Part shown: piece by piece, positions 1 to 64,000 of the stretch | Position numbering within the stretch: position 1 is the stretch's first letter | Layout of the letters: every line of letters begins with the position of its first letter | Origin: Rhodoferax sp. BAB1 | GTDB lineage: Bacteria > Pseudomonadota > Gammaproteobacteria > Burkholderiales > Burkholderiaceae_C | Reading direction: 5' to 3' | Length of the DNA stretch: 64,000 bases | Assembly: GCF_013334205.1 (NCBI RefSeq) | Contig: NZ_CP054424.1 | Location: forward strand, 2,500,001-2,564,000 | Translations under genes and position numbers: made by a program | Notes under the pieces: generated by a model | Told to the model about the DNA's origin: nothing | The model's database searches: none | Seen by the model: the letters and a program-made list of their open reading frames with translations, nothing else

Positions 1-1739
1 TCCAGCTCAGCCTCAAGGAAGGCCTGACCGTCTTCCGCGACCAGGAGTTCAGCCAGGACCTGGCGGGCGACCTCTCGGCGCGCGCCGTCAAGCGCATCGA
101 GGACGTGCGCGTGCTGCGCACCGCCCAGTTCCCCGAGGACGCCGGCCCCATGGCCCACCCGGTGCGGCCCGACAGCTACATCGAGATCAACAACTTCTAC
201 ACCGTTACCGTCTACGAGAAGGGCGCCGAAGTCGTGCGCATGCAGCAGACGCTGACCAGCCGCGAAGGTTTTGCCAAGGGCATGGCGCTGTACTTCCAGC
301 GCCATGACGGCCAGGCCGTGACCTGCGACGATTTCGCCCAGGCCATCGCCGACGCCAACCCCGGCTCCGAGCTGGCACGCCTGCTGCCGCAGTTCAAGCG
401 CTGGTACAGCCAGGCCGGCACACCCCGCCTGAACGCCAGCGCCCAGTACGACGCCGCAGCCCGCAGCTACACGCTGACGCTGGCCCAGTCCTGTGCCCCC
501 ACCCCGGGCCAGGCGGTGAAAGAGCCTTTCGTCATCCCGGTCAGCCTGGGCCTGATCACGGCCGACGGCCGCGCGCTGCCGCTGCAATTGGATGGCGAGG
601 CCGAACCCGGCCCCAGCTCGCGCACCATCGTGCTGACCGAAGCCTCGCAGACGCTGCGCTTCGTCAACGTCGATGCCGAGCCCGTGCCTTCCCTGCTGCG
701 CGGTTTCAGTGCCCCCGTGGTGCTCGAGTTCGACTACAGCGACGAGCAGCTGCTGGCCCTGCTGGCCCATGACACCGACCCCTTCAACCGCTGGGAAGCC
801 GGTCAGCGCCTGGCCGTCAAGCGCGCACTGGCCTTCATCCGTGGCCACGCCCAGCCGGGCGAGGCCAAGGTGCTGGACGCTGCCTACATCGACGCCATGC
901 GCCAGGTGCTGCGCCACCCCACGCTGGACGCCGCCTTCAAGGAACTGGTGCTCACCCTGCCCGCCGAGACCTATATGGCCGAGCAGCTGGACGTGGTGGA
1001 CCCGCAGCGTGTGCATGCCGTGCGCGAGTCCATGCGCCAGCAACTGGCGCTGGAACTGCGCCACGACTGGGCCTGGGCCTACGAGGAACACCAGGCCACC
1101 GGCGCCTACCGCCCGGACGCCGCATCCGCCGGCCGCCGCGCCCTGACTGGCCTGGCGCTCACCATGCTGTGTCTTGCCGCACGCGAGACCGGTGACGTGA
1201 TCTGGCCCGGCAAGACCTACCAGCGCTTCAAGGACGCGGGCAACATGACCGACCGCTTCAATGCGCTGGCCGCCCTGGTCCACAGCGGGCACGAACTGGC
1301 CAAAGCTGCGCTGGAACGCTTCCATGCCCTGTTCAAGGACGAGGCCCTGGTGCTGGACAAGTGGTTCGCCCTGCAGGCCGGCGCCTGCGACCGCGGCGGC
1401 CAGGTGCTGCCCGCCGTGCGCCAGCTCATGAGCCACCCGGACTTCAACCTGCGCAACCCGAATCGCGCGCGCAGCCTGATCTTCAGCTACTGCAGTGCCA
1501 ACCCGGGCGCCTTCCACCGCGCCGACGCCGCCGGTTATGTCTACTGGAGCGAACGCGTGCTAGAGCTGGACGGGATCAACCCGCAGGTGGCCGCCCGCCT
1601 GGCACGTGCGCTGGACCGCTGGAAGAAGCTGGCCGAGCCCTACCGCACCGCCGCGCGCGAGGCCATCGCCCGCGTGGCGACCAAACCCGAGCTGAGCAAC
1701 GACGTGCGCGAGGTCGTGACCCGCGCCCTCGCCGACTGA
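1..1739 (+). CDS. pepN: Aminopeptidase N, C-terminal part (5' end outside window)
   Basis: The reading frame is open from the first bases of the window, so the gene begins upstream; the earliest visible residues ([17 protein letters not shown]) are the conserved stretch just after the zinc-binding catalytic domain of M1 aminopeptidase N. What remains is the beta-sandwich and long alpha-helical C-terminal region (DUF3458/ARM-like) that closes over the active site; the HExxH motif itself lies before the window. PepN removes N-terminal residues from cytosolic peptides. The stop is followed after 19 bases by fbp on the same strand, so the two may be co-transcribed. Identification rests on the family-typical PepN sequence and length. 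Confidence 0.9.
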
Positions 1740-1758
1740 ACCCAACGAGAGGACCGAC

Positions 1759-2784
1759 ATGAGTTCCAAGATCTCCCTCACCCGCTACCTGGTCGAACAG
1801 CAGCGCGTACACGGCCACATTCCGTCGGAGCTGCGCCTGCTGCTGGAAGTGGTGGCCCGCGCCTGCAAGAGCATCAGCCAGGCCGTCAATAAGGGCGCCC
1901 TGGGCGGCGTGCTGGGCAGCGCCGGCAGCGAGAATGTGCAGGGTGAGGTGCAGAAGAAGCTGGACATCATCGCCAACGAGGTCCTGATCGAAGCCAATGA
2001 ATGGGGTGGCCACCTGGCCGCCATGGCCTCGGAGGAGATGGACGACATCTACGCCGTGCCCAATCGCTACCCCCTGGGCGAATACCTGCTGCTGTTCGAT
2101 CCCCTGGACGGATCGAGCAACATCGATGTCAACGTCAGCATTGGCACCATCTTCAGCGTGCTGAAAAAGCACAACGACGACCCCAAGACCGTCGAACCTG
2201 TGAGTGCGAGCGACTTCCTGCAACCGGGCAAACAGCAAGTGGCTGCCGGCTACTGCGTCTACGGCCCGCAGACCACCCTGGTGCTGACCGTGGGTGATGG
2301 CGTGGCCATGTTCACGCTGGACCGTGAGCAGGGTTCCTTCGTGCTCACGCAGGAGAACGTGCAGATCCCGGAAGACACCAGGGAATTCGCGATCAACATG
2401 AGCAATATGCGCCACTGGGACGAACCGGTAAAGCGTTACATCGACGAATGCCTGTTGGGCAAGGAAGGTCCGCGCGGCAAGGACTTCAACATGCGCTGGA
2501 TTGCCAGCATGGTGGCCGACGTGCACCGCATCCTGACCCGCGGCGGCGTCTTCATGTACCCCTGGGACAAGCGTGAGCCCAACAAGCCCGGCAAGCTGCG
2601 CCTGATGTACGAAGCCAACCCCATGGGCTGGCTGGTCGAGCAGGCCGGCGGCGCCGCCACCAACGGCCGCCAGCGCATCCTGGACATCCAGCCCACCAGC
2701 CTGCACGAGCGCGTCAGCGTGATCCTGGGCTCGAAGAACGAGGTCGAGCGCGTCACGGCCTATCACCAAGGCAAGGCTGAATAA
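1759..2784 (+). CDS. fbp: Fructose-1,6-bisphosphatase class 1
   Basis: A 341-residue class I fructose-1,6-bisphosphatase, which hydrolyses fructose-1,6-bisphosphate to fructose-6-phosphate in gluconeogenesis. The metal-binding signature [12 protein letters not shown] is present near residues 113-124, and the C-terminal part carries the conserved [19 protein letters not shown] region (substrate pocket) and the GGAATNG segment. Length is normal for the family. A good ribosome site (GAGAGGA) lies about 7 bases before the ATG. It follows pepN by 19 bases. The gene is followed by a short imperfect palindrome and then the tRNA-Thr gene. Confidence 0.97.
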
Positions 2785-2825
2785 GTCCTTGGCGTGTGCT
2801 GCATCCCCGCCTCGGGCGGTCTGCG

Positions 2826-2878
2826 GCGTTGCAAATCCTCGCCATAGCTGGACTATGGCTGCGGTTTTCGCCTTGCAT
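2826..2878. repeat. Imperfect palindrome between fbp and tRNA-Thr
   Basis: A core of GCCATAG, five-base loop, CTATGGC (2841-2859) is flanked by looser complementary arms (TTGCAAATCCTCGCC on the left against GGCTGCGGTTTTCGCC on the right). It could fold into a long hairpin after fbp, but there is no T-run, so it is more like an intergenic repeat or mRNA-stabilising hairpin than a simple terminator. That it recurs elsewhere in the genome is a guess from its appearance. Confidence 0.5.
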
Positions 2879-2935
2879 CCCATCCCGATGCGAGGCGCAG
2901 CCCAGTCGCCAGGACCTGCTCAGCCCTGCCCAAGG

Positions 2936-2941
2936 TATAAT
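2936..2941 (+). promoter_or_regulatory. Likely -10 box of the tRNA-Thr promoter
   Basis: A perfect TATAAT sits 12 bases before the mature tRNA-Thr 5' end, the normal distance for a sigma-70 promoter with a short leader. No strong -35 box is obvious in the GC-rich sequence upstream. Confidence 0.6.
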
Positions 2942-2953
2942 TTTGGGCTTAGC

Positions 2954-3029
2954 GCCGGTGTAGCTCAGTTGGTAGAGCAGCTCATTCGTAATGAGAAGGT
3001 CGAGGGTTCGATTCCTTTCTCCGGCACCA
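2954..3029 (+). tRNA. tRNA-Thr (anticodon CGT)
   Basis: A 76-base cloverleaf including an encoded CCA end. The acceptor stem GCCGGTG pairs with CTCCGGC (one T-T mismatch), the D-arm GTAGCTCAGTTGGTAGAGC and T-loop GGTTCGATTCC are canonical, and the anticodon loop TTCGTAA gives CGT, reading the threonine codon ACG. It is immediately followed by a strong terminator. Confidence 0.95.
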
Positions 3030-3043
3030 TGACAGTGAAGGAA

Positions 3044-3075
3044 AGCCCGCTATCAAATAGGTAGCGGGCTTTTTC
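3044..3075 (+). terminator. Rho-independent terminator after tRNA-Thr
   Basis: AGCCCGCTA (3044-3052) pairs perfectly with TAGCGGGCT (3062-3070), followed by TTTTC. It ends the tRNA-Thr transcript. Confidence 0.85.
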
Positions 3076-3190
3076 TTTGCCCAGTCGATGCAAGGGCAGC
3101 TTCCCTGCGATGTTGCGCAAACTCGGATCCGGTCTTGCCGGCCATCCAGCAGCATTGATAAACCTCGCCGTTGTCCAACGATCAGGCAAG

Positions 3191-3226
3191 AAAGAGCCCC
3201 CGATGATTTCTCATCGGGGGCTCTTT
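3191..3226 (-). terminator. Terminator of the tmRNA gene
   Basis: A perfect 16-bp stem (AAAGAGCCCCCGATGA with its complement) closed by a four-base loop lies just beyond the tmRNA 3' end on the minus strand, with a run of T residues at the end of the stem. It may also act on readthrough from the other side. Confidence 0.85.
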
Positions 3227-3237
3227 AACAGGGTAGG

Positions 3238-3614
3238 TGGTGGAGCTGGCGGGATTTGAACCCGCGTCCGCAAGCCTTCTTCGTACAGTTCTACATGTGT
3301 AGCCATCTGATTTAAGTCTCGCTTCTTGCATCGCGCAGTGGCACGCTATGCAAGACGCCAGCAACCTATTTTCTCGACCCGCCCTAAGTTACCCAAGGCG
3401 GGCCCAGCCGAATGAAGTTACCCCACAGCCTGGACAGCTTGCGCCACCCTTGCCCAGCCTATCGGCTTGCTGTTGTGAGGCTCACGTGCAATTAAGCAGC
3501 GAGTGCGAAACGTTCGTCGTTTGCAGTTAGTTTGTTTGAATCTGTTTTACGAGCACATTCAGCTCGACATGCCCTGCCACGCGTCCGAACCCACGTCGAA
3601 ACCAGTGCAGCCCC
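3238..3614 (-). ncRNA. ssrA: tmRNA (transfer-messenger RNA)
   Basis: A one-piece tmRNA of about 377 bases. The 5' end GGGGCTGCACTGGTTTCGACGT and the 3' T-arm and acceptor end with encoded CCA pair as the tRNA-like domain. The internal open reading frame (3492-3524, minus) encodes the resume peptide ANDERFALAA followed by TAA, the form usual in beta-proteobacteria. tmRNA with SmpB rescues stalled ribosomes and tags the unfinished peptide for proteolysis. A terminator lies directly downstream and a plausible sigma-70 promoter directly upstream. Confidence 0.97.
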
Positions 3615-3624
3615 TGTGATCGGT

Positions 3625-3651
3625 ATTTTAGGCGCATTACTCCTTTTTCAA
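3625..3651 (-). promoter_or_regulatory. Candidate promoter of the tmRNA gene
   Basis: On the minus strand TTGAAA (3651-3646) and TAAAAT (3630-3625) are separated by 15 bases and lie 10 bases before the mature tmRNA 5' end. The spacing is a little short for sigma-70. The rest of the 3615-4009 interval shows no coding or RNA gene I can support. Confidence 0.5.
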
Positions 3652-4009
3652 GGGCTGACCGCACGACCAAGGGATCAGGGATGTGCCGCGGCGGGATCGG
3701 CGGCAGTTTCAAGCCATGCCATATTGATTTGCTCATAAGAATCAACGGGTTAGCCAGACTGGCCGGAGACTCGGGTGCATTTTCCCGGCACCGGCAGCAA
3801 GCCCTGGCCTGCAAAGTCCGGGCTTTCCCATGGGCCGCGACAGCCCAGCCGCTCTGTGCATCACCCCCGAGCCTCCCGATCTCTCGTCACGGGCGTGAAC
3901 TTTGACGCATAGATGGCTGGAAAAAGACGCTGTGGCCGTTGACCTGCCTGGCGGGCGCAGCACAATGGGTCTGCCCTGCGCCATCCTTGGCATGAAGCGG
4001 GGCCCAACC

Positions 4010-4186
4010 ATGCAACAAGCCACCAGACCATCCACCGAAGACTCCGCGAAGGAAATCGAGGCGATGGCGCGCGCTGCGGCCCTGCTGCTGGACGTCGGCG
4101 ACCTGAAGAGCTCCGAGAGCGTAGGCCGCCTGCTGCTGGCGATCGAGCAGCGCGCAGCCGAACTGGCCCGGAGTGCCAGCGCCTGA
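4010..4186 (+). CDS. Small hypothetical protein
   Basis: A possible 58-residue protein (MQQATRPSTEDSAKEIEAMA...), mostly helical and rich in Ala, Glu and Leu (AAALLLDVGDLKSSES, VGRLLLAIEQRAAELARS). An alternative ATG lies 18 bases upstream at 3992. I do not recognise a family. Support is the protein-like composition and the terminator-like hairpin 50 bases downstream; no clear ribosome site is visible, so it could be non-coding. Confidence 0.4.
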   Translation: MQQATRPSTEDSAKEIEAMARAAALLLDVGDLKSSESVGRLLLAIEQRAAELARSASA

Positions 4187-4238
4187 GCTGCCTGCAGGGC
4201 CGCATGCGGCGGTGGCCCGAATAATCCCCGGCATCAAG

Positions 4239-4269
4239 AAAGCCCTGGCGCAGCCGCACCAGGGCTTTT
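4239..4269. terminator. Bidirectional terminator hairpin
   Basis: AAAGCCCTGG, ten-base loop, CCAGGGCTTTT. It lies between the small plus-strand gene ending at 4186 and the minus-strand gene ending at 4302, with T-runs on both strands, so it can end transcripts from both sides. Confidence 0.7.
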
Positions 4270-4301
4270 GTCCATGCCGATGCCAGCGCCGTGCGGGGCG
4301 A

Positions 4302-4790
4302 CTACCTGGTCTCGGACCAGTCCTTCTTGCCCGCCTCGGTGCTGGCCACCGAGTACAGGACCGGCGAATTGCGCGTCTTCTGGAAGGCCTCCAGGCTCTC
4401 GCCGCGCATGGCGGCGTAGATGTGCAGGTTGGACACGCCGACCACCGCGCCGAACTTCTCCAGGCCGAAGAAGATGCAGCCGTAATGGATCAGGCCGCGC
4501 CAGTCGCGCCGACGCAGCAGGGCCTTCTCCTCTTCGCTCAGGCCGGCCTCGGTAAAGCTGGTTTCCTCGTCCCGCTTGAAGGCTGCACGGTGCGCAGGGG
4601 CCACCATGTCGTGCAGGAACTTGTTGAGGCGATAGGCCTTGAAGCTGCGTGCCAGGGTGTAGGGATAGGTGCCCTGCAGGCGTTCAGCGCCGGCCAGCTG
4701 CTGGGCCATGTGCGCGCGGTGGCGCTCCACCTCGCCCACCACGGGCGGTGAGGCCAGGTTCTCGTAGATCGCGGTGGCGATGCCAGTCAT
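4302..4790 (-). CDS. LigA-like (protocatechuate 4,5-dioxygenase alpha subunit family) protein
   Basis: About 162 residues when started at the ATG at 4790 (MTGIATAIYENLASPPVV). The C-terminal 100 residues match the LigA helical fold: GTYPYTLARSFKAYRLNKFL, then RDWRGLIHYGCIFFGLEKFG and a final AAMRG segment. LigA subunits pair with the catalytic LigB subunit in extradiol cleavage of protocatechuate or gallate, but no LigB is near, so this is an orphan whose partner, if any, is elsewhere. The same frame stays open upstream to about 5099 with sequence of low protein-like character, and no good Shine-Dalgarno is seen at 4790, so the start is uncertain. The bidirectional hairpin at 4239-4269 is its terminator. 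Confidence 0.6.
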   Translation of the reverse strand: MTGIATAIYENLASPPVVGEVERHRAHMAQQLAGAERLQGTYPYTLARSFKAYRLNKFLHDMVAPAHRAAFKRDEETSFTEAGLSEEEKALLRRRDWRGLIHYGCIFFGLEKFGAVVGVSNLHIYAAMRGESLEAFQKTRNSPVLYSVASTEAGKKDWSETR

Positions 4791-5069
4791 CGAGGGCAGG
4801 TAGTAGGTCTGGTGGACCTTCTTCACCTGCGCGGACAGCGCGCCGCGCCAGATCGCGCAGCACCCGCTGACCGCGCCCCACATCCACGTGGTACCCATTG
4901 CAAAGGCAGGGCTGCCGCTCACGGTCGGCGCCATCATCCGCAGCGACTCGGTCGTCTCCCCCGCCATCCGCCACTTCATCGCACACCTGCACCGCGCAGC
5001 GCACCAGTTGCCCAGGTAGGACAGCAGGGCTGGCTGGGGCCTCATCTCAAAATGACGACGGGGGGCGGG

Positions 5070-5107
5070 CAAGAAAAAAGCCGCTGCATTTGCATGCAAC
5101 GGCTTTT
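5070..5107 (-). terminator. Terminator after the tRNA cluster
   Basis: On the minus strand AAAAGCCGTTGCAT pairs with ATGCAGCGGCTTTT (one mismatch) around a short loop and runs into TTTTTTCTT. It lies just downstream of tRNA-Asp and ends the Ala-Glu-Asp tRNA transcript. Confidence 0.75.
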
Positions 5108-5114
5108 CATTTTT

Positions 5115-5191
5115 TGGCGGAGTGGACGGGACTCGAACCCGCGACCCCCGGCGTGACAGGCCGGTATTCTAACCAACTGAACTACCACTCC
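5115..5191 (-). tRNA. tRNA-Asp (anticodon GTC)
   Basis: A 77-base cloverleaf with encoded CCA. Acceptor GGAGTGG pairs with CCACTCC; the anticodon loop CTGTCAC gives GTC, reading aspartate codons. It is the last of three tRNAs (Ala, Glu, Asp) lying in tandem downstream of gltX. Confidence 0.95.
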
Positions 5192-5248
5192 ACGTGGTAG
5201 CAACGTTTGTCTGCTTGCAGCTGCAAACAGACCAAGTGCTGCAAAACT

Positions 5249-5324
5249 TGGCGACCCTACGGGGATTCGAACCCCGGTACTCACCGTGAAAGGGTGATGT
5301 CCTAGGCCTCTAGACGATAGGGTC
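5249..5324 (-). tRNA. tRNA-Glu (anticodon TTC)
   Basis: A 76-base cloverleaf with encoded CCA; acceptor GACCCTA pairs with TAGGGTC, and the anticodon loop CTTTCAC gives TTC for glutamate. It lies in the same transcript orientation as gltX, whose product charges it. Confidence 0.95.
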
Positions 5325-5358
5325 AAAACCTGGACTGATTTCCATCTCGACAAGAAAT

Positions 5359-5434
<76 letters not shown>

Positions 5435-5495
5435 ATTTCTAAACGACACTCTTTTTCAAGAGCATCGCGTCGAGCCTCGAATTATAGACTGAAAT

Positions 5496-6884
5496 TCAGA
5501 CCCTTTGCAAACGGGTCAGAACTTTTTCGCGGGGCAGCAGCTCCAGCACGGCATCCAGCGAGGGGGTCTGGGGCGTGCCCAGCACCAGCACACGCACCGG
5601 CATGGCCAGCTGCGGCATCTTCAAGCCTGCAGCGGTGAGCACTTCCTTGATGGCCGCGGCAATGCCGGCCTTGTCCCAGGCACAGGCAGCCAGCTTGTCC
5701 TGGAGCTGGGCCAGCGCGGGCTTGACGGCATCGGTCACGTGCTGGGCCATGTCCTCGGCCTTCGGGGTCACGTCGCCATAAAAGGCCTGGGCCCAGTCGG
5801 CGAGGGCCACGGTGGTGTCGCAGCGGTCCTTGAACAGGCCGCAGATGCGCGGCAGGCGCTCGTCGGCGGCGATGCCGCGCTTCTGCAACTGCTCGGCCAC
5901 CAGTGGCGCCAGGGCCTCGTCGGCCATGGCCTTGAGGTGCTGGGCGTTGACCCAGCGCAGCTTGGCCTCGTCGAACTGCGCGGCGCTGCGACCCAGGTGA
6001 TCGAGGTCGAACCACTCCAGGAACTGCGCACGGCTGAAGATTTCGTCGTCGCCATGGCTCCAGCCCAGACGCGCCAGGTAGTTGACCATGGCATCGGGCA
6101 GGTAGCCCTCGTCGCGGTACTGGGTGACGGGCTTGGCGCCGTTGCGCTTGCTCATCTTCTCGCCCTGCTCGTTGAGCACGGTGGGCAGGTGGGCGTAGAC
6201 CGGGGGTTCCTTGCCCAGGGCCTTGAAGATGTTGATCTGGCGCGGCGTGTTGTTCACGTGGTCGTCGCCACGGATCACGTGAGTGATGGCCATGTCGATG
6301 TCGTCCACCACCACGCAGAAGTTGTAGGTGGGCGTGCCGTCGGGGCGCGCGATCACCAGGTCGTCGAGTTCATCGTTGCTGATCTCGATGCGGCCCTTGA
6401 CCTTGTCGTCCCACACCACGGCGCCGCCCAGCGGGTTCTTGAAACGCAGCACGGGCTTCACACCGGCAGGCACCGGCGGCAGGGCCTTGCCCGGCTCGGG
6501 GCGCCAGGTGCCGTCGTAACGGGGTTTCTGCTTGTGGGCCATCTGGCGCTCGCGCAAGGCGTCGAGCTCCTCCACGCTCATGTAGCAGGGGTAGACATGG
6601 CCGGCAGCCTGCAGCTCGGCCAGCACGACCTTGTAGCGCTCCATGCGCTGCATTTGGTAGAACGGGCCTTCGTCATAGCTCAGACCCAGCCAGGCCATGC
6701 CTTCGATGATGACGTCCACTGCGGCCTGGGTGGAGCGATCCAGGTCGGTGTCCTCGATGCGCAGAATGAAGTCCCCCCCCGTGGCGCGCGCGAACGCCCA
6801 GGGATAAAGGGCCGAGCGGATGTTGCCGAGGTGGATGAAACCCGTCGGCGACGGGGCGAAGCGGGTACGAACGCGTTGGGTCAC
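5496..6884 (-). CDS. gltX: Glutamyl-tRNA synthetase
   Basis: A 462-residue class I synthetase that charges tRNA-Glu with glutamate. The N-terminal catalytic Rossmann domain has the HIGH-type motif HLGN in [15 protein letters not shown] (about residues 13-28), a tRNA-binding insertion, and the KMSKR loop in [10 protein letters not shown] near residue 244; the C-terminal third is the helical anticodon-binding domain. Length fits bacterial GltX. It is the first of a minus-strand series and its downstream neighbours are three tRNA genes including tRNA-Glu, an arrangement that could allow readthrough co-expression. The start ATG at 6884 lies 12 bases after the end of metZ. Confidence 0.97.
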
Positions 6885-6896
6885 GGTGAAATCAGT

Positions 6897-8123
6897 TCAA
6901 AGGGTGTTCAGGCCGCGTGCCAGGTCGTCCTGCACGTCCTGCGGATGCTCCAGGCCCACGGCCACACGGATCAGGCCCTGGCCGATGCCGGCCGCCTGGC
7001 GCTGGGCCTCGGACAGCTTGCCGTGCGAGGTGCTGGCCGGGTGGGTGAGCAGGGTCTTGGTGTCGCCCAGGTTGGTGCACAGCGACAGGGTCTGCAGCGA
7101 GTCCAGCACATGGAAGGCACGCGCACGCGCCTGCTCGGGGCTGGTCGCCTTCACATCGAAGGACAGCACGGCGCCACCCAGGCCCGACATCTGCTGCATG
7201 GCCAAGGCATGCTGGGGGTGGTCGGCCAGCGCGGGGTAATGCACGCGTGCCACCGCCGGGTGCTGCTGCAGCCAGAGGGCCAGTTCATGCGTGAGCGCGC
7301 TCTGGGCGCGCATGCGCAGGTCCAGCGTCTCCAGGCCCTTGAGCACCACCCAGGCGTTGAAGGGTGACAGCACCATGCCGCTGTTCTTCTGCACGGGCAG
7401 GAATTTCTCCAGCACCATCTTCTCGCTGGCGCACAGGGCGCCGGCCATGACACGGCCCTGGCCGTCGAGGTACTTGGTGCCCGAGTGCATGACGATGTCG
7501 GCGCCCATGTCGACCGGGCGCTGCAGCGCGGGCGTGGCAAAGCAGTTGTCCACGGCCAGCAGGGCGCCGGCGTTGTGCGCGATGTCGGCCAGCGCGGCGA
7601 TGTCGCAGACCTCGGTCAGCGGGTTGGTGGGCGTCTCGGCAAACAGCAGGCGCGTGTTGGGGCGCACCGCTTGTTTCCAGGCCGCCAGATCGGTCTGCGG
7701 CACGGCGGTGGACTCCACACCGAAGCGGGCGAACTCGGAGCCAATCAGCTTGATGGTCGAGCCGAACAGGGACTGGGAATAAACCACGTGGTCGCCCGCC
7801 TTCAGCAGGCTGAAGCACATCAGCATGATGGCCGACATGCCGGAGGAGGTGGCCATGCAGGCCTCGGTTCCCTCCAGGGCCGCCAACCTCTGCTCGAAGC
7901 TGGTGACCGTGGGGTTGCCGGAGCGGCCGTAGGTGTAGCCCTCCTCTTCGCCGGCAAAACGGCGCGCGGAGATCTCCGCGCTGGGCTGCACATAACCGCT
8001 GGTCAGGTACAGCGCCTCGGAGTTTTCGCCGTACTGGCTGCGCTCGACGGCCGCACGCACCGCCAGCGTCTGCAGGCGCAGGCCTTCGGGCCGGGATTTT
8101 TCCCTGGAGGTCTTGCTGCTCAT
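6897..8123 (-). CDS. metZ: O-succinylhomoserine sulfhydrylase
   Basis: A PLP-dependent Cys/Met-metabolism enzyme of 408 residues that makes homocysteine directly from O-succinylhomoserine (or O-acetyl form) and sulfide in methionine synthesis. Fold-type I markers include the YGRSGNPT substrate/PLP segment, SSGMSAI, the NPLTEVCD stretch and the PLP lysine in HSGTKYLDGQGR. The frame is open upstream, but the ATG at 8123 is chosen because the preceding residues are out-of-frame purF coding and a GGGGA ribosome site precedes it. It begins 4 bases after the purF stop, so purF and metZ are very probably translated from one message. Confidence 0.93.
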   Translation of the reverse strand: MSSKTSREKSRPEGLRLQTLAVRAAVERSQYGENSEALYLTSGYVQPSAEISARRFAGEEEGYTYGRSGNPTVTSFEQRLAALEGTEACMATSSGMSAIMLMCFSLLKAGDHVVYSQSLFGSTIKLIGSEFARFGVESTAVPQTDLAAWKQAVRPNTRLLFAETPTNPLTEVCDIAALADIAHNAGALLAVDNCFATPALQRPVDMGADIVMHSGTKYLDGQGRVMAGALCASEKMVLEKFLPVQKNSGMVLSPFNAWVVLKGLETLDLRMRAQSALTHELALWLQQHPAVARVHYPALADHPQHALAMQQMSGLGGAVLSFDVKATSPEQARARAFHVLDSLQTLSLCTNLGDTKTLLTHPASTSHGKLSEAQRQAAGIGQGLIRVAVGLEHPQDVQDDLARGLNTL

Positions 8124-8127
8124 GCGC

Positions 8128-9633
8128 TCAGTCCCCCTGGTGGTTGGGCAGGGCCAGACGCGAGGTGTCGGCGTCGTCCTCGCCCCCCTTGACGCGGCTG
8201 GCATTCAGGCGCGCGATGTCTTCGGCCTGGATGTCACCCGTGACATACACACCGTCGAAGCAGGACGCGTCGAAACCGCTGATCTTCTTGTTCAGCTTGC
8301 CGATGGCATGTTTCATGGCGTCCACGTCCTGGTAGATCAGCGCATCGGCGCCAATGATCTGGCGCACTTCCTCCACGGTACGGCCATGCGCCACCAGCTC
8401 TTCCACCGTGGGCATGTCGATGCCGTAGACGTTGGGGAAACGCACCGGCGGCGCGGCACTGGCCATGTAGACCTTGTTGGCGCCGGCCTCGCGCGCCATC
8501 TGCACGATCTCGCGGCTGGTCGTGCCACGCACGATGGAGTCGTCCACCAGCAAGACGTTGCGGCCCTTGAACTCGCTGCCGATCACGTTGAGCTTCTGGC
8601 GCACGCTCTTCTTGCGCACAGCCTGGCCCGGCATGATGAAGGTGCGGCCCACATAGCGGTTCTTCACGAAACCCTCGCGGTAGGGCAGGCCCAGCAGCTG
8701 GGCCAGCTGCATGGCGCTGGGGCGGCTCGATTCGGGGATGGGGATGACGACGTCGATCTCGCTGGGTGGCACGGTGGAGACCACGCGCTTGGCCAGGGTC
8801 TCGCCCAGGTTCAGGCGCGCCTGGTAGACCGAGATGCCGTCCATCACCGAGTCGGGGCGGGCCAGGTAGACGAATTCGAAGATGCAGGGGTGCAGGCGCG
8901 GCACGTCGGCGCACTGCAGGGCGCTGACGCGGCCTTCCAGGTCGATGAACACCGCCTCGCCCGGCGCGATGTCGCGCTCGAGTACATGGCCCGTGCCTTC
9001 GAGCACCACGGATTCGCTGGCCAGCATCACCGTGCCCTCGGCGCTGCGCCCCATGCACAGGGGACGGATGCCATAGGGATCACGGAAGGCCAGCACACCG
9101 TGGCCGGCGATCAGCGCGATCACGGCATAGGAGCCGCGGATGCGCTTGTGCACCTGGCGCACGGCGGCGAACACCTCACCGACACGCAGCGGTTTGCCGC
9201 GCGTGGACTTGTCCAGTTCGTCGGCCAGCACGTTGAGCAGGACTTCGGAGTCGCTCTCGGTGTTGATGTGGCGGTGGTCGGTGTTGAACAGCTCGGCCTT
9301 GAGCGCATGCGCATTGGTCAGGTTGCCGTTGTGCACCAGCACGATGCCGAAGGGCGCGTTCACGTAGAAGGGCTGCGCCTCTTCCTCGCTGTAGGCGTTG
9401 CCCGCCGTCGGATAACGGGCCTGGCCCAGGCCGCAGTTGCCCGGCAACGCACGCATATTGCGCGTGCGGAACACGTCCTTCACCATGCCCTTGGCCTTGT
9501 GCATGAAGAACTTGCGATCCTGCTGGGTCACGATGCCGGCCGCATCCTGCCCGCGGTGCTGCAGCAGCAGCAGCGAGTCATAGATCAGCTGGTTGACGGG
9601 TGCGTTGCTGACAACGCCGACGATTCCACACAT
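8128..9633 (-). CDS. purF: Amidophosphoribosyltransferase
   Basis: A 501-residue glutamine-PRPP amidotransferase, first committed enzyme of purine synthesis. The start ATG at 9633 is fixed by the N-terminal nucleophile cysteine (MCGIVGVV), which must be residue 2 after initiator removal. The N-terminal glutaminase domain is followed by the phosphoribosyltransferase domain with the PRPP loop LLVDDSIVRGTTSRE. It lies between cvpA upstream and metZ downstream; cvpA-purF adjacency is conserved in proteobacteria. Confidence 0.97.
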   Translation of the reverse strand: MCGIVGVVSNAPVNQLIYDSLLLLQHRGQDAAGIVTQQDRKFFMHKAKGMVKDVFRTRNMRALPGNCGLGQARYPTAGNAYSEEEAQPFYVNAPFGIVLVHNGNLTNAHALKAELFNTDHRHINTESDSEVLLNVLADELDKSTRGKPLRVGEVFAAVRQVHKRIRGSYAVIALIAGHGVLAFRDPYGIRPLCMGRSAEGTVMLASESVVLEGTGHVLERDIAPGEAVFIDLEGRVSALQCADVPRLHPCIFEFVYLARPDSVMDGISVYQARLNLGETLAKRVVSTVPPSEIDVVIPIPESSRPSAMQLAQLLGLPYREGFVKNRYVGRTFIMPGQAVRKKSVRQKLNVIGSEFKGRNVLLVDDSIVRGTTSREIVQMAREAGANKVYMASAAPPVRFPNVYGIDMPTVEELVAHGRTVEEVRQIIGADALIYQDVDAMKHAIGKLNKKISGFDASCFDGVYVTGDIQAEDIARLNASRVKGGEDDADTSRLALPNHQGD

Positions 9634-9686
9634 AGTTTCACTTCCAGTCAGGGGCACACGGCCAGTCCGTGCACGACCCGATCATT

Positions 9687-10178
9687 TCAGGGCAAATACT
9701 TTCCCACACTTTGCGGCAGCATCGGCTTGAGCACCTTCAGCACCTCCACCGACACCCGCGCGGCCTTGGCCTCACGCCACCAGGCCTGGCTCTTGAGCGA
9801 CGACATCAGCACCAGCACCGCCAGTGCCAGCAACAGGATGACGCCGCGCAGCAGGCCGAACACACCGCCCAGCACCCGGTCCACGGGCCGCAGGCCGGCC
9901 TGCTCGATCAATTTGGGTATACCCCACACGACCAGACCGCCGATGAACACGGACGCCACGAAAACCAGCACAAAACCGATGATCTGGACCAAGGCCTCCG
10001 AGCTGCTGTCGATCGGCAACTGGCGGCCGACATCGGCACCCAGCCACTGGGCCAGCACGAAGGCCAGCAGCCAGTTCAATACCGACATCACCTCGTAAAC
10101 AAAACCGCGCCAGACACCCAGGGCGGTCGAGGCCAGCAAGGCAGCGATGAAAATCCAGTCGAGTACGGCGATGGCCAT
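9687..10178 (-). CDS. cvpA: CvpA family membrane protein
   Basis: A 163-residue inner-membrane protein with about four hydrophobic helices (for example near residues 5-20, 28-42, 65-85 and 102-122). It belongs to the CvpA family, named for colicin V production and also linked to bile and envelope tolerance; exact molecular role is unknown. The next gene, purF, is 53 bases downstream, and the SPOR-domain gene ends 4 bases before its start, giving a SPOR-cvpA-purF-metZ order seen in many proteobacteria. Confidence 0.9.
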   Translation of the reverse strand: MAIAVLDWIFIAALLASTALGVWRGFVYEVMSVLNWLLAFVLAQWLGADVGRQLPIDSSSEALVQIIGFVLVFVASVFIGGLVVWGIPKLIEQAGLRPVDRVLGGVFGLLRGVILLLALAVLVLMSSLKSQAWWREAKAARVSVEVLKVLKPMLPQSVGKYLP

Positions 10179-10182
10179 GTCC

Positions 10183-10845
10183 TTACAGGCTCAGCACCGT
10201 TCCCGGCAGATCGAGTTTCTTGAGCTTCTCCGCGGCACGCTCGGCCTCGGCCTTGCTGGCAAAGGGGCCGGCACGCACCCGGATGCGCTTGCCGTCCTTG
10301 GTCTCCACGGCCTGGGTGTAATTCTTGAGGCCGGCGCGCTCGATCTTGCTGCGCGCCTCGCGCGCACGGCTTTCGTCGGCAAAGGAGCCGACCTGCACCA
10401 CGTAACGGGTTTCGGCCGCCGCCTTGCTGTCGGCCTTTTTGGGTTCTGCCTTGGTGTCGGGCTTGGTCGCCTTGGGTTCAGGCCTGGCCTCGGGTTTGGC
10501 AGCCGGCGCCGGTTTGGCCGCTGAAGCAGGGGCTGCTTCGGTGATGGGGCCCGAGGCCGAGGCGGAGGGCGGGGTTTCGGGTACAGCGGCTGCCGGCGCC
10601 GGCAGGGCGGGGGCGGTCAGCGGCAGCACCTTGTTCTTGTCGGGGATCTCGATCGGCAGGTCCACCGCCACGGGGCGCGGCTGCTTGTCCACCAGCAGGG
10701 GAAAACCGATGACGCCGATCAGCACCAGGATGGCCGAACCGATCAGCCGGTTCTTGGCGCGCCGACGCAGCACCTCGACGCTCTCGGGCTGCGCGGCAGG
10801 CGCTGTCTGATCGTCACCACCCTTGCGGAACTTGAAAAAGGCCAT
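10183..10845 (-). CDS. SPOR-domain cell-division protein (DedD-like)
   Basis: A 220-residue bitopic membrane protein. A short basic cytoplasmic segment (RRRAKNRLIG) precedes a membrane helix at about residues 35-52 (SAILVLIGVIGFPLLV), then a long Pro/Ala/Lys-rich periplasmic linker, then a C-terminal SPOR domain from about residue 145 (RYVVQVGSFADESRAREAR to the end). SPOR domains bind denuded septal peptidoglycan, so this is probably a divisome accessory protein. It starts 11 bases after folC ends and is followed by cvpA, matching the folC-dedD-cvpA-purF order of Escherichia coli. Confidence 0.88.
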   Translation of the reverse strand: MAFFKFRKGGDDQTAPAAQPESVEVLRRRAKNRLIGSAILVLIGVIGFPLLVDKQPRPVAVDLPIEIPDKNKVLPLTAPALPAPAAAVPETPPSASASGPITEAAPASAAKPAPAAKPEARPEPKATKPDTKAEPKKADSKAAAETRYVVQVGSFADESRAREARSKIERAGLKNYTQAVETKDGKRIRVRAGPFASKAEAERAAEKLKKLDLPGTVLSL

Positions 10846-10856
10846 GTGCTACGGGT

Positions 10857-12158
10857 TCAGGGTTTGAGATGCTGGGCTTGAAGGCGCGGCACGCCTTCCT
10901 TCAGAACGCCACCGACCGTGTAGAACGATCCGAAGACCACGATTCTATCAGCGGGGTCCGCTGCGGCGACGGCCGCACGCAGGGCCAACAGGGGGTCGGC
11001 GAAGAGCGCGGACGCGCTGGCCACGCCCGGGTTCAGCGCCTGGCAGCGGGCCTGCAGATCGGCCGCGCTGGCGGCCCGCGGCGTGGGCAGATCGGTGAAA
11101 TACCAGCGGTCCACCAGCGGCATGATGCGCGCCAGCATGGGCGCCAGGTCCTTGTCGGCCATGGCACCGAAAACGGCATGGGTCGTGGGGTAGTAGCCCA
11201 TGGCGTCCAGATTGGCGGTCAGCGCAGCCACCGAATGCGGGTTGTGCGCCACGTCGAGCACCAGGGTGGGTTGGCCCGGGATGATCTGGAAACGCCCGGG
11301 CAATTCCACGAAGGCCAGGCCATTGCGTACGGCCTGCGCCGTTACCGGCAGCTTCTCGCGCAGCGCCGTGAGGGCGGCCAGCACCCCCGAGGCGTTGACC
11401 AGCTGGTTGGCACCGCGCAGCGCCGGGTAGGCCAGGCCGCTGTAACGGCGGTCCCGGCCGGCCCAGCTCCACTGCTGCTTGTCCCCCGAGTAGTTGAAGT
11501 CGCGGCCGAAACGCCAGAGTTCGGCGTCGATGGCGGCAGCATGGTCGATCACGCTTTGCGGCGGGATGGGATCGCTCACCACCACCGGGCGCCCGGTGCG
11601 CATGATGCCGGCCTTCTCGCGGCCGATGCTTTCGCGGTCGGGGCCGAGCAGTTCCATGTGGTCAAGGTCGATGCTGGTGATGATGGCGCAGTCGGCATCG
11701 AGGATGTTGACGGCATCGAGCCGCCCGCCCAGGCCCACCTCCAGGATGGCCACGTCCACGCCTGCCTGCGCGATGCAGTCCAGGATGGCCAGGGTGGTGA
11801 ATTCGAAGTAACTCAGCGAGATCTCGTCGCCGTCCGCGGTGCGGGCCAGCTCGACACGCGCAAAGGACGGCAGCAACTCGTCGGCCTTGACCGCCTCGCC
11901 CCGCAGGCGCAGGCGTTCCTCGAAGTGCACGAGATGCGGCGAGGTGTAGACGCCGGTGCGGTAGCCGGCCTGGCCGAGGATGGACTCCAGCATGGCGCAG
12001 GTGGAACCCTTGCCATTGGTGCCGGCCACGGTGATGATCGGACATTCGAAGCTGAGGCCCATGCGCTGGGCCACGGCCTTGACGCGGTCCAGCCCCATGT
12101 CGATGGTCTTGGGATGCAGGCGCTCGCAGTGGGCCAGCCAGTCAGAAAGCGTGTTCAT
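10857..12158 (-). CDS. folC: Dihydrofolate synthase / folylpolyglutamate synthase
   Basis: A 433-residue Mur-ligase-family enzyme that adds glutamate to dihydropteroate and to folates. The ATP-binding loop VAGTNGKGST lies near residues 38-47; the middle ATPase domain and the C-terminal Rossmann-like domain (VLDVAHNPHS, AMADKDL) are recognisable. The frame continues upstream of 12158, but the conserved start MNTLSDWLAHCERLHPKTID begins at this ATG. The divergent Spx-like gene starts only 18 bases away, so the two promoters must overlap each other or the coding regions. Confidence 0.95.
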   Translation of the reverse strand: MNTLSDWLAHCERLHPKTIDMGLDRVKAVAQRMGLSFECPIITVAGTNGKGSTCAMLESILGQAGYRTGVYTSPHLVHFEERLRLRGEAVKADELLPSFARVELARTADGDEISLSYFEFTTLAILDCIAQAGVDVAILEVGLGGRLDAVNILDADCAIITSIDLDHMELLGPDRESIGREKAGIMRTGRPVVVSDPIPPQSVIDHAAAIDAELWRFGRDFNYSGDKQQWSWAGRDRRYSGLAYPALRGANQLVNASGVLAALTALREKLPVTAQAVRNGLAFVELPGRFQIIPGQPTLVLDVAHNPHSVAALTANLDAMGYYPTTHAVFGAMADKDLAPMLARIMPLVDRWYFTDLPTPRAASAADLQARCQALNPGVASASALFADPLLALRAAVAAADPADRIVVFGSFYTVGGVLKEGVPRLQAQHLKP

Positions 12159-12176
12159 ACGGGAGAATTGTCGCCT

Positions 12177-12533
12177 ATGAAGAATTCCATCACCCTCTAC
12201 GGCATCTCCAACTGCGACACGGTGAAAAAGGCGCGCGCCTGGCTTGCTGAACATCAGGTGGAGGTGTTGTTCCACGATTTCAAGAAGCAGGGCGTGCCCG
12301 AAGCCCGTCTGGACCACTGGCTGGCCACGGCCGGCTGGGAAAAGCTGCTGAACCGCCAGGGCACGACCTGGCGCAAGCTGGAGCCGGCCACCCAGGCCGG
12401 CGTCACCGATGCCCGCAGTGCCCGCGCCCTGATGCTGGCCCAGGCCAGCGTGATCAAGCGCCCCGTGGTCGAATGGAATGCGCAGGATGTGAGCGTGGGC
12501 TTCGACGCCACGGAGTGGCTCCAGCGCCTCTGA
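12177..12533 (+). CDS. Spx/YffB-like ArsC-family protein
   Basis: A 118-residue thioredoxin-fold protein of the ArsC/Spx/YffB family. The N-terminal beta-alpha-beta carries a single cysteine in YGISNCDTVKKARAWL, the motif of the YffB branch, and RPVVEW near the C-terminus is the family cis-proline region. True arsenate reductase activity is unlikely; a glutathione-dependent thiol reductase role is usually assumed. It is divergent from folC with an 18-base gap and is followed by ppnP. The start at 12177 gives the complete first strand. Confidence 0.85.
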   Translation: MKNSITLYGISNCDTVKKARAWLAEHQVEVLFHDFKKQGVPEARLDHWLATAGWEKLLNRQGTTWRKLEPATQAGVTDARSARALMLAQASVIKRPVVEWNAQDVSVGFDATEWLQRL

Positions 12534-12597
12534 AGCCGGCCGGACAGCCCCCTGCCTTAAAATCGCGGATTCGCCCCTGCAAACAGAGCACCACACC

Positions 12598-14475
<1,878 letters not shown>

Positions 14476-14479
14476 ACTA

Positions 14480-14745
14480 GGGCCTGTTCACACTCATTTC
14501 TCAAGTGCGAACGAGGTGAAAACCGCGCCAATCTAGGCGCGCGACGACGCCCAGGCTCGCCGCCTGGGCTAGGAGTGCAACAACGAGTGGCGCGGTTTTC
14601 ACCTCGTTCCCTCTGGGTTGCGGCCAAAAAAGCCATGCGGGGTGTTACGCAGCCTTGCCGGAAATTACTCCGGCGGCATCTCCGCGCCTACCGCATGACT
14701 TTTTTGATCCGCAACGCATCTTGAGAAATGAGTGTGAACAGGCCC
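14480..14745. mobile_element. MITE-like element with nested inverted repeats
   Basis: A 266-bp non-coding unit bounded by perfect 26-bp terminal inverted repeats: GGGCCTGTTCACACTCATTT... (14480-14505) and its complement (14720-14745). Inside are two further arms: a 22-bp inverted repeat with the core GAGGTGAAAACCGCGCC (14509-14530 with 14588-14609) enclosing a GCCCAGGC/GCCTGGGC hairpin, and a second imperfect arm (about 14616-14640 with 14690-14714) enclosing a CCGG/CCGG hairpin. The outer flanks GAACTA and GAACCA could be a 6-bp target duplication with one mismatch. It encodes nothing, so movement would need a transposase in trans. Confidence 0.75.
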
Positions 14746-14793
14746 GAACCACCTGTGGGTGGCTTTTTTGATGCTCAGCCCACCCCAAAGAAA

Positions 14794-14814
14794 AAGCCCG
14801 CACGCGGCGGGCTT
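14794..14814 (-). terminator. Terminator of the desaturase gene
   Basis: AAGCCCGC and GCGGGCTT form an 8-bp stem; on the minus strand the stem is followed by TTTCTTTGG. It lies 23 bases beyond the desaturase stop. Confidence 0.7.
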
Positions 14815-14837
14815 GATCATGGAGTAGGCGAAGCGTC

Positions 14838-16052
14838 TCAGGCGCGAGCCATCCGCAACTTCATCGAGAACTCCTGCAGCGCAGCGATGCCGCTCTCTTC
14901 GGCACGGTGGCACCAGGCCTGCAGATTGGCCAGCAGCTGCTCGCGCGAGAGCGAGGTGTTCAGCCAGAGCTGGCGCAGTTCTTCGCGCATGGTGACCATC
15001 TTGTCCAGCACCGGGGAAGCGGCGCGGGCCTGGGCCAGCACGGGAGCCACGGTGGCGGGAACCTTGTCTTCGTCACGATGCAGCCAGCGGCTGGCGGCCT
15101 TGATGACGGCGGTGTCGGCGCTGCGGGCCTTGAGGGAGGCGACTTCCTGCTGGAAGGCGCGCTGCATGCCGGCGGCGTAGCCGGCCATGATCTCGTAGCG
15201 GTTGGCGATCAAGGCCTCGAGGGTCTTGTCGTCGGCCACGGGCTTGATGTCACCCAGGGCCAGCTTGGGTGCGGTCTTCTTGACCTTGGCCAGGCCCATG
15301 GCGCTCAGGATGCTGATGTACATCCAGCCGATGTCGAACTCGTAGGGCTTCACGGACAGCTTGGCCGAGGTCGGATAGGTGTGGTGGTTGTTGTGCAACT
15401 CCTCACCGCCGATGATGATGCCCCAGGGGGAGATGTTGGTGCTGGCGTCGGGTGCCTCGAAGTTGCGGTAACCCCAGTAGTGACCGATGCCGTTGATGAT
15501 GCCGGCGGCGGTGATCGGGATCCAGGCCATCTGCAGGGCCCAGACGGCCGCACCGGCGGCACCGAACAGGGCCAGGTCGATGATCATCATCAGACCCACG
15601 CCCTGCCAGGAATAACGGGTGTAGAGGTTGCGCTCGATCCAGTCGTCCGGGGTGCCGTGGCCATAACGGGCCATGGTCTCCTGGTTCTTGGCTTCGGCAC
15701 GATAGAGCTCGGAGCCTTCGAAGAAGACTTTCTTGATGCCGTAGACCTGCGGGCTGTGCGGGTCTTCGGCCTGCTCGCACTTGGCGTGGTGCTTGCGGTG
15801 GATGGCGGCCCACTCCTTGGTCACCATGCCCGTGGTCAGCCACAGCCAGAAACGGAAGAAGTGCGAGGGGATGGCGTGCAGATCCAGCGCGCGGTGCGCC
15901 TGGTGGCGGTGCAGGAAGATGGTGACGCTGGCAATCGTGACGTGGGTCAAGGCCAGGGCGACCAGGGCAATCTGCCACCAGCTCAGGTCCAACAGGCCGT
16001 GCGCCAGCCAGTCAATGGCCGCGTTCAGCACAGCCCAGTCAGGTAAGAACAT
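14838..16052 (-). CDS. Membrane fatty acid desaturase
   Basis: A 404-residue membrane di-iron desaturase that introduces a double bond into acyl chains (acyl-CoA delta-9 type). The three histidine boxes are present: HRHQAH near residue 48, HRKHH near residue 85 and HNNHH near residue 223. Hydrophobic helices surround them, and a long helical C-terminal tail follows (about residues 280-404). It is monocistronic, with a terminator downstream and about 140 bases of upstream sequence before the rsmB stop. Close homologues in Burkholderiales are annotated as acyl-CoA desaturase or stearoyl-CoA 9-desaturase. Confidence 0.9.
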   Translation of the reverse strand: MFLPDWAVLNAAIDWLAHGLLDLSWWQIALVALALTHVTIASVTIFLHRHQAHRALDLHAIPSHFFRFWLWLTTGMVTKEWAAIHRKHHAKCEQAEDPHSPQVYGIKKVFFEGSELYRAEAKNQETMARYGHGTPDDWIERNLYTRYSWQGVGLMMIIDLALFGAAGAAVWALQMAWIPITAAGIINGIGHYWGYRNFEAPDASTNISPWGIIIGGEELHNNHHTYPTSAKLSVKPYEFDIGWMYISILSAMGLAKVKKTAPKLALGDIKPVADDKTLEALIANRYEIMAGYAAGMQRAFQQEVASLKARSADTAVIKAASRWLHRDEDKVPATVAPVLAQARAASPVLDKMVTMREELRQLWLNTSLSREQLLANLQAWCHRAEESGIAALQEFSMKLRMARA

Positions 16053-16194
16053 AGAAGTCTCTCAACGTAGTGAATAGGAATAAGCCCAGCCTTAAATAAG
16101 CGGCCGGGCCTGTGGCATGGATTCTAAGGGTTCCACCCTGTTTTGGCCATAGTGGGCCAGTTTTAGGCGGGAAACCTTAATTCAAGTCAAATGC

Positions 16195-17466
16195 CTACTT
16201 TTTTTGCCAAATTGCAGCGAAGAAGCCGTCCGTTTGATGCAGATGGGGCCAAAGCCGCAGGTATTTCTGGCCATTGTCGCCCCCATGGCACAGGCGGTCG
16301 GCGCCCGGGACCTTGAGCTGGGTCAGGAGTTCGCCGGCGTCCAGGGGCTGAAAGTCGGGGTGGTCGGCGCAAAAGGCCTCGGCGATGGCCTCGTTTTCCT
16401 GCGGCAGCACACTGCAGGTGGCGTAGACCAGCCGGCCGCCGGACTTGAGCAGGCGGGCGGCGCTGGCCAGGATGGCGGCCTGCTTGACCGTCATCTCTTC
16501 CACGGCCTGCAGGCTCTGGCGCCATTTCAGGTCGGGGTTGCGGCGCAGGGTGCCCAGGCCCGAGCAGGGCGCGTCGACCAGCACGCGGTCGATCTTGCCA
16601 GCCAGGCGCTTGATGCGCTCATCCCGCTCATGGGCGATGGCCGCCGGGTGCACATTGGACAGGCCGCTGCGCGCCAGCCGGGGTTTGAGGGCTTCGAGCC
16701 GGTGACCCGAGGTGTCGAAGGCATACAGCCGGCCCGTGCTGCGCATGGCCGCACCGATGGCGAGGGTCTTGCCGCCAGCGCCGGCACAGAAATCCACCAC
16801 CATCTCGCCGCGATGGGCATCCAGCAGCAGCGCCAGCAGTTGCGAACCCTCGTCCTGCACTTCGATGGCCCCGCGCGTGAAGGCGTCCAGCTTGTTCAGC
16901 GCCGGCTTGCCGTCGATGCGCAGCCCCCAGGGTGAATACGGTGTGGGCACCGCCTTGATGCCAGCCTCCTTCAATTCCTTCTGGATGGCCTCGCGCTTCG
17001 CGAGCTGGGTGTTGACGCGCAGGTCCAGGCCCGCGCCTAGGTTGAGGCTCTCGACCAGGGGCCAGAAACCTGCGCCCAGCTGGTCTTTCAGCGGTTGCAC
17101 CAGCCATTCAGGCAGGTTGTGGCGGTGCAGGTCCATCAATTCAGTCGGCTTGACCTGGTCGCACTGGTCCAGCCACTGCTTTTCCTGCTCGATCAGAACG
17201 CTCTTGATGAAGTCACGCGGGCCGTGGAAGCCGAGGATGGCCAGGCGCCGCTCCCTGGGCCCGCTGCCCGAGAGCGCCAGCTTCTCGAACAGCAGCTTCT
17301 TGCGCAGCACGGTGTAGACCGTCTCGGCCAGGGTGGCGCGCTCGCGCGGGCCCAGGCCACGGTGCTCGCGGAAAAAGCGCGACACGATGGCGTCGGCCGG
17401 GTGGTCGAACTTGAGGGTGAGCCGGACGAGCTCGGTGCAGACGTCCAGCAGGGTTTGGGGATGCAT
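16195..17466 (-). CDS. RsmB/NOP-family rRNA cytosine methyltransferase
   Basis: A 423-residue SAM-dependent RNA m5C methyltransferase of the RsmB/RsmF/NOP group. The SAM motif VVDFCAGAGGKTLAIG is in the middle, and both catalytic cysteines are visible: one in DAPCSGLGTLRRNPDLKW and one in YATCSVLPQENEAI. The N-terminal region resembles the NusB-like extension less clearly than in E. coli RsmB, so the target (16S C967 or another cytosine) is uncertain. It is divergent from the DUF1653 gene at 17502. Confidence 0.88.
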   Translation of the reverse strand: MHPQTLLDVCTELVRLTLKFDHPADAIVSRFFREHRGLGPRERATLAETVYTVLRKKLLFEKLALSGSGPRERRLAILGFHGPRDFIKSVLIEQEKQWLDQCDQVKPTELMDLHRHNLPEWLVQPLKDQLGAGFWPLVESLNLGAGLDLRVNTQLAKREAIQKELKEAGIKAVPTPYSPWGLRIDGKPALNKLDAFTRGAIEVQDEGSQLLALLLDAHRGEMVVDFCAGAGGKTLAIGAAMRSTGRLYAFDTSGHRLEALKPRLARSGLSNVHPAAIAHERDERIKRLAGKIDRVLVDAPCSGLGTLRRNPDLKWRQSLQAVEEMTVKQAAILASAARLLKSGGRLVYATCSVLPQENEAIAEAFCADHPDFQPLDAGELLTQLKVPGADRLCHGGDNGQKYLRLWPHLHQTDGFFAAIWQKK

Positions 17467-17501
17467 ATCTTGTTGTTTGGAACTTGGCCTAGGATTGTCC
17501 C

Positions 17502-17759
17502 ATGAGCGATGAAAACCTCCCCCCGCTGATCGAAACCCGCCCCGGCCTCTACCGGCACTACAAGAATCTGATGTACGAGGTGCTGGGCACCGTGCGTCAC
17601 AGCGAGACGCTGGAGCCCATGACCCTGTACCGCGCGCTTTACGGTGAGCGCGGCCTGTGGGTGCGGCCGGCGGCGATGTTCAACGAAGAAGTCGTGATCG
17701 CCGGCGTACGCCAGCCGCGTTTCACCTGGGTGGGCGAAGCCGGTTCGTCTGCGCCCTGA
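17502..17759 (+). CDS. DUF1653 family protein
   Basis: An 85-residue protein of the DUF1653 family. The family signature is clear: PGLYRHYKNLMYEVLGTVRHSETLEPMTLYRALYG followed by LWVRPAAMFNEEV. Function is unknown. It is divergently oriented to the rRNA methyltransferase (35 bases between starts) and converges with purN, whose stop lies 3 bases beyond its own stop. Confidence 0.88.
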   Translation: MSDENLPPLIETRPGLYRHYKNLMYEVLGTVRHSETLEPMTLYRALYGERGLWVRPAAMFNEEVVIAGVRQPRFTWVGEAGSSAP

Positions 17760-17762
17760 TTG

Positions 17763-18344
17763 CTACAACTTCTGTAGCAAATCGACGATCGCCCGCGGGT
17801 AGATCTGGTGCTCCTGCGTCAGTACGCGGGCGGCGAGGGTGTGTTCGTCGTCCTGCGGCAGCACCGGCACCACGGCCTGGGCCAGGATGGGCCCATGGTC
17901 CAGTTCGGCCGTGACCTGGTGCACGGTGGCGCCGGCAAACTTGCAACCGGCCTCGATGGCACGGCGGTGCGTATGCAGGCCCGTGAAAGCCGGCAGCAAT
18001 GAAGGATGGATGTTGAGCAGGCGCCCGGCGTAGTGCTGGACAAAACCCGGCGTCAGGATGCGCATGAAACCGGCCAGCACCACCAGGGCGGGCTGGTGCG
18101 CGTCGATGGCGGCCATCAGGGCGGCGTCGAAGGCCTCGCGGCTGTCGTAGGCCTTGTGGTCGAGCACGGCGGTGGCGATGCCGCGTTCGCGGGCCAGGAC
18201 CAGGCCCTTGGCATCGGCCTTGTTGCTCAGCACGGCGGCCACACGGGCGCCGTATCTGTCTCGCCAATCCTCACGTTCGGCCGTCTGGACGATGGCCGCC
18301 ATATTCGAGCCGCCGCCTGAGATCAAAATGACGATGTTTTTCAT
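17763..18344 (-). CDS. purN: Phosphoribosylglycinamide formyltransferase
   Basis: A 193-residue GAR transformylase that uses 10-formyltetrahydrofolate in purine synthesis. The N-terminal phosphate loop ISGGGSNM, the catalytic segment [12 protein letters not shown] (Asn and His) and the catalytic Asp in [12 protein letters not shown] are all present. The start ATG at 18344 is chosen because [13 protein letters not shown] is the family N-terminus; the frame upstream is open but not conserved. The divergent yceH gene starts 14 bases away. Confidence 0.95.
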
Positions 18345-18357
18345 ACCGGCACGAATT

Positions 18358-19056
18358 ATGACCCTGAGCACACACGCCCTGCCCCAGCCATCGACTCTGA
18401 GCGCCGTGGAGGCGCGTGTGCTGGGCACCCTGATGGAGAAGGCCCGCACCGTGCCGGACAGCTATCCGCTCACGCTCAACTCGCTGCTGCTGGGCTGCAA
18501 CCAGAAGACCAGCCGCGAGCCGCTGATGGAACTGGATGAGGCGCAGGTCGCCACCGCGCTGGACACATTGAAGCCGCTCGGGCTGGTGCGCGAAGTCAGC
18601 GGCGGGCGCACGGCGCGTTATGAGCACAACGCCCAGCGCGCCATCGGCGTGCCGGAGCAATCGGCCGTGCTGCTGGGCTTGCTGATGCTGCGCGGCCCGC
18701 AAACTGCGGGCGAGTTGCGGCTCAACACCGAGCGCTGGTACAAGTTCGCCGACATCTCCTCCGTAGAGGGTTTCCTGGAGGAACTGCAAGAGCGCCCGGC
18801 CGAAAAAGGCGGCCCCCTGGTCATCAAGCTGGCCAGGACACCCGGCACGCGCGAGCAACGCTGGGCGCACCTGCTGTGCGGCCCGGTCGACGAGACGCAG
18901 GCCGGGCCCATAACGGCAGCCCGCACCCCAGGCGGCGAAGTCACCGGCAACACCGTGGAGCGGCTGGCGCAGCTCGAAGCAGAGGTCGCGCAGCTGCGTG
19001 TCACCGTGCAGCGACTGTGCGCGGAACTCGGCATGTCGCCACCTGGACAGCCGTAA
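18358..19056 (+). CDS. YceH family (DUF480) winged-helix protein
   Basis: A 232-residue DUF480 protein made of two winged-helix domains. The typical N-terminus is [30 protein letters not shown], with [12 protein letters not shown] following; the second domain covers about residues 105-180 and a coiled coil ([20 protein letters not shown]) closes the protein. Function is unknown though the fold suggests nucleic-acid binding. The true start is the ATG at 18358; the longer open frame overlaps purN antisense. Confidence 0.88.
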
Positions 19057-19072
19057 GCGAACGACCGTGCTA

Positions 19073-19101
19073 AAACCGGGGTACGCGTAGCGCCCCGGTT
19101 T
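19073..19101 (+). terminator. Terminator-like hairpin after yceH
   Basis: AAACCGGGG and CCCCGGTTT form a 9-bp stem with an 11-base loop, 17 bases after the yceH stop. The T-run is short. Confidence 0.5.
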
Positions 19102-19171
19102 CAGTGCAGGCTGACAAAGTCCGCAGGACTTGTCATGCCGGAGCTAAAACCGCTTTTTATCGGAGATCCCC

Positions 19172-20353
19172 ATGGATTTGGCATTCACCCCTGAAGAACA
19201 AGCATTCCGCGAGGAGATCCGCGCCTGGGTGCGCGCGAACCTCCCGGCCGACATCTCGCACAAGGTGCACAACGCCCTGCAGCTGACCCGCGACGACCAC
19301 CAGCGCTGGGCCAAGATCCTGGGCAAGAAAGGCTGGCTGGGCTGGGGCTGGCCCAAGCAGTTCGGTGGTCCGGGCTGGAACGCCATCCAGAAGCACCTGT
19401 TCGAGGAAGAAAACGCGCTGGCCGGTGCGCCGCGTGTCATCCCCTTCGGCCCGGTGATGGTGGCTCCGGTCATCATGGCCTTCGGCAGCCCCGAGCAGCA
19501 GCAGCGTTTCCTGCCCGGCATTGCCAGCGGCGAAGTCTGGTGGAGCCAGGGCTACAGCGAACCGGGCTCCGGTTCGGACCTAGCCTCGGTGAAGACTCGC
19601 GCCGAGCGCCAGGGTGACAAGTACATCGTCAACGGCCAGAAGACCTGGACCACGCTAGGCCAGTACGGCGAATGGATCTTCTGTCTGGTGCGCACCAGCA
19701 ACGAAGGCAAGCCGCAGACCGGCATCTCCTTCCTGCTGATCGACATGAAGTCCAAGGGCGTGACCGTGCGCCCCATCAAGCTGCTGGACGGCGAGTGCGA
19801 AGTCAACGAGGTCTTCTTCGACAACGTCGAGGTGCCGGCCGAGAACCTGATCGGTGAAGAGAACAAGGGCTGGACCTACGCCAAGCACCTGCTGAGCCAC
19901 GAGCGCACCAACATCGCCGACGTGAACCGCGCCAAGCGCGAACTGGAGCGCTTGAAGCGCATTGCCAAGGCCGAGGGCGTCTACGAGGACGTGCGATTCC
20001 GCGACGAGATCGCCAAGCTGGAAGTGGACGTGGTGGCGCTGGAGATGCTGGTGCTGCGGGTGCTGAGCGCCGAGAAATCTGGCAAGAACTCGCTGGACAT
20101 CGCCGGCCTGCTCAAGATCCGCGGCAGCGAGATCCAGCAGCGCTACGCCGAACTGATGATGCTGGCCGCCGGCCCCTACGCCCTGCCCCTGATTCGCGAA
20201 GCCATGGAAGCCGGCTGGCAAGGGGACTACCCCGGCGGCTTGCTGGCCAACGCCCCGCTGGCCTCGACCTACTTCAATATGCGCAAGACCACCATCTACG
20301 GTGGTTCCAACGAAGTACAACGCAACATCGTGGCTCAAACCATCCTCGGCTGA
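19172..20353 (+). CDS. Acyl-CoA dehydrogenase (PimC-like large subunit)
   Basis: A 393-residue FAD-dependent acyl-CoA dehydrogenase. It has the N-terminal helical domain (DLAFTPEEQAFREEIRAWVR), the middle beta domain with WWSQGYSEPGSGSDLAS (flavin contact) and the C-terminal helical domain ending TTIYGGSNEVQRNIVAQTILG. Together with the following paralogue it forms the paired arrangement of pimeloyl-CoA dehydrogenase large and small subunits (PimC/PimD), which oxidise medium-chain dicarboxylyl-CoAs. Substrate is inferred from this pairing only. A GGAG ribosome site precedes the ATG. Confidence 0.85.
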   Translation: MDLAFTPEEQAFREEIRAWVRANLPADISHKVHNALQLTRDDHQRWAKILGKKGWLGWGWPKQFGGPGWNAIQKHLFEEENALAGAPRVIPFGPVMVAPVIMAFGSPEQQQRFLPGIASGEVWWSQGYSEPGSGSDLASVKTRAERQGDKYIVNGQKTWTTLGQYGEWIFCLVRTSNEGKPQTGISFLLIDMKSKGVTVRPIKLLDGECEVNEVFFDNVEVPAENLIGEENKGWTYAKHLLSHERTNIADVNRAKRELERLKRIAKAEGVYEDVRFRDEIAKLEVDVVALEMLVLRVLSAEKSGKNSLDIAGLLKIRGSEIQQRYAELMMLAAGPYALPLIREAMEAGWQGDYPGGLLANAPLASTYFNMRKTTIYGGSNEVQRNIVAQTILG

Positions 20354-20370
20354 GCACAAGGAGACAGAAC

Positions 20371-21486
20371 ATGGATTTCGATTTCACCGACGACCAGCAG
20401 CAACTGCGCGACGCCGTGCACAAATGGGTGGAGAAGGGCTACGGCTTCGAGCGCCGCCGCAGCATTGAGGCCGCGGGCGGTTTCTCGCGTGAGGCTTTTA
20501 CTGAACTGGCGGAACTGGGCCTCTGTGGTCTCTACATCCCCGAAGACGACGGTGGCCTGGGCATGGGCCCGATCGAGGGCATGGTGGTGATGGAGGAGCT
20601 GGGGCGCGGCATCGTGCTGGAGCCGCTGGCGCAAAGCCTGATCGCGGGCGCCGTGCTGGCCGGCTACGCTGGCGCTGAACTCAAGAGCGGCTGGCTGCCG
20701 CGTATCTCTGCGGGCGAAGTACTCGTGGTGCTGGCCCAGCAGGAGCGCAAGGCGCGTTATCGCCTCGATGTGTGCACCGCCACGGCGGCACAGGCCGGTA
20801 GCGGCTGGGCCGTGTCGGGTACCAAGAACATGGTGCCGGCCGGTGACCAGGCCGATGCCTTCCTGGTGCCGGCCATGACCGGTGGCAAGCTGGCCCTGTT
20901 CCTGGTGGAACGCACGACCCAGGGCGTGAGCACACGCGGCTACGGCACGCAGGATGGCGGCCGCGCCGCCGACGTGGTGCTGGACAAGGCCGCGGCGCAG
21001 CTCGTCACGGCCGACGGCCTGACGGCCCTGGAACACGCCGTGGACATCGGCATCGCGTCGCTGTGCGCCGAAGCCGTGGGCGTGATGGACCAGACCCTGG
21101 CCGTGACCCTGGACTACATGAACACGCGCAAGCAGTTCGGCGTGGCCATCGCCAGCTTCCAGGCCCTGCGCCACCGCGCGGCCGACATGAAGATGCAGCT
21201 GGAGCTGGCCCGTTCCATGAGCTACTACGCCAGCCTCAAGCTCAACGCCCCGGCCGACGAGCGCCGCCGAGCCATGGCACGCGCCAAGGTGCAGTTGGGA
21301 CTGTCCATGCGTTTCGTGGGCCAGCAGGCCGTGCAATTGCATGGCGGCATCGGCGTGACCGACGAGTACATCGTCAGCCACTACTTCAGGAAGCTGACCC
21401 AGCTGGAAATGACTTACGGCGACAGCCTGCACCAGGTGGGCGAGGTGTCGGCCCGCATGCAGGAAACGGCCGGCGTCTTCGCCTGA
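20371..21486 (+). CDS. Acyl-CoA dehydrogenase (PimD-like small subunit)
   Basis: A 371-residue second acyl-CoA dehydrogenase, 17 bases after the first, with an AAGGAG ribosome site. The N-terminus MDFDFTDDQQQLRDAVHKWV, the central GTKNMVPAGDQAD region and the C-terminal MQETAG end fit the small-subunit partner; sequence around the flavin contacts is more divergent than in the upstream protein, as expected for the heteromeric pair. A strong terminator ends the two-gene operon. Confidence 0.85.
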   Translation: MDFDFTDDQQQLRDAVHKWVEKGYGFERRRSIEAAGGFSREAFTELAELGLCGLYIPEDDGGLGMGPIEGMVVMEELGRGIVLEPLAQSLIAGAVLAGYAGAELKSGWLPRISAGEVLVVLAQQERKARYRLDVCTATAAQAGSGWAVSGTKNMVPAGDQADAFLVPAMTGGKLALFLVERTTQGVSTRGYGTQDGGRAADVVLDKAAAQLVTADGLTALEHAVDIGIASLCAEAVGVMDQTLAVTLDYMNTRKQFGVAIASFQALRHRAADMKMQLELARSMSYYASLKLNAPADERRRAMARAKVQLGLSMRFVGQQAVQLHGGIGVTDEYIVSHYFRKLTQLEMTYGDSLHQVGEVSARMQETAGVFA

Positions 21487-21506
21487 TCAGGCCCAGGTTC
21501 GCCCCC

Positions 21507-21542
21507 AAGCAGAAGGCCCGCTTTGCGGGCCTTCTGCTTTTT
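21507..21542. terminator. Strong terminator between convergent genes
   Basis: AAGCAGAAGGCCCG, five-base loop, CGGGCCTTCTGCTTTTT. It ends the acyl-CoA dehydrogenase operon and lies 16 bases from the stop of the convergent chemoreceptor gene; the A/T runs on both sides could let it work in both directions. Confidence 0.85.
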
Positions 21543-21557
21543 GAGCGGGGCGTGAAC

Positions 21558-23525
21558 TCAGGCGTTCCTGTGCAAGGCCTGCAATGAGGACATGAAACCG
21601 CGGGCGGCATGGTGAAAGCCCTGGCCGGACTCCAGCATGGCCTGCGCCTCGCTCATGCGCTTGCTGTTGATGGCGTCGGCCACCTTTCCCGCTTCCAGGT
21701 GAAACTCACGGTGGTTGCGTAGCAACTCGGTGAAACCCGGCTTGTTTGCAGCGTGCTGTCCGCCGGGGCCACGCAGCCACTCCCCCAGCTGGCAGCAGTC
21801 GTCCCGGCGCAGGTTGTCGGCGTCCAGGGTGAGCTTGCGCATGATGGCGTTGCGCAGCGTGATGCTGTATTGCTGGTGCGTCCTGAGGGCCTCGTCGTGG
21901 TCAAACTCTCCCGTGCCCCCGGCCCGGTTGTCCTTGCGCAGGCTGACGGCATCGACCTCGGCCAGGGTGACATCGGCATCGGTCAGGCGGAACACCCGGA
22001 TGGAGTCGTGCACCTGCTGCACCTGCCCGTTGAGCGACTGGGCGGCGGCGGCCAGTTCCTCCACCATGGCGGCGTTCTGCTGCGTGATGCCATCCATCTC
22101 GACCACCGCGGTGCTGACCTTGGCAACACCCACGGACTGCTCGGTGGTGGCATGGCTGATGTTCTCCAGCACACTGGCCACCTTCTCGACCGAGGCCATG
22201 GCCTCGTCCATGCGGGCGCGGGCATCCGCGGTACGCGTCGTCCCTGCATCCACGCGCTCGCGGGATTCCTCGATCAGGGTGCGGATTTCCTTGGCCGCCG
22301 AAGTGGTGCGCTGCGCCAGGGCGCGCACCTCGGCCGCCACCACGGCAAAACCGCGCCCCTGTTCGCCGGCGCGCGCGGCTTCCACGGCGGCATTGAGCGC
22401 GAGGATGTTGGTCTGGAAGGCCACGCCCTCGATGACCTGGATGATGTCCCCGATGCGGCGCGAGGAGTCCGAAATCTCCTGCATGGTCTGGGCCACGGCC
22501 AGCACCGCCTCGTGGCTGCGATGCGCCACGGTCGAGGTTTCGCGCGCCACGAGAGCCCCGTCGCGCGCCAGCTGCGTGGTCTGCTGCGTCGTCCCGTTGA
22601 TTTCCTCCATGGACGAGGCCGTCTGCTCCAGGTTGGTGGCCTGCGCCTCGGTGCGGGTCGACATGTCCTGGTTGCCCGCCGCGATCTCCTGGCTGGCGCC
22701 ACGCAGGTTGGCCACCTCGTGCCGCACGTCGCGCACCACGGTGCGCACCGACACCACCAGCTGGGCCAGGGCCAGCTGCAGCTGGCCGATCTCGTCCTTG
22801 CCGTTCACCGTGATGAAGCTGGTCAGGTCACCGCTGGCCACCAGGTTGGCCAGGTCCACCACTTCCTTGAGCGGTCTGAGGGTCAGACGCATGGCCATCC
22901 AGGAGCCGGAGATCACGGTGAACGCCGCCACCACGGCAGTGACCCAGTGCGGCGCATCGAGCTGGGCGCAGACGAAGGGACCCAGGGCAGCCCACAGGCT
23001 GAGCAGCACCAGCTGGCTGCGCAGGCCGGGCCGGAGCCAGCGACCGACGCGCCCGAACAGGTCGTCGCGGATCAAGACCCCGCGCTGCAGCCGATGCACC
23101 AGGCGCCCGGCTTCGGCCTCGGCGCGCATGGTGGCGTAGAGCGCTTCGCAGGCCTGGATCTCCTGCGCACCCGGCTTGGTGCGCACCGACAGGAACCCCA
23201 CGATCTGCGAGCCCTTGCGCATGGGCGTGGCATTGGCGCGCACCCAGTAGTAGTCGCCGTTCTTGCGCCGGTTCTTGACCAGGGCCGACCAGGGCAGGCC
23301 GCCCTGGATGGTGGCCCACAGGTCGCGGAAGGCTTCTTCCGGCATGTCCGGGTGGCGCACCATGTTGTGCGGCTGGCCCATCAGCTCCTCGCGCGTGTAA
23401 CCACTGACGGCGATGAAGTTGGTGTTGCAGTAGGTCATGCGCCCCTTGAGGTCCGTGACCGAAATCAGGGTCTGGTCGGAGGGGAAGTCGTATCCATTCT
23501 GGCTGACCGGAAGGTTCTTGCGCAT
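21558..23525 (-). CDS. Aer-like methyl-accepting chemotaxis protein with CZB domain
   Basis: A 655-residue chemoreceptor. An N-terminal Aer-type PAS domain (about residues 10-120) carries the motif [13 protein letters not shown] typical of FAD-binding aerotaxis sensors. A hydrophobic membrane region follows (about residues 170-215), then a HAMP-like linker ([16 protein letters not shown]), then the long MCP coiled coil with the conserved hairpin tip [32 protein letters not shown]. The final 110 residues look like a CZB zinc-binding domain, with [10 protein letters not shown] and HREFH ligands. It probably senses redox or oxygen and, through CZB, zinc or hypochlorite. Start ATG 23525 was preferred to the longer frame because of the conserved Aer N-terminus. 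Confidence 0.88.
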
Positions 23526-23648
23526 GACGTGACTTTCTGTTGAGTCTGGCGGTACACAACTGACAGGCACCCGTGCATGGCCAGGGTGTCTTCATGGAAA
23601 TCATCTTTGAGCGCCGACCTGCTTTTGTCAAGCCGGCGGCATCCGGCA

Positions 23649-26600
23649 TCACGGCCCGGTCCGGCGGATCACCTCCAGCAGCCGCGCCACCTCCGTGGCC
23701 GCAGCAAGCAGATCCATCTGCTCCATCAATGCATGGAGCCCGGCGAACTGCGGACCGCTTACCCGGGCATGCTGCGCCAGCAGATGCTCATGCACCTCCA
23801 CGGCTTCCATATCGGCCTGTTCCAGCAGATTCTTGAGCCGGTGCAGCTCGGACAGCAGGTCGGTCTGCACCGGCCGGTCTGCATCCATCACACCGCTCGC
23901 TGCGCTCGACGGGGTCAGCAGTGGCAGGACCTGGGCCACCGCCGCCTCCAGCCCTGCCAGCAGGCAGGCAGGGTCGTCCGGCGGCCCTGCCTCTGCTGCA
24001 GCGCAGCGCTTCCAGTCCTGCTCGGCGCGGGCACAGTCCAGCGCCAGCCGCTGGGCACCGACGGCGGCCGCGCTGCTCTTGATCTGGTGCATCAGGCCGG
24101 CAGCGCCGGCCCAGTCGCCCTGCGCCACGGCCAGGCGGGTCTGTGCCAGCTGGGCCGGCAGGATGGTCCCCAGACGGGTGCGCAGGCGTTGCAGCAGGGC
24201 TGCATCACCTCCCAGGCGCCGCAAGGTCCCGGTCTCCTCCAGCACCTGCGGCGGCGCCAGTGGCGTCACCGCAGCGGCGGCCGGCATCTGATCGCGGGGG
24301 CTGAGGCGCCCGGTCCAGCGCAGGATCAGGGCCACCAGTTCATCCATGTCGAAAGGCTTGCCGATGTGGGCATCCATGCCGGCTGCCAGGCACAAGTCGC
24401 GGTCCGCCGGCATGGCATTGGCCGTCATGGCCGCGATGGGCAGGGCGCGCAACTGCAGGCGCTGGCGGATCTGCTGCGTGGCCTGCAGGCCGTCGAGCAC
24501 CGGCATCTGCATGTCCATCAGCACCAGATCGAATCCCTGCGGCTGTGCTGCCAGCAGATCAAGGGCTTGCTGCCCGTTCCCGGCCAGTGCCACCTGGGCG
24601 CCTTCGCGCGCCAGCATGGCCAGCGCCACCTCCTGGTTGAGCACATTGTCTTCGGCCAGCAGCAGGCGCAGGCCGGACAGCCGTGGGCCGGACGCTGCAT
24701 GCGCACCCTCACCCGGCGCCGGAGGCGGCGGCAGGGCCGTCGTCGCCACCGGGAAGTCGACGTCGAAGGCAAACACGCTGCCTGCGCCCGGCGCGCTGTC
24801 CAGCGTGATCTCGCCCTGCATCAGCGCCACGAGCCGCTGGCTGATGGCCAGGCCCAGGCCGGTACCGCCGTAACGACGCGCGGTCGAGGCTTCGGCCTGC
24901 GAGAAGCCGCTGAAGATGTGCAAGCGCTGCTCCGGACTGATGCCGATGCCGGTGTCCTGAACCGAGAACCGGATCCGCACCCGCCCGTTTTCCCGGTGCA
25001 CCAGGGACAAGACCACCCGCACCTGGCCGCGTTCCGTGAACTTGATGGCATTGCCGCCCAGGTTGATCAGCACCTGTTTGAGGCGCAGCGCGTCGCCCAG
25101 CAGCACGGGCGGAATGCGCGGATCGATGTCGCCCACCAGTTCCAGTTGTTTCTCGCCCAGGGCGCCCGACAGAATGACCAGGAGTTCCTGCATCAGTTGC
25201 GCGACCGCGAAGGGCTCGGGGTGAAGCGCCATCTTGCCGGCCTCGACCTTGGAGAAATCGAGGATGTCGTTGAGGATGGCCAGCAAGGAGCGCGCCGCGG
25301 TATGCGTCTTGTGCACCAGTTCACCCTGCTCCGGCGTCAGCGAGGTGTAGCGCAGGAGCTGCAGCAGGCCCAGCACGGCATTGAGGGGCGTACGGATCTC
25401 ATGGCTCATGTTGGCCAGGAACTGGCCCTTGCTGTGCGATGCGGCATCGGCCGCCTGCAGGGCGTGCTGCAGCTTGGTGATGTCAATGCGAAAGCCAACA
25501 TGGAAACCGTCGCTGGTGGTGCGCTCGACCACGCGCAGCCAGCGGCCATCACTGAGTTCGATCACCGAGTCGGAACGAGGCTGCCGGAATTTTTTCAGGC
25601 GCTCGGCCAGCCACTCCTCGAGGCTGTCCACCACGACATTGCCAATCCGGGCCTCCTTGAAGACGGCGTTCCCCGCGGCTGAGCGGATGATGTCCTCGTA
25701 GCGGGCCCCCTCCACCACCAAAGCCTGGTGCGGGGCGTAGAGGTCCTTGTACTTGTCGTTGGCGAAGACCAGACGGTCTTGCGAGTCGTAGATGGCAAAG
25801 GCCTCGTCCACCGCCTCGATGGCGCCGCGCAGGATGCGCTGCTCCTCCTCGATGCGCTGCTGGGCGCGGACCTGCGCGCTCACGTCCTGCACCGAGCCGA
25901 TGATGCGTTCGGTCCGCGCGCCATGCCAGTCGAGCTCGGCGACCAGGCGCACCCACTGGGGCCGGTCTGGCTCCACACCCTTCATGCGCACCACCAGGTC
26001 CACCGAATACCGCTCCAGCCGCTCCATGGCCTGCAGCTGCTCGCGCACCTGCTCGCGCAGCGTCTCGTCGAAATGGCACCAGATGTCCTCGATGCGGCTC
26101 GCCTCGTCCTCCCTGAGCCCCAGCATCGAGCGGCATTCATCCGACAGGTAGAGCCGGCGGCTGCGCAGGTCGGCATACCAGCTCCCGATGCCGGCAATGC
26201 GGCTGGTGCGCGCCAGCATGTCCTGGCTGGTGCGCAGGGCTTCGCGGGTCAGGACCTGCTCGTCGATATCCACCAGCACGGTCACGAAGCCGGTGAAACC
26301 GCCCGCGGCATCCTGCTGCGGCGACAGCAGCATGCGCACCCAGCGGTCACGGCCGTCGCGGTAACGGTGCAGCACCTCCAGGTCGATGCCGGCGTGCTTC
26401 TGGATCGCCTCGTCCAGTCTGGCCAGTGTCGCCGGATCCGCCAGTGGCGAACGCAGCAGGCCCCCGGGCCGTTGTCCCATCACCTCGGCAGGCGAAAAAC
26501 CCGTCACACGGCAGAAGGATTCGTTGACCCAGACGGCGGCGTGCTGCGCATCGGTCACGATCACGGGGCTGCCCGTGTGCTGGGCCACGCTGGCCATCAT

Positions 26601-26840
26601 CTCCAGTTCGTCGGCCAGCGCGCTGGATCGCTGGTCGGCCCGGTAGTGCGTGATGGCCAGTGCCCAGAACTGCCAGCCGCCGGCCAGCGCCAGGCTGAAG
26701 CCCGCCGCCAGCAGGACTTCACGGGTCAGCAGATGGCCAAACCGCTGCCCCACCAGGGCGTAGCCCAGTCCCATCAGCCCCAGGACGAACAGCGCCGAGG
26801 AAATCAGCAGGTAACGACGGACGACCAGCTGCTGATCCAT
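23649..26840 (-). CDS. Hybrid sensor histidine kinase with PAS, receiver and Hpt domains
   Basis: A 1063-residue membrane kinase. Two membrane helices near the N-terminus are followed by three PAS-like domains (about residues 90-210, 220-345 and 350-465), a HisKA/HATPase core with phospho-accepting H480 in SHEIRTPLNAVLG and the G-box YGGTGLGLAIS, a receiver domain with D776 in LVLMDMQMPVLDG, and a C-terminal Hpt domain with H918 in MHQIKSSAAAVG. This gives a complete His-Asp-His relay. The ATG at 26840 is 7 bases after the stop of the upstream receiver protein, so the two are an operon and the free receiver is the likely output partner. Confidence 0.92.
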   Translation of the reverse strand: MDQQLVVRRYLLISSALFVLGLMGLGYALVGQRFGHLLTREVLLAAGFSLALAGGWQFWALAITHYRADQRSSALADELEMMASVAQHTGSPVIVTDAQHAAVWVNESFCRVTGFSPAEVMGQRPGGLLRSPLADPATLARLDEAIQKHAGIDLEVLHRYRDGRDRWVRMLLSPQQDAAGGFTGFVTVLVDIDEQVLTREALRTSQDMLARTSRIAGIGSWYADLRSRRLYLSDECRSMLGLREDEASRIEDIWCHFDETLREQVREQLQAMERLERYSVDLVVRMKGVEPDRPQWVRLVAELDWHGARTERIIGSVQDVSAQVRAQQRIEEEQRILRGAIEAVDEAFAIYDSQDRLVFANDKYKDLYAPHQALVVEGARYEDIIRSAAGNAVFKEARIGNVVVDSLEEWLAERLKKFRQPRSDSVIELSDGRWLRVVERTTSDGFHVGFRIDITKLQHALQAADAASHSKGQFLANMSHEIRTPLNAVLGLLQLLRYTSLTPEQGELVHKTHTAARSLLAILNDILDFSKVEAGKMALHPEPFAVAQLMQELLVILSGALGEKQLELVGDIDPRIPPVLLGDALRLKQVLINLGGNAIKFTERGQVRVVLSLVHRENGRVRIRFSVQDTGIGISPEQRLHIFSGFSQAEASTARRYGGTGLGLAISQRLVALMQGEITLDSAPGAGSVFAFDVDFPVATTALPPPPAPGEGAHAASGPRLSGLRLLLAEDNVLNQEVALAMLAREGAQVALAGNGQQALDLLAAQPQGFDLVLMDMQMPVLDGLQATQQIRQRLQLRALPIAAMTANAMPADRDLCLAAGMDAHIGKPFDMDELVALILRWTGRLSPRDQMPAAAAVTPLAPPQVLEETGTLRRLGGDAALLQRLRTRLGTILPAQLAQTRLAVAQGDWAGAAGLMHQIKSSAAAVGAQRLALDCARAEQDWKRCAAAEAGPPDDPACLLAGLEAAVAQVLPLLTPSSAASGVMDADRPVQTDLLSELHRLKNLLEQADMEAVEVHEHLLAQHARVSGPQFAGLHALMEQMDLLAAATEVARLLEVIRRTGP

Positions 26841-26847
26841 GGGCCGT

Positions 26848-27225
26848 TCACAGCCGCTGCAGTGCGGCTGCCAGGTCCTTGATGTCCAGCGGCTTGACCA
26901 GGTAGGCGCTGGCTCCGGCATCCCGGTAGTAGGCCCAGTTGTCCGCCAGGTCGTTGCCGCTGACCAGGATGACGGGGAGGGTGGCCTGCCCGCGCTCGCG
27001 CCGCTGGCGCAGACCGGCCAGGGTCGCCAGGCCATCGTGCACCGGCATGTTCAGGTCCAGCAGCATGAGGTCGAAGGGCAATCGCTCCAGCATGTCCAGG
27101 GCGATCTGGCCGTTGTTGGCCAGGGCCCCGGAATGGCCCAGCTCGCGCAGCAGGCGCGCGGCAATGCGCAGCTGGATCGGGTCGTCATCGGTCACCAGGA
27201 CCCGCAATGGACGCTCAGGCTGCAT
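26848..27225 (-). CDS. Single-domain response regulator
   Basis: A 125-residue CheY-like receiver with no output domain. The acidic pocket is VTDDDP near residues 11-16, the phosphorylated aspartate is D57 in LLDLNMPVHDG, and the switch residues are the serine in VSGND and the lysine in VKPLD. It lies 7 bases upstream of the hybrid kinase. The gene upstream of it on this strand was the HNH gene now interrupted by the mobile element. Confidence 0.92.
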   Translation of the reverse strand: MQPERPLRVLVTDDDPIQLRIAARLLRELGHSGALANNGQIALDMLERLPFDLMLLDLNMPVHDGLATLAGLRQRRERGQATLPVILVSGNDLADNWAYYRDAGASAYLVKPLDIKDLAAALQRL

Positions 27226-27276
27226 GGTGGCTGAAGGTAGCGGAGCTTGCCTGCGACCTGCCCGATGGACGCCGTG

Positions 27277-27462
27277 TCAGTTGACCAGCAGGCGCGAGGA
27301 GCGCGGCACGTGGGCCATGAGGAACTCCATCTGGTCGGCCAGGATGCGCCGGTTGCGCAGGATGAAGTCTTCCCAGAGGCTGGGCACGTAGGGCGCATAC
27401 AGCAGCGGCATGCCGGCCTGCTCGGGCGTGCGGCTGCTCTTGCGGTGGTTGCAGGCGCGGCA
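27277..27462 (-). pseudogene. 3' fragment of host HNH endonuclease gene split by the mobile element
   Basis: The last 61 codons of a host gene: CRACNHRKSSRTPEQAGMPL to a C-terminus MAHVPRSSRLLVN. The first part, 37653-38033, lies 10.2 kb away on the same strand. Joining the two at the shared TGCCGC restores an unbroken 186-residue HNH protein with the full LTREHIIP...MNVVTACRACNHRK motif. The family is the HNH nucleases with CAYCG and ACNxxK zinc-finger cysteines. As it stands this half has no promoter or start and should be non-functional. Confidence 0.88.
27457..27462. repeat. Left direct repeat of the mobile element (GCGGCA)
   Basis: GCGGCA is found here and again at 37653-37658. On the coding strand of the target it is TGCCGC, the codons Cys-Arg of the HNH motif. 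It is either a target duplication or the recombination core site. One copy restores the target reading frame exactly. Confidence 0.8.
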
Positions 27463-27467
27463 TTCCA

Positions 27468-27491
27468 ACCCCCAAAGCTGAGTCACCAGTT
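27468..27491 (+). repeat. Left terminal inverted repeat
   Basis: ACCCCCAAA (27468-27476), six bases, TCACCAGTT (27483-27491). The same two blocks, with five variable bases between, occur inverted at the right end (37626-37647). A related CTACCAGTT lies about 81 bases further in, inside the promoter of the first recombinase gene. Confidence 0.75.
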
Positions 27492-27556
27492 CTGAAGGAT
27501 TTTAGAGGGAGGCCGAAAACACTGTGACTGCACTTGATAGCTCCAAATTTTAGTTA

Positions 27557-27590
27557 TTAACACCTACCAGTTTACTGGTATGATATCGAA
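27557..27590 (+). promoter_or_regulatory. Promoter and palindromic operator of the recombinase operon
   Basis: TTAACA (27557-27562) and TATGAT (27579-27584) are 16 bases apart. The spacer and the first -10 bases form the palindrome TACCAGTTTACTGGTA (27565-27580), so a bound dimer would block RNA polymerase. The palindrome half-site ACCAGT equals the subterminal repeats at both element ends, which suggests that an element recombinase or partner represses its own operon. The expected start point falls at or very near the ATG at 27591, so the message may be leaderless. Confidence 0.6.
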
Positions 27591-28991
27591 ATGCTGAGCT
27601 TCGACGGCGCCCACATCGTCATACACCTAGCGATTGAGGCGCCTGACGCAAAAACGCTGCCGGTCTTGGTGGAACTGGATGAGAGGGGCCTGCCGACCAT
27701 GAGCCTCAGCGTGGCTATGTACGCGAGGTATCTCCAGCGCGAGGGAGCGCGAAGCTACGAGACGCTTCGCAAGTACGTCACAGCCATCGGCAAACTGAAG
27801 GACTACTACACGCTTGTGTGTGGGAGCAAGCCCATCGAGGCACGCGAAATCGGGCGGCTGCTGGAAGACTTCCTTCACGCGTATGACCATGGGACCGTGT
27901 TGGGATGGGCTCCGTCCTCGCAGAACGAATACGTGCTGTGTCGGAGCGCCGTGGTGGAGTACGTCAAGTTCGTGATGGACAACGGAGACGCGATTTGGCC
28001 AACCCGGGAGATACGGTTCATCGAAGACTGTCGTGTCTCGTGGTCAGGCTCGCAGCATGCCGAGAAGAGTCTTCTCTTCCACACCAAGAAGCGACTCAGG
28101 AAGAAGACTGGGGGCAGGAAGAAGGCGCTCACCGGCTTAAGGCAGTACAAGCCATTTCCTCAGAAATACCTGCAATTACTTTTGGACGAGACGAAAAACC
28201 CCCGCGACCGACTGCTGTTCTCGACACTGGCCTTTGGGGGACGTCGCATCTCGGAGGTGCTCAACGCATTCACCCACGACGTCTTCACCGACAAGGAGAT
28301 GTTGCACTTCGTCCTTGCCCATCCAGTGCAGTCATTGATGGAGTGGACCAACCTGTCGGGCGCGACCCTTCGCGGTACGCGAAAGGAATATCTGAAGAAA
28401 CAGTTCGGTCTGCTGCCCCGCACTGACCACGGCGCCGAGCGCAGCGCACTCGGATGGAAGGGCATCAAATTCGACGATGAGGCTGCCCTCAAATCGGAAA
28501 CTTACTTCATTCGAAACGCCGACAAAGAACTCGTCCCTCTATATCGGGAGTACCTGCACGAGGTCAGGCAGAGGCTGCCCAGGCGGCCGCACCCGTACTA
28601 CTGGGTGAATGAAGACGGTGAGCCCCTGACCCTGAAGGCAGCCGCCAAGCAATTCGACCTGGCCCGCAAACGTGTGGAGAAGAAGTTTGGGGTCAGCCTG
28701 AAAGGGTATGGCCTCCACTCACTGCGCCACTACTACGGTTTCTACTGTGTCGACGTGTTGAAGGCCGACCTGCTGATGGTGCAGAAATGGATGGGTCACG
28801 CGCAAATATCGTCGACGGCCGTCTATGCCCACATCTCACCAGAAACGGCAAGGGACGAGCTGGCTGCAGCCGAGGGCAGGAAGGCCGTCGGCGCACAGGC
28901 GCAGGGCGTGCTGCCCAGCGCCCTCCAGCGGCACGGGACAACGGCGCTCGGGGACATCGACACCAAGAGACTAACCAGGAAGATGCGATGA
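27591..28991 (+). CDS. gmtY: Tyrosine recombinase, GmtY-like
   Basis: A 466-residue site-specific recombinase. All catalytic positions of the tyrosine-recombinase fold can be placed: R219 in FGGRRISEV, H376 and R379 in HSLRHYY, H403 in WMGH and nucleophile Y412 in AVYAH. The N-terminal half (to about residue 190) is an arm/core-binding region with a SAM-like helical part. It is the first gene of the element, next to the left end, and its stop overlaps the next ATG (ATGA). Gene order and the large second partner match GmtY of Gamma-Mobile-Trio elements; I assign the symbol from that context, not from a search. Confidence 0.8.
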   Translation: MLSFDGAHIVIHLAIEAPDAKTLPVLVELDERGLPTMSLSVAMYARYLQREGARSYETLRKYVTAIGKLKDYYTLVCGSKPIEAREIGRLLEDFLHAYDHGTVLGWAPSSQNEYVLCRSAVVEYVKFVMDNGDAIWPTREIRFIEDCRVSWSGSQHAEKSLLFHTKKRLRKKTGGRKKALTGLRQYKPFPQKYLQLLLDETKNPRDRLLFSTLAFGGRRISEVLNAFTHDVFTDKEMLHFVLAHPVQSLMEWTNLSGATLRGTRKEYLKKQFGLLPRTDHGAERSALGWKGIKFDDEAALKSETYFIRNADKELVPLYREYLHEVRQRLPRRPHPYYWVNEDGEPLTLKAAAKQFDLARKRVEKKFGVSLKGYGLHSLRHYYGFYCVDVLKADLLMVQKWMGHAQISSTAVYAHISPETARDELAAAEGRKAVGAQAQGVLPSALQRHGTTALGDIDTKRLTRKMR

Positions 28992-31900
28992 CCTACAAGT
29001 ACATCAGCACCGAGCCGCTGGCAGTGTTCCCTGCTTCTACAGCGCTGGCACCAGCAGTCCACTTGAACACCGACAAAACCAGGTTCAAGTTGTTGACCAC
29101 GCCTTCGATGCGCGAGTTGCGTGCCGCCATCGACTCGTATGCAGCAGTGCGGGGCGAAGCACTCTGGAGGGAACTCACAACCGTCGAGGACGGCTCCTGC
29201 AAGCTCTTTGCCACAGCGGGCAACTCTCTTTGGAATGTGAACCGGGGCGCCGTTAGCGCCATTCTTGGCGAAGACTTCACAGTAACTCAACTGCGTGAGC
29301 TGGTGACCGGCGAGGAAGGGCCTCGCGTCTTGAAAGCGCTGAAGCCTAAGACCGTAACGGAGATGGACGCTCTGTACCGCCTCAATGGCAACCGTGAATC
29401 CGCCATCGGTCACGACTACCTGACGGGCGCCGCACGAGCTGCGGATTCGGCTCTTTCCTTCTACGGCCTCATTATCGAGGCATTGTTCGAGGGGTCTCGC
29501 GATGTCAACCCCCAGAGGGGGACCATCCCAAAATCCTATTACCAGGCGAGGGTGTACGAGTTTCTGGGATACAGCGCGACGAAGGGTTGGCTCCTCTTCC
29601 CGTTCGTACACCCCCAATCAGGCATTCAAGAACACCTCCACCTCTCGCATCGCAGCAACCAGGGCGCCATATTTGCAAAGGAGTATCGCCCTCCAGAAGC
29701 CGACGAGCTGATGGCCGAGCTCGCGAACATGGAAGTGGCGAAGTCAACTGAAGTGAACCGGGAAACGCATCTGCGAAACCTGATGCTCGCCTCTGACCTT
29801 CGCTCCCTCGCGCAGGTCACCACGGAATTGTTAGCGACTTGCATTGACTTGGTCCTTGAGGCGAAGGAGCCCATGACGGTGCAACAGGCCGGCAAGCAGC
29901 GCAAGACCTACAACGCACTCCTCAGACTCCACAACTCGAGGTGCGCCGGAGCACCAACACAGGCGCTTCTTTTCAAGAAGCCGGAGGTCGTCAAGCTCGA
30001 GGACTTCTCTTCGTTCTCGCAGCTGCGCGCTGAGCACCCTCACATGTTTGAGTGGAGCCAGTGGTTCGAAGAGTTCGTCAGGGAGACCAAAGACACGCAA
30101 GGTCAAACCCGCAAGACCGCATGTGCAGAGTTTGCGACATTCCTTTGCTCTCTTCCCAATCCGCCCCGCTCGCCCCTGGAAATCACGCGGTCACTCATCA
30201 ACGACTACCAGCTAGGAAGCTACGCCTGCTACCGCGGCTACTTGGCCACCAAGCTCAGTTCTGCTGCAGCGAGGAACGGGCGCCTAACCATGCTCGGTCA
30301 GTTCTTCGACTTCGTGAAAGACCGTCTCCTGGCAAGGCACAAGGGGGACCCGAAGAACGCCCCTTGGTTAGCACAGCCAGTTGACATGAAGCTGGACCGA
30401 TTCAGTGACACGCTTAAGAGCGGTACCACTCGGAAGGCGATTGCAGCTCATATTATGGAAGAGATGCGCAAAGTCCTTACCGGCGATGACTACGCATGGG
30501 CGAAAGCGCAGGGAGGCTGGACCCACCTCGTCAACGAGAAGACAAAAGCGCTGGAGTACGTTTGGTGCCCGAGCGCAGCCTTGCTGCTCTACACCCTCTT
30601 GACATTGCCCCTGCGCAGCCTTCAGGCGAGGCTGTTTGACTCCGGCGAAGCCGATGCGTTCATCTTCGACTTCGAGCGCCGGGCCATGGTCCCCAATCCG
30701 AACCAAATAGCAATCAATGGCGTCATTGACTCGAATCGCAGGGAGGGCGTACTGCAGGTGATTCCTTCCGGGATGCTGGACGTGTCTGACGTCATTGGCA
30801 TCTGGGTGCCGGTCAATAAAACATCCGACGAGGGGTACCACATCCCGTGGGTCAGCGACGAATTACTTAAGCACCTGCGCTACCAGTACGAATGGATTCG
30901 CCTATATGCCGCTCACCCCACCCCGTACGGCATTATCGAAGTGCAGGGTCACCGGAACCAGCCGGAAGAGTGGACCGAGCGCCAAGACAAGTTCCTCTGC
31001 CTTTTCCGTGACCCTTCTGCGGACCGCGGGACTGACCCGTCGTTGCCGGTATCCAAACAAAAACTTCTAAAGCTCTGGGTCGAACTCTGTGCCGAAACCG
31101 AAAGACGCATCAACAGCTTGGCTCAGAGCGAAAGCCAGCGCGTGCAGCTCGTTACGACCGCCGGCGGCAAGACTCGCGCGCTCCACGACATTCATACCCT
31201 GCGGGTCTCCGGCATCACTGACCTGCTTGACCGAGGTGTCCCACTAAATATCGTCTCAGAGTACGTGGCCGGCCATGCCACGTACATCATGACGCTATGG
31301 TATGACAAACCCTCACCAGGGCAAATGCGTCAAGCTCTGAAGAACGCCGAGGCCACGGCGGGGAGGTCTACGGCGGCAATCCCGAAGTTCACGGAAGCCG
31401 AAGCGCACGCAATGCGCGATTACCTGGTGACGAACTCCTCGTACAAGGGTATGTACACCGGGTTCGACGCAATGACGGAGAACGCTGGCCTGCTGCAATT
31501 CCGGCTGGGTGGCATCTGCCCAGGCACCCGCTGCGAGGAAGGTGGCCTTACTTCGAATGGGAGAATTGCCCCGGTTCCGGTGGGCGACAGGGGCCCGTCG
31601 TGTCCGCAGTGCAGATTCTGGTTGACGGGGCCAGCGTTCTTGCTCGGGCAGTGCATCGAAGGGAACCAGCTGATTCTCAAGATTCGCCAGAAGATTCAGG
31701 CCCTCGACGTGCTGCGTGCTTCCATCCTTGACGCTGAGGACGCTGAGGATTTCGCACAGGCCGACCTCCTGCGCGGACAGACCGATGTCGAGGAGCGGCA
31801 GCTGAACGACATGCTCACCGAGTGGTGGCACAGGATGAAGCTCTATGAAGCATCGGTGCATAAGCTCGATGACTACAAGCAGTTTCTGGCAGGCGGCAGG

Positions 31901-32356
31901 GCGGATGGTGAATCGACCTCACGCCTGATGCTGGTGACAGACCAGCCCAACCAGGACCTGACTTTCAGCTTCAAGCAGGCAACCCAGCTGGAGCTTGACC
32001 ACTTCCTATCAACCTGCGCAGAACTCCTGCCCGATTACGCCCTGGATTCCAAGGCAGTGGCACTCGACCTCGAGATGGCCGTTGGCAAGTTCCTGGCCAT
32101 CAACGAGCACTCTGACCTGACGAATCTGTACTTCAAGCTCACTGACGACCAGCGTCTGTCAGCTGCGAATCTGGCCATCGAGTTGATGCTGGGTGCGGCA
32201 GAAGACCCGTCGCAAGCCTCAGACCTGCTTGAGGGGCGGACACCGCTTGCCTCCCTTCCACACCTGCAGCAAGGACTGTCGGAGCTACTGCTGGCATCAA
32301 GCAAAGCGACCACCCCTAGCGCCTCAAAAACTATCCCCATCAAGGCCCTGAAATGA
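28988..32356 (+). CDS. gmtZ: Large integrase-like protein, GmtZ-like (VPA1269 family)
   Basis: A 1122-residue protein whose start at 28988 overlaps the previous stop. It contains a second, diverged tyrosine-recombinase core: a candidate Arg in LTLPLRSLQARLF, H736 and R739 in DIHTLRVSG, H763 in VAGHATY and Y772 in LWYDK. A probable zinc site follows (C844, C849, C872, C875 in CPGTRC and CPQC), then a helical C-terminal third. The size, zinc cysteines and position between gmtY and gmtX fit GmtZ. The recombinase trio with one oversized partner recalls Tn554-type TnpA/TnpB/TnpC. The frame extends upstream of 28988 but that part is antisense-like gmtY overlap and not plausible protein. Confidence 0.75.
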   Translation: MTYKYISTEPLAVFPASTALAPAVHLNTDKTRFKLLTTPSMRELRAAIDSYAAVRGEALWRELTTVEDGSCKLFATAGNSLWNVNRGAVSAILGEDFTVTQLRELVTGEEGPRVLKALKPKTVTEMDALYRLNGNRESAIGHDYLTGAARAADSALSFYGLIIEALFEGSRDVNPQRGTIPKSYYQARVYEFLGYSATKGWLLFPFVHPQSGIQEHLHLSHRSNQGAIFAKEYRPPEADELMAELANMEVAKSTEVNRETHLRNLMLASDLRSLAQVTTELLATCIDLVLEAKEPMTVQQAGKQRKTYNALLRLHNSRCAGAPTQALLFKKPEVVKLEDFSSFSQLRAEHPHMFEWSQWFEEFVRETKDTQGQTRKTACAEFATFLCSLPNPPRSPLEITRSLINDYQLGSYACYRGYLATKLSSAAARNGRLTMLGQFFDFVKDRLLARHKGDPKNAPWLAQPVDMKLDRFSDTLKSGTTRKAIAAHIMEEMRKVLTGDDYAWAKAQGGWTHLVNEKTKALEYVWCPSAALLLYTLLTLPLRSLQARLFDSGEADAFIFDFERRAMVPNPNQIAINGVIDSNRREGVLQVIPSGMLDVSDVIGIWVPVNKTSDEGYHIPWVSDELLKHLRYQYEWIRLYAAHPTPYGIIEVQGHRNQPEEWTERQDKFLCLFRDPSADRGTDPSLPVSKQKLLKLWVELCAETERRINSLAQSESQRVQLVTTAGGKTRALHDIHTLRVSGITDLLDRGVPLNIVSEYVAGHATYIMTLWYDKPSPGQMRQALKNAEATAGRSTAAIPKFTEAEAHAMRDYLVTNSSYKGMYTGFDAMTENAGLLQFRLGGICPGTRCEEGGLTSNGRIAPVPVGDRGPSCPQCRFWLTGPAFLLGQCIEGNQLILKIRQKIQALDVLRASILDAEDAEDFAQADLLRGQTDVEERQLNDMLTEWWHRMKLYEASVHKLDDYKQFLAGGRADGESTSRLMLVTDQPNQDLTFSFKQATQLELDHFLSTCAELLPDYALDSKAVALDLEMAVGKFLAINEHSDLTNLYFKLTDDQRLSAANLAIELMLGAAEDPSQASDLLEGRTPLASLPHLQQGLSELLLASSKATTPSASKTIPIKALK

Positions 32357-33063
32357 ACAACTCTCAACAGCCGGAACGCAGGGCCTCAGACGTCCTGTAT
32401 GACGATATTGCCGCTTCTCGCAACAGCATCAGGCGCGGGAATATCGCTGCCATCAGAGAGGTGTGCGACCTGATGGAGAAGGACGGTGTTCCGATTGCCG
32501 CGGCTGAGGTGGTTCGTCGCTGCGGTCCAAACGGACCGGCGTATTCGACGGTCAGCAACACCGGCTCCATGCTTGGCGAGTACATCAAACTGCGAATCAC
32601 CGAGCAGGCGTCTCGCCAGAAGAGCGTCTCCAGGAACGGCAGTCTCGCGGACACCGTCCTCGACCCCGTCCTGCAGGCCCAAATCAGGGACAAAGAGAGC
32701 GTTGCACGCTGGCTCCAGAAGGAGAACGACGCACTTCGCACGTTGCTCAAGACGCTGCGGCCTGGCGTCGACATAGACGGCGCCATTGCTCGTGCCACGA
32801 AGGGCGGACAACCGTTCCTGTTGGCTGCACCAGAAAGTCCAGAACCGCATGCCGACAAGCACGTTGCGGCAGCGCTGTTGAAGCTCATGGACCACCTTGT
32901 TGGCGGACGGCAGTACACCTTCATCAAGGGCCGTCTTACCATTAACAAGAAGGTCGTGCTGGACTCGGCCGAGGTTGCAGCCTATCGACGGAGCACCGGC
33001 CTAGCTGATGGCGACTGGCAGCAGCGGTATGAAACAGAGGGAGCATCTGATGGCCAGCGGTAG
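32353..33063 (+). CDS. gmtX: GmtX-like protein
   Basis: A 236-residue protein, starting in an ATGA overlap with the gmtZ stop. The N-terminal 90 residues look like a helix-turn-helix: REVCDLMEKDGVPIAAAEVVRRCG followed by AYSTVSNTGSMLGEYIKLR. A helical or coiled-coil stretch follows (QIRDKESVARWLQKENDALRTLLKTL) and the last 60 residues are a compact alpha/beta part (YTFIKGRLTINKKVVLDSAEVAAYRR). It is the third member of the recombinase trio and may set DNA binding or regulation, analogous to TnpC of Tn554. Its 3' end overlaps the next gene by 14 bases. Confidence 0.7.
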   Translation: MNNSQQPERRASDVLYDDIAASRNSIRRGNIAAIREVCDLMEKDGVPIAAAEVVRRCGPNGPAYSTVSNTGSMLGEYIKLRITEQASRQKSVSRNGSLADTVLDPVLQAQIRDKESVARWLQKENDALRTLLKTLRPGVDIDGAIARATKGGQPFLLAAPESPEPHADKHVAAALLKLMDHLVGGRQYTFIKGRLTINKKVVLDSAEVAAYRRSTGLADGDWQQRYETEGASDGQR

Positions 33064-33484
33064 GCAGGTCGCCGAGGAGAACGTCCAGGCTTTTGCGACC
33101 TGGATAGCGAGTAAGTCTGACGATGAGCTTCGCTCCTTGGTTCACCGTGGACAGCTCTCGCGCAAGGAGCTCGCAATCGAGTGCGGCTTCGCCAAGTCGG
33201 TCCTTGACCAGAACCCACGCGTCAAGAAGGCGCTCAGCGACCTGGAGGACGAGTTGCGTCAGCGCGGCGTGCTTCCACCGAAAGTGGAAGAGCCCGCCGG
33301 CGTGCCTGCCCCGCTCACCAGGGAACCCGGCAAGCTGCGAGGCGCCATTGAAGCAGAGCGTCTGCGCAGGCTGGAGACGGAGAACGCGGGTCTGAAGGCC
33401 GAAGTCACCGAGCTCAAGAGGGCGTTGGAGAAGTACGCCGTCCTGAGCGAAGCACTGGCCCTGACAGGCAGGTTACCGCGTTGA
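33050..33484 (+). CDS. VPA1267-like small DNA-associated protein
   Basis: A 144-residue protein. The ATG at 33050 is chosen over one at 33008 because a strong GAGGGAG ribosome site lies 7 bases before it. The first 85 residues (MASGRQVAEENVQAFATWIA, LSRKELAIECGFAKSVLDQNP, LEDELRQRGVLPP) contain a helix-turn-helix-like segment; a coiled coil follows (LRRLETENAGLKAEVTELKRALEKY). This matches, from memory, the small VPA1267-type proteins that sit after GmtX. Overlaps at both ends (14 bases with gmtX, TGATG with the helicase) make it part of the recombinase operon. Confidence 0.65.
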   Translation: MASGRQVAEENVQAFATWIASKSDDELRSLVHRGQLSRKELAIECGFAKSVLDQNPRVKKALSDLEDELRQRGVLPPKVEEPAGVPAPLTREPGKLRGAIEAERLRRLETENAGLKAEVTELKRALEKYAVLSEALALTGRLPR

Positions 33485-35727
33485 TGCTCGAGAGGACCCT
33501 GCGGGTCACCGCGATACGCAGCCAGAGCCCAAAGGGCTTCGGTGGCTGCATCTTCACTGGGAAGCCCATCGACGACACTGGCAACGTCCAGGACGCAGCG
33601 GCGTACTACGTCGTGAAGGCCAACGGTGCGACTTTGGGTAAGACACTCGTCCAGCCCGGTCAGTGGTGGAAGGTCTCTGGCGAGGCCGTTGAGCGCTTGT
33701 TGGAGGTCAATGGTTTCCGGGTATCGGAATGGCAAGTCGAAGCGTCCAGCGCCCTCCTGCTGCGTCCTTCTGGCGAGCACATCGTCTCGTTCCTGGCTGA
33801 CAACCCAGCCTTCGAACGCATCGGGCGGGTCAAGGCCAGAAAGCTGTGGGATGCCCTAGGCGCCAAGCTGTTCGAGGTCTTGGACACCGCAAACGTTGAC
33901 ACACTGGCCACGGTCCTCACGCCGGAGAGCGCAGCCCAAGTGGCCGCCGCCTGGGCGCAATTTGGAGACAGTCGCACGCTGCAGTGGCTTCAGGCAGAAG
34001 GCTTCGACCTTGAGCTTGGCCGGAAGGTGCTGAATTTCTTCGGCAGCGAAACACCAGAGAAGCTCCAGCAAGACCCTTACCGCCTTCTGAGTTTCTCAGC
34101 ATCGTGGCGGCAGGTTGATGCACTTGCTAGGAGCCACTTCGGCGTGGCGGTGGACGACCCGCGTCGCCTGCAGGGAGCCATCGAGGAGGCCTGCTATCGC
34201 GTTTTCACGGCCGGTCACACCACCGCACTGTCCTCTACCCTCATGGACTACCTACAAGCCGTCCTGGGCAGCCAGACCACGACGTTTCGCTGGCGCAACC
34301 TGGTTCCGACAGCCTTGTCGCAGGGCCTATCCAACGGCAGCTTTGTCGTGGGCCTTCACGGTGTGCAGCCGTTTGGCGCGATGGTGATGGAGCAACAGGT
34401 TGCCAATGCGGTCGTTTCACGCCTGACCGCTGCCGACCAAGCACTGATGCCGCCTGCAGAAGTCGAGGGCCTTCTGCACGACTACGAGGCGAAGGAAGGC
34501 ATTGAGCTCAATGCCGAACAGCGACGCGCCGTCTACCTTGCATCTGACCACTCCTTTGTTCTCATCACAGGAGGAGCTGGCGTTGGCAAGACCACGGTGC
34601 TCAAGGCGCTGTACAGGGTCTACGACCAATCGGGCATCGAGGTGGTACAACTCGCATTGGCCGGCCGTGCAGCGAAGCGAATGCAGGAGGCGACTGGCCG
34701 TTCGGCTTCCACTATCGCCAACTTCTTGCGGGCAGGCAAGGAGCTTTCAGGAAAGGTTGTTGTGGTCGTGGACGAGGCCAGCATGGTGGACATTGTTTCG
34801 ATGTATCGGCTGTGCACGCTGCTGGGTCCCGATGTTCGCCTGGTGCTCGCCGGAGACCCTGAGCAGCTGATGCCGGTCGGACCAGGGCTGGTGCTTCATG
34901 CTCTGATTCGCGTTCCCGCTGTTCCCTTGGGAGAGCTAAAGGTCATCAAGCGCTACGGTGGCGACATCGCGGCCGCGGCGATTTCCATCCGCAGTGGCAT
35001 CTGGCCTTCCCTGTCAAACGACGAGGCTGGCGCAATCGCGTTCATCCCATGCGCTGACACACTTACTGCCACAGGTAGCAGCCTGATTGCCGAGACAGTT
35101 CTGGACTTGTACAGGCTCGACCCAGAGAACACTCAAATCCTGTCCGCACGCCGCAACGGGCCCGACGGCGTGAACACCATCAACAGCCTCTGCCAGGCGG
35201 AGACGACGGCAGGGCGCAAAGCCGTGACAGTTTGGAGCGCTCAGCATGACACGGTGGCGCTCACCGGATTCAACCTTGGCGACCCTGTTCTGTGCACGCG
35301 GAACATGTGGGACCGAGGCTTGCAGAACGGCTCACTGGGCACCATCGTGGACGTTGAGGATGTACAGCAACCCGTGGCTGATGGTGAGGACGGCGATGCC
35401 GAGCGCCCCCTAGCCTGGGTTCTCTGGGACGATGGCATTCGCAGGCCTGTCGCCGAGGAGATGTTAGACGACCTGCAGCTGGGCTACGCCATCACGGTGC
35501 ATAAGGCCCAGGGCTCACAGTGGCCTCGCGTCATCGTTCCGCTCACCGGGCACCGACTGCTTGACCGCACTCTGATTTACACCGCGGTCACACGCGCCCA
35601 GAAGCAGGTGCTAATCGTTGGCGACGAGGACGCAGCAAGAGCTGCCGTGGAAAGTGCGCCTCGAGTTCAGAGCAGGCAAGTGGCGCTGGACTTGCTGATT
35701 CGTTCAACGCTCGAAGCACGAGCTTGA
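33484..35727 (+). CDS. RecD2/TraA-like ATP-dependent DNA helicase
   Basis: A 747-residue superfamily 1 helicase. Residues 1-280 hold an N-terminal region with helix-hairpin-helix-like repeats (FERIGRVKARKLWDALG). Walker A is TGGAGVGKTTV with K369, Walker B is VVVVDEASMVD, followed by GDPEQLMPVGPG; the C-terminal RecA fold ends with the motifs ITVHKAQGSQWP and YTAVTRAQKQVL. This is the RecD/TraA type, 5'-3' unwinding. It starts at an ATG overlapping the previous stop (TGATG); a TTG 3 bases earlier is also possible. As the last gene of the recombinase operon it may help process or replicate the excised element; a defence role cannot be excluded. Confidence 0.85.
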   Translation: MLERTLRVTAIRSQSPKGFGGCIFTGKPIDDTGNVQDAAAYYVVKANGATLGKTLVQPGQWWKVSGEAVERLLEVNGFRVSEWQVEASSALLLRPSGEHIVSFLADNPAFERIGRVKARKLWDALGAKLFEVLDTANVDTLATVLTPESAAQVAAAWAQFGDSRTLQWLQAEGFDLELGRKVLNFFGSETPEKLQQDPYRLLSFSASWRQVDALARSHFGVAVDDPRRLQGAIEEACYRVFTAGHTTALSSTLMDYLQAVLGSQTTTFRWRNLVPTALSQGLSNGSFVVGLHGVQPFGAMVMEQQVANAVVSRLTAADQALMPPAEVEGLLHDYEAKEGIELNAEQRRAVYLASDHSFVLITGGAGVGKTTVLKALYRVYDQSGIEVVQLALAGRAAKRMQEATGRSASTIANFLRAGKELSGKVVVVVDEASMVDIVSMYRLCTLLGPDVRLVLAGDPEQLMPVGPGLVLHALIRVPAVPLGELKVIKRYGGDIAAAAISIRSGIWPSLSNDEAGAIAFIPCADTLTATGSSLIAETVLDLYRLDPENTQILSARRNGPDGVNTINSLCQAETTAGRKAVTVWSAQHDTVALTGFNLGDPVLCTRNMWDRGLQNGSLGTIVDVEDVQQPVADGEDGDAERPLAWVLWDDGIRRPVAEEMLDDLQLGYAITVHKAQGSQWPRVIVPLTGHRLLDRTLIYTAVTRAQKQVLIVGDEDAARAAVESAPRVQSRQVALDLLIRSTLEARA

Positions 35728-35742
35728 GAACGCTAAGGGCGC

Positions 35743-36117
35743 CTACTTCCAATTTGCGACTGCAGTAGCCTGACAGGACGTTATCCCTGTCACTCCATTC
35801 CGCCCCATAGAGATGCGGATGCGCTGCTCGTTAATCGGCACAATCTGTTTCCCAACCTTATCTGCATGCTCCCACGCGATAGCGGTGAGCTGGCTCTTGC
35901 AGGCCGTTGCAACGGCACTGCTTTCTGGGATGAATTGGTAGCGAGAGTAATAGACAGTAATTCCGAATCCGTCATCTCTCTTTTCGATACCGTACTCAGT
36001 GTCTTTATCGTATGTAGCCAGGGACTGATTTGTATGGCTTACCGGCGTCGCACAGCCAACGAAAAATACGGTCAAACTCGACGCAATCAGTAGTTTCAAT
36101 GGTCCGCCAGACGCCAT
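35743..36117 (-). CDS. Small lipoprotein, last gene of cargo operon
   Basis: A 124-residue protein with a classical lipoprotein signal: a hydrophobic stretch (LKLLIASSLTVFFVGC) ending in a lipobox whose cysteine is at about residue 22. The mature part (TPVSHTNQSLATYDKDTEYG...) has two further cysteines (TACKSQ and TSCQAT) that could form a disulfide. No family is recognised. Its start overlaps the end of the upstream gene by 22 bases and its base composition is more AT-rich than the chromosome. It converges on the helicase gene with a 15-base gap. Confidence 0.7.
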   Translation of the reverse strand: MASGGPLKLLIASSLTVFFVGCATPVSHTNQSLATYDKDTEYGIEKRDDGFGITVYYSRYQFIPESSAVATACKSQLTAIAWEHADKVGKQIVPINEQRIRISMGRNGVTGITSCQATAVANWK

Positions 36118-36410
36118 GATTGTTTTTCCTTTTCGTTGCGTTTGATATTTGGATGCTTGATACAGAGGTCCACAACTCGACTTTCAGGGATTCTGGTGTT
36201 TGTGGATATAGCCTGCGTCGAACGAAATACATAGTCAGTATTCGAGGCAGAGTGAACTAGATACTCGTAAATACGTTTGCTGTCCCGTGTATTTCGATAC
36301 AGCCGCCAAAGGCCACCCACGGCGCCGATGAGTATCGCTGCAATCAAGGTTGAGGCAAGGGAGTTTTCACTAACATACCTCATCCACATAAATGCGCGGT
36401 CATCCATCAC
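36096..36410 (-). CDS. Membrane-anchored winged-helix-like protein
   Basis: A 104-residue protein with one N-terminal membrane helix (about residues 17-36, SLASTLIAAILIGAVGGLW) and a short cytoplasmic domain. That domain (IYEYLVHSA...FRSTQAISTNTRIPESRVVDLCIKHPNIKRNEKEKQSW) reads like a winged helix: helix, helix-turn-helix with TNTRIPESRVVDLC, then a basic wing. It overlaps its upstream neighbour by 4 bases (ATGA) and its downstream neighbour by 22, so the three genes are one unit. Function unknown. Confidence 0.65.
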   Translation of the reverse strand: MMDDRAFMWMRYVSENSLASTLIAAILIGAVGGLWRLYRNTRDSKRIYEYLVHSASNTDYVFRSTQAISTNTRIPESRVVDLCIKHPNIKRNEKEKQSWRLADH

Positions 36411-36799
36411 GCATCATCCCTGTTAGATTTTTCCGAAAGGACCCAAAATGGCCTGACCCGGCCTGTCAGTATCCATCGAGTCAAGAAGAAAATGAGCAAT
36501 ATGGCTACCGGTACTCCAGCAGCCCAAGGAACAATGGCCCGCGCCTGCTCGCGGTATTGCAATCCTTCAAGCATCGCTTTTGCTTGGCCAAGCAAGAACT
36601 CATCGTTGCTGATGCATGCCGGAAAATTTGGAGCGCTTCGACATCTTTCCGCCATCTCCTGCTGGTAGGTGCGACGACTTTCACCGACGCTATCTGCCCT
36701 CATCGCTGCGTAATGGCTCCAGCCCCAAGCAGACCAACCAACTAAGGCTGTAAGACATGCCAAACTGAGGGCAAGTCGAAACCAAACGTGCTCATTCAT
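36407..36799 (-). CDS. Two-helix membrane protein, first gene of cargo operon
   Basis: A 130-residue protein with two membrane helices (about residues 7-26, RLALSLACLTALVGWSAW, and 90-110, WAAGVPVAILLIFFLTRW). The loop between them (about 60 residues, probably periplasmic) contains two cysteines (RCRSAPNFPACI) that may form a disulfide. No family recognised. It is the first gene of the three-gene minus-strand cargo operon. The promoter must lie in 36800-36957, an AT-rich 158-base gap in which I see no clear consensus. Confidence 0.65.
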   Translation of the reverse strand: MNEHVWFRLALSLACLTALVGWSAWGWSHYAAMRADSVGESRRTYQQEMAERCRSAPNFPACISNDEFLLGQAKAMLEGLQYREQARAIVPWAAGVPVAILLIFFLTRWILTGRVRPFWVLSEKSNRDDA

Positions 36800-36957
36800 G
36801 AGGTAGAAAATCGGGTTCCGTATTGGATATTTTTTATGATAGCGACCGTAATCCTTGGGCTAATCAGAATTAGTATCACTTGAGAGCCGTAGGCGCTCAA
36901 TCCAGTGCCCATGTCCGGAGTTTATGGCGCAGCTGGAGTGACGCCCGCGGGCACGCT

Positions 36958-37524
36958 TCACGCGTGCCCTACCACCCGGGAGTGCTTAGGAACCATGCTC
37001 TTTAGCAGCTCCATCTGGTCATCTAGGATGTGCCTGTTTGCGAGAATCAGGCCCTCTTGGTGATTCGGCACGTACGGCACATACAGCAGTTGCCAACCAA
37101 GCTCCTCCAACGTCTGCGAGCCTTTCTGCGCGTTGCAGGCTACACAGCAAGCACAGCAGTTGAGCCAAGAATCGGCACCGCCCCTCGACAGCGGCTTAAT
37201 GTGGTCGCGCGTGAGCCCCTTAGCGCTCACTGTGCCGCAGTAGGCACACATGAACTGGTCTCGCCGGAACAACGCAGCATTCGAGAGCGGGATGGTCGTG
37301 CGCTTGTTGCGCTCAGGACTGCGTCCCTTGAGCACCAAGATGCTTTTGAGCGTGATTTGCGAGTCAAGACCCGTGTCTCGGTTCTTGCCGCCAGTGAAAG
37401 TGAACTCGTGGTCGCCAAAGCCATAGGCGACCTTGCCAAGAGTCTCCTGGCAGATGGCGTCTTGCCAAGACAGCCAGCGAGCCGGGTACCCCGAGCTGTC
37501 GACAGCGAGATGGAGGGACCTCAT
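36958..37524 (-). CDS. Intact HNH endonuclease carried by the element (paralogue of the target gene)
   Basis: A 188-residue HNH nuclease. The N-terminal 70 residues (WLSWQDAICQETLGKVAYGFG) are a beta-rich domain; the HNH/treble-clef core has CAYCG, then LTRDHIKPLSRGG, LNCCACCVACNAQK; the C-terminal tail is LLYVPYVPNHQEG...HILDDQMELLKSMVPKHSRVV. Every one of these blocks has a counterpart in the split host gene (CAYCG, LTREHIIPFAQDG, ACNHRK, LLYAPYVPSLWED, RILADQMEFLMAHVPRSSR), and length is nearly equal (188 against 186). A GGGAGGG ribosome site precedes the ATG, whose ATGA overlaps the stop of the truncated host frame. It lies just inside the right end of the element. Confidence 0.88.
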   Translation of the reverse strand: MRSLHLAVDSSGYPARWLSWQDAICQETLGKVAYGFGDHEFTFTGGKNRDTGLDSQITLKSILVLKGRSPERNKRTTIPLSNAALFRRDQFMCAYCGTVSAKGLTRDHIKPLSRGGADSWLNCCACCVACNAQKGSQTLEELGWQLLYVPYVPNHQEGLILANRHILDDQMELLKSMVPKHSRVVGHA

Positions 37525-37551
37525 CGTGCCCTCCCGCGAACTCGTAAACTG

Positions 37552-37634
37552 AACTGGTGATGACCACGAGTTGCTGAGAGGCGATTCGTCCGCCTCCTGC
37601 GAGGTCGGAACTCACTCACGCACTCAACTGGTGA
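37552..37634. repeat. Subterminal AACTGGTGA repeats at the right end
   Basis: AACTGGTGATG occurs at 37552 and again at 37626, 74 bases apart, in the same direction. The inverted form TCACCAGTT is at the left end (27483), with a related CTACCAGTT at 27564, 81 bases further in. Two similar sites at each end suggest binding sites for the element recombinases. Confidence 0.65.
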
Positions 37635-37647
37635 TGTTTTTGGGGGT
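37626..37647 (-). repeat. Right terminal inverted repeat
   Basis: Read on the minus strand: ACCCCCAAA, four variable bases, TCACCAGTT. It mirrors 27468-27491 and lies five bases inside the right GCGGCA repeat. Confidence 0.75.
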
Positions 37648-37652
37648 GATAA

Positions 37653-37658
37653 GCGGCA
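37653..37658. repeat. Right direct repeat of the mobile element (GCGGCA)
   Basis: Second copy of the 6-bp repeat at 27457. Recombination between the two would remove 10,196 bp and rejoin the HNH reading frame without any scar. Confidence 0.8.
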
Positions 37659-38212
37659 GGCCGTCACCACGTTCATCCAGTGGTCCTGGCCATCCTGCGC
37701 AAAGGGGATGATGTGCTCGCGGGTGAGCTCGGTCTCGTGGTGGTCTACACCGCAGTAGGCGCAGACATTGCGGTCGCGCGTGAAGAGCTTGCTGTTGGTC
37801 AGGCTGGGGCGCAGGTCGAAGGGGTTGATGCTGGGCACGCCCTTGGTGCCGATGATGCTGTTGACGGTGATGACGGACTGCTCACCGGTGATGGCGTTGT
37901 GGCCGCCATGGAAAACGGCGATCTCGCCGCCCGCCTCCCAGCGCACCTCGTCGGCGGCATAGTGCAGCACCGCCTCTTCGAGCGAAATCCAGGATTGGGG
38001 CAGCCCCTGGGCCGACAGCTTCAAGACCTTCAAAACACGCCTCCTGACCGGTTACGAGAACCATCCAAACGGAACGTTTGCGTCTGCGGTGGCCCCTGCG
38101 ATGGAGCCGCCTCGCCATTCGGACACAATATACCCTGATTTGATGACTGTTTGGCGGCTTTGCTTTTGCTGACAGCCCGGCCCGCTATCAAAAAGATACC
38201 AACACCCTGCCC

Positions 38213-39187
38213 ATGAAGGTTTTCCGCGGCTTCCACCACCCCGGCATCGCCCCCGCCTGTGCGCTGACCATCGGCAATTTCGATGGCGTGCACCGTGGCC
38301 ACCAGGCCATGCTGGCCCTGCTGCGCGGCGAGGCGGCGCAGCGCGGCGTGCCCAGCTGCGCCATGACCTTCGAACCTCACCCGCGCGACTACTTTGCCGG
38401 CGCCACGGGCAACGCTGCCCTGGCGCCGGCACGTATCGCCACCCTGCGCGACAAGCTGGCCGACCTGCAGCGCTGCGGCATCGACCAGGTGATCGTGCTG
38501 CCCTTCGACGCCCGGCTGGCATCGCTGAGTCCCCAGGCCTTCATAGACGACGTGCTGGTGCGCGGCCTGGGTACGCGCTACGTGCTGGTAGGCGACGACT
38601 TCCGTTTCGGCGCCAAACGCGCCGGTGACTACGCCCTGCTGGACACCGCCGGCACAGCCCGGGGCTTCGACGTGGCGCGCATGAACAGCTACGAGGTGCA
38701 CGGCCTGCGCGTCTCCAGCTCAGCCGTGCGCGCTGCCCTGGCGGAGGGCCGCATGGACGACGCGGCCCGCCTGCTGGGCCACCCGTACCACATCTCCGGC
38801 CACGTGCTGCACGGGCGCAAGCTCGGGCGCGAGCTGGGCTTCAAGACCCTGAACCTGCGCTTCAGCCACTGGAAACCGGCCGCCAGCGGCATCTTTGCCG
38901 TACTGGTGCATGGCCTGGACGTCCAGCCCCTGCGCGGGGTGGCCAACCTGGGGGTCCGTCCCTCGCTGGACCCGAACGATGTGAATGGCGGCCGGGTCCT
39001 GCTGGAAACCCATTGCCTGGACTGGCCGGCCGCCCTGGGCGCCGAGGGGGCCTACGGTAAAATCATCCGCGTGGAACTGCTGCACAAACTGCACGACGAA
39101 CTGAAATACGACAGTCTGGATGCCCTCACGCAAGGCATCACCCGGGACTGCGATGCTGCCCGCGCCTGGTTCGCCCGGCGAATTTGA
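38213..39187 (+). CDS. ribF: Bifunctional riboflavin kinase / FAD synthetase
   Basis: A 324-residue enzyme that phosphorylates riboflavin to FMN and adenylates it to FAD. The N-terminal nucleotidyltransferase domain shows LTIGNFDGVHRGHQAML and FEPHPRDYF, with VGDDFRFG and SSSAVRAAL; the C-terminal kinase domain has GRELGFKTLNL (in place of the usual G-x-P-T) and ANLGVRPS. It is divergent from the split HNH gene (179 bases between starts) and leads the ribF-ileS-lspA cluster conserved in proteobacteria. Confidence 0.95.
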   Translation: MKVFRGFHHPGIAPACALTIGNFDGVHRGHQAMLALLRGEAAQRGVPSCAMTFEPHPRDYFAGATGNAALAPARIATLRDKLADLQRCGIDQVIVLPFDARLASLSPQAFIDDVLVRGLGTRYVLVGDDFRFGAKRAGDYALLDTAGTARGFDVARMNSYEVHGLRVSSSAVRAALAEGRMDDAARLLGHPYHISGHVLHGRKLGRELGFKTLNLRFSHWKPAASGIFAVLVHGLDVQPLRGVANLGVRPSLDPNDVNGGRVLLETHCLDWPAALGAEGAYGKIIRVELLHKLHDELKYDSLDALTQGITRDCDAARAWFARRI

Positions 39188-39277
39188 CGGGGCACTACCG
39201 GCGCACCTTGCCCCGCGCCAGCTCAAGCCCCCTTTCGCCCGCCCCTCTGGGCCGCCACGTCTCTCGAAAAGTTTGCC

Positions 39278-42118
39278 ATGACCGACAAAGTTGATTACCG
39301 CGCCACGCTGAACCTGCCCGACACCCCCTTTCCCATGCGCGGCGACCTGCCCAAGCGCGAGCCGGGCTGGGTCAAGCAATGGGAAGACCAGGGCCTCTAC
39401 AAGAAGCTGCGCGATGTGCGCCAGGGCAAGCCCAAGTTCATCCTGCACGACGGCCCGCCCTATGCCAACGGCTCCATCCACATCGGCCACGCCGTCAACA
39501 AGATCCTCAAGGACATGATCGTCAAGGCGCGCCAGCTCAAGGGCCTGGACGCGCAGTACATCCCGGGCTGGGACTGCCATGGCCTGCCCATCGAGAACGC
39601 CATCGAGAAACTGCACGGCCGCAACCTGCCGCGCGACGAGATGCAGGCCAAGAGCCGCGCTTTCGCCACCGAGCAGATCGCCGGCCAGATGGCCGACTTC
39701 AAGCGCCTGGGCGTGCTCGGCCAGTGGGACAAGCCCTACCGGACGATGGACTATGTGAACGAGGCTGCCGAGATCCGTGCCTTCAAGCGTGTCATGGAGC
39801 GCGGTTTCGTCTACCGCGGCCTCAAGCCCGTCTACTGGTGCTTCGACTGCGGCTCCTCGCTGGCCGAATTCGAGATCGAGTACCAGGACAAGAAGAGCAG
39901 CACGCTGGACGTGGGCTTTGAGTGCGCCGAGCCCGAGAAACTGGCTGCAGCCTTCGGTGTTCCGAAGCTGGAGCAAGCGGCCTACGCCGTGATCTGGACC
40001 ACCACCGCCTGGACCATCCCCGCCAACCAGGCGCTCAACCTGAACCCCGAGCTCGAATACGCGCTGGTGCAGACCGAGCGCGGCCTGCTGGTGCTGGCCG
40101 CCGTGCTGGTCGACAAGTGCATGGAGCGTTTCAAGCTCACGGGCAAGGTGCTGGCCACCACCCTGGGCAAGAAGCTGGGCCTGATCAACTTCAAGCATCC
40201 GCTGTACGACGTGGATGCCGGCTACCGCCGACCCAGCCCCGTGTATCTCGCCGACTACGCCACGGCCGAGGACGGCACGGGTATCGTGCACTCGGCACCG
40301 GCCTACGGCGTGGACGACTTCAACAGCTGTGTGAGCCACGGCATGAAGTACGACGACATCCTCAACCCCGTGCAGGGCAACGGCGCCTACGCCGCCGACT
40401 TCCCGCTCTTCGGCGGCCTCAACATCTGGAAGGCCGTGCCCGTGGTGCTGGAGGCGCTGAAGAACGCCGGGCGCCTCTTCGCCACCCAGGACATCACGCA
40501 CAGCTACCCGCACTGCTGGCGCCACAAGACGCCCGTGATCTACCGCGCCGCGGCCCAGTGGTTCGTGCGCATGGACGAGGGCACGGGCATCTTCACCAAG
40601 GACAAGGCGCCGCAGACCCTGCGCCAGCTGGCCCTGGCCGCCATCGACGAGACGAAGTTCTACCCCGAGAACGGTCGCACCCGCCTGCGCGACATGATCG
40701 CCAACCGGCCCGACTGGTGCATCTCGCGCCAGCGCAGCTGGGGCGTGCCCCTGCCCTTCCTGCTGGACGTGGACAGCGGTGAGCCGCACCCGCGCACGCC
40801 CGAGATCATCGACCTGGCCGCCGAGGTGGTGGAGAAGGGCGGCATCGAGGCCTGGAGCAAGCTCAGCACCGCCGAGATCCTGCAGCGCATAGCCGACAAG
40901 AGTAACGCCACGCAGTGGAGCAAGAGCACCGACATCCTCGAAGTGTGGTTCGACTCCGGCACCACGCACACCACGGTGCTCAAGACCTCGCACCCCGGCG
41001 CCGGCCACGAGAGTGGCCCCGAGGCCGATCTGTATCTGGAAGGCCACGACCAGCACCGCGGCTGGTTCCACAGCTCGCTGCTCACGGCCTGCGCCATGTA
41101 CGGCCGCGCACCCTACCGCGGCCTGCTGACCCACGGCTTCACCGTGGACGGCCAGGGCCGCAAGATGAGCAAGAGCGTGGGCAACGTCGTCGCCCCGCAG
41201 CAGGTCAGCGAAAAGATGGGCGCCGAGATCATCCGCCTGTGGTGCGCCGCCACCGACTACTCGGGCGACCTGGGCATCGACGACAAGATCCTGGCGCGCG
41301 TGGTGGACACCTACCGCCGCATCCGCAACACGCTGAAGTTCCTGCTGGCCAACGTCAGCGACTTCGATCCGAAGAAGGACGCCGTGCCGCTGGACCAACT
41401 GCTGGAGATCGACCGCTACGCGCTGAGCCGTGCGGCCGAACTGCAGGCTGAGATCCTGGCGCACTACGAGGTCTACGAATTCCACCCGGTGGTGGCCAAG
41501 CTGCAGGTGTATTGCAGCGAGGACCTGGGCGCCTTCTACCTGGACGTGCTCAAGGACCGCCTGTACACCACGGCCCCGAAGTCGCTGGCGCGTCGCAGTG
41601 CCCAGACCGCGCTGTACCAGATCACGCAAGCCATGTTGCGCTGGATGGCGCCTTTCCTGAGCTTCACGGCCGAGGAAGCGTGGAAGGTGGCCGGCTCGTC
41701 CGAATCGATCTTCATGGAAACCTATGTCGAGCTGGGCCAGCCCGATGCCGCGCTGCTGGCCAAGTGGACCCGCATCCGCGAGATCCGCGATGCGGTGAAC
41801 AAGGACATCGAAGCGCTGCGTGCCGAGGGCAAGGTGGGCGCTTCGCTGCAGGCCACCGTGACCCTGGCGGCCGAGCCGGCCGACCATGCGCTGCTGGCCA
41901 GCCTGGGCGAGGACCTGAAGTTCGTCTTCATCACCTCGGCCGTGACGCTGCAAGCCGGTAGCTCCTTGACCGTGCAGGTCGCACCGAGCACCGCGCAGAA
42001 ATGCGAACGCTGCTGGCACTACCGCGAGGACGTCGGCATCGACGCCGCCCATCCCACGCTGTGCGGCCGTTGTACCAGCAACCTTTACGGCGCCGGCGAA
42101 AGCCGGAAGGTCGCCTGA
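39278..42118 (+). CDS. ileS: Isoleucyl-tRNA synthetase
   Basis: A 946-residue class I synthetase. The HIGH motif is in [15 protein letters not shown] near residues 66-80, the CP1 editing domain occupies the middle, KMSKS is in [10 protein letters not shown] near residue 630, and the C-terminal zinc finger has CERCWHY and LCGRCTSNL. Full length for the bacterial enzyme. Its stop TGA overlaps the lspA start (TGATG), so lspA is translationally coupled. Confidence 0.97.
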
Positions 42119-42612
42119 TGGGGCGCGCCATCAAATCGGCCGGCCTGCTGCAGTGGCTGGGCCTGGCCCTGCTGATCCTGGTGGTGGACCAGCTCACCAA
42201 GGTGCTGATCCTGGCCTATTACCACCCGGGCGAGAGCTCCTACCTTACCGACTGGCTCAACATCGTGCGCGTGCACAACCGCGGCGCGGCCTTTTCCTTC
42301 CTGGCCGGGGCCGACGGCTGGCAACGCTGGTTCTTCGTGGGCATCGGCGTGGCCGCCACAGGTTTCATCCTCTACCTGCTGCGCGCCCATGCCGGCCAGC
42401 GCCTGTTCTGCTTCGCCCTGACCTGCATCATGGGTGGCGCCATCGGCAATGTGGTGGACCGCCTGCTGCACGGCTACGTGGTGGACATGGTGGACTTCCA
42501 CATCGGCCGCTGGCATTTCCCGGCCTTCAACGTGGCCGACAGCGCCATCACCCTGGGGGTGATCTTCCTGCTGCTCGACGAGATCCTTCGGGTGCGGCGC
42601 GCCCGCGCCTGA
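42118..42612 (+). CDS. lspA: Lipoprotein signal peptidase (signal peptidase II)
   Basis: A 164-residue inner-membrane aspartyl protease that cleaves prolipoprotein signal peptides before the lipid-modified cysteine. Four membrane helices are visible; the catalytic aspartates are in [15 protein letters not shown] and [11 protein letters not shown]. It starts in an overlap with the ileS stop. The ileS-lspA pair is conserved across proteobacteria. Confidence 0.96.
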
Positions 42613-42636
42613 GTCCGCCGGCCTGACACTCCGACC

Positions 42637-44343
42637 ATGAACACGATGTCTACGGTCCACGGTGTCAGGCGCAGCAGCCTGGGCCGCCTCAACGAGATCG
42701 CCGGCGTGCTGATGCGCCATGGCCTGGGTGAACTGGTGCGCCGCTGGGGCCTGGCCGGGGCCCTGGAAAAGGCCGGCCACCGCCTGCACTGGGAGCACGC
42801 CGCCGACCTGGCCCAGTTGCCGCCCCCCGTGCAGCTGCGCAAGGCCCTGGAAGAACTGGGCCCCACCTTCGTCAAGCTGGGCCAGATCCTGGCCGGCCGC
42901 GCCGACATGTTCGGCCCCGAGTGGATCGCCGAATTCGAGAAACTGCACAGCCATGTGCCAGCCCTGCCGCTGGACGACCTGCGCACGCAGTTGCGCGAGG
43001 ACCTGGGCGACGAGCCCGAGGCCGTGTTCGCCCGTTTCGACCCCGAGCCGCTGGCCGCCGCCTCCATTGCCCAGGTGCACCGCGCCCGGCTGAAGGATGG
43101 CAGCGAAGTCATCGTCAAGATCCGCCGCCCCGGCATCCGCGAGGTGATCGAGGCCGACCTGCGCCTGCTCGATCGCCTGGCTGCCCTGGCCGAAGCCGAA
43201 CTGCCCGCGCTCGCGCCCTACCGCCCGCGCCAGCTGCTGCGCGAGTTCGGCCGCTCGCTGCAGCGCGAACTGGACCTGGCCAGCGAATGCCGCCATGCCG
43301 AGCGCCTGGCGCGCAATATGGCGGCCTTGCCCTTCGTGCAGATCCCCCGCATCCACTGGGCCTGGACGCGCGAGCGCGTCAATGTGCAGGACTATGTCGA
43401 GGGCATCGCCGGCCACGACCTGGACCGGCTCGACGCCACCGGGCTGGACCGCCGCCTGCTGGCCCGGCGCGGCGCCCAGGCCGTGCTCAAGATGATCGTG
43501 GAAGACGGTTTCTTCCACGCCGATCCGCACCCCGGCAACGTCTTCTACCTGCCGGACAACCGCCTGGCCTTCATCGACTTCGGCATGGTGGGGCATCTCT
43601 CCATGCGCCGGCGCCAGCAATTGCTCAAGCTGCTGCTGGGCCTGGTGCAGCGCGAACCACGGGCCGTGGCGGACGTGCTGGTGGACTGGACACGCGACGG
43701 CCAGGCCGTACCGGTGGAGCGGCTGGAAAGCGACATCGAGGCCTTCGTCGACCAGTACCACGGCACCCCGCTGGCCGAACTGAACCTGGGCCGCATGCTG
43801 CTGGACGTGACCACCCTGCTGCGCGAGAACCACCTGGCCCTGCCGGCGGACCTGGCCCTGCTGATCAAGGCCTTCATCACGCTCGAAGGCCTGGGCCGTG
43901 GCCTGGACCCGGACTTCAGCATGACCAGTGAGGCCCTGCCCCTGCTGCAGCAGGTGGTGCGCGCGCGCTACCGGCCCCGCGCACTGGCAGGGCGCGCCTG
44001 GGGCTCCTGGTTGCGCCTGCTGGAGGTGGCCGAGCAGTTGCCGCAGGACCTCTCGCATCTCCTGCGCCGCGCGCGCCAGGGGCGCATGGGCCTGGACATC
44101 GAGAGCCGCTCGCTGCGCCACGTCGGCAAGCAGCTCGACCGCGCGGCCAACCGGCTCTCGCTGGCGCTGATCATCGCGGCGCTCATCATCGGCTCCTCCA
44201 TCGTCATGACGGTGGGCGGCGGCCCCACCCTGCTGGGCCTGCCGGCCTTCGGCCTGCTGGGTTTCCTGGGCGCGGGCATCGGTGCGCTCTGGCTGGGCCG
44301 GGCCATCTGGCGCAGCCATCGGCACGAGGACGATGAACTTTAG
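42637..44343 (+). CDS. ABC1/UbiB-family protein kinase-like protein
   Basis: A 568-residue UbiB/ADCK-type atypical kinase. The KxGQ motif is in [16 protein letters not shown] near residue 80, the alanine-rich nucleotide loop is [13 protein letters not shown], the invariant lysine is in VIVKIRRPG, and the catalytic and metal sites are [12 protein letters not shown] and FIDFGMVGH. Two membrane helices lie at the C-terminus (about residues 505-550). UbiB proteins support ubiquinone synthesis or lipid handling. This one is away from ubiE and ubiJ, so it is more likely a second UbiB-like paralogue than UbiB itself. Confidence 0.85.
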
Positions 44344-44383
44344 CCCCCTGCTGCAGGTGTTTCCCCCCATCCAAAAATAAGGC

Positions 44384-44410
44384 CCCAGTTTCCGGGCCAG
44401 TTGCCGACAT
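44384..44410 (+). promoter_or_regulatory. Candidate sigma-28 (FliA) promoter of the flagellin gene
   Basis: CCCAGTTT, exactly 11 bases, GCCGACAT. The consensus is TAAAGTTT-N11-GCCGATAA, so 11 of 16 positions match with correct spacing. It lies 89 bases before the flagellin ATG. Confidence 0.5.
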
Positions 44411-44498
44411 CAGTGCAGGGGCGGTCTTTCCTGCGGGCAGACCGTGGTCGGGCCATGGGCCCTGCATCAGACAAGGCAGACGGAAGACAGGCTCCATC

Positions 44499-46196
44499 AT
44501 GGGGATGGTCATCAACACAGGCATGCTGTCGCTGACGGCCCAGAGAAATCTGGGGACCAGTCAGTCGGCCTTTGCCACGTCCATCCAGCGGCTGTCCAGC
44601 GGGCTGCGCATCAACAGCGCCCGCGACGACGCTGCCGGCCTGGCCATTTCCGAGCGTTTCACCAGCCAGATCCGCGGCCAGAACCAGGCCATCCGCAACG
44701 CCAACGACGGCATCTCCATGCTGCAGACCGCCGAGGGCGCAGCCACCACCATCACCGGCAACCTGCAGCGCATCCGCGAGCTGGCGGTGCAGTCGGCCAA
44801 CGCCACCAACTCGGCCTCCGACCGGCAGTCCCTGCAGCAGGAAGTCAACCAGCTGGCCGCCGAGATCGACCGCATCGGCCGCACCACCGAATTCAATACG
44901 CTCAAGGTCTTCGACCAGAGCCGCAACAAGGTGACCGGCCTGAGCAACACCGACCAGGATGCCGTCATCGAAGGCCTGCAGGGCGGCTGGCTGGAAGTGG
45001 CCGAGAACATGATCAGCCAGGCCTACGGCATCGCGGGCAAGGGCAATGCCATCAGCATCGAGCTCACCACCTTCACCGATGCCGCCGGCAACACGGCCGC
45101 CCGGGTCGTGTCGTCGGTCGGGGCCAGCGGCCCCGGCACGAACATCAGGATGCAGGTCGACATGGCGGACTTCGTGCCGCCCAACCTGCCCGACGGCGGC
45201 ACCGCCCCCTTCTACAACGACCGCATCATCGCGCACGAGATGGTGCACGCCGTCATGGCCACTGGCGCCAGCTGGGGTGAGCTGGCCAACGACGGCTCGG
45301 CCACCTGGTTCCTCGAAGGTGCGGCCGAATTCATCCACGGCGCCGAAGAGCGGGTGCAGGCCGACGGCTCCGTGGCCACGCTGGCCGACGACATCACGGC
45401 CTGGGGCAGCGCCAGCGTGGACTATTCGTCGGCCTATGTGGCCGTCCGCTACCTGCACGAAAAGATCCAGGCGGCCGGCGGCAACGGCGTGCAGGACATG
45501 CTGGCCTACCTGCACAACACCGCGGGCCAGACCCTGAACGATGCCTTCGTGAATGCCAGCGGCGGCGCCTATGCCAGCCAGGCGGCCTTCGTGGCCGACT
45601 TCAACACCAGCAAGGCCGGCTTCCTAGCCAGCTTCGACTTCAGCAATACCGATCCCGGGGCCATCGGCGGCCTGGATGTCGACAACGGCACGACCCAGAC
45701 CGCCAAGAGCGTGGTGCAGGACTTCGGCAACCGCAGCGGCACCGATGTCCTCGCAGGCTTCACCGAGACCTGGGAAGAGCTGGGCAAGGCCGGCGGCACC
45801 GGCAACATCCTGAGCTTCCAGGTCGGTGCCAATGCGGGCCAGACCATAGACACGGCCATCGGCGGCATGAACCTGGGTTCGCTGGGCCTGATGAACGTGG
45901 ACGTCACTTCGGTCGACAACGCCAGCCTGGCCATGCGCCAGATCGACAAGGCGCTGAACTACGTCAGCGGCACACGCGCCAAGCTGGGCGCGCAGATGTC
46001 GCGCTTCGACACCACCGTCCAGAACCTGCAGCTCAGCAGCGAGAACATGTCGGCCAGCCGCTCGCGTGTGATGGACGCCGACTTCGCCAAGGAGACGGCC
46101 GCCCTGTCGCGCGCGCAGATCCTGCAGAACGCCGGCACGGCGATGGTGGCGCAGGCCAACCAGATGCCGCGCATGGTGCTGACGCTGCTGCGCTAG
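44499..46196 (+). CDS. Flagellin with inserted metallopeptidase domain (flagellinolysin)
   Basis: A 565-residue flagellin. The N-terminal D0/D1 part (about residues 1-150: [33 protein letters not shown]) and C-terminal D1/D0 part (about 480-565: [16 protein letters not shown], ending [10 protein letters not shown]) are ordinary. The surface domain between them contains a gluzincin-type zinc protease: H246, E247 and H250 in AHEMVHAVM and the likely third ligand E273 in WFLEGAAEF. This is the arrangement of the flagellinolysin family, in which the filament itself is proteolytic. No other flagellar gene is in the window, so it is a stand-alone locus, probably under FliA control. The ATG at 44499 has an AGG ribosome site; one at 44505 is also possible. 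Confidence 0.9.
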
Positions 46197-46230
46197 AACG
46201 CAGTCTTCCGATAATGCAGCAGCGCCCAGC

Positions 46231-47226
46231 TCACAGCGTCAGGATGGTGCTGCCCGTGGTCTTGCGGGCCTCCAGGTCGCGGTGCGCCTGCTGCACCTGC
46301 TCCAGCGGGTAGCGCTGCGCGATGTTGATCTTCACCTTGCCGCTGCCCACCATGGCAAACAGGTCGTCGGCCATGGCCTGCGTGCTCTCGCGTGTGGCGA
46401 TGTGGGTGAACAGGGTCTGGCGCGTCACGTAGATCGAGCCCTTGGCGGCCAGGCTGCCCGGGGCGAAGGGCGGCACCACGCCCGAGGAGTTGCCGAAGCT
46501 GGCCATCAGGCCGAAGGGACGCAGGCAGTCCAGCGACTTGTCCCAGGTGTCCTTGCCCACCGAGTCGTACACCACCTTCACGCCCTTGCCGCCGGTGATC
46601 TCCTTCACGCGCGCCTGGAAATCCTCGGTCGCGTAATTGATCACGTGCGCTGCGCCGTTGGCACGGGCGAGTTCGCACTTGGCGGCCGAGCCGGCGGTGC
46701 CGATCAGCTGCAGGCCCAGGGCCCGGGCCCACTGGCAGGCGATCAGGCCCACGCCACCGGCAGCCGCATGGAAGAGGATGTGATCGCCGGGTTGCAGCCC
46801 TTCGACCGGGCGCGTCTTGTTGAGCAGGTACTGCACGGTCAGGCCCTTGAGCATCATGGCCGCGCCGGTCTCGAAATCAATGTTGTCGGGCAGCTTGCAG
46901 ACGCACTTGGCCGGCATCACGCGCAGCTCGCAATAGGCGCCGGGCGGCTGGCTGGCATAGGCGGCGCGGTCGCCCACCTTCAGGTGCGTCACGCCCTCGC
47001 CCACGGCCTCGACGATGCCCGAGGCCTCCATGCCCAGCTGCAGCGGCATGGGCAGCTGGTAGACACCGGTACGCTGGTAGACGTCGAGGAAGTTCAGGCC
47101 GCAGGCCTTGTGGCGGATGCGGATCTCGCCGGGGCCGGGTTCGCCCACCGTCACCTCGACGATCTTCATTTCTTCGGGGCCGCCGTGCTGATTGATGCGC
47201 ACGGCGCGGGATGTGAACTGGCTCAT
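46231..47226 (-). CDS. NADPH:quinone oxidoreductase (zeta-crystallin-like)
   Basis: A 331-residue medium-chain dehydrogenase/reductase of the quinone oxidoreductase (QOR) subfamily, which lacks catalytic zinc. The N-terminal GroES-like domain has GLNFLDVYQRTGVY and GMEASGIVEAVG; the Rossmann domain has AAAGGVGLIACQWA. It would reduce quinones with NADPH. The start ATG at 47226 follows an AAGGAG ribosome site and gives the usual N-terminus; the longer frame is not conserved. Confidence 0.9.
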   Translation of the reverse strand: MSQFTSRAVRINQHGGPEEMKIVEVTVGEPGPGEIRIRHKACGLNFLDVYQRTGVYQLPMPLQLGMEASGIVEAVGEGVTHLKVGDRAAYASQPPGAYCELRVMPAKCVCKLPDNIDFETGAAMMLKGLTVQYLLNKTRPVEGLQPGDHILFHAAAGGVGLIACQWARALGLQLIGTAGSAAKCELARANGAAHVINYATEDFQARVKEITGGKGVKVVYDSVGKDTWDKSLDCLRPFGLMASFGNSSGVVPPFAPGSLAAKGSIYVTRQTLFTHIATRESTQAMADDLFAMVGSGKVKINIAQRYPLEQVQQAHRDLEARKTTGSTILTL

Positions 47227-47343
47227 GGTCTGTCTCCTTGTGTTGCGCAAAATTCTACGTGAGCATACGAGTGCCCGCCGTCAGCAGGGCCAAACGGCCC
47301 GGGCGGCAGCGTCCCGGCCGCGGGCTTGTTACAGTGCCAACCC

Positions 47344-48249
47344 ATGCACACCCGCCTCAGCCCCTCCACCGCCCTGCTCCTGACCCTGCCGCCCCTGATG
47401 TGGGCCGGCAATGCCGTGGTGGGCCGCATGGTGGGCGAACTGGTGCCGCCCATGATGCTCAACCTGCTGCGCTGGGCGCTGGCCGGCCTGATCCTGCTGC
47501 CCCTGGCGGCCTGGGTGCTGAAGCGCGACAGCGGGATGTGGCAACACTGGCGGCGCTTCTCCATGCTGGGCCTGCTCAGCGTGGGCGCCTACAACGCGCT
47601 GCAGTACCTGGCGCTCAAGACCTCCTCGCCCATCAACGTCACCCTGGTGGCCGCCAGCATGCCGATCTGGATGCAGCTCATCGGCCGCCTGTTCTTCGCG
47701 GCGCCCGTGTCGCGCCGCCAGCTGCTGGGCGCCCTGCTCTCGATCAGCGGCGTGCTGCTGGTGCTCAGCCGCGGCCAGCTGGACACCCTGCTGCAGGTCC
47801 AGCTGCTGCCGGGCGACATCTACATCCTGATCGCGTCGATATGCTGGGCTTTCTACAGCTGGATGCTGGCGCGCCCGGGGGGCGAACCGACCACCATCCG
47901 CGGCGACTGGGCGGCTTTCCTGCTGGCGCAGATCGTCTTTGGCCTGGCCTGGTCAGGCCTCTTTGCCGCCGGTGAATGGGTGGTGGTGGACCAGCGCATC
48001 ACCTGGGGCTGGCCCCTGGTCGCGGCCCTGGTCTTCGTGGCCGTGGGACCGGCCCTGCTGGCCTACCGCGCCTGGGGCATCGGCGTGCAACGCGCCGGCC
48101 CTACGGTGGCCAGCTTCTTCGGCAACCTCACGCCCCTGCTCGCGGCCCTGATGTCCGCCGCCCTGCTGGGCGAGCTGCCGCAGCTGTACCACGGCGCCGC
48201 CTTCGTGCTGATCGTCTGCGGCATCGTGGTGTCGTCGGCGCGGCGCTGA
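47344..48249 (+). CDS. DMT-superfamily (EamA) transporter
   Basis: A 301-residue inner-membrane protein with ten predicted helices arranged as two EamA repeats (residues about 8-145 and 158-298). The first repeat has MWAGNAVVGRMVG and LSVGAYNALQYLAL, the second AYRAWGIGVQRAGPTVASFF. Drug/metabolite exporters of this type export amino acids or metabolites; the substrate cannot be read from sequence. It is divergent from the quinone oxidoreductase. The ATG at 47344 is the first in-frame ATG consistent with the membrane start. Confidence 0.85.
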   Translation: MHTRLSPSTALLLTLPPLMWAGNAVVGRMVGELVPPMMLNLLRWALAGLILLPLAAWVLKRDSGMWQHWRRFSMLGLLSVGAYNALQYLALKTSSPINVTLVAASMPIWMQLIGRLFFAAPVSRRQLLGALLSISGVLLVLSRGQLDTLLQVQLLPGDIYILIASICWAFYSWMLARPGGEPTTIRGDWAAFLLAQIVFGLAWSGLFAAGEWVVVDQRITWGWPLVAALVFVAVGPALLAYRAWGIGVQRAGPTVASFFGNLTPLLAALMSAALLGELPQLYHGAAFVLIVCGIVVSSARR

Positions 48250-48262
48250 AGGCCGCACCGGT

Positions 48263-49321
48263 TCAGAATCCCGTGACCTGCATGCCGATCGGGTTGCCGG
48301 TCTTGTCCTTGACGGAAGCGATGATCCTGAAGGCCGCCGCCTGCACGCGGGTGGGCAGGCGCACGAAACTGCTCTGCTGCACCAGTTCGTCACCGTGCAT
48401 GAAGGACCAGGCGAAGAACTTCAGGGCGGGCAGGATGTCCTGCGGCTGGTCGGCCACCAGCGGCACGATGGCGAAAGTACCCATGGTGATAGGCCAGGCA
48501 CCGCGTCGGTTCATGTTGGTCAGCGTCGTCGTGAAGTTGCCGCTGCTGACCCAGTCGCTGGCCGACAGCGCGGTGCGGAAGCTTTCGCTGGACGGATTCA
48601 GGAATTCACCCGTGGCATTGGCCAGCTGCACCGGGGTGAGCTGGTATTCACGCACATAACCGAAGTCGACATAGCTGATGCCTCCCACCGTGTCGCGCAC
48701 CGCCTTGGAAACCCCCTCGCTGCCTTTGGCCGCGATGAACTGTGCGGGCCATGCGATGCTGCTCTTGACGCCGAACTGCGCCTGCCAGTCCGGATGCACC
48801 TTGGCCAGATAGTCGGTGTAGTTGTAGGTGGTACCCGAGCCGTCACTGCGCACGATGACCTTGATGGGCAGATTGGGCAGGGCCAGGCCCGGGTTGAGCT
48901 GGGCGATCTCCGGCGCATTCCACTGGCTGAGCTGCCCCATGAAGATGCGCGCCAGCACGTTGCCGTTCAATCGCAGCTGGCCGTCGGCGATCCTGGGCAG
49001 GTTCACCACGGGCGTGATGCCCGTGATGGCGATCGGAAATACGAGCAACCCATCCTTCTCCAGCTCGGCGCGTGTCGGTGCGACGTCGGTCGCGCCATAC
49101 CCCACCTCGCGCGCCTTGATCTTGCGCACGCCGGCCGAAGAGCCTGCCGACTCATAGACCAGCTTGTTGCTGGTGGCCTTCTCATAGGCAGCACCCCAGC
49201 TGCGGTAGATCGGCGCCGCGGCGGACGAGCCGGCCCCCGTGAAAGTATCGGCCCAGGCGCTGCAGACGGTCGCGGCCAGCCATGCGGCGGCAAGTGCCAA
49301 GGAGATCTTCTGTTTCATCAT
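48263..49321 (-). CDS. PstS-like phosphate-binding protein
   Basis: A 352-residue periplasmic substrate-binding protein. A signal peptide (KISLALAAAWLAATVCSAWA) is cleaved near residue 25; the mature part begins TFTGAGSSAAAPIYRSW, the phosphate-contact pattern of PstS, and also has YESAGSSAGVRKI, RSDGSGTTYNYTDYL and GGISYVDFGY. No pstC, pstA, pstB or phoU lies nearby, so it is an orphan binding protein. Two ATG codons (49321 and 49318) are adjacent. Upstream a TGTCATGAAT block resembles half a Pho box, but this is weak. Confidence 0.85.
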   Translation of the reverse strand: MMKQKISLALAAAWLAATVCSAWADTFTGAGSSAAAPIYRSWGAAYEKATSNKLVYESAGSSAGVRKIKAREVGYGATDVAPTRAELEKDGLLVFPIAITGITPVVNLPRIADGQLRLNGNVLARIFMGQLSQWNAPEIAQLNPGLALPNLPIKVIVRSDGSGTTYNYTDYLAKVHPDWQAQFGVKSSIAWPAQFIAAKGSEGVSKAVRDTVGGISYVDFGYVREYQLTPVQLANATGEFLNPSSESFRTALSASDWVSSGNFTTTLTNMNRRGAWPITMGTFAIVPLVADQPQDILPALKFFAWSFMHGDELVQQSSFVRLPTRVQAAAFRIIASVKDKTGNPIGMQVTGF

Positions 49322-49653
49322 TCAATTCCATCTATTCATGACATGACCCACCCGGTTCGCGAAACGCGATCGGAATATCACGTCCTCCGCATAGGCACGG
49401 TCAGACAGGGATCACAGGGGGTAGTCGGACTGACTGGCAGGACCTGCACAGATCCCGCCAAGGGCGCGGGCGAACTGCGAAAAGCAGATACCCGCCCCTG
49501 CATTCTAAGGGAACCAAGGGAAAACCCTTTCCCCCCCGATAAGGCGGAGACACGCCTCTCGCCACTCAGCCGCGCCATCGCAAGGCGCGGCGGGTCACGA
49601 AACGGGCTGGAATACCCGCTGATACGGTGCTGGCCGCGCCGGGCTGAACCGGC
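49322..49653. other. Intergenic region with no supported gene
   Basis: This 332-base interval separates the PstS-like start from the SDR stop. It should hold the PstS promoter (near 49330-49400) and the end of the SDR transcript. A small AAGGG-AAAA-CCCTT hairpin (49516-49529) followed by a C-run is present. No open frame or RNA gene could be supported. Confidence 0.5.
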
Positions 49654-50442
49654 TCAGTACGTGCCGGGATAGGCGCCACCGTCGGCCAGCACGTTCTGGC
49701 CGTTGATGTACCCCCCGTACTGGCTGCACAGGAAGGCGCAGATGGCGCCGAATTCCTCGGGCGTGCCGAAGCGCTGGGCCGGGATGGTCATGCGACGGGC
49801 GTTGGCGATGTCCTCGATGGGCTTGCCGGTCTTCTGCGCCGCACCCGCCATGGTGTGCTTGAGGCGGTCGGTATCGAAGGCGCCGGGCAGCAGGTTGTTG
49901 ATGGTCACGCCCTTGGCCGCGATCTTCGCGTTGCGCGCCACGCCAGCGACGAAGCCCGTCAGGCCGCTGCGCGCACCGTTCGAGAGGCCCAGGATGTCGA
50001 TCGGCGCCTTCACCGCGCTGGAGGTGATGTTGACGATGCGGCCGTAACCACGCGCGGCCATGCCGTCCACCGTGGCCTTGATGAGTTCGATGGGCGTGAG
50101 CATGTTGGCGTCCACCGCCTTGATCCAGGCCTCGCGGTCCCAGTCGCGGAAGTCGCCGGGCGGCGGGCCGCCGGCGTTGGTGACAACGATGTCGAAGTCC
50201 TTGCGCTGGGCGAAGATGGCTTCGCGGCCGGCCACGGTGGTGATGTCCACCGGCACGGCGATGACCTGCACCCCCGGGGCTTCGGCCTTGAGGCTGGCCG
50301 CTGCAGCATGCAAGGCCTCGGCGCCACGCGCCACGATCACCACGTTGACGCCTTCGCGCGCCAGCGCCTGCGCGCAGCCATAGCCCAGGCCCTTGCTCGC
50401 GCCGCCGACCAGCGCCCACTTGCCTTTGATTCCGAGATCCAT
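49654..50442 (-). CDS. SDR-family protein with altered active site
   Basis: A 262-residue short-chain dehydrogenase/reductase fold. The NAD(P)-binding glycine motif GGASKGLGYGCA and the NAGGPPPG segment are good, and the active-site serine is in VNITSSAVKAP. However, the YxxxK pair expected next is replaced by LGLSNGARSGL, with no Tyr and no Lys at those positions. It may therefore use another mechanism or not be an oxidoreductase. The C-terminus GTPEEFGAICAFLCSQYGGYINGQNVLADGG is the usual SDR end. A minus-strand gene, 75 bases after the upstream DMT gene. Confidence 0.85.
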   Translation of the reverse strand: MDLGIKGKWALVGGASKGLGYGCAQALAREGVNVVIVARGAEALHAAAASLKAEAPGVQVIAVPVDITTVAGREAIFAQRKDFDIVVTNAGGPPPGDFRDWDREAWIKAVDANMLTPIELIKATVDGMAARGYGRIVNITSSAVKAPIDILGLSNGARSGLTGFVAGVARNAKIAAKGVTINNLLPGAFDTDRLKHTMAGAAQKTGKPIEDIANARRMTIPAQRFGTPEEFGAICAFLCSQYGGYINGQNVLADGGAYPGTY

Positions 50443-50517
50443 GATGTTTTCCTGTGAGTAAAAGTCGAATGAGAGAAATGATACGTGGGCGGTCGAGTCC
50501 CCGCCGCGGCCAGGCCT

Positions 50518-51429
50518 TCAGTCGGCGGGCAGGCGCGCGGCCCGGCTGAACACGAAGATGCCGGCCAGCACCAGCGCGGTACCGGCCACCACCCAGCCGG
50601 TGAAGGGTTCGCCCAGCAGCCACACGCCCATGAGGATGGTGGACATGGGGCCCACCATGCCGGCCTGCGCCGCCGCGCCGGCACCAATGCGCTCCACCGC
50701 CATCATGACCAGCAGCACCGGCACCGCCGTGCAGGCCGTGGCATTGAGCAGGGAGAGCCAGAGCACCTCGGGTGCCACCTGCGCCGCCGACAGCGGGCGC
50801 AGCAGCACGAACTGCAAAAGGCAGAGCCCGCAGGCCACACTGGTCGCCAGCCCGACCAGGCGCAGCGAACCCAGGCGCTGCACCAGTTCGCCGCTGTAGC
50901 TCAGATAGATGGAATAACTGACGGCGCTCAGGAACACGAGCAGCGAACCCCAGGCCACGTCGGCACCGGCCAGCGTGGCCTCGCGGCCGAACACCAGCAG
51001 CACACCCAGATAGCTGATCCCCATGCCCACCGCCTGCAGACGGCTGATGCGCCGGCCATAGAGCAGGAAACCGAGCAGCAGCACGATGGTGGGCGTGAGG
51101 TAGAGGATGAGCCGCTCCAGCGAAGCCGTGATCCAGGCCAGCCCCGCGAAGTCCAGGAAGCTGGCCAGGTAATAACCGCAGAAGCCCAGGCCCAGCACGC
51201 CCAGCCAGTCGCGCCGGGTCAACGCCGCCCTGCCCCGGCTGGCCCACACCGCCATGGCCAGGAACAGCGGCAAGGCAAACAGCATGCGGTACATGATGAG
51301 CGTGACCGCATCGACCCCGTAGCGGTAGGCCAGCTTGACGATGATCGCCTTGCCGCTGAAGGCGATGGCACCCACCACCGCGAACAGCAGGCCGAATGCT
51401 ATATTTTTAGTAGCGTCTGGCGCTGTCAC
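50518..51429 (-). CDS. EamA-type transporter coupled to gamma-glutamyltransferase
   Basis: About 303 residues when started at the GTG at 51429 (VTAPDATKNIAFGLLF); ten membrane helices in two EamA repeats (IAFSGKAIIVKLAYRYG; VPVLLVMMAVERIGAGAAAQAG). An ATG at 51489 would add a 20-residue Arg-rich extension overlapping ggt coding and looks spurious. Starting at 51429 places it 10 bases after the ggt stop, so it is in one transcript with ggt. Export or import of a small amino-acid-like substrate is inferred from the class only. Confidence 0.8.
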   Translation of the reverse strand: MTAPDATKNIAFGLLFAVVGAIAFSGKAIIVKLAYRYGVDAVTLIMYRMLFALPLFLAMAVWASRGRAALTRRDWLGVLGLGFCGYYLASFLDFAGLAWITASLERLILYLTPTIVLLLGFLLYGRRISRLQAVGMGISYLGVLLVFGREATLAGADVAWGSLLVFLSAVSYSIYLSYSGELVQRLGSLRLVGLATSVACGLCLLQFVLLRPLSAAQVAPEVLWLSLLNATACTAVPVLLVMMAVERIGAGAAAQAGMVGPMSTILMGVWLLGEPFTGWVVAGTALVLAGIFVFSRAARLPAD

Positions 51430-51439
51430 GAAAGCAGGC

Positions 51440-53062
51440 TCAGAAACCGGCCGCCTGGCCGTCGCGGCGCGGGTCACTCGCCGCCACATACCCTTCGACC
51501 TTGGGATCGCCCGCGCGCCAGATGAACTGGCCGGCGCCGAAGTCCTGGTAGGAGTCGTTGATCACTTCCATGCGGTGGCCGCGCGCCGACAGGCCCTGCA
51601 CCGTGGCCGGGTTCATCGTGGCTTCGACGTTGATCTCGAAGCCCGCGTTGTAGCGCCAGCGCGGCGCATCGCAGGCGGTCTGCGGGTTCTGGCCGTAGTC
51701 CAGCATGCGCACCAGGGTCTGCAGGTGTCCCTGGGGCTGCATATTGCCGCCCATCACGCCGAAGCTCATGACCGGCTGGCCGTCCTTCGTGAGGAAGGCC
51801 GGGATGATGGTGTGGATGGGGCGCTTGCCCGGTGCCACGAGGTTGGCCGTGTTGTTGCCGGCCGGGTCCACGTTGAAACCGTGGCCGCGGTTCTGCAGGC
51901 TGATGCCGAAGGTCGGCTCCACACAGCCCGAGCCGAAGCCCATGAAGTTGCTCTGGATGAAGCTGATCATCATGCCGTTCTCGTCGGCCGCCGTCAGGTA
52001 GATGGTGCCGCCCTTGACCGGGTTGCCGGCCTTGAAGTCCTGCGCCTTGTTCATGTCGATGAGTTTGGCGCGGCTGGCCAGGTAGGCGTCGTCCAGCATC
52101 TGCTCGGGCGTCACGTGCATGGCCGAGGGCTCGGCCACGTAGCGGTAGACGTCGGCGAAGGCCAGCTTCATGGCCTCGATCTGCAGGTGCTGCGAGTCCA
52201 CGCTGTCCACGGGCAGGCTGCCCAGGTCGAACTTGTCCAGGATGCCCAGCGCCATCTGCGCGGCGATGCCCTGCCCGTTGGGCGGGATCTCGTGCAGGGT
52301 GTGGCCACGGTAGTTCTTGGCCAGGGGCTGCACCCACTCGGGCTGGTAGGCGGCCAGGTCGCTGGCCTTCAGGACGCCGCCGCACTCGGCAGCGAAGCTG
52401 GCCAGGGCCTGGGCGATCTCGCCGCGGTAATAGGCTTCGCCCTTGGTCTGGGCGATGGCGCGCAGCGCGCGCGCGGCGGCCTTGAACTGGAACAGCTCGC
52501 CAACATTCGGCGCCCGGCCCCAGGGCAGGAAGCTCTGGGCAAAACCCGGCACGCTCTTGAGTTCGGGCGTGGCGGCGGCCCATTTCTGCTGCACCACCAC
52601 AGGAATCAGGTAACCGCGCTCGGCGATCTCGATGGCCGGCGCCAGCAGGTCCGCAAAAGGCAGCTTGCCGAAACGATCGCTCAAGGCCACCCAGCCGGCC
52701 ACGGCGCCGGGCACGGTGACGGAATCGATGCCTCGTTTGGGCGGCATCTTCGCGCCGTCGCCGTACTTGGAACGGAAGTACTCGGGTGTCCAGCCCTGCG
52801 GCGCGCGGCCCGAGGCATTGAGGCCGTGCAGTTCCTTGCCGTCCCAGAGGATGGCAAAGGCGTCACTGCCCAGGCCGTTGCTGACCGGCTCGCAGATCAT
52901 CATCGCCGCCGCCGCGGCAATGGCCGCGTCCACCGCGTTGCCGCCGTTTTGCAGCATGCGCAGACCAGCCTGCGCGGCCAGCGGGTGCGAGGTGGAGACG
53001 ACGTTGCGCGCGAAGACGGGCAGGCGGGTGCTGGTGTAGGGGGTGCTGTAGTTGAAGTTCAT
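51440..53062 (-). CDS. Gamma-glutamyltransferase family protein
   Basis: A 540-residue Ntn-hydrolase of the gamma-glutamyltranspeptidase family. The large-subunit part has VVSTSHPLAAQAGLRML, GGNAVDAAIAAAAAMM and GLGSDAFAI. The self-cleaving Thr should be the Thr of KGGTIYLTAAD, with FGSGCV and GGNMQPQGH following in the small subunit. No signal peptide is visible, so a cytosolic, YwrD/glutathione-hydrolase-like member is likely. It precedes the DMT transporter by 10 bases. Confidence 0.9.
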   Translation of the reverse strand: MNFNYSTPYTSTRLPVFARNVVSTSHPLAAQAGLRMLQNGGNAVDAAIAAAAAMMICEPVSNGLGSDAFAILWDGKELHGLNASGRAPQGWTPEYFRSKYGDGAKMPPKRGIDSVTVPGAVAGWVALSDRFGKLPFADLLAPAIEIAERGYLIPVVVQQKWAAATPELKSVPGFAQSFLPWGRAPNVGELFQFKAAARALRAIAQTKGEAYYRGEIAQALASFAAECGGVLKASDLAAYQPEWVQPLAKNYRGHTLHEIPPNGQGIAAQMALGILDKFDLGSLPVDSVDSQHLQIEAMKLAFADVYRYVAEPSAMHVTPEQMLDDAYLASRAKLIDMNKAQDFKAGNPVKGGTIYLTAADENGMMISFIQSNFMGFGSGCVEPTFGISLQNRGHGFNVDPAGNNTANLVAPGKRPIHTIIPAFLTKDGQPVMSFGVMGGNMQPQGHLQTLVRMLDYGQNPQTACDAPRWRYNAGFEINVEATMNPATVQGLSARGHRMEVINDSYQDFGAGQFIWRAGDPKVEGYVAASDPRRDGQAAGF

Positions 53063-53181
53063 GAATCAGGATCTCGTCACTTTGAATCTGTCGTTTGCCA
53101 AATTGCTAAAGCGGGGACGCCGTGGAACCGGCCTCGCCGGGCCACTGGCGTCATCCCCCTGCGGGGCTGAGGGCCGCGGCT

Positions 53182-53263
53182 CCAAGCCTGCCTGCGCAGG
53201 CTTGGACGACCCGAAGAGCTTTCGCCTCTGGCGAAGGCTCCGAGGCGCCCCTCGAGGCGCCTC
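53182..53263. repeat. Three consecutive hairpins between tctC and ggt
   Basis: Hairpin 1: CCAAGCCTGC/GCAGGCTTGG (53182-53205, 4-base loop). Hairpin 2: GAGCTTTCGCC/GGCGAAGGCTC (53216-53240). Hairpin 3: GAGGCGCC/GGCGCCTC (53242-53263). They follow one another directly downstream of the tctC stop and upstream of ggt on the minus strand, without T-runs. They may stabilise the tct message or act as Rho-dependent or attenuation structures. Confidence 0.6.
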
Positions 53264-53274
53264 AGGCGGCTTCA

Positions 53275-54234
53275 TTAATCCGCAGTAATTTTGCGCTCGG
53301 TGATGACTTTCTTCCACTTGGCGGATTCGGAGCGCACCACCGTGGCGAAAGCCTGCGGGGTGCCACCCGTCGTTTCGGCCCCCAGGCGGGCAAAGCGCTC
53401 CTTCAGCTCGGGCTCGGCCAGCGCGGCATTCACCGCCTGGTTGACACGGGCCACGATCTCCGGCGACAGGCCACGCGGTCCAAAGACACCGAACCAGGTG
53501 ACGGACTCGAAACCAGGCAAGACCTCGGACACCGCCGGCAGTTCGGGAGCCAGCGCGCTGCGCTTGGGGCTGGTCACGGCCAGCGCGCGCAATTTGCCGT
53601 CGCGCACATGGGGCATGCCCGACACGATGGAATCGAACAGCACGTCCACCTTGCCGCTGATCAGGTCAGCGATCGAGAGGCCGGTGCCCCGGTAGGGAAT
53701 GTGCACGAGGAAGGTGCCCGACTGCGCCTTGAAGTTCTCGGTGGACAGGTTGGAGATGGTGCCGTTGCCGCTGGAGGCGTAGTTCAACCGCCCGGGGTTC
53801 TTGCGCGCATGGTCGATGAATTCGCGCAGGTTCTTCGCCGGCGAACTCAGGGGCACCAGGATCACCTGCGGCGAACTGGCCACGTAGACGATGGGCGTGA
53901 AATCGGTCTCGGCGTTGTAGGGGATCCGGGGGTTGATGGCCGGGCCGATGCTGTGGGTGCTCGAGGTGGTGAGCAGCAGGGTGTAGCCGTCGGGCGCGGC
54001 CTGGGCACCGGCCAGCGCGCCGATGGTGCCACCGGCCCCGGGCTTGTTGTCGACCACGATGGACTGGCCCAGCTTCTTGCTGAGCTCCTGCGAGAGAGCG
54101 CGCGCGAGGATGTCGGTGGCGCCGCCCGCGGGGAAAGGCACGACCAGGCGCAGCGGCTTGGCCGGCCAGGTCTGCGCCGAGACCGACAGGCTCAGGCCGA
54201 CGGCCAGCAGGCCGAGCAGGGTTTTGAATTTCAT
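53275..54234 (-). CDS. tctC: Tripartite tricarboxylate transporter substrate-binding protein (Bug/TctC)
   Basis: A 319-residue periplasmic binding protein of the Bug family. A signal peptide (KFKTLLGLLAVGLSLSVSA) precedes the mature QTWPAKPLRLVVPFPAGGATDI, whose P-A-G-G-x-x-D motif binds the carboxylate of the ligand; YASSGNGTISNL and IPYRGTG line the rest of the pocket. It delivers a carboxylic acid to the TctA/TctB permease. Genes lie in order tctB, tctA, tctC. Confidence 0.92.
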   Translation of the reverse strand: MKFKTLLGLLAVGLSLSVSAQTWPAKPLRLVVPFPAGGATDILARALSQELSKKLGQSIVVDNKPGAGGTIGALAGAQAAPDGYTLLLTTSSTHSIGPAINPRIPYNAETDFTPIVYVASSPQVILVPLSSPAKNLREFIDHARKNPGRLNYASSGNGTISNLSTENFKAQSGTFLVHIPYRGTGLSIADLISGKVDVLFDSIVSGMPHVRDGKLRALAVTSPKRSALAPELPAVSEVLPGFESVTWFGVFGPRGLSPEIVARVNQAVNAALAEPELKERFARLGAETTGGTPQAFATVVRSESAKWKKVITERKITAD

Positions 54235-54270
54235 CGGGGTCTCTCCTCTGTAGGGCTACCGAAAAGGCAA

Positions 54271-54294
54271 GAACGGCACCCATGGGTGCCGTTC
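54271..54294. repeat. Perfect 24-bp palindrome between tctA and tctC
   Basis: GAACGGCACCCA and its complement read without interruption (54271-54294). It is centred between the tctA stop and the tctC start. With no loop it could be a regulator site or, as RNA, a stable hairpin that raises tctC expression over tctA. Confidence 0.65.
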
Positions 54295-54315
54295 TGGTCG
54301 GGGCATGGCAGGAAC

Positions 54316-55827
54316 TCAGTCTTCGACGAAGGCTTCCTCGCGCTTGGACTTGATCGCCGGCAGCATCACGATCACCAGCAGCAGCAGGGCCAGGGCCAGC
54401 AGCGAAGCCGAGATCGGACGCGTCACCAGCACGCTCCAGTCGCCCCGCGACAGCAGCAGGGCGCGGCGCAGGTTCTCTTCCATCATCGGGCCCAGGATGA
54501 AACCCAGCAGCAGCGGAGCCGGCTCGACGCCCACCTTGAAGAAGATGGTTCCGACGACACCGAACATGGCCACCATCCAGATGTCCCAGGTGTTGTTGTT
54601 CGTGGAATACACACCAACCGCGCAGAACAGCACGATGGCCGGGAACAGCCAGCGGTAGGGCACGGTCAGCAGCTTGATCCAGATGCCGATCAGCGGCAGG
54701 TTCAGCACCACCAGCATCAGGTTGCCGATCCACATGGATGCGATCAGGCCCCAGAACAGCTCGGGGTTGCTGGTCATCACCTGCGGGCCGGGCTGGATGT
54801 TGTGGATGGTCATGGCACCGACCATCAGCGCCATCACGGCATTGGGCGGAATGCCCAGCGTCAGCAGCGGGATGAAGGAGGTCTGGGAACCGGCATTGTT
54901 GGCCGACTCGGGCGCGGCCACGCCGCGGATATTGCCCTGGCCGAAGGGCACTTCGCCTTTCTTGAGCTTGGTCTTCTTCTCGATGGTGTAGGCCGCAAAG
55001 GCCGACAGCAGCGCACCACCGCCGGGCAGGATGCCCAGGATCGAACCGATGGTCGTGCCGCGCAGCACAGCCGGGGCCATGCGCTTGAAGTCCTCGAGCG
55101 AGGGGTAGAGGTGGGTCACCTTGGCCGTGAAGACCTCGCGATGTTCTTCGGGCATCGACAGGTTCTTGATGATCTCGCCGTAGCCGAACACGCCCATGGC
55201 GATCACGATGAAGCCCAGGCCGTCGGTCAGTTCCGGGATGTCGAAGGAGTAACGCGCCACACCCGAGTTCACGTCGGTGCCGATCAGGCCCAGCAGCAGG
55301 CCCAGCACGATCATGGCGATGGCCTTGAGCAGCGAGCCGGAAGCCAGCACCACGGCGCCGACCAGACCCGCCACCATCAGCGAGAAATACTCGGCCGGGC
55401 CGAACTTGAAGGCCACCTCGGTCAGCGGCAGGGCAAAACCCGCCAGGATCAGGGTGCCGACGCAGCCGGCGAAGAAGGAGCCCAGGCCGGCAGCAGCCAG
55501 CGCCGGACCGGCACGGCCCTTGCGGGCCATCTGGTAGCCGTCGATGATGGTCACCACCGAGGACGACTCACCCGGCAGGTTGACCAGGATGGCCGTGGTG
55601 GAGCCGCCGTACTGGGCGCCGTAGTAGATACCGGCCAGCATGATCAGCGCGGCCACCGGGGGCAGCGCATAAGTGGCCGGCAGCAGCATGGAGATGGTGG
55701 CGATCGGGCCAACACCCGGCAACACGCCGATCAGGGTGCCCAGCAGCACGCCAATGAAGCAGTACAGCAGGTTCTGGAACGTGAAAGCCACGCCAAAACC
55801 CAGGGACAGATGGTCAAGGAGTTCCAT
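54316..55827 (-). CDS. tctA: Tripartite tricarboxylate transporter large membrane subunit
   Basis: A 503-residue membrane protein with about 12 helices, the permease of TTT transporters. Family markers: GVLPGVGPIATISMLLP near residues 37-53 and GILPGGGALLSAFAAY in the second half, which are the paired transport motifs. It uses the cation gradient to import the carboxylate delivered by TctC. tctB precedes it by 13 bases. Confidence 0.95.
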   Translation of the reverse strand: MELLDHLSLGFGVAFTFQNLLYCFIGVLLGTLIGVLPGVGPIATISMLLPATYALPPVAALIMLAGIYYGAQYGGSTTAILVNLPGESSSVVTIIDGYQMARKGRAGPALAAAGLGSFFAGCVGTLILAGFALPLTEVAFKFGPAEYFSLMVAGLVGAVVLASGSLLKAIAMIVLGLLLGLIGTDVNSGVARYSFDIPELTDGLGFIVIAMGVFGYGEIIKNLSMPEEHREVFTAKVTHLYPSLEDFKRMAPAVLRGTTIGSILGILPGGGALLSAFAAYTIEKKTKLKKGEVPFGQGNIRGVAAPESANNAGSQTSFIPLLTLGIPPNAVMALMVGAMTIHNIQPGPQVMTSNPELFWGLIASMWIGNLMLVVLNLPLIGIWIKLLTVPYRWLFPAIVLFCAVGVYSTNNNTWDIWMVAMFGVVGTIFFKVGVEPAPLLLGFILGPMMEENLRRALLLSRGDWSVLVTRPISASLLALALLLLVIVMLPAIKSKREEAFVED

Positions 55828-55840
55828 TTTTTTGTCTTTC

Positions 55841-56326
55841 TCAGCCGGTGATGAAGGCAGGCCAGATCTGGAACTGCAGATTGAGCAATTTCACGAAGGC
55901 GCCATAACTGATGATGGCCAGGATGGTGGCCAGGATCAGCACGCTCTTGAGCCGGAACTGCTTGTCGGCCAGGCTGGCCACGATGGTCAGGCCATAGATG
56001 CCGACCACCAGACCCATGGCGGGAATACCGAGCTTGGGCAGACCGCCGAGCAGGATGCCGAACAGCACGTTGGCACCGATGATGCAGGCCAGGGGACGCA
56101 GGGCCACCTTGCCCATCCTGGCCCCCTCCTTGCCTGCCATGCCCTTGAGCATGATGATGCCGCCCAGGATGGTCAGGATCACGCCCAGGCCCAGCGGGAA
56201 GTAACCGGGACCCATACGGGCACCGGTACCGATGTTGTAGTTGGTCGCACCGATGGCGAAAGCCAGACCCACGGCGGCAAACAGCACGCCCGCGAAAAAG
56301 TCCTCTTCACTCTTGATGAATTTCAC
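55841..56326 (-). CDS. tctB: Tripartite tricarboxylate transporter small membrane subunit
   Basis: A 161-residue TctB-type protein with four membrane helices. The GTG at 56326 is chosen because a GGAG ribosome site lies 8 bases upstream and the sequence KFIKSEEDFFAGVLFAAVG is the family start; the open frame further upstream is not conserved. The small subunit supports TctA. It is the first gene of the operon. Confidence 0.9.
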   Translation of the reverse strand: MKFIKSEEDFFAGVLFAAVGLAFAIGATNYNIGTGARMGPGYFPLGLGVILTILGGIIMLKGMAGKEGARMGKVALRPLACIIGANVLFGILLGGLPKLGIPAMGLVVGIYGLTIVASLADKQFRLKSVLILATILAIISYGAFVKLLNLQFQIWPAFITG

Positions 56327-56537
56327 AAACAGTCTCCTACGGGTCGAAAGCCCGAAACACAGGCGATTCTGCCCCGGAAAACATCTGTTGCTGAATGTGG
56401 GTTTCACCTATCCGGGCCGGCAGAACATGTGGACTCCACCTATCCCCACACGGTATTCAGAACCAGCGCTCCGGGAATACCCTAGGTTCTCCGGCAGCGA
56501 CGCGCCATCGTGGGGCAAGGCCCTGACACGGGCTGTC

Positions 56538-58328
56538 TCAGCTCAGGGGCGGTGTGGCACCCAGCACTTCATCGATGACCGTCAGGCCCTCGGCCACGCG
56601 CAGGGCACCGGCCAGGCGCAAGGGCCGCATGCCGTCGGCCACCGCCTGGCGCTTGAGCGCGTCAATGTTGGGCTCCTTGCTGACCCTGTCCTTGAAGGCT
56701 TCGGAAATGACCAGCAGCTCGTACAGGCCCATGCGTCCCTGGAAACCCGTCATGCGGCAGTCAACGCAACCCACCGGCTTGAAGGGCTTGTAGCCGCCGC
56801 TGATGTTCCAGGGTTTCACCATCTCGGCCAGGTGCTCGCGCGTGGCGGCCTCGTCGCGTTGCTTGCATTGCGCGCACAGTGTGCGCACCAGACGCTGCGC
56901 CAGCACGCCCAGCACGGTGGCATTGAGCAGGTAGGGCGGGATGCCCAGTTCCATCAGGCGCGTGATGGCCGAAGGCGCATCGTTGGTGTGCAGGGTGGAG
57001 AAGACCAGGTGGCCGGTCAGCGCAGCCTGCACCGCCATCTCGGCGGTTTCCAGGTCGCGGATTTCGCCCACCATGATGATGTCCGGGTCCTGCCGCATCA
57101 GGGCGCGCAGGCCCTCGGGGAAACCGAAGTCCAGCTGCGGCTGCACCTGGGTCTGGTTGAAGGCCGGCTCGATCATTTCGATCGGGTCCTCCACCGTGCT
57201 GACGTTGACCTCTTCCGTCGCCACCCGCTTCAGGGTGGAGTACAGCGTGGTGGTCTTGCCCGAACCCGTGGGGCCGGTCACCAGGATGATGCCGTGCGGG
57301 CGCTTGACCAGCGACTCCCAGCGCTGCGCGTCGTGCGGTGAGAAGCCCAGCTCGGCCAGGTCCTTGACCGTGGTGTCCGGGTCGAAGATACGCATCACCA
57401 TCTTCTCGCCGAAGGCCGTGGGCAGGGTGGAGATACGCATTTCCACCTCGTCGCCGCCGGGGTTGCGTGTCTTGATGCGGCCGTCCTGCGGCCGGCGTTT
57501 CTCGATCACGTCCATGCGCCCCAGCAGCTTGATGCGCGCCGTCATGGCGGTGAGCACACCCATGGGCATCTGGTAGACCGGGTGCAGCACGCCGTCGATG
57601 CGGAAACGGATCACGCCCTGCTCGCGCCGCGGCTCCAGGTGGATGTCGCTGGCGCGCTGGTCGAAGGCGTACTGCCACAGCCAGTCCACCACCTGCACCA
57701 CGCTCTGGTCATTGGCGTCGAGCTGCTTGTTGCTCTTGCCCAGTTCCACCAGCTGCTCGAAGCTGGCGCCCGTGTTGCCGCTGCCCGACTTCATGGCAGA
57801 ACGCACCGACTTGGCCAGGGCAAAGAACTCGGCCGTGTAACGCGTGATCTCACCCGGGCTGGCCATCACCCGGCGCACGCTGCGGCGGGTCTGGCGCTCC
57901 ACCTCGCCCACCCAGTCGGTGATGTAGGGCTCGGCCGTGGCCACTACCACCTCATTGGGCAGCACCTGCACCGGCAGCACCTTGTGGCGCTCGGCATAGG
58001 CTGCGCTCATGGTGTCGGCCACCTTGCCCACGTCCACCTTGAGCGGATCGATGCGCAGATAGTCCAGGCCGGCACGACCGGCCAGCCACTGCGTAAGGCT
58101 TTCCACGTCCAGCGGCTTGTGATCGACGGCACGGCGGATCGAGACGCTGGCCAGGCGCAGCAGCGGGTGCTGGGCGCTTTCGGCCTGCGAACAACGCGCG
58201 ATGGTGCGCTGTGCCTCGTCATCGGCAATCACGCCGTCGGCCAGCAGCCACTCGACCAGGCGGCGCCAGTCGACCGGCCCCACGTGCTCGGACTTGGACA
58301 GGCTCTTGAGTTTGGGCTGGGCGCTCAT
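56538..58328 (-). CDS. GspE/PulE/PilB-type secretion ATPase
   Basis: A 596-residue traffic ATPase. The N-terminal domain (residues 1-170) is GspE-like; the ATPase core has QRASDIHLEPR, Walker A GPTGSGKTTTLYS, the Asp box STVEDPIE, Walker B IIMVGEIRDLETAE and the His box HTNDAPSAITRL. A zinc loop CAQC...CVDC follows. Such ATPases power type II secretion or type IV pilus assembly, yet no other pilus or Gsp gene lies in the window. The spermidine-synthase-like gene ends 7 bases before its start, so they are co-transcribed. Confidence 0.9.
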   Translation of the reverse strand: MSAQPKLKSLSKSEHVGPVDWRRLVEWLLADGVIADDEAQRTIARCSQAESAQHPLLRLASVSIRRAVDHKPLDVESLTQWLAGRAGLDYLRIDPLKVDVGKVADTMSAAYAERHKVLPVQVLPNEVVVATAEPYITDWVGEVERQTRRSVRRVMASPGEITRYTAEFFALAKSVRSAMKSGSGNTGASFEQLVELGKSNKQLDANDQSVVQVVDWLWQYAFDQRASDIHLEPRREQGVIRFRIDGVLHPVYQMPMGVLTAMTARIKLLGRMDVIEKRRPQDGRIKTRNPGGDEVEMRISTLPTAFGEKMVMRIFDPDTTVKDLAELGFSPHDAQRWESLVKRPHGIILVTGPTGSGKTTTLYSTLKRVATEEVNVSTVEDPIEMIEPAFNQTQVQPQLDFGFPEGLRALMRQDPDIIMVGEIRDLETAEMAVQAALTGHLVFSTLHTNDAPSAITRLMELGIPPYLLNATVLGVLAQRLVRTLCAQCKQRDEAATREHLAEMVKPWNISGGYKPFKPVGCVDCRMTGFQGRMGLYELLVISEAFKDRVSKEPNIDALKRQAVADGMRPLRLAGALRVAEGLTVIDEVLGATPPLS

Positions 58329-58335
58329 GGATGGT

Positions 58336-58998
58336 TTACAGATCGACTATCGGTTTGAAGCCGCGCAGCCACTTGGTGGCGGGCAAGTCCCACTGAGTCT
58401 GGATGATTTCGGCCCGCTCGGCAAGCACGGCACGCTTGGGACGTGAGGGCGTGCGCTGGGCCAGCACCACGGTGTTGCCTTCGCGCGTCGCCTTGAAGGC
58501 CCAGACCGCCTCGCGGCCGAAGGCGCTGGCGATCTTGTCCACGCTCCTGGCATAGCTGGAAGAGCGGCCGAAGAGGTTGACCGTCATGCAGCCCTCCTCA
58601 GTCAACAGTCGCCGGCAATGGGCGTAGAACTCGGCACTGTCGAGCACGGGCGCGGCCGCCTCGTGGTCGTACAGATCCACCTGCAGCGCGTCCACGGTAC
58701 CGAACCACTCGGGTTTCTGGATTTCCTGCGCCGCATCGGCCAGGATGACCTGCATCCTTGCCGTATCCGCCGGCAGCTTGAACCAGCCGCGGCAGGCGGC
58801 CAGCACCTGCGGATTGAGTTCGATGGCCGTGGTCTTCATGCGCAGCAACTTGGCGCAGAACTTGGTCAGCGAACCAGCGCCCAGGCCCAGCTGCACGGCC
58901 TGGCGCTTCGGGACGGAGGCCGGCTCCACGAACAGCAGCCAGGCCATCATGCGCTGGATGTATTCGTGCACCAGGCGCGTCGGGTCCCGGGTGTCCAT
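58336..58998 (-). CDS. Spermidine-synthase-like methyltransferase-fold protein (5' end uncertain)
   Basis: About 220 residues from the first ATG (58998). A Rossmann fold is clear (VQLGLGAGSLTKFCAKLL, AIELNPQVLAACRGWF, LQVDLYDHEAAAP). Just upstream, in frame, is conserved-looking sequence (PEVQFSDEGPIRHLHLDSIWIQGS) that belongs to the family N-terminus, but no start codon lies between it and a TAA at about 59110. Adding one C to the C7 run at 59073-59079 would join this frame to a TTG at 59093. So a frameshift, slippage or sequencing error is likely. Related proteins may transfer aminopropyl groups or be SAM-fold proteins of unknown role. Confidence 0.75.
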   Translation of the reverse strand: MDTRDPTRLVHEYIQRMMAWLLFVEPASVPKRQAVQLGLGAGSLTKFCAKLLRMKTTAIELNPQVLAACRGWFKLPADTARMQVILADAAQEIQKPEWFGTVDALQVDLYDHEAAAPVLDSAEFYAHCRRLLTEEGCMTVNLFGRSSSYARSVDKIASAFGREAVWAFKATREGNTVVLAQRTPSRPKRAVLAERAEIIQTQWDLPATKWLRGFKPIVDL

Positions 58999-59161
58999 GG
59001 AGCCCTGGATCCAGATCGAATCCAGGTGGAGATGACGGATGGGGCCTTCGTCAGAGAACTGGACTTCGGGGAGGGGGGGTGCTTCTTGGTCAAGGTGTTG
59101 GGATTATCGCTTTCGTTTTTTGCCGGCAGTTGGTGGTTTTGACTGGCGTCGCCTGGTCTAT

Positions 59162-59594
59162 CCCCCACTCATCCCCCCGCCCTTCTCTACCCCCGCCGGG
59201 GTAGAGAAGGGGGCCTGGATTTGACTTGGGCGCGCCGGCTACGCTTCTAAGGTGCGTGAGGTCACAGCGCGGGTTGGCTCGCCTCGACCGCCAGCCAACG
59301 GTCGTAGAGAACTCGAACGAATTTGCACGCCACGGCTGGCGGCTGCGCCGGCCAGCAACGAGACAGGAAAAGCGCTGCGCAATCCTGGCTCGTTTACGGC
59401 AGGCCGCTCGCGGCCGCCGTTTTGGGCGCAAAGATCAGCAACCTTTGACTACGACCGCGGGCATGAAATGCAGACGCTCTACAAAGGGTGGTGACGCATC
59501 GCGCCGTAGAAGCGCAGCCAGAAAGCCAAAAGCGAAATCCAGGCTCCCTTCTCTACCCCGGCGGGGGTAGAGAAGGGCGGGGGATGAGTGGGGG
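59162..59594. mobile_element. Non-coding block bounded by 60-bp inverted repeats
   Basis: The left end (59162-59222) and right end (59535-59594) are near-identical inverted copies of about 60 bp; each contains its own hairpin CCCTTCTCTACCCC/GGGGTAGAGAAGGG and the outer block CCCCCACTCATCCCCC. The 312 bases between hold no gene I can support; several overlapping short open frames (for example one ending RGHEMQTLYKGW at 59494) look Arg-rich and artefactual. The whole 433-bp unit resembles a paired REP or MITE-type element. Confidence 0.65.
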
Positions 59595-59635
59595 GCAGAT
59601 CAGCCTCGCAGAGAAAAACGTCACTCAACCAGGAA

Positions 59636-60154
59636 TCACAACAACCCCGCCCGAACCACAGCCTCCCTCCAAGCACCCAGCTTGCGCTCGAAGCTCCAGG
59701 AAGCATTGGCCGGGCTGGTGGACGGCAGCTTGATCAAGGGAAAGTGCTCCATACCCAGACTGCTGCGCACCAGCTTCGCATGTTTGTAACTCTCACCCCC
59801 GTTGTGCACGATCAACTGCAGCTGCGGGCATTGCGCCTTGAGGGCAGCAAAGTCGTTCACCTCGGCGTGGCGGATCGCGCTGTCCAGGCTGCCGCTGCGT
59901 TCACAACTCGCGTACACGTCCCAGACGCCCAGGCCGCGTGCCAGCAACCAGGCACAGCGTTGTTCATAACGCTCCGGCCCCGGAACAGGGTGTTCGGGCC
60001 ACAGCGCCTGCAGGATCTTCCAGAAATGATTCTGCGGGTGTGCGTAGTACTGCTGAGACTGCAAGGACGCCACACTCGGGAAGCTGCCGAGGATGAGAAG
60101 ACGGGTATCAGGACCCACCAGGGGCGGCAGGCCATGCAGGCGTCGAGAATTCAT
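59636..60154 (-). CDS. DNA-deoxyinosine glycosylase (family 6 UDG)
   Basis: A 172-residue hypoxanthine-DNA glycosylase of the uracil-DNA-glycosylase superfamily, which removes deaminated adenine. Signature segments: LILGSFPSVASLQSQQYY, AHPQNHFWKIL with the catalytic Asn, and LPSTSPANASWSFERKLGAW near the C-terminus. Its start overlaps the TatD stop (ATGA), making a small DNA-repair operon. Confidence 0.9.
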   Translation of the reverse strand: MNSRRLHGLPPLVGPDTRLLILGSFPSVASLQSQQYYAHPQNHFWKILQALWPEHPVPGPERYEQRCAWLLARGLGVWDVYASCERSGSLDSAIRHAEVNDFAALKAQCPQLQLIVHNGGESYKHAKLVRSSLGMEHFPLIKLPSTSPANASWSFERKLGAWREAVVRAGLL

Positions 60155-61014
60155 GCCGACGATGCGCTCGCCACTTGCAAGCGCGGCAAGGCCACCTTTG
60201 AATTCTCGCGCGTCTGTTGCTCCAGAGCTGCCAGGTTCAGTCCTCGCAATCCGGCCAGCACCTCTGCAATCCGCGGCAACTCCCCCGGCTCGTTGCGCCC
60301 CTGCGCCTGGCCGGCCGCACGCTGCCCGGCCGTCGCGTACAGCCAGTGCGGCGGCATGTCGGGAGCATCGGTCTCCAGCACGAGGGCTTCCAGCGGCAGC
60401 TCGGTGGCCAGGCGCCGCAGGTTCTGCGCGCGTTCGTAGGTCAGCGCGCCGCCGAAACCCAGCTTAAAACCCAGATCGATGAAGGCCTGCGCCTGCTGCA
60501 GGCTGCCGTTGAAGGCATGGGCAATGCCACTCCAGCGGTGCCCTCCCTGCCCCACGGCGCGCAAGCCCTTGAGCAACATGTCGGCCGAGCGCCGCACGTG
60601 CAGGATCACGGGCAAACCGTGCTTGCGCGCCAGCTTGAGCTGTTCCACGTAGAAGTATTCCTGCCGCTCGCGCAGCGGTGAGGCGCAGAGTTCGGGCACG
60701 AAATAGTCCAGCCCGATCTCGCCCACGGCCACCAGGCGCGGGTCGTCGCGATGTTCGGCCAGGGCGGCGTCCAGCCGGGCCAGGTCGGCGTCCAACGCGT
60801 CTTTGACATACAAAGGGTGGATGCCCAGGGCATAACTGTCACCGAACTGGTGCGCCAGGGCGCGCGTGGCCTCGAAATGCGCCACCTGCACGGCCGGCAA
60901 TACGCAATGGACCACACCGCGCTGGCGGGCGCGTTCGCGCACCTCGGCCACGTCGGCCGCGAACTCCGGCGCATCCAGGTGGCAGTGGGTGTCGATCCAT
61001 CCAGTCAGGCTCAT
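60151..61014 (-). CDS. TatD-family metal-dependent hydrolase
   Basis: A 287-residue TIM-barrel nuclease of the TatD family. Metal ligands: DTHCHLD at the N-terminus, GEIGLDYF, HVRRSADM, AHAFNGS and ETDAPDMPPHW. The ATG at 61014 is chosen since the conserved MSLTGWIDTHCHLD begins there. TatD proteins are 3'-5' exonucleases for DNA repair or apoptotic-type degradation. The coupled deoxyinosine glycosylase supports a DNA-repair role. Confidence 0.9.
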   Translation of the reverse strand: MSLTGWIDTHCHLDAPEFAADVAEVRERARQRGVVHCVLPAVQVAHFEATRALAHQFGDSYALGIHPLYVKDALDADLARLDAALAEHRDDPRLVAVGEIGLDYFVPELCASPLRERQEYFYVEQLKLARKHGLPVILHVRRSADMLLKGLRAVGQGGHRWSGIAHAFNGSLQQAQAFIDLGFKLGFGGALTYERAQNLRRLATELPLEALVLETDAPDMPPHWLYATAGQRAAGQAQGRNEPGELPRIAEVLAGLRGLNLAALEQQTRENSKVALPRLQVASASSA

Positions 61015-61131
61015 GACGCCGATGATGCCGTAAACAGGGTACGGGCCGGGCTGGCGCGCATGCAAAAAAAGTCCAGCCGTGCTACCGTCTGTGCAACGCC
61101 GCCGGTGCGGCCCAACCTCCCAGGTGTACGC

Positions 61132-62034
61132 ATGCGCCAGCCTGCCCTGTACAGCCGTTCACCGCGTGGCCCCGCCAGCGCGCCGGACCTGGCCTTGCCT
61201 GCCGCGGAGGCCCACACCACCGCCTCCACCGCCCGCCCCTGGCGTACCCGCCTGCCGCGCTGGCAGGAGCAGCACTGGCGCTGGTTGGCGCTGGCCGCCC
61301 TGCTGGTGCTGCTGGCCCAGGCCCTGTGGCCCGGGGCCCCGCAGCGCAAGCTGACCCAGCAGGACATCGACGCGGCCGTGCTCAAGACGCTGGAGACAGC
61401 CAGGCTGCCCTCACCGGCCGCCCGGGCCGCGGCGCTCATCGCGCCCTCGGTGGTGCGGGTGGCCGGTTTCGTCACGGACAAGGACGGCCAGGAAACCGAA
61501 CATGGCCTGGGCAGCGGTGTGGTCATCGTGGACAGCGGTGTCATCCTGACCAATCTGCACGTGGTGGCCGGCGCCCAGCGCATCGAACTCACCTTCCACG
61601 ACGGCACCCGTTCACCCGCGCTCATGACAAGCGCGCAAAGCCACAACGACCTGGCCGTGCTGCAGGCCCAGAAACTGCCCGACGACCTGAAACCCGCCAC
61701 CCTGCGCTCCACTGCCGAACTGCAGCCCGGCGACGGTGTGGTCGCCGTGGGTTTTCCCTTCGGCATCGGGCCTTCGGTTTCCAGCGGCGTGGTCTCGGGG
61801 CTCAAGCGCAGCTTCCGCTCGCCTGAGGGCAAACAGCAGATCGGCAACCTGATCCAGTTCGACGCGGCGGCCAACCCCGGCAATTCGGGTGGGCCGCTGG
61901 TCACCCTGGACGGCGAGGTGGTGGGCATCGTCACCGCCATCCTCAACCCGTCCGAGCAGCGCACCTTCATCGGCATCGGCTTTGCCGTGCCCATCGAGAA
62001 CGCGGCTTCGGCCGCCGGCATGCATCCCTTCTGA
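61132..62034 (+). CDS. Membrane-anchored trypsin-like serine protease
   Basis: A 300-residue S1C (DegP-like) protease without PDZ domain. One membrane helix at about residues 46-63 (WLALAALLVLLAQALW) anchors it, with the catalytic domain outside. Catalytic triad: H143 in NLHVV, D173 in HNDLAVL and S252 in PGNSGGPL. The C-terminus ends IGFAVPIENAASAAGMHPF. The ATG at 61132 is preferred; another in-frame ATG at 61060 would extend it by 24 residues. It lies 21 bases upstream of moxR. Confidence 0.85.
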   Translation: MRQPALYSRSPRGPASAPDLALPAAEAHTTASTARPWRTRLPRWQEQHWRWLALAALLVLLAQALWPGAPQRKLTQQDIDAAVLKTLETARLPSPAARAAALIAPSVVRVAGFVTDKDGQETEHGLGSGVVIVDSGVILTNLHVVAGAQRIELTFHDGTRSPALMTSAQSHNDLAVLQAQKLPDDLKPATLRSTAELQPGDGVVAVGFPFGIGPSVSSGVVSGLKRSFRSPEGKQQIGNLIQFDAAANPGNSGGPLVTLDGEVVGIVTAILNPSEQRTFIGIGFAVPIENAASAAGMHPF

Positions 62035-62055
62035 ACAGACGCTGGAAAGGCCCCC

Positions 62056-63063
<1,008 letters not shown>

Positions 63064-63065
63064 CC

Positions 63066-64000
63066 ATGCCCACCACCGTCCATCCCGCCCCCGAATCCGC
63101 CGAACAGGCGCTGCGCCGGCTCGAGTGGACGGTGCTGCGCCGCCTGGACGGCCTGCTGCAGGGAGATTACCGCAGCCTGCTGCGCGGCGCCGGCCTGGAC
63201 CTGGCCGACTTGCGCGAATACCAGCCCGGCGACGACGTGCGCCACATCGACTGGAACGTCACCGCCCGGATGCAGGTGCCGCACGTGCGCGTCTACACCG
63301 AAGACCGCGAGATGAGCGCCTGGTTCCTGCTCGACCTCAGCCCCTCGGTGGATTTCGGCTCGGGCGAGCGGTCCAAGCGCGAGGTGCTGGCCGACTTCGT
63401 GGCCGTGCTGGCGCGCCTGCTCACGCGCCACGGCAACCGGGTGGGCGCCGTGCTCTACAACGGCGGCATCCAGGCCGTGCTGCCGCCGGGCAGCGGGCGG
63501 CGCCACGTGCTGCAGCTGCTGCAACGCGTGCAGGCCCCCGCCCCGCAAGCCGAGGACTACCCCGGCATCACCCGCCTGCAGGACCTGCTGCAACACAGCG
63601 CCGCCCTGCTGAAGCGGCGCAGCACGGTCTTCGTGCTCTCGGACTTCATCAGCGAGCCGGGTTGGGAACGCCCGCTGGCTCGCCTGGCCCTGCGCCACGA
63701 GGTGCTGGCGGTACGCCTGTACGACCCGCTGGAACATGAACTGCCCGACCTGGGCCTGCTGCCCATGCGCGACGCCGAGACCGGCGAACAACTGCTGGTG
63801 GACACGCACGACCCGGTGTTTCGCGCACGTTTTGCCCAACTGGCTGCCCAGCGCGAAGAGGCACTGCGGCTGACCCTGGCACGCGCCGGCGTGGACACGC
63901 TGGAACTGGCCACCGGCGAGGATCTGGTATCCACCCTGCTGCGCTTTGCCGAACTGCGGCGCCAGCGCAGCCGCGCGCGCTGGCAGCCGCCACCCGCCCA
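63066..64000 (+). CDS. DUF58 domain protein (3' end outside window)
   Basis: At least 311 residues, continuing past the window edge. The DUF58 signature is LREYQPGDDVRHIDWNVTAR near residue 55, followed by a VWA-like fold with WFLLDLSPSVDFGSG as its metal-site motif and STVFVLSDFIS. MoxR-DUF58 pairs recur next to VWA and TPR-membrane genes (BatA/BatB type), which would be expected downstream. It begins 2 bases after the moxR stop. Confidence 0.9.
   Translation, partial: MPTTVHPAPESAEQALRRLEWTVLRRLDGLLQGDYRSLLRGAGLDLADLREYQPGDDVRHIDWNVTARMQVPHVRVYTEDREMSAWFLLDLSPSVDFGSGERSKREVLADFVAVLARLLTRHGNRVGAVLYNGGIQAVLPPGSGRRHVLQLLQRVQAPAPQAEDYPGITRLQDLLQHSAALLKRRSTVFVLSDFISEPGWERPLARLALRHEVLAVRLYDPLEHELPDLGLLPMRDAETGEQLLVDTHDPVFRARFAQLAAQREEALRLTLARAGVDTLELATGEDLVSTLLRFAELRRQRSRARWQPPPA

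Follow-up and report, generated by a model that had tools for sequence, protein, structure and literature searches.

How can a mobile element afford to break a conserved protein gene of its host? The question is raised by a locus of Rhodoferax sp. BAB1, which we analysed within a stretch of 64,000 nucleotides (contig NZ_CP054424.1, positions 2,500,001 to 2,564,000), hereafter referred to as the window. The initial annotation had placed at 36958..38033 an element that carries an intact copy of the gene it destroys. This interval holds the carried (cargo) gene and the frame in which the broken host gene is fused to the element, but the element proper occupies 27463-37652 (10,190 bp, or 10.19 kb) and lies inside a host gene for an HNH protein (Table 1). 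Its GC content is 0.584, as compared with 0.663 in the remainder of the window. Imperfect inverted repeats are found just inside both of the GCGGCA cores; no tRNA gene was found at the insertion site, and the region 27000-38500 had no match in Rfam.

The genes for the two recombinases, the GmtX-like protein, the VPA1267 family protein and the helicase lie on the + strand, and those for three small proteins and the cargo HNH protein on the − strand. GMT (Gamma-Mobile-Trio) islands were reportedly described by Mahata et al. 2024, and the VPA1267 family is a companion typical of them, although not a defining one. Like annotated GMT loci, the element has GmtY-like, GmtZ-like and VPA1267 genes in the same order; unlike them, its GmtY-like and GmtZ-like proteins score below the NCBIfam cut-offs (147 bits against NF040693, cut-off 340; 263 bits against NF047926, cut-off 600), and a match to a GmtX model is absent. 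The protein in the GmtX position matched no family model of Pfam or NCBIfam, its similarity to the Azonexus GmtX being weak (best phmmer value 1e-8, eight sequences compared). The helicase likewise did not reach the cut-off of TIGR01448 (348 bits; cut-off 500). Because VPA1267 alone passes its cut-off among the NCBIfam models, we refer to the element as GMT-like and not as a GMT member. R543, H736, R739, H763 and Y772 of the GmtZ-like recombinase, which we take to be its catalytic residues, are invariant among 14 sequences.

Table 1. Positions of the element, its genes and its target in the window, and of the recA-splitting element of Acidiphilium
Feature	Position	Strand	Basis
Host HNH gene, N-terminal half, starting with TTG	37653..38033	-	
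Host HNH gene, C-terminal half with core copy and stop	27277..27462	-	
Whole element	27463..37652	+	flanking 6-bp direct repeats; inverted repeats at the ends; relatives with an empty site
Left core GCGGCA (gene strand: TGCCGC)	27457..27462	+	sequence
Right core GCGGCA	37653..37658	+	sequence
Left terminal repeat TTCCAACCCCCAAAGCTGAGTCACCAGTTC	27463..27492	+	stretches in common with the right end, inverted
Right terminal repeat TTATCACCCCCAAAAACATCACCAGTTGAG	37623..37652	-	three other genomes have similar ends
GmtY-like tyrosine recombinase, 466 aa	27591..28991	+	PF00589; HxxR, GHA and R motifs located
GmtZ/VPA1269-like large tyrosine recombinase, 1122-1124 aa	28982..32356	+	PF13009
GmtX-like protein, 236 aa	32353..33063	+	position; weak similarity to annotated GmtX of Azonexus
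VPA1267 family protein, 158 aa	33008..33484	+	NF040697, 174 bits, above the cut-off of 90
RecD2-like SF1 helicase, 748 aa	33481..35727	+	Pfam AAA_30, UvrD_C_2, HHH_RecD2
Small hypothetical protein, 124 aa	35743..36117	-	ORF only, without family match
Small hypothetical protein, 104 aa	36096..36410	-	ORF only, without family match
Small hypothetical protein, 130 aa	36407..36799	-	ORF only, without family match
Cargo HNH protein, 188 aa	36958..37524	-	PF14279/PF01844; conserved Cys, His and Asn columns kept
Fused frame: 127 host HNH codons and 43 element codons, TGA stop overlapping the cargo ATG (ATGA)	37521..38033	-	
GGGAGGG, resembling a ribosome site, 4 nt upstream of the cargo ATG	37529..37535	-	sequence
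Acidiphilium recA-splitting element	L198 16613-16837 and 25218-26258; L211 1078-1893		

The insertion point falls within a conserved motif of the host HNH protein (VTACR|ACN, where the bar marks the point of insertion). Joining of the two host halves in silico, with one copy of the 6-bp core kept, gave a protein of 186 amino acids. Relatives of the same genus match both halves, and five of the six that were tried have an uninterrupted site with a single core copy, the pattern being unmatched in the sixth (L084). We followed the gene by overlapping HNH searches covering 399 genomes of the order, 26 of the genus, 399 of the family, 219 of the family of G111, seven of the genus of G1359 and 98 of the family of G059. 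In the genus search, 25 of the 26 genomes were matched. Of these, 23 lack a cargo gene and have a single host-type match of nearly full length; in the two that bear the cargo gene, the host HNH gene is broken. The host gene was matched in 348 of the 399 genomes of the family, mostly once per genome. No match was obtained in 39 of the 350 good genomes of the family or in 77 of 181 of G111's family, and by this absence the gene looks dispensable.

As the initial annotation had stated, the cargo HNH protein (188 residues) is homologous from end to end with the joined target (186 residues): BLASTP aligned its residues 6-185 with residues 4-184 of the target at 42.3% identity over 182 amino acids (E 2e-46). 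At an E value of 0.001, the genome of the window has three HNH matches, the cargo protein and the two host halves, and no others. Relatives of the cargo protein are chiefly metagenome proteins (99 among the matches listed, ~80 at at least 63% identity), which are here called cargo-type on the basis of their similarity. The conserved Cys, His and Asn columns are retained at 98–100% in 84 cargo-type proteins, which also have conserved residues of their own, for instance Y34, L142 and W144. PADLOC models of PtuB-type HNH proteins match the HNH part of the cargo protein (best E value, 8e-8). A scan of viral contigs with the HNH protein gave 28 relatives of 35–56% identity; the corresponding scan with the GmtZ-like protein found none.

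An HNH protein encoded by an element that interrupts its presumed site brings to mind a homing-type nuclease, which would cut the uninterrupted host gene and thereby drive the insertion. The initial annotation, too, had considered an allele swap of a defence or homing nuclease, for which direct support was not obtained. We regard homing as extremely unlikely, because the host copies are ordinary chromosomal genes in most genomes of the family and the element encodes two tyrosine recombinases; moreover, in the available text on SE and GInt elements, recombination is the work of the four core genes that these elements bring themselves, with no mention of a nuclease.

Cargo-type HNH genes were found in four genomes of three genera, at 66–100% identity to that of the window: the window itself (100%) and G773 (71%) of the same genus, G1171 (69%), which was taken as the Propionivibrio record behind L006, and G1359 (66%) of the third genus. 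All four directly adjoin the N-terminal half of a host HNH gene that is broken at the same codon (after residue ~128), with the cargo end facing this half, that is, in a single orientation. A right-end gene homologous to the interrupted gene, which the initial annotation had proposed to look for in other elements of this type, is present in 4/4 genomes, that of the window included. The same HNH cargo irrespective of the target was also looked for and was not seen; 4/4 genes with known surroundings lie at the HNH target. Both element ends are assembled in three of the four cases, in two of them on separate contigs, and in all three the GmtY-like gene abuts the C-terminal half of the host gene. 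At the left end of L006/G1171, relatives of gmtY, gmtZ, gmtX, VPA1267 and the helicase gene are arrayed against this half, and in G1359 a GmtY-like gene stands against it. L006 was the one locus returned by a contig scan for GmtZ-like loci. Neither the left end of the element nor a GmtZ relative was found in G773. Close to its right end, the G773 element (L121 1-6307) has, as judged by eye, genes for a MerR-like regulator and a cation-transport ATPase; the genes beside the cargo HNH gene thus differ between elements.

The left and right cores, identical in the window, are TGTCGT and TGTGTT in G1171 (L172 13409-13948, L173 9744-10010) and TGTCGC and TGCAAA in G1359 (L174, L175). A right core derived from the donor site, as in SEs, would produce such unequal cores, although drift may also account for them. 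TGTGTT encodes Cys-Val, a pair present in 11 of 78 cargo-type proteins and absent from the sampled hosts. A host HNH gene broken at the insertion codon without a cargo gene was not found among 13 partial or weak host genes, of which those of G1154, G1339, G1421, G1437, G1407 and G1452 run into contig ends, that of G1309 is a frameshift and those of G1108, G1076, G1041, G823, G1046 and G1271 were assessed by match coordinates only; the check excludes G699, G240 and G702 (weak best matches), genomes without a match and weaker second matches outside the list. As a separate observation, assembly breaks lie inside the host HNH gene in L224-L229. Five of these six fall around codons 122-138, not far from the codon of insertion, and could stem from mixed populations in which only some cells have an element.

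The fusion described in the initial annotation is seen in the sequence: the host frame continues past the junction for 43 element codons and ends at a TGA within the ATGA of the cargo start, downstream of GGGAGGG. In the four genomes, the spacer between the element's right end and the cargo ATG measures 128, 158, 128 and 167 nt, with an identical phase. The host frame is open through all four spacers, and each of the other two frames has at least one stop in every spacer. In the window, G773 and G1359 the host-frame stop is the ATGA at the cargo start; in G1171 it lies in ATGGACCACCTGA, the stop codon beginning 10 nt after the A of the cargo ATG, a near-overlap not of the ATGA form. The four spacers align poorly. 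When each was shuffled 4000 times with the first 20 nt and the phase held, 51, 21, 18 and 13% of the shuffles remained open, so the window by itself, at 51%, is weak evidence. The joint chance of four open spacers is ~3e-5 if phase and elements are independent, a product that shared ancestry makes an overstatement. A crude promoter scan of both strands of 36700-38300 found no promoter.

Might the element simply have struck a dispensable gene, with the open frame and the overlap arising by chance? The host gene is indeed missing in some relatives, and the window alone, with the phase fixed, gives the weak odds just noted. What speaks against a neutral coincidence is that four genomes with diverged spacers have the same phase, keep the host frame open and end it at the start of the cargo gene. 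We consider such a coincidence very improbable; the pattern of open frame and overlap would be hard to explain without selection.

The best reading of the locus, which we hold with considerable confidence, is target-gene replacement with translational coupling. According to this model, the tyrosine recombinases would insert the element in one orientation at the core (left copy TGYCGY), which specifies Cys-Arg within the conserved HNH motif of a usually single-copy host gene. The insertion splits the host gene and brings a divergent but intact gene of the same family to the end facing the host N-terminal half. The promoter and the ribosomes of the host would be passed on to this gene, in that the fused frame would be translated up to its stop at the cargo start and ribosomes would then re-initiate on the cargo gene. 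The host would keep an HNH activity, and the element would lower the cost of its insertion. Transcription, re-initiation, functional rescue and mobility are what we infer from this arrangement. The proposal of the initial annotation, that a replacement gene uses the host's own leader and possibly hides the insertion cost, is strengthened by the recurrence in four genomes. The benefit of rescue may be small, because the host gene looks dispensable, and since the cargo proteins are only ~41–48% identical to their respective targets, they may do something else.

A tree of 86 proteins, comprising 34 of the 84 cargo-type and 47 of the 98 host-type sequences together with five others, bears on the origin of the cargo genes. 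The cargo-type rows form one group with a support of 100/100, on a long stem of 0.88 changes per column. The cargo genes of the window and G773 are not sisters, though their hosts share the genus and an identical N-half protein; such non-sister genes suggest that elements entered this site at least twice, separately, in the window's genus. At the att residues, host-type proteins have T (97%), A (98%) and R (90%), as against A (85%), C (82%) and R (13%) in cargo-type proteins. We considered whether the cargo gene is recoded as a protection against self-insertion, which is suggestive only: 16 of 74 host-conserved columns are altered, and they are spread over the whole protein. DNA identity over the 24 nt at att (0.46-0.62) is not below the gene average (0.51-0.54), and the cargo genes of G1171 and G1359 still read CR.

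The one group on its long stem, with conserved residues of its own, would also suit a cargo protein that works for the element itself, helping for instance with recombination, exclusion or defence, and that is placed where the host leader supplies transcription and ribosomes; its resemblance to the target would then reflect descent from an old capture and not rescue. The absence of the host gene from some relatives and the match to PtuB-type models point in the same direction. The cargo protein nevertheless has the same full-length architecture as the target, 4/4 fall in the target family, and the published recA and bcp cases point to rescue. Overall, we judge a cargo serving the element to be rather unlikely and favour target-gene replacement.

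The initial annotation knew of no description for this class of element. That statement does not stand: GMT, SE and Tn554-like elements have been described, and cargo homologous to the interrupted gene has been published for recA, bcp and a yolD-like gene. The comparisons that follow draw on the portions of the cited papers that were available. SE-6283 splits bcp and carries a bcp homologue, and its authors suggest compensation (PMC5991714, PMC9345347, PMC10214605). SEs are strand-biased circularizing elements, whose circles form without leaving an empty site. Like the element of the window, they have recombinase genes at one end, a 6-bp core, imperfect inverted repeats, a recurrent target and, in SE-6283, a homologue as cargo, the core and the imperfect inverted end repeats being present here as well; SE-6283 differs in its target, bcp, and in its Gammaproteobacterial hosts, and its gene set is intA-tfp-intB-srap. 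The portions of these three papers contain no mention of frame coupling between the broken target and the homologue (PMC5991714, PMC9345347, PMC10214605). The recA mobile element (RME), published in 2014, splits recA and carries an intact divergent recA, and for that of V. cholerae both movement and a functional recA were reported (PMC4405046); a similar recA island is found in V. parahaemolyticus (PMC4334540). The Vibrio RME is site-specific, splits its target and holds an intact divergent homologue, as does the element of the window, but it inserts in both orientations on a test plasmid and has a recA promoter region with a LexA-type site. Because of this both-orientation insertion and its own LexA-type promoter region, it needs no hand-over from a leader.

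Tn552-II carries a 'target-gene-like' gene, tgl, and its authors, who compare it with Tn554 and SEs, regard rescue of the yolD-like target as possible (PMC12486829). It has tnpABC and a 7-bp att brought from the donor, and the likeness lies in a cargo homologous to the interrupted gene; unlike the present element, it occurs in Staphylococcus, has other target genes and retains a copy of att in tgl. GInt islands share with the window's element a multi-recombinase operon, few fixed sites and a target that is often not fully inactivated, but they have other targets, such as ssb, and what spares these is insertion at the gene end or an outward promoter rather than a full homologue (PMC5385486). 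GMT islands are mentioned in PMC12715929. With the target-replacing RME, SE-6283 and Tn552-II, the element of the window shares an intact homologue of the gene that it interrupts. Within the available portions of the literature searched, there was no case with an HNH target and none of frame coupling of a broken target with its substitute. As far as searched, then, the HNH target, the occurrence in Betaproteobacteria and the conserved coupling are new, while the principle itself has already been published.

A second GMT-like element with a target homologue was found on the Acidiphilium multivorum plasmid NZ_CP041717.1. Here recA is interrupted at the Walker A motif, and the element is flanked by TCCTCGGG at either end. 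Besides an annotated gmtX it has genes for a helicase, a VPA1269 family protein and another recombinase, and it contains a complete recA that is 74% (protein) and 67% (DNA) identical to the split one. Among Alphaproteobacteria it is a counterpart of the Vibrio recA mobile elements. The N-terminal half of the split recA faces the recombinase end, so a hand-over of the reading frame does not apply in this case. Recoding of the carried recA was also considered: the core serine codon has switched class, yet 6 of 17 conserved serines in total have done so. Among 20 GMT-like loci, of which 16 were compared first and four later, along with the second element of one of them, only the window and Acidiphilium were seen to carry a homologue of the gene at the left flank, by a comparison of left flank and interior that misses intergenic insertions, right-hand genes past the fetched stretch and long elements; L006 scored none since its contig ends, its cargo lying on another contig. 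Carrying a target homologue is not a general habit of GMT-like loci, within the limited reach of this test of 20. Matches discarded as short (29 aa in L007; 30 and 21 aa in G364) or as arising from tandem copies (L195) are not counted.

Three loci deserve mention in their own right. On Polaromonas pPNAP01 (L008 12009-12572, 19746-20549, 20620-21003), a GMT element lies between two genes with the annotation DNA/RNA non-specific endonuclease, and a further endonuclease gene, not detectably similar, is found at its right end; we rejected it as a target-carrying case, as the two nucleases are not similar by BLASTP. In Vibrio vulnificus (L195 17083-42067), two GMT-like elements stand in tandem, each followed by a recombinase-family gene, and of their VPA1269 genes the second is the shorter. 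An element on a Pseudomonas plasmid (L197 22306-22809) has, immediately after gmtX, a greB gene that could be a copy of a chromosomal target.

In broader terms, target replacement may have arisen repeatedly among multi-recombinase elements of different phyla, with HNH and Acidiphilium recA as the present cases and Vibrio recA, bcp and yolD-like genes as the published ones. In the HNH lineage it would have become a fixed device, with one orientation and codon, an open leader, a stop on the start and, in the cargo gene, an att-like stretch that has drifted away from the host motif (host T-A-C-R, cargo mostly A-C-C-x); nature would thereby have its own version of the recoded rescue gene used in gene drives. 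We offer this tentatively, at somewhat less than even chances. The locus presents a repeated case in which an element affords a hit on a conserved protein gene: it brings a substitute and apparently uses the host's expression signals. It links scattered published cases (recA, bcp and yolD-like) to a Betaproteobacterial group and provides a testable sequence rule of phase, open leader and stop at the start. A gene of this kind would be swappable by transfer while its locus stays unchanged, and can mislead gene trees and annotation.
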